This document shows, in pieces, positions 1 to 27,151 of a stretch of DNA of 27,151 bases. Within the stretch, counting starts at the first letter, position 1. Each line of letters begins with the position of its first letter. Source of the stretch: a virus. Made by a program: the position numbers and the translations under genes. The stretch lies in IMG/VR virus record IMGVR_UViG_3300036857_000343, positions 1 to 27,151 of that record, one strand, 5' to 3'. The notes under the pieces are model-generated. The model had not been told where the DNA came from. It did not search any database and saw only the letters and a program-made list of their open reading frames with translations.

Positions 1-127
1 CCTTAGTGTCCGAAATGAACCGGACTACGATTTCAGGGTTACCGGCCATTACTTACGTCTCCGGGCCTCCCGGTTCCGTTGGCGTATCTCTCGGTTGGCG
101 TATTCGATGAACGCCCGCCGTTCGGCG
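1..127. repeat. Terminal direct repeat, left copy
   Basis: Bases 1-127 are identical to 27025-27151. Joining the two copies gives a 27,024-bp circle and keeps the tape measure and chaperone frames intact across the junction. The length of 127 matches a common assembler k-mer, so this is most simply the overlap of a circular or circularly permuted genome and not a biological terminal repeat. Bases 1-49 are the start of the tape measure gene, which is complete in the right-hand copy. Confidence 0.97.
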
Positions 128-159
128 GCGGAGAGGGCGTCTACGTCCCTGGGTGTCAT
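49..159 (-). CDS. 36-residue ORF between chaperone and tape measure (gpT-like frame)
   Basis: Begins MTPRDVDALSAAERRAFIEY and ends in a strongly basic, Arg-rich helix. It starts in an ATGA overlap with the stop of the upstream tail assembly chaperone and stops in a TAATG overlap with the tape measure start. In siphoviruses this slot holds the second half of the chaperone pair, usually made as a -1 frameshift fusion. This frame is -1 relative to the chaperone, and a GGGGGA run (164-159) lies immediately before the chaperone stop. It may therefore be made by frameshift, by coupled reinitiation, or both. It is short for a gpT part. The position argues for tape-measure chaperoning, but there is no sequence-level proof. 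Confidence 0.6.
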   Translation of the reverse strand: MTPRDVDALSAAERRAFIEYANREIRQRNREARRRK

Positions 160-494
160 CCCCCAGAATCGGCAGAATGCGGCGAGCTCTCGGAGAGCTC
201 GGGCCTCGTAGGGTCCGGTTCCTCGATAGCGATACGGATTACTACGTCGTCCATATCATCGAGGGCCACCTCATAGCCGTCCCGGCGGAGCATGAGCCAG
301 GCGGAGACCACGAATTTTTCATCGTCCGCCTCGTCCGCGGTGATGGAGCTCCAGGAGCGGCCGAACGTCTCTCGGACCATTCGGAGCTCTCGGGGCGTAA
401 ACGCCACCTCGAGCTCGTCCGCCCGGAGGAGAACCTCCGCGGGGAGCGGCCGGCTACTCGGGCTCGAGCTAAAGGTTTTCAGGGGCTCGGCCAA
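156..494 (-). CDS. Tail assembly chaperone (gpG-like), TTG start
   Basis: A 112-residue acidic protein directly upstream of the tape measure, the invariant position of siphovirus tail assembly chaperones. These bind the tape measure and help recruit tail tube subunits. The core around residues 32-85 (FTPRELRMVRETFG, then an acidic stretch, then FVVSAWLMLRRDGYEV) resembles actinophage chaperones. The start is TTG: the AGGAG 8 nt upstream fits it, and no in-frame ATG does. The gene overlaps the upstream gene by 16 nt. The stop TGA directly follows GGGGGA, a possible -1 slip site leading into the 36-residue ORF at 49-159. Function is inferred mainly from position. Confidence 0.68.
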   Translation of the reverse strand: MAEPLKTFSSSPSSRPLPAEVLLRADELEVAFTPRELRMVRETFGRSWSSITADEADDEKFVVSAWLMLRRDGYEVALDDMDDVVIRIAIEEPDPTRPELSESSPHSADSGG

Positions 495-868
495 TTCATG
501 GCTCCTATCTCTCGTCTGGCCGCCTTTTCGCCGGCGACCACTAGGAGCGGCTCCGAGTCCATGGCGGCGGGGTAGAGGAAATTTCCGGTGGGGTTATGCG
601 GCCATCCGCGGCCGCCGTACTCCTCGTATTGGGCGTAGGGGACGCCATCGCCCATTCCTACGAGGGCGTTTCCGCCTCGTTCCTGGGTGGTGACGGAGGC
701 GGCGGTTCGGCCGGTGCGACGGTGGAGGGAGCCTCGAACCTTGGCGGCGGCCTGGTCCGCCACGCCGAGAAACTCTTTCCCGGCCTCGTCATCGATTCGA
801 TGGGCCAGGGTCAGAGTGCCGGCGAATAGCTCGGCGAATCCCTCCACCTCTACGCGGTCCCCGGCCAC
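479..868 (-). CDS. HK97 gp10-like head-tail / tail completion protein
   Basis: A 129-residue protein with the hallmark of gp10-like neck proteins in its second half: VPYAQYEEYGGRGWPHNP around residues 77-94, followed by FLYPA, the conserved end in which the protein is dimensioned to the neck ring. The N-terminal half is helical (EGFAELFAGTLTLAHRIDDE). Translation starts at a GTG that abuts the stop of the major tail protein (TAG then GTG). This type of protein normally precedes the tail tube gene; here it follows it. It probably joins the connector to the tail terminator in the mature virion. Confidence 0.68.
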   Translation of the reverse strand: MAGDRVEVEGFAELFAGTLTLAHRIDDEAGKEFLGVADQAAAKVRGSLHRRTGRTAASVTTQERGGNALVGMGDGVPYAQYEEYGGRGWPHNPTGNFLYPAAMDSEPLLVVAGEKAARREIGAMNWPSP

Positions 869-1381
869 CTAGGCGGCTTTCTTGGCGGTGTCCTCGCCTC
901 GCATAGCGGCCGCGGTGGGCGTCGTAATGTGCTTTACCGGCGGGGCGTCCAGGCTCCACTCGAGCTCCACCTCGGAGGCGTCCCCGGCGTCCCCGTTAAT
1001 GGGGGAGTACGGCTGGGGGATGACGTTCCCGGTCCAAACGGGGTTATCGTCGCCCACCGGAATCCCCTTGTAGCCCTGGACGGCGAATGGGATGGCGGCG
1101 CCGCCGGCGGCCTCGGAGGCGGCGAGGGCCTGGGAGAGAACGTCCTCGGTGGCGTCCGTATCGAAGGACTGTACGAGGGTGGCTACGAGGGACCATTTCA
1201 CGGTTCCCGGATAGTCCTTCGAGCCGCACATCGTATCCACGGTGGTAGTGGAGACGTCCGGCGAGAGCTCGATATGGGAGGTAACGCAGGCGAGCTCCTT
1301 TAGGGCGGCGTAGGCGTCGGACGGGGTGACGCCGAGCTTAAGGCTCGCATCCGTCAAAATCAGAGGCTTGGGTTCGGCCAT
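869..1381 (-). CDS. Major tail (tube) protein
   Basis: A 170-residue protein starting MAEPKPLILTDASLKLGV, with a beta-rich body containing VKWSLVATLVQSF and a C-terminal EVELEWSLDAPPVKHITTPT. That is the pattern of siphovirus tail tube proteins, in which a beta-sandwich subunit stacks in hexameric rings. A strong Shine-Dalgarno sequence, AGGAGGAG, sits about 4 nt before the ATG at 1381; most neighbours rely on coupling, so this suits a highly expressed structural gene. It lies between a tail-terminator-like gene and a gp10-like gene. A lambda-like C-terminal Ig domain is not apparent. Confidence 0.72.
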   Translation of the reverse strand: MAEPKPLILTDASLKLGVTPSDAYAALKELACVTSHIELSPDVSTTTVDTMCGSKDYPGTVKWSLVATLVQSFDTDATEDVLSQALAASEAAGGAAIPFAVQGYKGIPVGDDNPVWTGNVIPQPYSPINGDAGDASEVELEWSLDAPPVKHITTPTAAAMRGEDTAKKAA

Positions 1382-1391
1382 GGTTCTCCTC

Positions 1392-1796
1392 CTAGAGGGT
1401 GACGGGAACGCGGAAAACCATCCGGGCTCCGAGGTATGGGACGCCGCCGATATCGAACCGGCGTGGCGCATAGAAGGAATCCGGCGGCCAGGCGTTCTCG
1501 TCCTGGGTTAGCCGGCCGATGGTGAACGAAACGAGCTCCTCGAGCCTGGTCATTCCGGGGCCCGGTTCTACTCTCGAGGCCACGGCGAGAACCTCGAACC
1601 TGGCCTCCCAGAGGCCATAACCGTTCCCCATTCCCACGCTCTGGGCCTCGAGGAACGGGTCCGTCCAGAGGAGGAGGAGCGCCGGCGGGTGGAGGGCGTC
1701 CACGACGTCTAGGAGAACCTCGGGGTCCGAGTCGGCGGCCGGCTCGAGGGCGGCGGCGGCCGCGGCCCTCACCTCCTCGAGGCGGAGGGCTCCCAT
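1392..1796 (-). CDS. Tail terminator-like minor head-tail protein
   Basis: A 134-residue protein beginning MGALRLEEVRAAAAAALEP. The middle has a hydrophobic strand (ALLLLWTDPFLE) and a YGLWEARFEVLAVASRVEP segment, and it ends in MVFRVPVTL. The helix-then-beta-sheet pattern with a W-x-x-x-F-E-V-L strand fits tail terminator (gpU/gp11-like) proteins, which cap the tube and fix its length. The start codon overlaps the upstream stop as TAATG. The call rests on pattern and gene order between connector and tube, not on catalytic residues. Confidence 0.5.
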   Translation of the reverse strand: MGALRLEEVRAAAAAALEPAADSDPEVLLDVVDALHPPALLLLWTDPFLEAQSVGMGNGYGLWEARFEVLAVASRVEPGPGMTRLEELVSFTIGRLTQDENAWPPDSFYAPRRFDIGGVPYLGARMVFRVPVTL

Positions 1797-2515
1797 TAGG
1801 CGATTCCCCACTGGCGTTTCTGCGGGGTGAGGGTGGCGGCGTGGCGGGCGAATCCGTCCCGCGGCGCCTGGAGGACGCCGGTTTGGTCGAATCCGATTAC
1901 GCCGAACGCGGCATCGTTGGCTTTCCACCATTCCACGCCGCGGAGGAGGTTTACGCGGTTGAGTAGCCCTGTTTCCGGGGACGGGATGGGCTCCTCTACC
2001 TCGGTTACGGTGCCGGCGTCATAGACCACGCCGTCCTCGAGGGCCATGGGGCCGCCGAGGTAGTCCGCGGGGACGAGGACCCAGGAGCCGTTATCCGTTA
2101 CGGCGGCGGTGACGGTGAGGAACGCCTGTTGGCCGTCCCCGGAAATGATGATGGTCCCGCCGGCGGCGAGCTCGAATAGCCCGGACCTATCGTTTCCCTC
2201 CGAGTCCGTTACGGAGAAGGCGAGCTCGGCCACGTTCGCCGGCGAGACCTTATCGGCTCGGAATCCGCCGGGGCCTGGGTCCGCCATAACGTTCGAGGAC
2301 GAGAAAACGAACGGCGCCGAGACGATGACGGAGAGGTGAGTCCCCGGCTCCTCGAGGTACTGGCCGGCGGGGGCCGCCGCTCCCACCGGCCAGTCTATTT
2401 CGTGGTCGATTTCCTCGGCCGCGGCGTCTAGACACCGCTGGAGGGCGTCCTGGTTCTCCGCGGTGACTCGGACGCGGAGGGCCGCGGCGAGTTCCTCAAC
2501 CGTGGCGTAGCTCAC
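1796..2515 (-). CDS. Head-tail connector (gp6/gp15-like) with extra beta domain
   Basis: A 239-residue protein translated from an ATGA overlap with the capsid gene stop. The first 45 residues (YATVEELAAALRVRV, then DALQRCLDAAAEEIDHEI) are the helical adaptor module of gp6-like connectors, which sit under the portal. The C-terminal part (VNLLRGVEWWKANDAAFGV) restores that helical fold. Between them, roughly residues 60-180, is a long beta-rich stretch with repeated Val/Thr strands. Typical connectors are 100-120 residues, so about half of this protein looks like an insertion, perhaps an exposed decoration on the neck. Confidence 0.65.
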   Translation of the reverse strand: MSYATVEELAAALRVRVTAENQDALQRCLDAAAEEIDHEIDWPVGAAAPAGQYLEEPGTHLSVIVSAPFVFSSSNVMADPGPGGFRADKVSPANVAELAFSVTDSEGNDRSGLFELAAGGTIIISGDGQQAFLTVTAAVTDNGSWVLVPADYLGGPMALEDGVVYDAGTVTEVEEPIPSPETGLLNRVNLLRGVEWWKANDAAFGVIGFDQTGVLQAPRDGFARHAATLTPQKRQWGIA

Positions 2516-3783
2516 TTCTTAGCCGTACCTCCAGCCTCGGCGAACGCCATCGGCGGGACGGTGATTTTCCCGGCGGCCGCCGGCTCCATGAGCTCGGCGG
2601 CGAACGCTCCGACTACGCCCACCTCGAAACCGGCGATGGACGGCTCTACGGCCCGGAGCTCCACCGGGGCGCCGGCCGTCTCGGCGGTGAGGAGGGCCGA
2701 GGAGTCGTAGATGTAGGCGGTCCCGTCGGCGAGGCTGGGCGAGATAACGAGGTTGAATCCGCCCACGTTCCCAGAGCCGGAGGTGAGGCTCCCGGAGCCG
2801 GCCGAGGCCAGAAAAACCGGGGAGACGTTCCCCACGAACGCCAGGAGGGAGTAGCCATCGGCCACGCTCATCCCGAGGGTGTCCGGCCGCCGGCGTGTAT
2901 CGGTGTAGATAGCCGCGGCGACGTCGGCGGCGGCGGCCAGGAATTTCGCCAGGTCCACCGGAGCGGTGATGACAACGGGGGCGGCTGGAGCGGTGGCGAG
3001 CTCGGCGGCGGTGGCGTTCTCCGTCTGGGCGGCGTATGCCTCGGCCGCCAGGTCGAACCAGAGGGAGAGGGCGTCCGGATTGGACCACGCAATGTCCTGC
3101 CATGAGAGGTCCCCGGCGCCGCCGTAGACCTTGGCCGTTGCCTCCACCATGGCCACGGTCATTTTCTGCGAGGGGAGCTCGGTTTTCTCGGCCGTTTGCT
3201 CGCCGACGATGGGCCTCTGGGTGATTTTCGGATAGGTGACCTTCCCGGCGGTGAGGCCGATTTGGCGGCTCGCCTGGACGAGTGGCCTCGCCTTGTCGAT
3301 TACATCGATGATTTGGGCGAGGTGCTGGTTCGGCAGGAGCCCAGGGATATCGGCCGTGAGCGTGTTGGCTACGGCCCTGGTGAGGCGTTCCTGGGCCTGT
3401 TCTCGAGCTCCGGGGCCGGCCCGGTTGGCGATTTTGTCAAACCGGCAAATGAGCTCGTCGCGGGCGAACTGGGCGAACGTCCGGTAGACGGCCTCCTCCG
3501 GCGCTGGGGACGCCGCTGAGGGCGCCGGAGGCGCCGCGGGGAGTCCGGGCCTGGTGAGGACGGTCCGGGCGTCTCTGGCCCTCTCACGGGCCTCCTCGAG
3601 GTCTAGGAGCTCGCCGATTTGCGGCTCGAGCTCCTCGAGGCGGGCCCTCTGGCGGGTGATGAGTTCCCGTTCGGAGTCGGACGGGTCTCTCTCCTCGGAC
3701 TCGGCGGCGCCGAGGATGGAATCGATGGCCTCGTTTACCTGCTCTCGTTCGCTAACGAGACGCTGGAGAACGGCGTTCGGCAT
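2512..3783 (-). CDS. Major capsid protein, HK97 fold
   Basis: A 423-residue protein with the HK97 layout. An N-terminal coiled coil of about 70 residues (delta domain or scaffold; VSEREQVNEAIDSILGAAES onward) is followed by a Pro/Ala-rich linker near residues 100-117 where the prohead protease would cut, and then by the shell domain. Shell features include TYPKITQRPIVGEQTAEKTE with the E-loop region, the FDLAAEAYAAQTENA helix and the late AFEVGVVGAF-type strand. The start ATG (3783) has GGAGGG about 9 nt upstream. This gene has its own predicted promoter and an untranslated leader of about 128 nt, while its neighbours are translationally coupled. Confidence 0.9.
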   Translation of the reverse strand: MPNAVLQRLVSEREQVNEAIDSILGAAESEERDPSDSERELITRQRARLEELEPQIGELLDLEEARERARDARTVLTRPGLPAAPPAPSAASPAPEEAVYRTFAQFARDELICRFDKIANRAGPGAREQAQERLTRAVANTLTADIPGLLPNQHLAQIIDVIDKARPLVQASRQIGLTAGKVTYPKITQRPIVGEQTAEKTELPSQKMTVAMVEATAKVYGGAGDLSWQDIAWSNPDALSLWFDLAAEAYAAQTENATAAELATAPAAPVVITAPVDLAKFLAAAADVAAAIYTDTRRRPDTLGMSVADGYSLLAFVGNVSPVFLASAGSGSLTSGSGNVGGFNLVISPSLADGTAYIYDSSALLTAETAGAPVELRAVEPSIAGFEVGVVGAFAAELMEPAAAGKITVPPMAFAEAGGTAKK

Positions 3784-3911
3784 TCCCGTAATCCCTCCAT
3801 CCGTTACTAGTGGGCTACGGGGTGCCGGTGGCTAGGGCGCCGGCCGCGGAGGTGTCCGAGTTCTACCGGGGGTGTCCGCTGTTGGCCCTGGTATCCGGGG
3901 TGCCGTTCTAG
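3784..3911 (-). promoter_or_regulatory. Capsid mRNA leader with phased GGTGYCSG repeats
   Basis: No ORF was found in this gap between protease and capsid. On the plus strand it holds GGTGCCGG at 3821, GGTGTCCG at 3851 and 3871, GGTATCCG at 3890 and GGTGCCGT at 3899. The 3821, 3851 and 3871 copies are spaced by multiples of 10 bp. They lie just downstream of the predicted capsid transcription start, where bound protein could block or pause polymerase. Alternatively the repeats may structure the leader RNA. Confidence 0.45.
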
Positions 3912-3917
3912 GCGGCG

Positions 3918-3946
3918 AGGATACGCCTCCGGCTCTGGGCCGTCAA
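3918..3946 (-). promoter_or_regulatory. Sigma-70-type promoter for the capsid gene
   Basis: On the minus strand TTGACG (3946-3941) is followed by a 17-nt spacer and TATCCT (3923-3918), a near-consensus -35/-10 pair with optimal spacing. The -35 hexamer contains the stop codon of the protease gene (3945-3943). Predicted start is near 3911, leaving a leader of about 128 nt before the capsid ATG. Confidence 0.6.
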
Positions 3947-4536
3947 ACCCTCCTCACCTCGATCCCCACGGCCCGGAGCCGCTCGAGGTGAGGCTCCGGC
4001 GGCGGCTCTGGGAGCTCGAGCTCCCGGCGGAGGACGGTGGCGGAGCGAACCTGGGTGATGACGGCCCGGTCATACGCCGGCCGCCGGCAGAGGGAAACCT
4101 CCTCGAGGTGGCAGAGGTCCCGGACGATGGTTCCCTCCGCGGTTCGTTTCGGCGTCCCTCGGCGGAGCGGAACGAATCCCACGGAGAGCCCTGGGAGGAC
4201 GCCCTCCTCGATGAGCTCGAGGGCGTGGTCTCCGATGGGCCCGCCGAATACGCGGAACGAGCCGTAGAGGCCGGACGCCTCCTCGGAGAGCTCGAGGGCT
4301 CGGCCCACAATGTCCGTGAGGCCGTCGCGGTGCTCGAACCGGAGCTCTATCCGGGCCGGCGCTTTGAGGTTCCTGGTGAACGCTCCCACCTCGAAAACCT
4401 CGTAGTAGCGGCCGCGGCCGTCGTCTACCTCGGCGGCCTCCCCGTAGGGGACGGCGCATCCCTCGAGCGTTCGGCCGTCCGAGCTCCGTTCGAGCCGGAG
4501 CGGGAATGTCCGGTGGAGAATCTCCTCGGTGGTCAT
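3943..4536 (-). CDS. Prohead protease (HK97 family, peptidase S78)
   Basis: A 197-residue protein starting MTTEEILHRTFPLRLERS, with the U35/S78 fold. It has GCAVPYGEAAEV near residues 26-37, the catalytic His in RFEHRD (H69), the nucleophile Ser in LPGLSVGF (S118), and a later HLEEVSLCRRPAYDRA with the third acidic residue. It cleaves the capsid N-terminal delta domain during head maturation. The start is the ATG overlapping the portal stop as ATGA at 4536. A longer open frame runs upstream to 4956 but lies within the portal gene. Position between portal and capsid is canonical. Confidence 0.9.
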   Translation of the reverse strand: MTTEEILHRTFPLRLERSSDGRTLEGCAVPYGEAAEVDDGRGRYYEVFEVGAFTRNLKAPARIELRFEHRDGLTDIVGRALELSEEASGLYGSFRVFGGPIGDHALELIEEGVLPGLSVGFVPLRRGTPKRTAEGTIVRDLCHLEEVSLCRRPAYDRAVITQVRSATVLRRELELPEPPPEPHLERLRAVGIEVRRV

Positions 4537-5726
4537 CCGCGTATCACCTCCAGAGCGGGTGGCGCCGGCGCCGGCTGGGTCTCCGAGGTTTTGGCGCCTG
4601 GCGGTTCGTCGATGAGCTCGAGGGCCTCGCCGGCCTCGAGCGGTGGGAGGTCTAGGACGGCGGCCCGAACCTCGTTCTCGGTTACCACGCCTTTCTCGAG
4701 GAGCCCGGTCCAAACCTCCGCCTCGGTTTTGAGGTCTGGCCGGAGGAGAATCGAGGGGTCGAATTCCACCCAGGAGCCGCGGGGGAGCCAGGTGGAGAGG
4801 TGGGCGGCGATTCGGTGGGCGGATGGGTAGAGCTCCGTCCGCCACCAGGTCCCGAATAGCATTTCGGGGTTCGAGTAGTTCAGGCCGCCCGCTTGCTCCA
4901 TATTCAGCATGAACGCGGGAACGCCGAACGCCGCGGCTATCTGTTTCGAGTCCCATTCCCTCGTCTCGATTAGGGCCAGGTCCTTCGGATTAAACGCAAA
5001 TTCCTTGTAGGAGACGTCGGGCGGAATGACGGCCGGCGCCGCTCCTCGAGCGGCGGCCCTCGCCATCCACTGGCCCTGGAGCTCGGCCGCCTGCTCGGCG
5101 CTTAGCCGGCGGGCCGGCTGGAGGACGGCCCAGGGGATACCGCCGTTCGAGAACGTCTCGGCGGCGAACGATTCGGCGGCGGCCGCGGAGGCCACGTTCC
5201 CGGCGTAGCCCTCGAGGGCGGAGGTGCCGCGGAGGGCGCCGGTGGGGTTCCTCGAGATTTGGAGGACGTCCTCCTCCGGGAGGTAGCCGTCCGAGAGCCG
5301 GTAGCGGCGGCCGCCGCCTGGCGCCGCCTCCACGGTGACGGCGGCGGGGTCCACGACGGTGAACGTCTGGGGGTATCCCGTCTCGTAGCGGGAGGTGGCC
5401 CAAAGGAAAGCGTCCCCCCAGGCGTACATTCCGAAAACCGCTGCAAATACGGCGGAACCGATGCCGCCGGGGAACCATATGGGGTCTGGGTTCGAGACCC
5501 AGAGCGGCTCGTAGCCGCCACGGAACCGGAGCGGGAGCGTCGAGATTTGCTGGGCCACTAGCTGGAGGCATCGGGCCACGGTTCCGACTTTGGCCGCCAG
5601 GTACGGCGAGGCCCATAGCCCAGTCTCGAGGTAATAGCTAATCGAGGTGGGGTGGAGGCCGGCTAGGTCCGGGTCGAGAACGCTAGGCGCCGGTAGTGCA
5701 CGGCGCCGGAGGCGTGGACGGCGCAC
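4533..5726 (-). CDS. Portal protein (HK97 family)
   Basis: A 397-residue portal that forms the dodecameric DNA gate at one capsid vertex. Characteristic segments are LETGLWASPYLAAKVGTVAR with QLVAQQISTLPL in the N-terminal helices, EDVLQISRNPTGALRGTSAL in the wing region, and EWDSKQIAAAFGVPAFML with NYSNPEMLFGTWWRTEL in the stem and clip. The start is GTG at 5726; an in-frame TAG lies just upstream and an AAAGGTGG pair at 5740-5757 may act as a distant Shine-Dalgarno. It is the first gene of the leftward late operon, separated by only 39 bp from the divergent terminase. Confidence 0.88.
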   Translation of the reverse strand: MRRPRLRRRALPAPSVLDPDLAGLHPTSISYYLETGLWASPYLAAKVGTVARCLQLVAQQISTLPLRFRGGYEPLWVSNPDPIWFPGGIGSAVFAAVFGMYAWGDAFLWATSRYETGYPQTFTVVDPAAVTVEAAPGGGRRYRLSDGYLPEEDVLQISRNPTGALRGTSALEGYAGNVASAAAAESFAAETFSNGGIPWAVLQPARRLSAEQAAELQGQWMARAAARGAAPAVIPPDVSYKEFAFNPKDLALIETREWDSKQIAAAFGVPAFMLNMEQAGGLNYSNPEMLFGTWWRTELYPSAHRIAAHLSTWLPRGSWVEFDPSILLRPDLKTEAEVWTGLLEKGVVTENEVRAAVLDLPPLEAGEALELIDEPPGAKTSETQPAPAPPALEVIRG

Positions 5727-5765
5727 CGCTCGAGGCTACCACCTTTCCCACCTTTCCGATAGAGA

Positions 5766-7214
5766 ATGCGAGGAATGGCCTGGCAGACGGTTGACCGCTC
5801 CCTCTCGGCCAAGGGCCCGAAACGGGACCTCCGGCTTATCGAGACGCCGCCATGGGTTGGCTGGCGAACGAAATCGGAGAGCGCCAGGGCGATTCGCTGG
5901 GTGGAGAAATACCTCCCGGTCCCGGTTGGCCACGGCGCCGGCGAACCGATGAAACTCGCCGGTTTCCAGCGGGAAATCATCCGAACGCTCTACGATTCCC
6001 TCGCTACGTTCGTCTCGATTCCGGCGGCGAACGGGAAATCCACGCTCCTTGCCGGCGCCGCCATCGAACGGCTCTGCCGAGGGGACGCCTACGCCGAGGT
6101 GGACGTCCTCGCCACGAAACGAGAACAGGCCGCCATCGTGGTAGAGACGGCGAAACGGTTCGTCGAGCTCTCGCCGATGCTCGCCGAGCTCTGCGTCTGG
6201 TACGCCAACCCTGGCATCCTCGAGTTTCGGCCCACCGGCTCGAGGCTCGCCGCCCATCCCGCCAGGCTCTCGAGCCTCCAGGGCCTAAATTTCTCGCTCG
6301 CCATCGTGGACGAGGTGGGGTTCTCCGCCGATGAGCTCATCGAGGCCCTGATAGCTCGCCTCGCCAAACGCCCGGACGCCCGCCTCATCGGCATCGGGAC
6401 CCCAGGGTTCGAGCCGAATATCCTCCACCGAATCCGGGAGGAGCATCTAGCCGGCGAGCTCCCCAGCGGCGTCTCCTATCTCGAATGGTCGGCGCCCGCC
6501 GGCGCCGAGCTCATGGACCGCCGAGCGTGGCGCCAGGCGAATCCGGGGATAGCCGCCGGCTTTATGAACGAGACGGCCCTCGGCGTCCAGGCGGAGCTCA
6601 TGCCGGAGGCCACGTTCCGGACCTACCACCTCGGCCAATGGGTGGAACAGGCCGCCGGATGGCTCCCGCCCGGAGCGTGGGCGGCCTGTCCCATGGCGCC
6701 ATCGCCGCCGGACGGCGCCGAGGTGGTTATCGCCGTCTGGGGAACCTACAAACGGACCTTGGCTATCGAGGCGGCCGCCCTGGACGGCTCCGTTTTCCAC
6801 GTTTGGGCGGCCGAGGCTCCCTCCGACGAACAGGTGGCCCGCGTCCTCGAGCTCTGCCTGGACCGCTGGGAGGTCCGCGAAATCACCTATCCCTCGAGGA
6901 TTCGGAGCCGCCTGTTCGGCGAGCTCGGCCGCCAGGGAATGCCGCTCGAGCCGTGGGGCGGCGGCGCCGAGCTCGAGGCCCAGTCGGCGAACGAGCTCTA
7001 CCGGGCCGTCCTCGAGGGCCGGATAGCCCACGACCACGACGGCCTAGTGGAAACGCATATGGACTCGGTGGCCGCCCGAACCGCGGTGGACGGTTCCCTC
7101 CGCCTCTCCCAACCCGAGGACGGCCGGCCCACCGATGCGGCGTTCGCCGTCCGGGCGGCGTGGTGGCGGGCGTTCGAGCTCGCCGGCGAACCGGGGGCCC
7201 TCGCCATTTACTAG
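5766..7214 (+). CDS. Terminase large subunit, orphaned on the plus strand
   Basis: A 482-residue packaging motor. The ATPase domain has a variant Walker A, PAANGKST (residues 86-93), without the usual Arg/Lys in front of NGKS, a coupling LATKREQA segment, and Walker B LAIVDEVGF with D182/E183. The C-terminal half has the RNase H-like outline, but the first strand reads VVIAVWGTYKR with Trp325 where the catalytic Asp is expected, and the second reads ITYPSRI where YDP is usual. The third Asp (D457 in RPTDAAFAV) remains. Alternative starts are ATG 5766 or ATG 5775. It is the only structural-module gene on this strand, and no small subunit is recognisable beside it. Confidence 0.85.
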   Translation: MRGMAWQTVDRSLSAKGPKRDLRLIETPPWVGWRTKSESARAIRWVEKYLPVPVGHGAGEPMKLAGFQREIIRTLYDSLATFVSIPAANGKSTLLAGAAIERLCRGDAYAEVDVLATKREQAAIVVETAKRFVELSPMLAELCVWYANPGILEFRPTGSRLAAHPARLSSLQGLNFSLAIVDEVGFSADELIEALIARLAKRPDARLIGIGTPGFEPNILHRIREEHLAGELPSGVSYLEWSAPAGAELMDRRAWRQANPGIAAGFMNETALGVQAELMPEATFRTYHLGQWVEQAAGWLPPGAWAACPMAPSPPDGAEVVIAVWGTYKRTLAIEAAALDGSVFHVWAAEAPSDEQVARVLELCLDRWEVREITYPSRIRSRLFGELGRQGMPLEPWGGGAELEAQSANELYRAVLEGRIAHDHDGLVETHMDSVAARTAVDGSLRLSQPEDGRPTDAAFAVRAAWWRAFELAGEPGALAIY

Positions 7215-7231
7215 CGGGTCTATCCTCGAGG

Positions 7232-7318
7232 GGAGCGGCGCCGCGGGCCCTCCGCATATCTCCCCAGGGCCCTAAGCGTGGGCGTCGGCCGCGGCTAACC
7301 CATCGCCGGCGCCGCTCC
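7232..7318. terminator. Nested inverted repeats between convergent transcription units
   Basis: GGAGCGGCGCCG (7232-7243) is exactly reverse-complementary to CGGCGCCGCTCC (7307-7318). Inside it GGGCCCT (7245-7251) pairs with AGGGCCC (7266-7272). The region 7215-7359 holds no convincing gene and lies where the rightward terminase unit and the leftward early operon end face to face. A bidirectional transcription terminator is the likeliest role. No T-tract follows either stem, so a Rho-type end, a packaging-recognition site or a replication end point are alternatives. Confidence 0.45.
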
Positions 7319-7359
7319 TCGTCCGGCCGGATTCTCCCCCATGGCCGGAGCTCGAACCA

Positions 7360-7674
7360 TCACCCAGCCGAGTGACGCTCCCGCTCCCGCCGCCGGCGCT
7401 GGGCGTCCCGAACGTGAGGGCTCCGCCTCATCCCTTCGGAGATAGCTCGCCGGCGAGCCTCCTCCCGAGACTCAGGGCGGGGCCGAGGCGGAGGGCTCGG
7501 TTCGTCCGGTTCCGACTCGAGCAGGGCGAACCACCAGTAGTCCCGCGTTGTCTGGGCTGGAAACGGCCGCCGCCTCTGGTCTTTGTGCATGTTGGAGATT
7601 GGCACTCTCCGCGGCTCCATCGGTATAAAAAACCGATTTGAGTCCGGAGAATTTTTTTGGAATTTTTTTTTCAT
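7360..7674 (-). CDS. Unrecognised basic protein, last ORF of the early operon
   Basis: A 104-residue ORF not matched to a known family. It starts ATG at 7674 in an ATGA overlap with the preceding ORF, opens with Lys-rich MKKKFQKN encoded by an A9 tract, and has a central RDYWWFALLESEPDEPSPP segment followed by a long Arg-rich tail. An internal ATG at 7620 would give a shorter protein beginning MEPRRVPISN. Base composition changes sharply: 7620-7740 is AT-rich while the rest of the gene is GC-rich like its neighbours. It may also be produced fused to the upstream ORF by -1 frameshifting. Confidence 0.5.
   Translation of the reverse strand: MKKKFQKNSPDSNRFFIPMEPRRVPISNMHKDQRRRPFPAQTTRDYWWFALLESEPDEPSPPPRPRPESREEARRRAISEGMRRSPHVRDAQRRRRERERHSAG
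7619..7637. repeat. Short palindrome in AT-rich patch
   Basis: ATCGGT (7619-7624) and ACCGAT (7632-7637) are a perfect 6-bp inverted repeat around a 7-nt AT core. It lies inside the 104-residue ORF at the edge of the most AT-rich 120 bp of the genome. It could be an operator or be fortuitous. Confidence 0.3.
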
Positions 7675-7847
7675 TTCGTTTTTTTTCGTCGGAGTTTTCT
7701 TTTATGTTCGAGAAAATCCGCGTAATTATCGAAATCAATGGAGCGGCTCTCGAGGAGCTCGGCCTCCGCTTTGCTCGAGGGCTCGAGCTCGAGGAGGCGT
7801 TTCGCTACTCGGCGGGCGGCGGCTACTGAGAGCTCGTTCGCTACCAC
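7671..7847 (-). CDS. 58-residue helical ORF with poly-A slippery end
   Basis: Minus-strand ORF starting at GTG 7847 (MVANELSVAAARRVAKRLLE) and ending in a basic KRKLRRKKTK tail. It follows the winged-helix gene ending at 7882 by 34 nt, and its stop is part of an ATGA overlap with the next gene, the coupling mode used throughout this operon. The frame is open upstream of the GTG and looks coding, so the true start may be a non-standard codon further up. The Arg-Lys end is encoded over an A8 run (7686-7679) that forms A-AAA-AAA in the zero frame. No family was recognised; it is predicted to be mostly helical. Confidence 0.5.
   Translation of the reverse strand: MVANELSVAAARRVAKRLLELEPSSKAEAELLESRSIDFDNYADFLEHKRKLRRKKTK
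7680..7686 (-). other. Candidate -1 frameshift heptamer A-AAA-AAA
   Basis: In the zero frame of the 58-residue ORF the codons are CGA AAA AAA ACG, giving X-XXY-YYZ as A-AAA-AAA. A -1 slip leads through AAC GAA straight into the ATG of the following 104-residue ORF, yielding a fusion of about 162 residues. No stimulatory hairpin was identified downstream. Confidence 0.35.
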
Positions 7848-7881
7848 CTCGAGGACTCGAACGTGGGCGAGAGCCAGAGAG

Positions 7882-8304
7882 TTAGCGTCTCGGTGCCGTG
7901 CCGTAGAGAAACTCCCGGCGGAGCATCGTGGCCACCATGGCGGAGCCTCGGTGGTAGCGGTGGGTGATATCGGCCATGGCCTCTACTAACGCCTCCTCCG
8001 GTATCTCCTCCAGGTTCCTATGTTGGCCGGCCCGGAGTTTCGCCTCCACTACGCGGAGGCCGCCATCGGTTAGGCGCCAGGTGCCGGCCTTATCCCGGTG
8101 GCCCTCGAGGATGCCATACCGCCTCATCCAGGAGAACCGGATTCCGAGGGCCTGTTTCTCGTCGCCGAATCCGAGGGAGCGGGCGAGGTGCTCGGTCTCC
8201 GCCCATCCTTCCTCGTCGGCGGCGTCGGAGAGGGCGAGCATGAGGTCTAGGTCTCTGAACGAGAGGAGGTCCGCCCGTTTGGCTCCACCGTTTCGCCTAG
8301 CCAT
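7882..8304 (-). CDS. Winged-helix DNA-binding protein, third of three
   Basis: A 140-residue protein. LSFRDLDLMLALSDAADEEG opens a winged-helix-like domain, with EHLARSLGFGDEKQALGIRF as a probable recognition region and GTWRLTDGGLRVVEAKL as wing plus helix. It ends with a helical tail (EALVEAMADITHRYHRGSAM). The start ATG overlaps the upstream gene's stop by 8 nt. It closes a run of three winged-helix genes on this strand. Candidate roles are a regulator or a small-terminase-like DNA-recognition factor, since the terminase lacks a recognisable small subunit; neither can be shown from sequence alone. Confidence 0.62.
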   Translation of the reverse strand: MARRNGGAKRADLLSFRDLDLMLALSDAADEEGWAETEHLARSLGFGDEKQALGIRFSWMRRYGILEGHRDKAGTWRLTDGGLRVVEAKLRAGQHRNLEEIPEEALVEAMADITHRYHRGSAMVATMLRREFLYGTAPRR

Positions 8305-8764
8305 GGCTGGTTAGCTTGTAGATTTCGGTGGGCGCTCCGGCGTCTCCGATTCGTTCCTTTCGGAGGAGCCGGACGGCGCCGGCGTCTCGGAGTACGCGGA
8401 GGCCGGCTCTGGTGACGGAGCGGGTTAGCGGATAGTCCTCCCGCTCGAGGAGGCCGGTGGTGGTGAATTCGTCCCCGTTCACGTTGGCTCGGAGGTAGCT
8501 CTCGAGGAGCTCGAGGCTTTCCTCTCCGATGCCTCGGCCTCCTTTCGGTTTGGCCGGCGGCGCCACCGGAGCTCCGAGGCTCCGGAGTGTTGTCACGATT
8601 CGCCGGCGTCCGTTTCGGAGCTCGGTCTCCTCGGCCCGGAATCCGGCGAGGGCGGCGTTCCTGCGTTTGGCTACGGCGGCGAGCTCTACGTCCACCCACT
8701 CGAGCTCCCGGCGTAGGGGTGCTACGAGGGCCTCGAGACGCTGGGCGATGGCCTGTTGGGGCAT
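8297..8764 (-). CDS. Coiled-coil plus winged-helix protein, second of three
   Basis: A 155-residue protein. Residues 1-65 form a heptad-rich coiled coil (AQRLEALVAPLRRELEWVDV onward), followed by a Pro/Lys linker near 70-80 and a C-terminal winged helix with DEFTTTGLLEREDYPLTRSV, VTRAGLRVLRDAGAVRLLRK and a beta wing EIYKLTSHG. AAGGGGGAG lies just before the ATG at 8764, so it has its own ribosome binding site. Its layout matches its upstream neighbour closely, suggesting duplication and divergence. Oligomerisation through the coil with DNA binding by the wing is a reasonable inference. Confidence 0.62.
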   Translation of the reverse strand: MPQQAIAQRLEALVAPLRRELEWVDVELAAVAKRRNAALAGFRAEETELRNGRRRIVTTLRSLGAPVAPPAKPKGGRGIGEESLELLESYLRANVNGDEFTTTGLLEREDYPLTRSVTRAGLRVLRDAGAVRLLRKERIGDAGAPTEIYKLTSHG

Positions 8765-8806
8765 GGGCTCCCCCTTTCGTTAGCTGGCGGCCTGGGGATT
8801 ATGCCT

Positions 8807-9253
8807 CTATTCGTTCAGCTTCCAAACCTTGGTTCGCCGTCCGCTGAGTTCTCCTTGGTATTCGGAGCGGTCCACCTGGCGGACTCGGCCGTCCTCGCTT
8901 AGCTGTTTGAGGGCGCCGGCGACCCTGCCTCCTCGTAGCCCGAGCTCCTCGAATCCCTGCCATCCCTCGAGGTCTCCGGAGGTGAACGCCTGGCCGGTGG
9001 GGATGGTTCGCCGGAGGTAGCCGTGGAGGGCCTCGAGTTTCTCGGCGCCTACGGCTTTCTCGGTGGCGCTCCGTTTCCGGGCGGCGGTTCGCTTTCGAGC
9101 GGTGGCTCCGTTTGTGGTGGAGCTCTCGCCGTGGGCCTGGGCGAGCAGGGTTCGGAGCGTGTCGGCGTAGGCGCCGAGCTCGTCTATCGAGACTCGGACT
9201 CGTTCGAGCTCGGCCTCCATGGCCTCGATAAGTGTGGGGTTCCCTACCGGCAT
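8807..9253 (-). CDS. Coiled-coil plus winged-helix protein, first of three
   Basis: A 148-residue protein. An N-terminal coiled coil (residues 8-42, IEAMEAELERVRVSIDELGA) is followed by a basic linker rich in Lys/Arg (ARKRTAARKRS, residues 52-62) and a C-terminal winged helix: GQAFTSGDLEGWQGF, LRGGRVAGALKQLSEDGRVR, then a wing ending KVWKLNE. AGGAGG is placed 7 nt before the ATG. The basic linker could contact DNA without sequence specificity, as in nucleoid-associated proteins. Its architecture parallels the next gene downstream. Confidence 0.62.
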   Translation of the reverse strand: MPVGNPTLIEAMEAELERVRVSIDELGAYADTLRTLLAQAHGESSTTNGATARKRTAARKRSATEKAVGAEKLEALHGYLRRTIPTGQAFTSGDLEGWQGFEELGLRGGRVAGALKQLSEDGRVRQVDRSEYQGELSGRRTKVWKLNE

Positions 9254-9290
9254 TCGGCGGCCTCCTGTTCGTTATCGGGACGGCTGGAGT

Positions 9291-9536
9291 CTAACGTTTC
9301 GCCGCCCGTTTTGCAGCGGCCCGGACGGAGGCGTTCCTGGAGCGGAGTCCCCGCTTTACGATGACGGCCCTGGAGCCGGCGGTGGTGGAGCGGCCGGCGT
9401 AGGAGAGGGCGGCCCGGAACCGCTTAGCGGTGTTTATCGGGTATTTCCGGCTTTTGGGGTAGGCGAACGCTGAGGATGGGAGCCGGCCTACGCCTTTGGC
9501 GCTCGAGGGTTTGCGGGGCCTGGGTTTCGCCATCAT
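9291..9536 (-). CDS. Small basic protein with DUF6582-like SAFAYP motif
   Basis: An 81-residue, very basic protein starting MMAKPRPRKPSSAKGVGRLP. Residues 19-46 contain LPSSAFAYPKSRKYPI and a following AKRFRAALSY. This recalls the short domain (DUF6582-type, D/S-SAFAYP...R..PI....HARNAL) found fused or next to phage structural and metagenomic proteins. The C-terminus is an Ala/Lys/Arg repeat. It starts in an ATGA overlap with the HNH gene stop. The role is unknown; the charge suggests nucleic acid binding. Confidence 0.6.
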   Translation of the reverse strand: MMAKPRPRKPSSAKGVGRLPSSAFAYPKSRKYPINTAKRFRAALSYAGRSTTAGSRAVIVKRGLRSRNASVRAAAKRAAKR

Positions 9537-9826
9537 TCCTCCAGTCGGATAGCTCCGGGCCACACCTGGCGGTTTTGCATCGTGGCGCCGAGGCGGCCGC
9601 CGGCGGAGCGGTTGCAGGTGGCGCAGCGGACGCGGAGGTTTGAGGGGACGTCGAGGCCGCCGAGGGCTCGGGGGCGTATGTGGTCTACGTCGTTTCCCCA
9701 GCCGCCGCAGGTGGAGCAGCGGTGGCCGTCTCGAGCCAGGACCAGGGCCCGGAGACGGCGCCACCGCCGCTCGTTCCGGGGACGACGCGGCGAGGGGTTT
9801 CCCCCTATGCCCATGGCCGCGGCCAT
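9533..9826 (-). CDS. HNH endonuclease
   Basis: A 97-residue nuclease with a compact HNH/zinc fold: LARDGHRCSTCGG supplies the first CxxC (C37, C40), NDVDHIRPRALGG gives the D-H catalytic pair (D48, H49), PSNLRVRC places Asn63, and CATCNRS the second CxxC (C68, C71). Small phage HNH proteins next to terminase genes assist DNA cleavage during packaging. Here it is on the opposite strand, about 2.3 kb from the terminase gene's 3' end. If the terminase nuclease is degenerate, this protein is a natural candidate to supply or support cutting. The start could be ATG 9826 or 9814; neither has a strong ribosome binding site. Confidence 0.88.
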   Translation of the reverse strand: MAAAMGIGGNPSPRRPRNERRWRRLRALVLARDGHRCSTCGGWGNDVDHIRPRALGGLDVPSNLRVRCATCNRSAGGRLGATMQNRQVWPGAIRLEE

Positions 9827-9838
9827 CCCCAGGGCCGG

Positions 9839-9931
9839 CTAAGCGCCGGCGTCCTCTCCGCCCTCGTCCTCGTCGCCCGGTTTCGGTTCGTCCGGCGAGT
9901 CTGGCGGCTGGGGGGTTTCCGTTTCCCTCAT
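9839..9931 (-). CDS. 30-residue acidic peptide
   Basis: Very short ORF, MRETETPQPPDSPDEPKPGD followed by an Asp/Glu/Gly-rich end. Support comes only from its ATGA overlap with the stop of the resolvase-like gene and its position in a tightly packed operon. It is predicted to be disordered and strongly negative, which could suggest DNA mimicry or simply a spacer. No family was recognised. Confidence 0.4.
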   Translation of the reverse strand: MRETETPQPPDSPDEPKPGDEDEGGEDAGA

Positions 9932-10281
9932 GGCTCCTCCGTCTCTGACGCCTGTATGGCCACCTCGTCCAGCCGGCCGGCGTCCTGGCATAACCGGACG
10001 AGTTCGTAGAAATCGAGGACGGCTACGGGTCTCGAACCGAAATGCAGGCCGATTACGAGGAGCCATGGCCGCCCATCGGCTTTCGCGTTTTTTCTCGCCT
10101 GGTCCACCCAGGCGGCTCGGAGTTGGAGGCGTTTTGTCCGTTTCACTTCTACCGCAAACGGGGCCGTCCCATCGTCATCGGTGCCGCGGGCGTAGCCGCC
10201 TGGGCCGATGCTGGGCCGCCGCTGGGCGCCGAGGGCCCTACAGACTCGCCGCTCGAGGTCTTTCCAGGCGGAGGAGCTCAT
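9928..10281 (-). CDS. PD-(D/E)XK nuclease, Holliday junction resolvase-like
   Basis: A 117-residue protein with the core of Hjc-like and related restriction-fold nucleases: a helical start with Glu10 (AWKDLERRVCRALGAQRRPS), an acidic turn GTDDDG (D35-D37), the catalytic strand PFAVEVKRTK with E45 and K47, then helix LRAAWVDQARKNAKADG with Gln61 and strand WLLVIGL. Such enzymes resolve branched DNA from recombination or replication. It lies in the replication/recombination operon with RecB- and RecT-like genes and starts in an ATGA overlap with the upstream gene. Confidence 0.75.
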   Translation of the reverse strand: MSSSAWKDLERRVCRALGAQRRPSIGPGGYARGTDDDGTAPFAVEVKRTKRLQLRAAWVDQARKNAKADGRPWLLVIGLHFGSRPVAVLDFYELVRLCQDAGRLDEVAIQASETEEP

Positions 10282-10760
10282 ACGCGGGCCCTCCCCCGCT
10301 CCTCTGCCTCGAGCTCGGTCTGGACGCCTCGAGGGCGTTCCTGGCGCCAGAGCTCGGCCATCCGCTCCCGGAGCTCGAGCTCCTCCGCCCAGGGTTTCAG
10401 GATTGGCCCGCGTTCGCCTCCGTCCTCGAATAGCTCGGCGAGGACTTGGCTCTCCCTCTCGAAATGGACGCCAGTGGAGCGTATCCACCTCTCGGCGCCC
10501 GCTACGGCTCGGTCTCGGTCTCGGCTGTCTCTCACGGTTACGTCCTGGCCGGCTCGTTCGGCTCGAGTGGCGAGGATGGCCCAGGGGCTCCGGATGAGGC
10601 CACGACGGTAATCGGCGGCCACGGTTTCGAGCTCGGCGACGATGGCGGCGGGCCGTTCCCGAAACGCCTGGAGGAGCCGCTCCTCGAGGGCGGCGCCTGG
10701 AGTGCCGTCGAATAGCTCTACCGCTCGGTCGTAGGTCTCGGTCCAGACGTATTCGATCAT
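10278..10760 (-). CDS. Unassigned early protein, possible replication partner
   Basis: A 160-residue, mostly helical, charged protein starting MIEYVWTETYDRAVELFDGT. A conserved-looking central patch reads YRRGLIRSPWAILATRAERA (about residues 51-70); the C-terminus is Glu/Arg-rich. It starts in an ATGA overlap with the putative initiator gene immediately upstream. A two-gene initiator/loader arrangement like lambda O and P is possible, but I do not see a motif that proves it, and no Walker box is present. Confidence 0.55.
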   Translation of the reverse strand: MIEYVWTETYDRAVELFDGTPGAALEERLLQAFRERPAAIVAELETVAADYRRGLIRSPWAILATRAERAGQDVTVRDSRDRDRAVAGAERWIRSTGVHFERESQVLAELFEDGGERGPILKPWAEELELRERMAELWRQERPRGVQTELEAEERGRARV

Positions 10761-11251
10761 AGGTCCTTCACCTCGGCTCGTTTCAGAATGTCGGCGAGGG
10801 CCTCGGGCCCTCCATTTTCGTTTTCCACAATTCCCGCCCGCCCTCCCTCGTAGTTAGCTACGGGTGGGGGGGTAGGGGTTAAGGTTTTCTCTACTTCTGT
10901 CTCTGCGCTAGCAGGTTCGCTAGCAGGGTGATAGCCGTCCGCTAGCGTCGGGCTAGCAACAATGTCTATGAAACCCGCATGGACAAGGGCCTCGAGGGAA
11001 TCTTTACGGACTTTCTGCCCGAGTCTCCGAGAGAGTTTCGCGGGATCGCTACGGACTTTCTGCCGGCTCTTTGCGTAGAGGTTCCGGAGGTCTCTGAGGA
11101 GCCCTCTCTGGGCGAATGAGAGCTCCAGAAACTCCTCTCGGTCTAGCTGGTCTAGGTGGTCTTTCACCCATACCGGCGCCCGTTTGAGAGGGTCGTAATG
11201 CTGGAATTTCCGCCACCCAGGGACGGAGATATAGCCGTCCTCGAGGTTCAC
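10757..11251 (-). CDS. Putative replication initiator carrying the origin candidate
   Basis: A 164-residue protein from a GTG start at 11251 (GTGA overlap with the RecT-like gene), beginning MNLEDGYISVPGWRKFQHYD. The N-terminal two thirds looks like a helical DNA-binding domain (VKDHLDQLDREEFLELSFAQ, then two QKVR repeats), as in phage initiation or DnaD-like proteins. The second half is low-complexity. Within the gene sit four GCTAGC palindromes, a 15-bp direct repeat and a DnaA-box match, so the gene probably contains the origin its product acts on, as in lambdoid phages. A longer in-frame ATG start at 11302 exists, but the overlap favours GTG. Confidence 0.62.
   Translation of the reverse strand: MNLEDGYISVPGWRKFQHYDPLKRAPVWVKDHLDQLDREEFLELSFAQRGLLRDLRNLYAKSRQKVRSDPAKLSRRLGQKVRKDSLEALVHAGFIDIVASPTLADGYHPASEPASAETEVEKTLTPTPPPVANYEGGRAGIVENENGGPEALADILKRAEVKDL
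10821..10829 (+). promoter_or_regulatory. DnaA-box match TTTTCCACA
   Basis: TTTTCCACA fits the relaxed DnaA-box consensus TT(A/T)TNCACA, one base from TTATCCACA. It lies about 80 bp from the GCTAGC cluster, with a T-rich stretch (10880-10905) in between. A single box can occur by chance; its value is in the company it keeps. Confidence 0.4.
10907..10957. repeat. Four phased GCTAGC palindromes (iterons)
   Basis: GCTAGC occurs at 10907-10912, 10919-10924, 10941-10946 and 10952-10957. Offsets of 12, 22 and 11 bp put all copies on about the same face of the helix. Reading through the window I noticed no other GCTAGC, and different copies fall in different codon registers, so coding constraint does not explain them. 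Confidence 0.7.
11005..11064. repeat. 15-bp direct repeat pair
   Basis: TACGGACTTTCTGCC at 11005-11019 recurs exactly at 11050-11064, 45 bp apart. Both copies encode the same QKVR segment of the initiator. It may be a protein-level repeat, an additional initiator site, or both. Confidence 0.6.
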
Positions 11252-12273
11252 GGCTCCGGCTCGTCTCCTGTCGCCCATTCCTCCCGCCGGCCGGCCGCCC
11301 ACGCCTCGTATTCCTGGCCGAGCCGGTGGCCCTCGAGGGCGTCTATGACGCGGGACGCCTCGGCTTTCGTGAGGTCTCTGGAGCTCTCGAGCGGCCGGCC
11401 GATGACCACGCGGGCGAGGGCGAGGCGGGCCTCCCGGTCCTCGCCGAATCCGGCGTCCCGGTAGGAGGCCATGAGTTTCCGTAGCTGGGCCTCTGTGATG
11501 GGCTCATCGGCGGAGGCTTGAGGTTCGGAGGGCGCCGGGTCGTCTCCAGCCGCGGCGCCTCCCACGCTCTGGGGTGGCTCGGACTCCGAACCTCCCGGCG
11601 CCGGCGTACTAACGGGCTCCGGTGCCTCCGTTTCCTCGCCGGGGAGCGGAGGTAGCTCCTCGGCCGCCGGTGGCGTCTCCGGCGCTGCTACGGCCGCCAG
11701 GGGTGCTCTCCGCCGGCGTCTCGTTCCCGAGGTGGGAGCAGGCTCGAGGGGCTCCTCGAGCTCCTCGAGCTCCTCCACCGCGGCGAGGCCGCCGATGGCA
11801 TCGGCGAACACGGCTTTACAGAGCTCCGCGGAGGCCCTGTTGGAGAGCATCGCCCTGGGGTAGAGCCGCCACGCTTTCCGGCCGTGGAGGCCGGCCCGCT
11901 TGGCGTCGTCCATCGTCCAGGTAACGCTCGAGGTCTCGTCGGAGTCCCGCCGGCGTCCGCTCCAGGTGGCCCGAGAGTTCGTGGACTCTACGAGCCAGAG
12001 CTCATGGCCGGCCCGGTAGACGAGGGCCCGCTGGGCCTCCGCGTAGAGCGCCGGCCGGCCCTCGATAACCGCGATTTTGGCGAGGGATTGCATCGGCCCG
12101 AGGCCCACCTCGTCCCCGTAGAGCATCGCCGCGGCGACCATGGCGGGGTTCCCTCGCATGGCCTCCGGGACGAACGGCGTATTGGCTATGGCTTTCGCTA
12201 GGTCGATGGACGGCGCCCAGAGCTCGAGCCAGTCTCGGCGCATCGGCGGGGTGTAAACCTCGAGGGAGCTCAT
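11248..12273 (-). CDS. RecT-like single-strand annealing protein
   Basis: A 341-residue protein. The RecT-type core spans residues 15-165: LAKAIANTPFVPEAMRGNPA, AMLYGDEVGLGPMQSLAKIA, VIEGRPALYAEAQRALVYRA, then WTMDDAKRAGL, WRLYPRAMLSNRASAELCKA and VFADAIGGL. After an acidic, Pro/Glu-rich linker (about 170-265) comes a small helical domain, ITEAQLRKLMASYRDAGFGE. It would anneal complementary strands in phage recombination or recombination-dependent replication, paired with the RecB-like exonuclease immediately upstream. The start is ATG 12273 in an ATGA overlap; the open frame further upstream lies within the exonuclease gene. Confidence 0.85.
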   Translation of the reverse strand: MSSLEVYTPPMRRDWLELWAPSIDLAKAIANTPFVPEAMRGNPAMVAAAMLYGDEVGLGPMQSLAKIAVIEGRPALYAEAQRALVYRAGHELWLVESTNSRATWSGRRRDSDETSSVTWTMDDAKRAGLHGRKAWRLYPRAMLSNRASAELCKAVFADAIGGLAAVEELEELEEPLEPAPTSGTRRRRRAPLAAVAAPETPPAAEELPPLPGEETEAPEPVSTPAPGGSESEPPQSVGGAAAGDDPAPSEPQASADEPITEAQLRKLMASYRDAGFGEDREARLALARVVIGRPLESSRDLTKAEASRVIDALEGHRLGQEYEAWAAGRREEWATGDEPEP

Positions 12274-13043
12274 ACGGCGGCGGCCTTTCTGTCTGGTGGG
12301 CGGAGTGGGGCGCCGATGTATGCCTCCTCCGGCGCCTGCGAGAATTTCGCTACCTGTTGGGCGTAGAGGAACGTCCGGAAAACCTCCGGCCCGGTTTCCA
12401 GCGGGACGAGTTCGTAGCCGTCCGCCCGGAGCCAGACGGCGCCGGAGGCGTCCACGGTGGCCATCGGCCTCTCGGTTCCGTCCTCGAGGAGGAGAGCCTC
12501 GGCGTTCCGGTAGGCGGCGAGTTGGAGGGCCGTCTCTCGGTAGATTCCTTTCCCGCCGGTTTTCCAATCGAGGAGCCAGACGCGACCGTCCTTTAGGCCG
12601 GCGATAACGTCCAGAGTCCCCATGTAGCGGTAGCGGCGGTTTATAACTACGGCCTCCACTACGATTTCCTGTTCGAGCCAGTCCTCGGCGAACGCCAGGT
12701 AGCTATCTACGTGGCCGGCGAGCTCCTCCGGGACGTCCACCTCCTCGCCGGCGGCGAGCCGGAGAGCGTATTCGTGCACCTCGGTTCCCCGGCGGGCGGC
12801 GGCGTCCTTTTCCGCCCAGCGGGCCCGCTTGAGAACCTCGAGCCGTTCGGACGGCCGGAGCTCGAGGAGCTCCTCCCAGTGGTCCACGACGTAGCCGGCG
12901 GTGACGTTCGCCGCCCAGCCTACGAGAGCGGGTTTCGGTACGCCGTTATCGAGGATGGTAGTAACGCCCACGGAGGGCTCTCCGTCCAGGAAATACACGT
13001 GGCCTCGGCCGCGGTTGACTCGGCGAGTGGGAGCGGTGGTCAT
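12270..13043 (-). CDS. RecB/Cas4-like PD-(D/E)XK exonuclease
   Basis: A 257-residue nuclease with ordered motifs: GTEVHEYALRLAAGEE (His90), YMGTLDVIAGL (Asp145), VWLLDWKTGG (Asp159 and Lys161) and the QLAAY helix (Gln174) typical of RecB-family exonucleases. Four Cys for a Cas4 iron-sulfur cluster are absent, so this is a phage exonuclease of the RecB type. It probably makes single-strand tails for the RecT-like protein encoded just downstream. It begins at ATG 13043 in an ATGA overlap with a small zinc-finger gene. Confidence 0.85.
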   Translation of the reverse strand: MTTAPTRRVNRGRGHVYFLDGEPSVGVTTILDNGVPKPALVGWAANVTAGYVVDHWEELLELRPSERLEVLKRARWAEKDAAARRGTEVHEYALRLAAGEEVDVPEELAGHVDSYLAFAEDWLEQEIVVEAVVINRRYRYMGTLDVIAGLKDGRVWLLDWKTGGKGIYRETALQLAAYRNAEALLLEDGTERPMATVDASGAVWLRADGYELVPLETGPEVFRTFLYAQQVAKFSQAPEEAYIGAPLRPPDRKAAAV

Positions 13044-13237
13044 AGGAGAGCCTCCTGGCGGACGGCGACGCCGGCCCGGACCTTGGCCACACATTCCGGA
13101 TGAGCCATTCGGCCAGTCTGGCGGCGGCTAACCATCCGGTCATTCGTCCGGGGATGGACGAGGCCGGTTACCTCTTTCCAGGCGTTCCGGGTGGAGAGCA
13201 TCGGCTCCCCGCAGAGAACGCAGGTGGGCCGGCTCAT
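13040..13237 (-). CDS. Small zinc-binding protein (65 residues)
   Basis: A 65-residue protein, MSRPTCVLCGEPMLSTRNAW at the start, with CVLC (C6, C9) and a later MAHPECVAKV giving His and Cys, consistent with a single zinc site. ATGA overlaps join it to genes on both sides. It is the second of two adjacent short zinc-finger-like genes in front of the recombination genes. The role is unknown; transcriptional or DNA-repair accessory functions are common for such proteins. Confidence 0.6.
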   Translation of the reverse strand: MSRPTCVLCGEPMLSTRNAWKEVTGLVHPRTNDRMVSRRQTGRMAHPECVAKVRAGVAVRQEALL

Positions 13238-13386
13238 CGTGCACCTCGAACGAGTGGGGCGAGGAACCGCCGGCGGCGAGCCAGGCAGGACCGTTTCGCC
13301 TTACAGAGGTGGCCACCGTGGCCGGCCGGTACGAATTGGCGGGTTCCTTTCCGCCCGCAGTAGAGACATTGCCGGTACTCCGTCAT
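13234..13386 (-). CDS. Small zinc-finger protein (50 residues)
   Basis: A 50-residue ORF that starts at ATG 13386, in an ATGA overlap with the transglycosylase stop, and not at the longer upstream start. CLYCGRKGTRQFVP gives one CxxC and GHGGHLCKAKRSC supplies His/Cys ligands, so one zinc site is likely. The C-terminus is Arg-rich. No family name can be given. Confidence 0.6.
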   Translation of the reverse strand: MTEYRQCLYCGRKGTRQFVPAGHGGHLCKAKRSCLARRRRFLAPLVRGAR

Positions 13387-13889
13387 CGGCAAACCCATTG
13401 CCCACGGCCGCCTCGAGAGGCGAGCCAACCGGCCGCCATGGCGTTCGCGTAAGGGTCATAAACGGAGAGGGCCCGGAACGGCGTATGGGCCCAGGTGCTC
13501 TCGAGGAATTGGTAAACGCCGGCGGCGCCCGAGCTCGGGTTCCGGGCGTAACGGTAGAGGTGGCTCTCGCATCCGGCTACCCTCCAGAGCCAGGAGCATC
13601 CGGCGCCCGGATAGAGGATGCAGGCGAGCCGAATGGCGCTCGAGGTCTCCGGGTCCCGGCGGAGGCTCGTTCGTAGAGCTCGGACGCGGTGGAGGTAGCG
13701 GGACGCTACTCGGTGCCACCCATCGATAGTGAGGCCCTGGAGTCGCCGCTCCTGGGTGGGAGCGGGGTCCGGCGTCGGCTCGGTGGTAGCGGCGGGCGGC
13801 GGTTCGTCGCCGGCGTTCGCCGATATGGCGAGGATGATGGCCGCCAGGAGGGCGACCATAACGAGCCAGGTTAGGTTCCGCGGTTTCAC
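13383..13889 (-). CDS. Exported Rpf/SLT-like transglycosylase in the early operon
   Basis: A 168-residue protein that would cleave peptidoglycan outside the membrane. Residues 6-26 are a hydrophobic signal or anchor (LTWLVMVALLAAIILAISAN), followed by a Pro/Thr-rich spacer (28-46), a helical stretch, and a lysozyme-like domain with catalytic Glu108 in GCESHLYRYARNPSSGAAG, then YQFLESTW and a terminal WVC. Cys90, 98, 107 and 167 could form two disulfides, which fits export. Start is GTG 13889 with a perfect AAGGAGGT seven bases upstream. It is second in the early operon, far from the lysis cassette. Confidence 0.8.
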   Translation of the reverse strand: MKPRNLTWLVMVALLAAIILAISANAGDEPPPAATTEPTPDPAPTQERRLQGLTIDGWHRVASRYLHRVRALRTSLRRDPETSSAIRLACILYPGAGCSWLWRVAGCESHLYRYARNPSSGAAGVYQFLESTWAHTPFRALSVYDPYANAMAAGWLASRGGRGQWVCR

Positions 13890-13901
13890 GGCGTTACCTC
13901 C

Positions 13902-14213
13902 TTAGCTATGGGGCGGGAGCCGTATCCCGCCGCCTTTCTGGAGGCCCAGGGATTTCGGACCGTGGTGGAGCGGGCCCACTTTCCGGAGGGTTCCGTAGGA
14001 CGGCGGGAGGATGGTTCGGGCGTGGAGCTCGGCGTAGCCCTCCTGGCGGGCGGCCTCGCAGGGGACGCATATCTCGCCAGGCGGGAGGTGCTCTATCTCG
14101 TATTCACGCTCTACCGATAGGCTCCAGAGCTCCCGCCCGCAGAGCGTTAGCGTCTGGTAGGGCGGCGGCTGGACCCAGTGGTGGCGCCCGTTGCGTAGGC
14201 GAACCGTTCTCAT
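13902..14213 (-). CDS. Zinc-binding early protein, first main gene of early operon
   Basis: A 103-residue protein beginning MRTVRLRNGRHHWVQPPPYQ, with TLCGREL and ICVPCEAARQEG giving a C...CxxC pattern plus upstream His residues, so a single zinc-ribbon or HNH-remnant site is possible. The C-terminal 40 residues are Gly/Pro/His-rich. GAGGAGGTG lies about 5 nt before the ATG at 14213. It faces the divergent winged-helix/integrase unit across a regulatory gap of about 80 bp. Confidence 0.65.
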   Translation of the reverse strand: MRTVRLRNGRHHWVQPPPYQTLTLCGRELWSLSVEREYEIEHLPPGEICVPCEAARQEGYAELHARTILPPSYGTLRKVGPLHHGPKSLGLQKGGGIRLPPHS

Positions 14214-14275
14214 GGGGACACCTCCTCATAGGCGTAAACCTGGAAAGCCGAACGGGAGTTGACGTTTACACTCAT
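14210..14275 (-). CDS. Possible 21-residue leader peptide
   Basis: ATG at 14275 opens 21 codons ending in an ATGA overlap with the first main early gene (MSVNVNSRSAFQVYAYEEVS is most of it). The overlap is the same as in the rest of the operon, but this DNA also carries the divergent integrase promoter and an inverted repeat, so the ORF may be accidental. Confidence 0.3.
   Translation of the reverse strand: MSVNVNSRSAFQVYAYEEVSP
14234..14269. promoter_or_regulatory. Candidate operator: GTAAAC / GTTTAC inverted repeat
   Basis: GTAAAC (14234-14239) and its reverse complement GTTTAC (14264-14269) are centred 30 bp apart, about three helical turns. The right arm lies directly after the -35 box of the integrase-operon promoter, so a dimeric repressor bound here would block it. 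The left arm sits just upstream of the early gene's ribosome binding site on the other strand. Confidence 0.45.
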
Positions 14276-14287
14276 AACGGCTAGATT
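14259..14287 (+). promoter_or_regulatory. Leaderless promoter for winged-helix/integrase operon
   Basis: TTGACG (14259-14264), a 17-nt spacer and TAGATT (14282-14287) form a near-consensus promoter. Counting +1 seven bases after the -10 puts transcription start exactly at the A of the ATG at 14294, so the mRNA would be leaderless. Leaderless starts are common in actinomycetes. No Shine-Dalgarno is present before this ATG, in agreement. Confidence 0.7.
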
Positions 14288-14293
14288 GGGTCT

Positions 14294-14479
14294 ATGCCCA
14301 CTAGCGTCCAGGAGAAAATCCGGAGAGCTCTCCGCCGAGGCCCGCTCTATGAGCCGGTCCTCGCCTATGCGGTAGGCGCCTCGCCGGCCCACGTTCGGCG
14401 GGTCCTCCGCCATATGCGGGCCGCCGGAGAGGTGGAGCTCGTTCCGCCGGCCACCTGGCGCCTTACAGAGGAGGAGTAA
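14294..14479 (+). CDS. Small winged-helix regulator upstream of integrase
   Basis: A 61-residue protein consisting of a single winged helix: VQEKIRRALRRGPLYEPVLA, recognition-helix region SPAHVRRVLRHMRAAGEV, then wing ELVPPATWRLTEEE. It is translated from the first base of a leaderless transcript and its stop codon touches the integrase ATG. Position suggests a regulator of integration or of the divergent early operon, possibly acting on the GTAAAC/GTTTAC repeat in its own promoter. It is too small to be a classical repressor with an oligomerisation domain. Confidence 0.65.
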   Translation: MPTSVQEKIRRALRRGPLYEPVLAYAVGASPAHVRRVLRHMRAAGEVELVPPATWRLTEEE

Positions 14480-15892
14480 ATGGCCCGCCGGCCTAAAGCC
14501 GTTGGCGTCGTCCGCGTTTCTAAGGTCGGACGCCGGCGCAATAACGCGGAGACGGGGGAGCGGTTCCGTTCCCCGGAGGAGCAAACCGCCGCTATCCAGG
14601 AGCTCGCCGAGCGGCTCGGCCTCGAGCTCGTAGCGGAGTTCGAGGACTTGAACCTCTCCGGTGGGATCATGGACCGGCCCGGATTGAACGCCGCCGTTCG
14701 GATGATTCAGGAGAAACAGGCGTCCGTTCTCCTGGTGGCGTGGCTGGACCGTTTCGCCAGGGACGTAAAAGGCGGCCTCGAGACGCTGGACGTTATCGAG
14801 GCCCACGGCGGTTCCCTCTACGCCTCCGATTTCGAGCTCGATACGCGGGAGCCCGATGGCCGGATGATGCTCCAATTTTATCTCGCCATTTCGGAGCGGG
14901 AGCGAAAGGTAAAAGGCCGCCGCATGAACGCCGCCGCCGTAGCGGCGAACCTCGAGGGGATAAAGGTAGGAGCTCTCCCTCCGGGCCTTATGAAAGGCCA
15001 GGGCCGGCTCGTAGTCCTGGACCCGGAGCGGGCGGACCTGGTGGAGCCGCTTTTCCAGCGGGCCGCGGCCGGCGAGTCCTGGGGGGCGATGCGTTCCTGG
15101 TGGGCGTCCGAGACGGGGGACCGGCTCTCGAACGAGGCTCTCCGCGGAATGCTCTCGAACCGTAACTACCTCGGCGAGCTCTCGTTCGCCGGCGTCGTCT
15201 CCCCGGTTCGCCATGAGGCCCTCGTCTCCGAGGAGCTCTACAATTCGGCTCAGAGGGTGAAATCTCAGAGGCCGCCGAGGAAACGCCCGCCGAGCCTGTT
15301 GGCCGGCGTCCTCACCTGTTCGAGTTGCGGCCATCCGATGACGCCCTCCGTGGACGGCGCCGGCGTCCGGATCTACAAGTGTCAGAGCCGCCAGAATGTT
15401 TCGTGGACCTGTCCGCGTCCGCTCTCGGTTCGGCTCGAGCTCGCCGACGCCTGGGTGGAGTCGGAGCTCCTCCGCTGGGCCGGCGACGAGACGGCGGAGA
15501 CCACCGGCGAGTACGCCGGGGCGTTCGAGGAGGCGGACCGTCTCGTAACGGAGGCGGGCGAGGCCCTGGCCAGGGCGAGGCGAATCCTCCTGAAATCGGG
15601 TGGGGACGAGGAGGAGGCGGCGGAGGAGCTCGCCGAGCTCCGCGGGGCCCTCGAGGAGGCCCAGGCGGCGAGGGGACGTCTCGAGCTCGAGCAGGCGGCC
15701 GCCGGCGTCCGCTACCAGGTCCGGACGGAGTGGAACGCCGGCCGGCTCTCCCTCGAGCAAAAACGGCGATACCTCCGGGCGGCTCTCGAGAGCGTGGCGG
15801 TGCAACCGGCTCCCCTAACGGCCGGCGGTGGTAGGGCTCGAGTCCCGGTTTCCGTCCGGATTCCCCCGGCTGGGTTTGTCTGGACGGGGTGA
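14480..15892 (+). CDS. Large serine integrase
   Basis: A 470-residue site-specific recombinase. The resolvase-type N-terminal domain carries the nucleophile in VVRVSKVG (Ser14) and the conserved WLDRFARDVKGG and ISERERKVKGRRM segments. A recombinase domain follows (LSNEALRGMLSNRNYLGEL, residues 216-233), then a zinc ribbon with CSSC (C280, C283) and C301/C311, and a coiled-coil helix (about 330-410) that controls direction of recombination. GAGGAG before the ATG serves as ribosome binding site inside the previous gene's end. It makes this phage temperate. The attP site is probably near this gene but could not be pinpointed. Confidence 0.95.
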   Translation: MARRPKAVGVVRVSKVGRRRNNAETGERFRSPEEQTAAIQELAERLGLELVAEFEDLNLSGGIMDRPGLNAAVRMIQEKQASVLLVAWLDRFARDVKGGLETLDVIEAHGGSLYASDFELDTREPDGRMMLQFYLAISERERKVKGRRMNAAAVAANLEGIKVGALPPGLMKGQGRLVVLDPERADLVEPLFQRAAAGESWGAMRSWWASETGDRLSNEALRGMLSNRNYLGELSFAGVVSPVRHEALVSEELYNSAQRVKSQRPPRKRPPSLLAGVLTCSSCGHPMTPSVDGAGVRIYKCQSRQNVSWTCPRPLSVRLELADAWVESELLRWAGDETAETTGEYAGAFEEADRLVTEAGEALARARRILLKSGGDEEEAAEELAELRGALEEAQAARGRLELEQAAAGVRYQVRTEWNAGRLSLEQKRRYLRAALESVAVQPAPLTAGGGRARVPVSVRIPPAGFVWTG

Positions 15893-15979
15893 GACGATCC
15901 GGACGGCCTCGGTGCCGGCGAGCTCCCTGGCGATTTCGAGCCAGGCTCTCTGGCGGGGCGTGAGGGCCGGCTGGGTCAT
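15815..15979 (-). CDS. 54-residue ORF overlapping the integrase 3' end
   Basis: Begins MTQPALTPRQRAWLEIAREL, a plausible amphipathic helix, and ends in a Pro/Gly/Arg-rich tail. It starts in an ATGA overlap with the preceding membrane protein gene. Its last 78 nt overlap the end of the convergent integrase gene. It is the last member of a chain of tiny coupled genes. No family was recognised. Confidence 0.45.
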   Translation of the reverse strand: MTQPALTPRQRAWLEIARELAGTEAVRIVSPRPDKPSRGNPDGNRDSSPTTAGR

Positions 15980-16155
15980 AGTCGGTGGACGTTCCCCTTG
16001 GGGCCGAGGCGTTCCTCGAGCTCGGCGGCGCCGGGGAGCTCCTCCTCCCAGTCGCCCTCGAGGGGACGGGCCAGGTAGACGAACAGGCCGGCGAGGGCGA
16101 GGACGGCGACCCAGAGGCCCACGAACAGGAGGGTTAGCTCCCAGCCGTTCATCAT
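15976..16155 (-). CDS. 59-residue single-pass membrane protein
   Basis: MMNGWELTLLFVGLWVAVLA begins a strongly hydrophobic segment (residues 7-28) that is followed by an acidic cytosolic or external tail (LEGDWEEELPGAAELEERLG). The gene overlaps both neighbours by ATGA. The reading is clear, the function is not. A holin accessory, superinfection-exclusion factor or membrane-anchored partner of the flanking small proteins are possibilities. It lies downstream of the lysis genes but about 1.9 kb away. Confidence 0.6.
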   Translation of the reverse strand: MMNGWELTLLFVGLWVAVLALAGLFVYLARPLEGDWEEELPGAAELEERLGPKGNVHRL

Positions 16156-16301
16156 GGGGAGGCCCAGCGGACGAGGGTTTCCCAGCGGAGGGCTTTCGCC
16201 TCGGCCACCTCTCGGATTCGAGCCTCGATAGCCCGGACGGTTCCGCGGTTCCCCTGGGCGGCGACGAGGAGCCGGCGCCGGCGGGCCCGCGTGGGCGTCA
16301 T
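16152..16301 (-). CDS. 49-residue basic protein
   Basis: A short ORF opening MTPTRARRRRLLVAAQGNRG, then a helix TVRAIEARIREVAEAKALRW. It starts in an ATGA overlap with the stop of the dual-HTH gene and ends in one with the membrane protein gene. It is basic and helical, so nucleic acid binding is conceivable. Support is the coupling pattern and codon use. Confidence 0.5.
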   Translation of the reverse strand: MTPTRARRRRLLVAAQGNRGTVRAIEARIREVAEAKALRWETLVRWASP

Positions 16302-16819
16302 TCGCTGGGCTCCTCGGGCTCGGCCTCTCGGCTGTTGAGGTAGGCGAGGAATTCGGCTCGGCGGATTCGGACGGCGCCGCCGGGGCGGCCGTAGTAGCGA
16401 AAATAGAACCGCGTCCCTCGGCTCGCCTTATGCCAGTTATCCACGGTCCGAACGTGGACGCCGGCGATGGCGGCGGCCTCCTGGCGGGTGATGTACTCGG
16501 CGAGTTCGGGCTCGAGCTCGGCGGCGGTTGCGGCGGTCACGGCGGGGAGGCTAGTCCCGCTGTCAATTGCCCTAGTTGTCACCTCCTCCCCCTTGTTGGC
16601 ACGGCGTTTCCTCCCGTTACTCTCCTGTCGCCTCTCTATTTTTCTCGCATTTTCCGGGAGACTCCGCCACGCCTCGAGCTCGGCGGGCCGGACTCGCCAC
16701 TCGCCGGCGAGGACGGTAGCCGGCATCCGGCGGCCCTGGAGCTCCTTGTAGACGAACGCCTCATCCACGCCGAGGACGGCCGCCACGGCCGCCGTGGTGA
16801 GGAGCCGCCGCCTTACCAC
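16298..16819 (-). CDS. Protein with two excisionase/MerR-type HTH domains
   Basis: A 173-residue protein with two separate HTH_17-like units. Residues 6-55 contain LLTTAAVAAVLGVDEAFVYK and the beta hairpin ATVLAGEWRVRPAELEAW. Residues 109-162 contain YITRQEAAAIAGVHVRTVDN and the wing YYGRPGGAVRIRRAEFLAYL. A Lys/Arg/Glu linker joins them. Single-domain versions act as excisionases (recombination directionality factors) or regulators. Start chosen as GTG 16819, which overlaps the stop of a small membrane ORF (GTGGTAA). The open frame reaches ATG 17020, and an internal GTG at 16537 could give only the second HTH. It lies about 400 bp from the integrase, on the opposite strand. Confidence 0.72.
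   Translation of the reverse strand: MVRRRLLTTAAVAAVLGVDEAFVYKELQGRRMPATVLAGEWRVRPAELEAWRSLPENARKIERRQESNGRKRRANKGEEVTTRAIDSGTSLPAVTAATAAELEPELAEYITRQEAAAIAGVHVRTVDNWHKASRGTRFYFRYYGRPGGAVRIRRAEFLAYLNSREAEPEEPSE
16551..16581. promoter_or_regulatory. Paired CTAGT...TGTCA elements inside the dual-HTH gene
   Basis: CTAGT-5 nt-TGTCA (16551-16565) is followed by CTAGT directly joined to TGTCA (16572-16581). On the minus strand they read TGACA...ACTAG. They lie in the linker between the two HTH domains, just before the internal GTG start candidate, and may be an autoregulatory site. A TTGACA here has no matching -10 element. Confidence 0.3.
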
Positions 16820-16953
16820 GGAGTTCGAGTGGGAGCTCGTACTCCGAGGAGACAATGGGCGGAGCCGAACGCGGGCCCGGTGGCAACGAGGGCGAGACTG
16901 GCCATAACGAGGCCGAGGCTCGTTCTCCATCGCCGCAGTAGCTCGGCCTCCAC
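16813..16953 (-). CDS. 46-residue putative membrane or secreted peptide
   Basis: GTG start at 16953 with GGGAGGTGG about 6 nt upstream, one of the better ribosome binding sites in this part. The product has a basic N-terminus (MEAELLRRWRTS) and a hydrophobic segment, LGLVMASLALVATGPAFGSA (residues 13-32), resembling a signal peptide or single membrane helix. Its stop overlaps the GTG of the dual-HTH gene by 7 nt, so the two are probably translationally coupled. About 130 bp without a clear gene separate it from the upstream lysin. Confidence 0.5.
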   Translation of the reverse strand: MEAELLRRWRTSLGLVMASLALVATGPAFGSAHCLLGVRAPTRTPW

Positions 16954-17084
16954 CGGCTACCACCTCCCTAGGTTCCGGCTCTGGTCCCGCCTCGGCCTCG
17001 CCGGTTGCAGAGAGGGTCATACCAGGCCGAGAGAGGTAAATCCAGGAGAGGCCGGCTCCCCCTTCTAGCTGAGTGTGCTCCTCC

Positions 17085-17981
17085 TCACGCGGGGATGCCG
17101 GCCTCGTCCAGGAGGCTTACGATTTCGTCCCGGACGGCGTTCCATTTCGCGTCCGAGTTGCCGGCCTGGGCGATGCGTCGGCAGACAGTGAGGCGAGCTC
17201 GAGGTTTCGTCTCGGTGCCCCAATTCTGGGCGGCCGCCTGGACGGCGAATTCGATGGCCGTCCGGGCCTGGGTATCGGTTACGGGTTCCATTTCGTCCTC
17301 CGGTTCGGGCTCGGGCTCGGGCTCGGGCTCGGGCGTACAAGGATCGTGGGAGCCGGTGGGGGCCCACCGCTGATACTGGCCGCCGCAATCATCCGCGGTG
17401 TAAATGCCGAACGGGGAATGGAGCTCGTAGAGCTCGGGCGTCTGGCCGGCGTAGGAGCCGAAACAGAAAACCACGCACCGAACGCCGCGGCGATGCCACT
17501 CGGTCCGGCATCCCTCGGGGTCCTTCGATGGCTCCGACTCGGCGGGGAAGATTTGCGGGATGACGGGAACCGTCTCGAACGGCGTCCAATCGGTGGCGCC
17601 GAACGGCCACGCCTCTACGCTCATGGCGTAGTCTCGGGCGCCGAGGACGTCCGCAATATGGCGGGTGAGGGTATCGCCGGAGCCGTCGAGTTCCTTCTCG
17701 GAGTTCACGATAAGGGACGAATCCCAGGCGTCCGCGATGCTTACGAGCTCCTGGAGCATAGCCTCATCCCAGGTGGTCCCGGTGGCGGTTCGAGCCCAGG
17801 GCCCGCATTCCACGCCGGCGGAGTAGGCCCGGTCCCGGATGGTTTGCCACGCCTCCGCCGGAAAGTCTCGGACGTTACAGTAGACGGCGCCGAAACCGGC
17901 GGCGGCCATGGCGGCCACGTTCCCGTCCGAGCCGTCCGGGGCCCGGAGGACCATATGGTTCCGCTCGAGGAATACGCTCAT
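17085..17981 (-). CDS. Second lysin: TIM-barrel-like hydrolase with Pro-Glu linker
   Basis: A 298-residue protein beginning MSVFLERNHMVLRAPDGSDG. The first 210 residues look like a GH25/GH-type TIM barrel found in actinophages: alternating strands such as GFGAVYCNVRDF, AGVECGPWARTATG, SSLIVNSEKELDG (candidate catalytic Glu95 and Glu97), YAMSVEAWPFG and VPVIPQIFPAES. A (Pro-Glu)n linker occupies residues 217-230, and a 70-residue helical C-terminal domain could bind the cell wall or virion. It starts in an ATGA overlap with a 34-residue ORF after the amidase. Either a second endolysin or a virion-associated hydrolase is possible; the exact family is not certain. Confidence 0.62.
   Translation of the reverse strand: MSVFLERNHMVLRAPDGSDGNVAAMAAAGFGAVYCNVRDFPAEAWQTIRDRAYSAGVECGPWARTATGTTWDEAMLQELVSIADAWDSSLIVNSEKELDGSGDTLTRHIADVLGARDYAMSVEAWPFGATDWTPFETVPVIPQIFPAESEPSKDPEGCRTEWHRRGVRCVVFCFGSYAGQTPELYELHSPFGIYTADDCGGQYQRWAPTGSHDPCTPEPEPEPEPEPEDEMEPVTDTQARTAIEFAVQAAAQNWGTETKPRARLTVCRRIAQAGNSDAKWNAVRDEIVSLLDEAGIPA
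17306..17334. repeat. CGGGCT hexamer microsatellite
   Basis: Four complete CGGGCT units plus CGGGC, encoding the alternating Pro-Glu linker of the second lysin. Repeats of this kind change length by slippage, so linker length may vary among relatives without changing frame, since each unit is two codons. Confidence 0.85.
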
Positions 17982-18082
17982 CGGGCCCGGATGCTCCCGA
18001 GGATGGCCTCGAGGGCCTCGGCGATACGCTCGAGGGCGTTTACGGCGTCATCGAACCGCCTGGCGAGCTCCTCGAGGTTCAC
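17978..18082 (-). CDS. 34-residue helical ORF between the two lysins
   Basis: GTG start at 18082 in a GTGA overlap with the amidase stop, and stop in an ATGA overlap with the second lysin start. The product begins MNLEELARRFDDAVNALERI and continues as one amphipathic Leu/Ile-rich helix (AEALEAILGS). Too short for the supplied open-frame list, but both overlaps fit exactly. It could be a small coiled-coil lysis accessory; no family was recognised. Confidence 0.55.
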   Translation of the reverse strand: MNLEELARRFDDAVNALERIAEALEAILGSIRAR

Positions 18083-18852
18083 GCTCGGAGGGCCTTATCG
18101 TAGTCCTCGAAACGGTCCGAGGCGGACTGGGAATCGACGGTAAAAACCTCGAGTCCCTGTTTCTTTAGCCAGTCCTTTTCGGGGCCCGGAACCTGGCGCA
18201 TGAGGCCCGAATCGAACGCGGCATACCATCGGTCTCTATCGCCGGTTACATCGTGAATGAGATACAGAGCCATTTCCTCACCTCCTCCAAAGGCGCCGAG
18301 GTAGACCCTCGGCTTACGCTTTACTGGCGGCGCCGGGGCGGCTCCGCCTTTCGCCATATCGAGAACGTAGTCCATCGGGAAACCGCCGCCACAATCCCAG
18401 TGGCCGCCTCCCCAGGAACCTAGGTTTTCATGCTGGCAGACTCCGCGGCCGGAGCCCTGGGCCTGGGAGTCCGTGAGCGCCGAGAGCGGGAGCCCGAAAT
18501 AGTCCGCCTCCTCGGCCACCCAGAGGGCGCAATTCTCGAGCATGTTTGGGTGGCGCATCCATTCGTCTCGGCTCCAGGACGCGAAAGCGCAGAGCTCCAT
18601 AGAGACGGCCACGGGGTTAGCGTTCCCCTGGGTCCAGGCTTTATCGGGCCGGCGGACGTATTCGGCTATCACCCTTTTTTTATCGTCGGCGCCGGTATGA
18701 GAGGAGACGCCGCTCGAGCTCGAGGCGAAAAAGTTTCCGAGCTCCTCGATAGTCCGGGCTCCCTCCGCGGTATGGACCACGATGAGGCGGACGGCGGAGC
18801 CGCCTCGGCTCGAGTAGTTCGGGCTGGGCATCGGTTTACGGGTTAGAGCCAT
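18079..18852 (-). CDS. Endolysin, N-acetylmuramoyl-L-alanine amidase (Amidase_2)
   Basis: A 257-residue lysin with a zinc amidase domain: RLIVVHTAEGA (His27), SSHTGADDKK, WTQGNANPVAVSMELCAF with Glu86, and CQHENLGSWGGGHWDCGGG, where His141 and Asp153 are likely zinc ligands in place of the GHRD...DPG pattern. After a Pro-rich linker (172-182) the C-terminal 75 residues (YLIHDVTGDRDRWYAAFDSG) form a separate domain, probably wall binding. It cuts the bond between muramic acid and peptide stem. It lies directly after the small membrane genes; the start overlaps the upstream stop by 10 nt. Confidence 0.88.
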   Translation of the reverse strand: MALTRKPMPSPNYSSRGGSAVRLIVVHTAEGARTIEELGNFFASSSSGVSSHTGADDKKRVIAEYVRRPDKAWTQGNANPVAVSMELCAFASWSRDEWMRHPNMLENCALWVAEEADYFGLPLSALTDSQAQGSGRGVCQHENLGSWGGGHWDCGGGFPMDYVLDMAKGGAAPAPPVKRKPRVYLGAFGGGEEMALYLIHDVTGDRDRWYAAFDSGLMRQVPGPEKDWLKKQGLEVFTVDSQSASDRFEDYDKALRA

Positions 18853-19061
18853 CGCCGAATCCAGTCCAGGAGCCGCCGCCGAGGGCGGATGCTCGCCTCC
18901 CGCTCTCGCCGGTCCTCCTCGGATTCAGTCCAGCGGGGGCCCTCTCGTTTCTGGCGGGCCCGCTCCCGGTCCCAGTCGAATACGGCGCCGTGGCGGGCCC
19001 ATGGGTGGGACGGCTCCTCGGGTGGTTCGGGCCGCGGTGGCGGCCACTCGGTCTCTCTCAT
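18843..19061 (-). CDS. 72-residue charged protein in the lysis cassette
   Basis: MRETEWPPPRPEPPEEPSHP, then an Arg/Glu-rich middle (DWDRERARQKREGPRWTESE) and a basic amphipathic end LLDWIRRWL. No transmembrane helix. It sits between two small membrane proteins and the endolysin with 4-nt and 10-nt overlaps. It may be a soluble lysis regulator or simply a small coupled gene of unknown role. Confidence 0.55.
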   Translation of the reverse strand: MRETEWPPPRPEPPEEPSHPWARHGAVFDWDRERARQKREGPRWTESEEDRREREASIRPRRRLLDWIRRWL

Positions 19062-19240
19062 GGTCTCTCGTCCTTTCGGGGGAGCTCGTCCTCGTCTCGG
19101 TCCCGTTCATAGAAAACGCCGAACCGGACTCGCCGAATCCTGTCGTCGCCGTGAACGAGCCGCCATACGACGATAAGCGCCAGGGCGAGAACAAACCCAA
19201 CCACGCTAATCGTAACGGTGTTAGCGGTGTTAGCGGTCAT
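19058..19240 (-). CDS. Small membrane protein, holin candidate 2
   Basis: A 60-residue protein with a single N-terminal transmembrane helix (TVTISVVGFVLALALIVVWR, residues 8-27) and a charged C-terminal tail rich in Asp/Arg. It overlaps both neighbours by ATGA. Single-helix small proteins directly before an endolysin are commonly class III holins or holin partners. Which of the two adjacent membrane proteins forms the pore cannot be decided from sequence. Confidence 0.6.
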   Translation of the reverse strand: MTANTANTVTISVVGFVLALALIVVWRLVHGDDRIRRVRFGVFYERDRDEDELPRKDERP

Positions 19241-19449
19241 GGAGTTTTTCCGTTCGTGCCGGCGCCGTTACGTTGGCGGTGCTCATGCTCATGGAGAGCC
19301 TCTAACGCTACCCATACGCCGAGCACGATTAGGCCGGCCGCCATTAGCATCCCGCCGACAACTCGGTCATCCTCTTTAACGGCGGTAACGGCGCCGGTGA
19401 ACAGGAGCGCAACCGCCGAGAAAAGCGAGACGAGACGATGCCCGGTCAC
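19237..19449 (-). CDS. Small membrane protein, holin candidate 1
   Basis: A 70-residue protein from GTG 19449, two bases after the upstream stop. It has two hydrophobic helices, LVSLFSAVALLFTGAVTAV (residues 6-24) and VGGMLMAAGLIVLGVWVALE (31-50), separated by a short charged loop, and a His/Glu/Arg-rich tail. Two helices with a charged end is the class II holin layout. It lies three genes before the amidase. Confidence 0.62.
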   Translation of the reverse strand: MTGHRLVSLFSAVALLFTGAVTAVKEDDRVVGGMLMAAGLIVLGVWVALEALHEHEHRQRNGAGTNGKTP

Positions 19450-19451
19450 GG

Positions 19452-19643
19452 CTAGGCGGCCTCCTCCTCCTCGGCCGGCCGCCGGAGCTCGAGCTCGAGC
19501 TCGGCGATTCGAGACTGGAGGGCGTCCACTACATCGGCGAGGATGGCGTCCAGCCGGTGGGCGAGCTCGTAGAGGTCTCGAGGGACGTCCGGGCTATCGC
19601 CGAGCTCTGGGAACGGGAATTGGAACCGCTGGGTGAGGCCCAT
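19452..19643 (-). CDS. Stand-alone copy of the fibre N-terminal module
   Basis: A 63-residue protein starting MGLTQRFQFPFPELGDSPDV followed by PRDLYELAHRLDAILADVV and an acidic coil. The beginning parallels the N-terminus of the tail fibre encoded upstream (MGTTPNYALPYPAESDDADV then PVDMQELAAALDGI). It thus resembles the virion-attachment segment of a fibre without the shaft. It could be a capping or assembly protein for the same docking site, or a relic of fibre duplication. Confidence 0.6.
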   Translation of the reverse strand: MGLTQRFQFPFPELGDSPDVPRDLYELAHRLDAILADVVDALQSRIAELELELRRPAEEEEAA

Positions 19644-19646
19644 GGG

Positions 19647-19829
19647 TTACTCCGTCTCCGGACTGGCCGGAGTTCCGGCGATTCCCTGTTGGTTCGTCTG
19701 GAGTGAGACGTAGGCGAAATCGTTAGCGGGGTTTCCGCCGAGAGCGGCGAGGACCTGTTCGGCGGCCTGTTGAGCGGTAAAGGCGAAACTATCGCCCTCC
19801 TCGAGGACTACGGTAGCGTTCACTTGCAC
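19647..19829 (-). CDS. 60-residue tail-region protein, GTG start
   Basis: Starts at GTG 19829 with GGAGGGAG about 5 nt upstream; MQVNATVVLEEGDSFAFTAQ is followed by a helix (QAAEQVLAALGG) and a strand-rich end. A longer open frame to 20045 lies in the fibre gene and is not used. A Val/Thr strand followed by a short helix is seen in small phage proteins around tail fibres; no family was recognised. Confidence 0.55.
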   Translation of the reverse strand: MQVNATVVLEEGDSFAFTAQQAAEQVLAALGGNPANDFAYVSLQTNQQGIAGTPASPETE

Positions 19830-19846
19830 GGAGTCTCCCTCCTCTC

Positions 19847-21103
19847 CTAGGCGAGACGTCGGGGGCGGACGCGGATAACGCGGTTCGTGAAATGGGTCTG
19901 GGCCTGGTTTTGGTAATACCGGAGCCGGATATCTCCGCCGGCGCCTACGGCGGGAGCTACGGCGATAACGGTAAATCCGATTTGGGAGTTTACTACGGCG
20001 GCCACGTAGGAGGAGGAGGCCGCCGAGGCGGTACTCCCCACCCATATCCCGATAAATCCGGTTACGTTGGCGGTGGAGCCGTGGTAGACGCTAACCATTC
20101 CGTCCACCTCGTACTCCCCGGCTCGAGGAACGAAAACCCGCGTAATGGTGGCGGTGTCTAGCCACTGAGCCGTAGTGGCGCCGAGGTTCTCATCGATGGC
20201 GTTACTCGTTACCACCGAATCGCCGCCGAGGAAAACCCATTTGTTGGCGTCCGTTATCGAGGCGGTGTAACGGAGCCGCCACTGGTACGTCGGAGCGGTG
20301 AGGGAGTCCGTAAGTATGTACTCCTGGCCATCGGTGGGCGAGGCGGGGAGCGTTGTCCCGATGCCGATTACGCCGGAGGGCGGCGCCGCCCATTTCACGC
20401 CGAGAGCCTGGGCGGCGTCGGCGGTGAGAACCTGGCCGTCCGAGCCTACGCCGAGCCTGGCGGCCGTATCGTTGGCCGATGCCGCGATGAGGTCCCCCTT
20501 AGCGTCCAGGAGGCTCGGCGGGATGCCGGCGCCGCCGGATACCGGGGGAATCCATTTGAGGCCGGCCGGCTGGGTGGAGTCCGAGCTCAGGACTTGGCCG
20601 TCCGCCCCAGCGGCCACGCGGGCCACAACGTCCGGGGCCGTGGCGGCGATGAGGTCTCCCTTTACGTCTACGAGGGTGGCGGGGATGCCGCTGGGCGCCG
20701 CCCATTTCACTCCTAGGGCCTGGGCGGAGTCCGCCTGGAGTACCTGGCCATCGGCGCCCACCGGGACGCGGGCGGGCGTATCAGGGCCGGTGGCGCCGAG
20801 GAGGTCCCCTTTGGCGTCCGGGAGCGTTACGGGAATGTAGGAGCCGGCTGGGCCCGGTTTCCAGGAGACGCCCTCGGCCGCGGTGCTATCGGCGGTTAGG
20901 ACCGTATCGTTTGGGCCTACATGCTTTACGGCGATGGCGCCCGGACCGCCGCCGCCGACGATGAGGTCCCCTTTGGCGCCGTAGAGTGACTTTCCCAGGA
21001 TGATGCCATCGAGGGCCGCGGCGAGCTCCTGCATATCCACCGGGACGTCGGCGTCATCGGATTCGGCCGGATAGGGGAGAGCGTAGTTTGGCGTGGTTCC
21101 CAT
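19847..21103 (-). CDS. Tail fibre with four KGDL repeats
   Basis: A 418-residue fibre. The N-terminal docking module (NYALPYPAESDDADV, DMQELAAALDGI) is followed by four repeats of about 50 residues marked by KGDL at residues 44, 98, 148 and 202, each with a GADGQVL-type turn and LGVKW ending. These are typical of trimeric beta-structured shafts. The C-terminal part (about 245-418; EYILTDSLTAPTYQWRLRYT onward) is a beta-rich tip likely to contact the host surface. ATG 21103 has GGAGGG upstream. Tip domains vary fastest among relatives and set host range. Confidence 0.8.
   Translation of the reverse strand: MGTTPNYALPYPAESDDADVPVDMQELAAALDGIILGKSLYGAKGDLIVGGGGPGAIAVKHVGPNDTVLTADSTAAEGVSWKPGPAGSYIPVTLPDAKGDLLGATGPDTPARVPVGADGQVLQADSAQALGVKWAAPSGIPATLVDVKGDLIAATAPDVVARVAAGADGQVLSSDSTQPAGLKWIPPVSGGAGIPPSLLDAKGDLIAASANDTAARLGVGSDGQVLTADAAQALGVKWAAPPSGVIGIGTTLPASPTDGQEYILTDSLTAPTYQWRLRYTASITDANKWVFLGGDSVVTSNAIDENLGATTAQWLDTATITRVFVPRAGEYEVDGMVSVYHGSTANVTGFIGIWVGSTASAASSSYVAAVVNSQIGFTVIAVAPAVGAGGDIRLRYYQNQAQTHFTNRVIRVRPRRLA
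20371..20974. repeat. Tandem repeats encoding the fibre shaft
   Basis: Four imperfect units of roughly 150-162 bp, each encoding a KGDL...DGQVL...GVKW block. DNA identity is high enough (for example the repeated gcccatttcac-c-gagagcctgggcgg type blocks) to allow recombination between units and change shaft length. Confidence 0.7.
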
Positions 21104-21118
21104 GGGCGTCCCTCCTCT

Positions 21119-22003
21119 CTAGGCGGCCCGGATGATGTAGTTCAGGACGTAGAACGAGGGGCCGTTACTCGGCCCGCCGCCGGAGGTGTCAGCATCGATG
21201 GAGGCGGAGGCGGAGGCGGAGTGAGAGTGGGCGCCGGCGTTACCGTGAGAGTGACCGCCGGCGGGGTTCGTGGTCGGCCCGCCTCCACTTACAAGCGTAA
21301 ACGTGGTGCCCGAGGTTCCTCTCTGGCCAGTGTTGTAGAACGTGGTAGCGAAATCTCCCTGGGGGTGGCCGTGGTAGTGGTCTCCTACGGCTGGGTGATC
21401 GTGGTCCCCTACGCCGTTTATGGTGACGGAGACGGGGACGCCGGAGGTTACGCGGTGATGGTGGAGCGGATGCCTCGAGCCCTCGGCGAGGCCATCGGTG
21501 GCGCCGAGGCCGAGGCCGGAGCCGGAGCCTACGGGGACTCGTTTCCGGAGGTCCGGGAGGACGGTTCCGCCGAGGACGGTTTGGAGCCGCGGATAGGTGG
21601 CGCCCGAGAACGAGGAGCCATCACAGAGGAGGTAACCGGCCGGCGCCGAGCTCCCAGCGTAGGGGAGGATGGCTCCAACGGGAACCACGGAGCCGCTCTG
21701 GGCGCCGCCCACGGTTCCGAGGGCGAGGAGGAAATCCTTAGTGGCGAGGACGTAGACGGGGTAGTTCGTGCCGGCGCCGCCGATGGGAGCTCCGGCGAGT
21801 TTCGGGACGGGAACGGCGGTTCCGTCGCCGAGGTCCACGTTCGCGTAGGCGGCGGGGTTCGCCAGGCCGGTATCAGGGAGACCCTTCCCGATGAGGAGGC
21901 GGACCTCCTCGCCGGCCTCGAGGGCCTCCCGGAGGACCACCTCGAGGCTCCTGGTGGACGGGGGCGGCGGGACCGGCTGGAGCTCGGTGGGGCCCTCACT
22001 CAT
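21119..22003 (-). CDS. Tail collar / tip protein with His-rich metal sites
   Basis: A 294-residue protein starting at ATG 22003 in an ATGA overlap. The centre is a phage tail collar domain: VVPVGAILPYAGSSAPAGYL, LLCDGSSFSGATYPRLQ, TVLPDLRKRVPVGSG. The C-terminal third has His clusters (HPLHHHRV, GDHDHPAVGDHYHGHP, GGHSHGNAGAHSHSAS), like the metal-binding stretches of T4 short-tail-fibre-type tips, and ends SFYVLNYIIRAA, the usual collar-family end. The N-terminal 100 residues are probably the anchor to the tail. Confidence 0.82.
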   Translation of the reverse strand: MSEGPTELQPVPPPPSTRSLEVVLREALEAGEEVRLLIGKGLPDTGLANPAAYANVDLGDGTAVPVPKLAGAPIGGAGTNYPVYVLATKDFLLALGTVGGAQSGSVVPVGAILPYAGSSAPAGYLLCDGSSFSGATYPRLQTVLGGTVLPDLRKRVPVGSGSGLGLGATDGLAEGSRHPLHHHRVTSGVPVSVTINGVGDHDHPAVGDHYHGHPQGDFATTFYNTGQRGTSGTTFTLVSGGGPTTNPAGGHSHGNAGAHSHSASASASIDADTSGGGPSNGPSFYVLNYIIRAA

Positions 22004-23634
22004 GCGATTCTCACTCGGCGAGCCCTCCGGGCCTCCCGCCATGCCTCTCGGCCGTAGCGGGTGGTTCGGTAGCGGCGTGGGAGGTCGGCGTGGAGGCGGC
22101 CGGCGGCCGGCTGGAATACGCTCCGGACGGAGAGCCGCTGGGAGCCCTCGGGCCCGAGGTCTAGCTGGAGCGAATCGATTACGTGGCGTTCCCGCCGGCC
22201 GTCCTCGAATGCTACGTCCACGATATCGCCGGCCTCGAGGGCGGGGTTCGGGGCGATGGTGAGGACGATGGAGCGGGTTAGCCCGAGTTTCCTATCGAGG
22301 AGGGCGTCCGCCGCTTGACTGGCCTGGGTGGCGGTTGAAACGGCGGAGTTCGTCTCGAGCCGAACCACCTTCCCGAATGGGCCTCCCCAGCGGGTGGGAC
22401 TGGTGGGGTCCGAGTCATAGACGAGGCCGGAGACGGGGGCGTCTTGGCCGGTATTCTGGCCCTCTACGAGGACGCCGTTATAGACGCCGGTTCTATCGAG
22501 GGCCTCCTCGGCCTCGAGCATAACGCCGGTGTCCCCGGTATCGATGAGCCAAACCGGGTCTCCGAGGGAGCCGGTCTGGCCGGTGAACGTGAGCGTTACG
22601 GGGTTCGGAACCTGGAAGTTAAACAGGAATTCATAGTTGGCGGTGGAGGCTCCCACGTTTTTATCGAGCGTTACCTGGTCCGAACCATCGATGGACTTTA
22701 TTTTGGCGCCCGCCGGAGTATGCGGCTCGAAAACCGTCATTCCCACGGTTAGGTCCGTAGTGTCCGAAATCATGGTTAGGGTGGGCGTTCCCGCCACCGC
22801 CGCGGCGTTTTTCAGGGCCCAGGTATTTACCGGCCCGGTGAGGGTGATTTGGGAGCTCGAGTCTATGGACTTAATCCGCCGGCCAGGCGGGAGGCCCATC
22901 CCGTAGACGTTCATTCCCACGGCCAGGTCGGAGGTGGTGGAGAGACCCTTAACCACGGCCGTATCGTCCGTGAGGGTTCCGTTTCTGGTGATGGCCACGG
23001 AACCGGGAGCTCCGTCGAAAACGTAGTTCCCATCCGCGTCGAAATACACCTCCCCGGCTATCGAGTTCGCCAGGCCGGTTACGGCGTCCGCCCTCGAGCC
23101 GGAGTAGAAAACGTCCGCCAGGGTGATCGGCGGCGAGTAGAGCGTCTGGTAAGTGATGCCTCCGCCGAAAACCTGTTGGACGATTTCGGCGGCCGCGGTG
23201 GCGGCGAGTTTCCCGCCGCCGGCATACGGGGCGGTGAATGACTCGTCCCGAACCTGGGCCATCCTGTCGGCGAGCTCGAGGGAGGCCCGGTCCTCGGCGG
23301 TTAGCCAGGAGACGGATTCCACGCGGAGGACGCCGAGGCGGGCGAGCTCTACGGTTCCGTCCGGAAAGCGGATGCCTCTGGAGAGGATGCAGTAACCGCC
23401 GAGGGGGAGCGTCCGGAGGTCTAGGCCAAGGTCGGCGCCGGCGTCCAGGCTCCAGGGGATTTGAACGGTGCCGGTTCGCCGGATGAGGGCGGTCCGGTCA
23501 TGGGTGATGGAGCCTCCCTCTACGGGGACGGGGACCGAGCTCCCGAGGTTGGCGGGGAACAGGAGCTCGGCCTGGACGACGATTTGGTGGCTCTGCCGAA
23601 CCGATGCTAGGAACCGGGAGCTAACGGTTCTCAT
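22000..23634 (-). CDS. Minor tail protein, DUF5047-like, with internal repeat insertion
   Basis: A 544-residue baseplate or tail-tip protein. The N-terminus (SSRFLASVRQSHQIVVQAEL, residues 5-24) and following beta-rich region match DUF5047-type proteins of actinophages. Residues 229-266 and 289-326 are a duplicated unit: TSDLAVGMNVYGMGLPPGRR IKSIDS and TTDLTVGMTVFEPHTPAGAK IKSIDG, each ending in a TL strand. These resemble surface-exposed beta modules inserted into the core fold. The C-terminal part resumes the family pattern with EAGDIVDVAFEDGRRERHVI. It starts in a 4-nt overlap with the preceding tail gene. Confidence 0.72.
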   Translation of the reverse strand: MRTVSSRFLASVRQSHQIVVQAELLFPANLGSSVPVPVEGGSITHDRTALIRRTGTVQIPWSLDAGADLGLDLRTLPLGGYCILSRGIRFPDGTVELARLGVLRVESVSWLTAEDRASLELADRMAQVRDESFTAPYAGGGKLAATAAAEIVQQVFGGGITYQTLYSPPITLADVFYSGSRADAVTGLANSIAGEVYFDADGNYVFDGAPGSVAITRNGTLTDDTAVVKGLSTTSDLAVGMNVYGMGLPPGRRIKSIDSSSQITLTGPVNTWALKNAAAVAGTPTLTMISDTTDLTVGMTVFEPHTPAGAKIKSIDGSDQVTLDKNVGASTANYEFLFNFQVPNPVTLTFTGQTGSLGDPVWLIDTGDTGVMLEAEEALDRTGVYNGVLVEGQNTGQDAPVSGLVYDSDPTSPTRWGGPFGKVVRLETNSAVSTATQASQAADALLDRKLGLTRSIVLTIAPNPALEAGDIVDVAFEDGRRERHVIDSLQLDLGPEGSQRLSVRSVFQPAAGRLHADLPRRYRTTRYGREAWREARRARRVRIA

Positions 23635-24506
23635 ACGTCATCCGGCGGCCAGGGAACCACGTTTATCGGGTCCGCCGCCGAGGGATCGTGGAGGACGTCA
23701 TCGTAGGTATCCCTGGCGGCCTCGAGGCCGGCGTAGGAGGTGTAGGCGTCCCGGATGCCTGCATAGGTGGCGATAAAGACGGGGACGTAGAGGATGGGGT
23801 CCGGCCTGTCTACCTGGACGGCGGAGATTATAAACCGGCGGTCCTGGAGCGTGGCGGCGTTTACTATCCGTTGCTCTTTCCATTCGGTGGCGGCGAAATA
23901 GATGGAGCCGATGCCGTTCTCCGGCGGCGTCCGGAGGAGGATGGGAACGCCGTTCCCGAGGGCCGCCCGAGTCCGGTCCCGTTCGGCGTCCGTTTCCGTG
24001 AGGAGGTTTAGCTCGAATTTCGGAGCTCGGGCGATATCGGACGTAACGATTGGCGTCCGCCGGTTGAGAACGTAATGGACGCCGGAGGCGGCGGCGTAAT
24101 CCAATTCGTCCATCCGTTCGATGATGGTCCGCTGGGTGTTCGTGGGGGCGGCGATATCGGTTAGCCAGGTGTCCGAGCATCCCTGGGTAGGGACGGTTAT
24201 CGAGGCGGTGGCCGCCGCCGAGGAGCTCCCGTCCGCGGCCGCGGCGATGGCCGAATAGGTGAGAGGGACGCCCAGCGGCGGCTCGTAGTCCCGATAGGTG
24301 ACGGTCCCCGGCGCCACGGCGAGCGGATTGCATCCCCGGACGTAAACGGTGGTTCCCGAGGGGGAGACCCTCGAGAGGTAGACGGAGACGGCGCCGGCGG
24401 GAACGGTGATGGTGGCTACCACGGCGTCCACGGCGGGGTCCACGGCGAGGGTGAGGCCAGGCGCCACCGGCGCCGCTCGAGCTCCTCGGCGAGCTCGAGG
24501 ACTCAT
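23631..24506 (-). CDS. Minor tail protein, probable distal tail component
   Basis: A 291-residue protein directly after the tape measure, the normal place for the distal tail (Dit-like) protein. It has a basic N-terminus (MSPRARRGARAAPVAPGLTL), a fibronectin-III-like beta domain (VYLSRVSPSGTTVYVRGCNP ... PLTYSAIAAAADG), and a C-terminal part with NTQRTIIERMDELDYAAASG, PIVTSDIARAPKFELNLLTE and a beta-rich end. It would form the ring joining tube and tip. It starts in an ATGA overlap with the tape measure stop. Confidence 0.65.
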   Translation of the reverse strand: MSPRARRGARAAPVAPGLTLAVDPAVDAVVATITVPAGAVSVYLSRVSPSGTTVYVRGCNPLAVAPGTVTYRDYEPPLGVPLTYSAIAAAADGSSSAAATASITVPTQGCSDTWLTDIAAPTNTQRTIIERMDELDYAAASGVHYVLNRRTPIVTSDIARAPKFELNLLTETDAERDRTRAALGNGVPILLRTPPENGIGSIYFAATEWKEQRIVNAATLQDRRFIISAVQVDRPDPILYVPVFIATYAGIRDAYTSYAGLEAARDTYDDVLHDPSAADPINVVPWPPDDV

Positions 24507-27073
24507 GGACGTCCGCCGGCGAGGAGTCTCCGGGCGAGCCCGGTATTCGAGTCCACGATTTCGGTCCGGACCATGCCGCGGAGCTCCTGGGAGCCTAGGT
24601 AAACGTGCACCTCCACCGGGCCGGCGGTGGCCTCGAGGAGAGCCATCCCGCCGGCGGTGCTCGAGCCGAGGGCGCCCATGGCGAGGCGGGCGGCGCCGGC
24701 GTTCCGTTCGATGCCGCGGGCGAATCCGAGCGCCACGTTCCGGCCGGCCTCCTCCATCACTTTCGATGGGCTCGAGATTTTAAGCTCCGCCTTTATGGCG
24801 TTATAGACGGCCTGGGCCATTTTCTTAGCGGCGGCCACGGCCTTATCGGTGGACTTGGCGATTCCAGCGGCGAGGCTGGGCCCGAGGAGGTTCCCCAGCG
24901 TGGTCATATCGAGGCCATACTGTTTCATCACCTGGTTAATCCGCGTCCGGGCGCCTTTCGCGGTGGCGTGGGCCGAGGAGAGATAGGTAGTGAGGGAGGC
25001 CAGGGACTTATCGAACGCGGCCTGGCGGAGCGTCTGTTGGCCCTCGAGCTCGGTTCGTTCGGTGGCGGCCTGTTGCTCGAGGGCGGCTACTTGAATGGCG
25101 TAAGCGGCATCGTTGTAGGCCCGCTGGGCGGCGAGCCGCTCATCGTCCGTGGTGGCGGCGTTTAGCTGGGTCTGGGCGTCGGCGAGGGCCTGTTGGCGGG
25201 CGGCGTCATCGTGGGCGGCCTGGAGGTCCGCCAGAGCCTTTTCGGCCGGCGTCTGTTCGGCGCCGAGTTTCGCGGAGAACGCCTTTTGGAGGAGGCCCTG
25301 GAGGGAGCTCGCCGCGGAGGACGCCTGGGCTTTAGCGGCGTCCATGGCTCGTTTCATGGCGGCCCGCATGGCGGCCTCTGCCTGGGGGGTCCCCTGTTCG
25401 ATTCCCTGGGCAAAACCGGCCATTACCTTTTTGCCGGAGTCAACCATCCATTGAGAGGGCGAATGGTGGAGCCATCCGGTGGCGCCGCTCCAGAGTGATT
25501 TCGCCTTATCGATGACGGACTGGAGTTTCCCGTAGAGGGCGCCGGCGGCTCCCTCGATTCCGTTTATGAATCCCTGTATAACGGCTCGGCCGGCGGCTAC
25601 GAGCCAACCGGCGGCGCCGGCGAATACGCCTCGGACGCCGGCGGCGATGGCTCGAGCGGCGCCCACGGCGGCGCCCACGGCTCCGCGGATGGCGCCTACG
25701 AGGGCGGCCATGGCGGAGCGGACGGCGGCTACCGCGGCGTTAAAGCCGGCGGCGACGGTGGAGCGGACGGCCGAGACGGCGCTCGAGACGGCGGAGCGGA
25801 CGGCGTTCCAGCCGGCCTGGACGGCTCCCCGGACGGCGCTCATGGCGGCGGTGACGGCGGCCTTTACGGCGTTCCAGCCGGCGACGATTACGCCTCGGAT
25901 GGCGCCGAGGGCGGCGGAGGTGGCCTGGGCGATAGCGTTCCAGGCGGCCTGGACGATGCTCCGGATTATGTTGAATTCCGTCCGGTAGATATTTACGAGG
26001 ACGGAGAGAATGGCCCGGACGCCATTCACGAACGCCATAACGATTCCCTTAGCGGCATCCCAGGCGGCGGACCAGTCTCCGCGGAGGAGGGCGGCCACTA
26101 GCTTTATGACGTCGGCGACGATGGTTAGGGCGGATTTTACGATGGTGGCCACGCCAGTAACCATGGGCCCGATGGTTCCCCAGTTGTCCCGGATAACGCC
26201 CACTACGGCGGCGATTAGTTGGCCGAGCGATTGGAAAATGGAGCCGAGGGATTGGAGGACGGGGCCGAGGCGGGCCATAATGGCGGGCCCGTTGTCGGAA
26301 AACCATTTGAACGCCTGTTGAATGTAGGGGATGGCTTTCCCTACGAGGTCTCCGGCGAAATTGTTAAACCGCTGTTTGAGTATTTCGATTTGGCCTGGGA
26401 GGGTTTTCCCCATGGCCGCGGCCGAACCGCCGAATTCCTTATTGAGCTCCCGGAGGATGAGTTTTTGGGCCTCGAGCGTATGGCCGCCCTCTACCAGACT
26501 GGTGATGGTTTTCTTTTGGCCGGCGGTGAAGCTAACGCCTACCCTCTGGAGGGCGGTTATGCCTTTTATCGGATCGTTGAGAGCCTTTCCGAGTTGAATC
26601 GCCGAGCTCCCCATATCCTGGCCAAGGGCCACGCTCATATCGGCCATGGTCTGAGTGGCCTGGTTGAAAATGTCGTTACCCTTCCCGGCTTTATTCTGGA
26701 CGTTCGTAAAGGTTAGAAGGAGGTTCTCGCCACTCTTTACGGCCTCGTCGTCCATCCCGGATTTTTTCATTATCGAGTTGGCCAGGTTATCTATGCCTTT
26801 GGCCGTTACGTTCGCCTGGCCGTGGGTGGACTTTAGGACGGCGTTCGTCTGGGCGGCTACTTTCGTGGACTCCTCCCATTCGCCGATTCCCGTCTGGAGG
26901 GCTTTCGTGAGGATGGCCACGCCGGCGCCGGCGGCGGCGAACGCTCCTACTTTGCCGATGGCGCCTAGCTTGGTCGAGAAACCCGAGGCGCCTTTCTCGG
27001 CTTTCCCCATCCCCTTTACGAGGTCCTTAGTGTCCGAAATGAACCGGACTACGATTTCAGGGTTACCGGCCAT
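24503..27073 (-). CDS. Tape measure protein
   Basis: An 856-residue protein whose length sets tail length; at about 1.5 angstrom per residue this predicts roughly 130 nm. N-terminal MAGNPEIVVRFISDTKDLVK is typical, followed by a coiled-coil and hydrophobic core. Residues about 350-500 are a periodic Ala/Val region with recurrent WNAV, GFNAAV and AGWNA steps. SLWSGATGWLHHSPSQWMVD (around 540) and KISSPSKVMEEAGRNVALGF (near 780) are conserved tape-measure signatures. Long helical stretches (QTQLNAATTDDERLAAQRAY) fill the C-terminal third. The ATG overlaps the 36-residue ORF stop as TAATG; its first 49 bases also appear at the left end of the window. Confidence 0.9.
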   Translation of the reverse strand: MAGNPEIVVRFISDTKDLVKGMGKAEKGASGFSTKLGAIGKVGAFAAAGAGVAILTKALQTGIGEWEESTKVAAQTNAVLKSTHGQANVTAKGIDNLANSIMKKSGMDDEAVKSGENLLLTFTNVQNKAGKGNDIFNQATQTMADMSVALGQDMGSSAIQLGKALNDPIKGITALQRVGVSFTAGQKKTITSLVEGGHTLEAQKLILRELNKEFGGSAAAMGKTLPGQIEILKQRFNNFAGDLVGKAIPYIQQAFKWFSDNGPAIMARLGPVLQSLGSIFQSLGQLIAAVVGVIRDNWGTIGPMVTGVATIVKSALTIVADVIKLVAALLRGDWSAAWDAAKGIVMAFVNGVRAILSVLVNIYRTEFNIIRSIVQAAWNAIAQATSAALGAIRGVIVAGWNAVKAAVTAAMSAVRGAVQAGWNAVRSAVSSAVSAVRSTVAAGFNAAVAAVRSAMAALVGAIRGAVGAAVGAARAIAAGVRGVFAGAAGWLVAAGRAVIQGFINGIEGAAGALYGKLQSVIDKAKSLWSGATGWLHHSPSQWMVDSGKKVMAGFAQGIEQGTPQAEAAMRAAMKRAMDAAKAQASSAASSLQGLLQKAFSAKLGAEQTPAEKALADLQAAHDDAARQQALADAQTQLNAATTDDERLAAQRAYNDAAYAIQVAALEQQAATERTELEGQQTLRQAAFDKSLASLTTYLSSAHATAKGARTRINQVMKQYGLDMTTLGNLLGPSLAAGIAKSTDKAVAAAKKMAQAVYNAIKAELKISSPSKVMEEAGRNVALGFARGIERNAGAARLAMGALGSSTAGGMALLEATAGPVEVHVYLGSQELRGMVRTEIVDSNTGLARRLLAGGRP

Positions 27074-27151
27074 TACTTACGTCTCCGGGCCTCCCGGTTC
27101 CGTTGGCGTATCTCTCGGTTGGCGTATTCGATGAACGCCCGCCGTTCGGCG
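27025..27151. repeat. Terminal direct repeat, right copy
   Basis: Exact second copy of bases 1-127. It holds the first 16 codons of the tape measure gene (minus strand, ATG at 27073-27071) and the end of the upstream 36-residue ORF. One copy should be removed when the genome is circularised. Confidence 0.97.

Follow-up and report, generated by a model that had tools for sequence, protein, structure and literature searches.

Origins of replication that lie within the gene of their own initiator have been described in several systems. In lambda and the lambdoid phages the origin is found in the middle of gene O and contains four iterons, or six in some lambdoid phages (PMC7466680). In the RepA_N plasmid pSK41 four Rep boxes occupy the centre of rep and code there for a linker that joins the DNA-binding domain at the N-terminus to the C-terminal domain (PMC5703833). 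Two phages, SPP1 (oriL, lying in gene 38) and 80alpha (ORF20), have the origin in their replisome organizer gene, binding of the direct repeats by the protein having been shown for SPP1 (PMC6316719, PMC5499656). The protein described here shares its WH family with gp04 of Iodobacter phage PhiPLPE (phrog_26426), whose record names it simply a replication protein or DnaD-like loader and marks no origin.

The window analysed here is the whole of IMG/VR virus record IMGVR_UViG_3300036857_000343 (27,151 bp), a genome that is rich in GC and siphophage-like and includes genes for a serine integrase, an exonuclease and a RecT-like protein. A sequence-only reading of it had proposed a minus-strand gene for a 164-residue protein, and this gene is indeed present, running from 11251 to 10757 with a GTG start that overlaps, as GTGA, the stop codon of the RecT-like gene upstream; its own end overlaps the start of a downstream minus-strand gene (ATGA; 10278..10760, 160 aa, no significant family match). 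The 164-residue protein is a putative replication initiator, given its sole PHROG match (phrog_26426, ‘replication protein’, E 2.9e-4, the profile lying over the WH domain and assigning the protein to that family), the matches of relatives to the same group (3e-16 to 7e-19 for three, 3.9e-6 for a fourth) and the WH domain predicted by AlphaFold2. Searched against Pfam it gave nothing above the cut-off, Phage_rep_O included, and membership of the lambda O family was rejected, the iterons differing also.

AlphaFold2 and the alignments place an N-terminal WH DNA-binding domain, with the motif FQHY..(D)R.P.W[IV]K, at 10958..11251 on the minus strand. Predicted confidence (pLDDT) is 80-90 for residues 1-30, 93-98 for the blocks spanning residues 31-100 and 55-71 after residue 100, so that the WH domain is predicted with confidence to about residue 98 and what follows is a low-confidence linker. 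The iterons described below begin immediately after the last WH strand (DIV), exactly at the end of the domain, the first GCTAGC coding for the two residues that follow this strand. Taken with those relatives that have a C-terminal domain, the model thus puts the repeats in a segment predicted to code for a linker between the DNA-binding and C-terminal domains, much as the central boxes of pSK41 rep code for a linker. That system is a plasmid one with another protein family, however, and identity with a RepA_N plasmid initiator was considered and rejected: a fold search of the PDB gave nothing significant (the pSK41 Rep-type structures 4pql and 5kbj appeared at E 6-9), and no solved structure, the pSK41 Rep N-terminal domain included, was significantly matched by sequence. 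Among viral models, the fold search matched PhiPLPE gp04 (E 5.6e-5).

On the gene strand the array reads GCTAGC-N5-GCTAGC-N5-GCTATC-N5-GCTAGC-N6-GCTAGC, followed by GCAGAGACAGAAGTAGAGAAAA, and comprises five units at offsets of 0, 11, 22 (degenerate), 33 and 45 bp. Iteron 1 (10952..10957, minus strand, as are all the units) keeps its aligned position in L002, L008, L014 and many other relatives, and the 11-bp pair that it forms with iteron 2 (10941..10946) is kept across the family. Iteron 3 (10930..10935) is the degenerate GCTATC, or GATAGC on the plus strand, and several relatives (L062, L066, L137, L141) likewise have GCTATC or some other degenerate copy in third place; iteron 4 (10919..10924) follows after a further 11 bp, and iteron 5 (10907..10912) after 12 bp, as a CCTGCTAGCGAA/CCTGCTAGCGCA tandem. 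Upstream of the array, at 10968..10980 on the same strand, there is a ATGCGGGTTTCAT block with GCG-GGT codons, which is preserved nearly letter for letter in the window's own clade.

The sequence-only reading had listed four GCTAGC palindromes, starting at 10907, 10919, 10941 and 10952. These positions are exact, and the four are the only copies in the window, but the degenerate fifth copy, which fills the apparent 22-bp gap, had been overlooked. The count of 4 for the whole window is below the mean of 7.87 found in dinucleotide shuffles, so that the word is not a common one, yet all four copies fall within 51 bp, and four or more arose in only 2 of 20,000 synonymous shuffles of the gene. It had also been suggested that the copies lie in different codon registers, and this holds in part, since one reads CTA-GCG but the other three share GCT-AGC (Ala-Ser); only two registers are in fact permitted for GCTAGC, because the third would read TAG.

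Relatives were gathered by protein, neighbourhood and alignment searches, although no relatives were found with query P0002 among viral contigs or with P0001 among genome contigs; at least 447 were confirmed as family members and about 140 were examined, many of them recovered solely through protein similarity and sharing about 25-45% identity with the window protein. Nearly all have the same layout, with 11-bp-phased iterons past the WH domain, usually GCTAGC, and then a GA-rich tract. The expectation that the array would be conserved among relatives is thus upheld, and in remote ones its position is unchanged, whichever reading frame is used; even those found by protein alone retain GCTAGC-N5-GCTAGC where the WH domain ends. 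For instance, L002 (found by protein search, 42% identical) has ATTGTTGCTAGCAAGCCGCTAGCC at the matching place, L137 has GCTAGCAAGTCGCTAGCAGGTTGCTATCAAGTTGCTAGCCTAGAGACAGAGACAG and PhiPLPE has GATAGCGAGATGCTAGCAGAGTGCTTGCAAGATGCTTGCCTAGAGAAGAGAGAG. In PhiPLPE the 11-bp units are GATAGC/GCTAGC/GCTTGC/GCTTGC with a GA tract, and all 5 GCTAGC of its 47-kb genome are in the gp04 gene. A clear array is missing in L103, L110 and L030, which tells against the reading as an origin; in L110 the C-terminal part past the WH domain has given way to an HNH-endonuclease-like stretch, with loss of the iteron array, and a similar HNH-like stretch of DNA is seen in L102.

Earlier codon-shuffle statistics took in genes that had been found through a 17-mer from the array itself and were consequently biased; those given here come from 70 non-redundant genes found by protein only. 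These contain 148 copies of GCTAGC, where codon shuffles yield 26.4 +/- 4.3. Of the 68 distances between adjacent copies that do not exceed 60 bp, 37 are 11 bp, the most frequent value. Self-similarity at a lag of 11 bp has z = 18, compared with 6.3 or less at lags of 9, 10, 12 and 13. The copies are divided about equally between the two stop-free frames (78 and 70), which implies that selection acts on the DNA. GCTAGC occurs at 3.45 per kb inside family genes and at 0.092 per kb outside them, a 38-fold difference. The 17-mer (GCTAGCAAGCCGCTAGC) has 31 exact matches in 2.9 million viral contigs, 28 of them in family genes and one more in a truncated copy; of its 8 exact matches in cellular genomes two are in family genes (Labrenzia sp. 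and a Saccharibacteria MAG), the other six being apparently due to chance. When three phased GCTAGC were sought as a pattern in DNA only, a family gene lay on the sense strand in 68 of 79 loci and on the antisense strand in none. Most of these loci have the array inside the WH-coding part, showing that some groups possess a second array there. In most of the loci, as in PhiPLPE (L241, 977-1014) and Cr-LKS3 (L242, 35007-35044), this second cluster has offsets of 0, 11 and 32 and lies in the helix xASxxLAxxxWLLAS.

Directly past the array, at 10885..10905 on the minus strand, is a purine-rich tract, CAGAGACAGAAGTAGAGAAAA (also given as AGAGACAGAAGTAGAG), whose counterpart in relatives is AGAGACAGAGACAGAG; the T-rich stretch pointed out earlier is present, and reads as the complement of this conserved tract. 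Its purine content exceeds that of codon shuffles in a gene set that includes the 17-mer-found genes and is to that extent biased. The peptide encoded by the GA tract differs from phage to phage (ETETE, RDRDR or QRQRE). In L166 and L170 the GA tract past the WH domain is on the opposite strand, the iterons being followed by CTCTCCTCTCC, which suggests that what matters is the asymmetry of the strands and not the peptide encoded. We propose that the tract is a region of unwinding or helicase entry. It is not AT-rich in GC-rich members of the family, and a point against an origin is that purines here, in a GC-rich genome, stand in for the A+T richness usual in an unwinding element.

Some further flanking elements may be mentioned. 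Past the GA tract the window has a C-rich tract, CCCCTACCCCCCC on the gene strand (10858-10880), which is also found in L020, L106, L129 and L137, a weak signal (8, as against 3.1 +/- 1.4 in codon shuffles). A 16-bp hairpin, CTCGCG-CGCT-CGCGAG with at most one mismatch, is absent from the window but occurs in 12 family genes from two distant clades (L008, L002, L018, L016, L017, L044, L054, L033, L074, L079, L081 and L083); where inspected it lies between the iterons and the GA tract, and it uses more than one reading frame. The lambda origin likewise has an inverted repeat. Two other elements that had been assigned to the origin did not withstand scrutiny. The supposed DnaA box at 10821 (TTTTCCACA) exists, but at chance level, the window having 2 one-mismatch matches to TTATCCACA where 1.04 are expected, and no DnaA box is kept at the corresponding place in relatives; a DnaA-dependent origin was accordingly rejected. 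The 15-bp direct repeat (11005, 11050) is in full a 23-bp repeat at 87% with a spacing of 45 bp, or 15 codons, and is a local duplication of coding sequence, since it encodes a repeated QKVR that relatives lack.

Where the N-terminal motif of the protein changes, the iteron changes with it in all copies, the phase remaining about 11-12 bp. Each of six FQHF proteins (L036, L169, L174, L181, Xanthomonas phage PBR31 and Limnohabitans phage DC33) has GATATC, whereas among classified FQHY proteins there are 95 with GCTAGC and none with GATATC. TGTACA accompanies four PKW proteins (L092, L096, L162, L164), which have FQQY/YQAF...PKW or, in one case, FQHY...PKW; TCTAGA accompanies two YQHY..PKW proteins, and L003 has GCCAGC/GCTGGC. 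PKW alone does not set the iteron, as L054 and L066 combine it with GCTAGC. Some of this association is explained by relatedness, the tree requiring 15 changes for all classes as against 21.7 in shuffles; at least 2 are required for GATATC, and it may be that no more than one or two evolutionary events lie behind the FQHF/GATATC group. Covariation of this kind is what self-binding of the initiator would predict.

Taken together, the concentration of GCTAGC, the conserved array, its covariation with the protein motif, the match to a replication family and the helicase, loader or ATP-binding genes downstream in three named phages support the proposal of origin iterons inside an initiator gene, and the stretch at about 10885-10957 is probably the core of a phage replication origin lying within the gene of its own initiator; we put the probability of this at roughly 0.82. 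That the protein binds its own gene, that the purine tract unwinds and that replication starts at the array are inferred from sequence. Several molecules of the WH initiator would bind the GCTAGC iterons, whose 11-bp spacing, one helical turn, would bring them to one face of the DNA in a nucleoprotein complex; this would open the adjacent tract of purine/pyrimidine asymmetry, where the helicase would be loaded by the C-terminal part of the initiator or by a coupled downstream protein. The array itself would occupy the stretch coding for a disordered linker past the WH domain. Known phage initiator domains (Phg_2220_C, O-like, phrog_270) make up the C-termini of relatives, and a DnaC-type, DnaB/helicase or ATP-binding gene is directly downstream in PhiPLPE, Cr-LKS3 and phiV208. 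The window initiator has no recognisable helicase-loading C-terminus; the 160-aa downstream gene may supply this function, which relatives have in the C-terminal domain or the next gene. As for a switch of GC skew near 10.9 kb, which had also been anticipated, there is none, skew being uninformative there; of the five complete named phages, four have their minimum of detrended GC skew at a distance of 0.6-2.3 kb from the array, which is suggestive, although divergent transcription close by is a confounding factor.

Covariation would equally be expected of any site to which a protein binds in its own gene, and phased palindromes bound by a WH protein are typical of regulators too. As the array also lies within an operon, one might suppose it to be an operator at which the WH protein or some other repressor controls its own operon, replication starting elsewhere. 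We consider this unlikely, however: the array is not at a promoter but hundreds of bases into the coding region, conservation extends to the flanking purine tract, and the family matches replication initiators, with helicase or loader genes next in the named phages.

The iterons' change in step with the N-terminal motif, and their 11-bp phase, are in turn properties that a recombination joint has no need of. The suggestion that the array is a conserved stretch for swapping the C-terminal halves of initiators would fit the sharp divergence of these domains (Phg_2220_C, O-like, phrog_270) just past it, but is very improbable, and any exchange there might simply be a side effect. Least credible of all is that the array itself is a by-product of coding, whether for a repeated Ala-Ser peptide or through tandem duplication in the linker: three of the four copies do code for Ala-Ser, and there is a 12-bp tandem of two units, but codon shuffles of the same proteins fail to yield the array, copies occur in each of the permitted frames, one and the same DNA stretch codes for different peptides, and proteins with little identity are encoded where the DNA is fully identical. 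The 70-gene shuffles and the densities of GCTAGC inside and outside family genes refute it.

Returning to the reading as an origin, the likeness to lambda lies in phased repeats inside the initiator gene, iterons beside a compositionally biased tract, an N-terminal DNA-binding domain and, in several relatives, O-like C-termini. It differs in that lambda has iterons of about 18 bp built on ATCCCTCAAAACGAGGGA and an AT-rich flank, whereas here there is a 6-bp palindrome every 11 bp and a purine-rich flank. SPP1 and 80alpha share the in-gene origin, but with another protein family and no GCTAGC array described, and SPP1 has an AT-rich unwinding element. The layout is thus a known one, while for the iteron class and the protein family no earlier description was found in the open-access literature, where the motif FQHYKDR was not found and strings of the GCTAGCAAGC type gave no phage-origin paper among the matches listed. 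It is an even bet whether these loci form a widespread class of origin in tailed phages, apparently undescribed, with 11-bp GCTAGC-type iterons and a GA tract in the linker of FQHY-family initiators (in some groups in the WH domain also), extending over phages of Pseudomonadota, one cyanobacterium and the window's clade of GC-rich soil phages, in which the motif (FQHY/FQHF, KDRxPPW/KDRxPKW) would set the palindrome read (GCTAGC, GATATC, TGTACA, TCTAGA) as a specificity code. The signature marks the likely origin, and names the putative initiator, in hundreds of phages where the gene is now a ‘hypothetical protein’; paired changes of motif and palindrome make initiator-origin recognition directly testable by swaps; and one stretch of DNA is under two constraints, as a putative binding array and as a protein linker. 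Arrays of 11-bp-phased GCTAGC are also seen in non-family genes of L258 (minus strand, about 10.7-10.9 kb, with many units) and L292 (around 4404), the proteins of which have no Pfam match but an initiator-like layout, and if these are true the iteron would be shared beyond the family.
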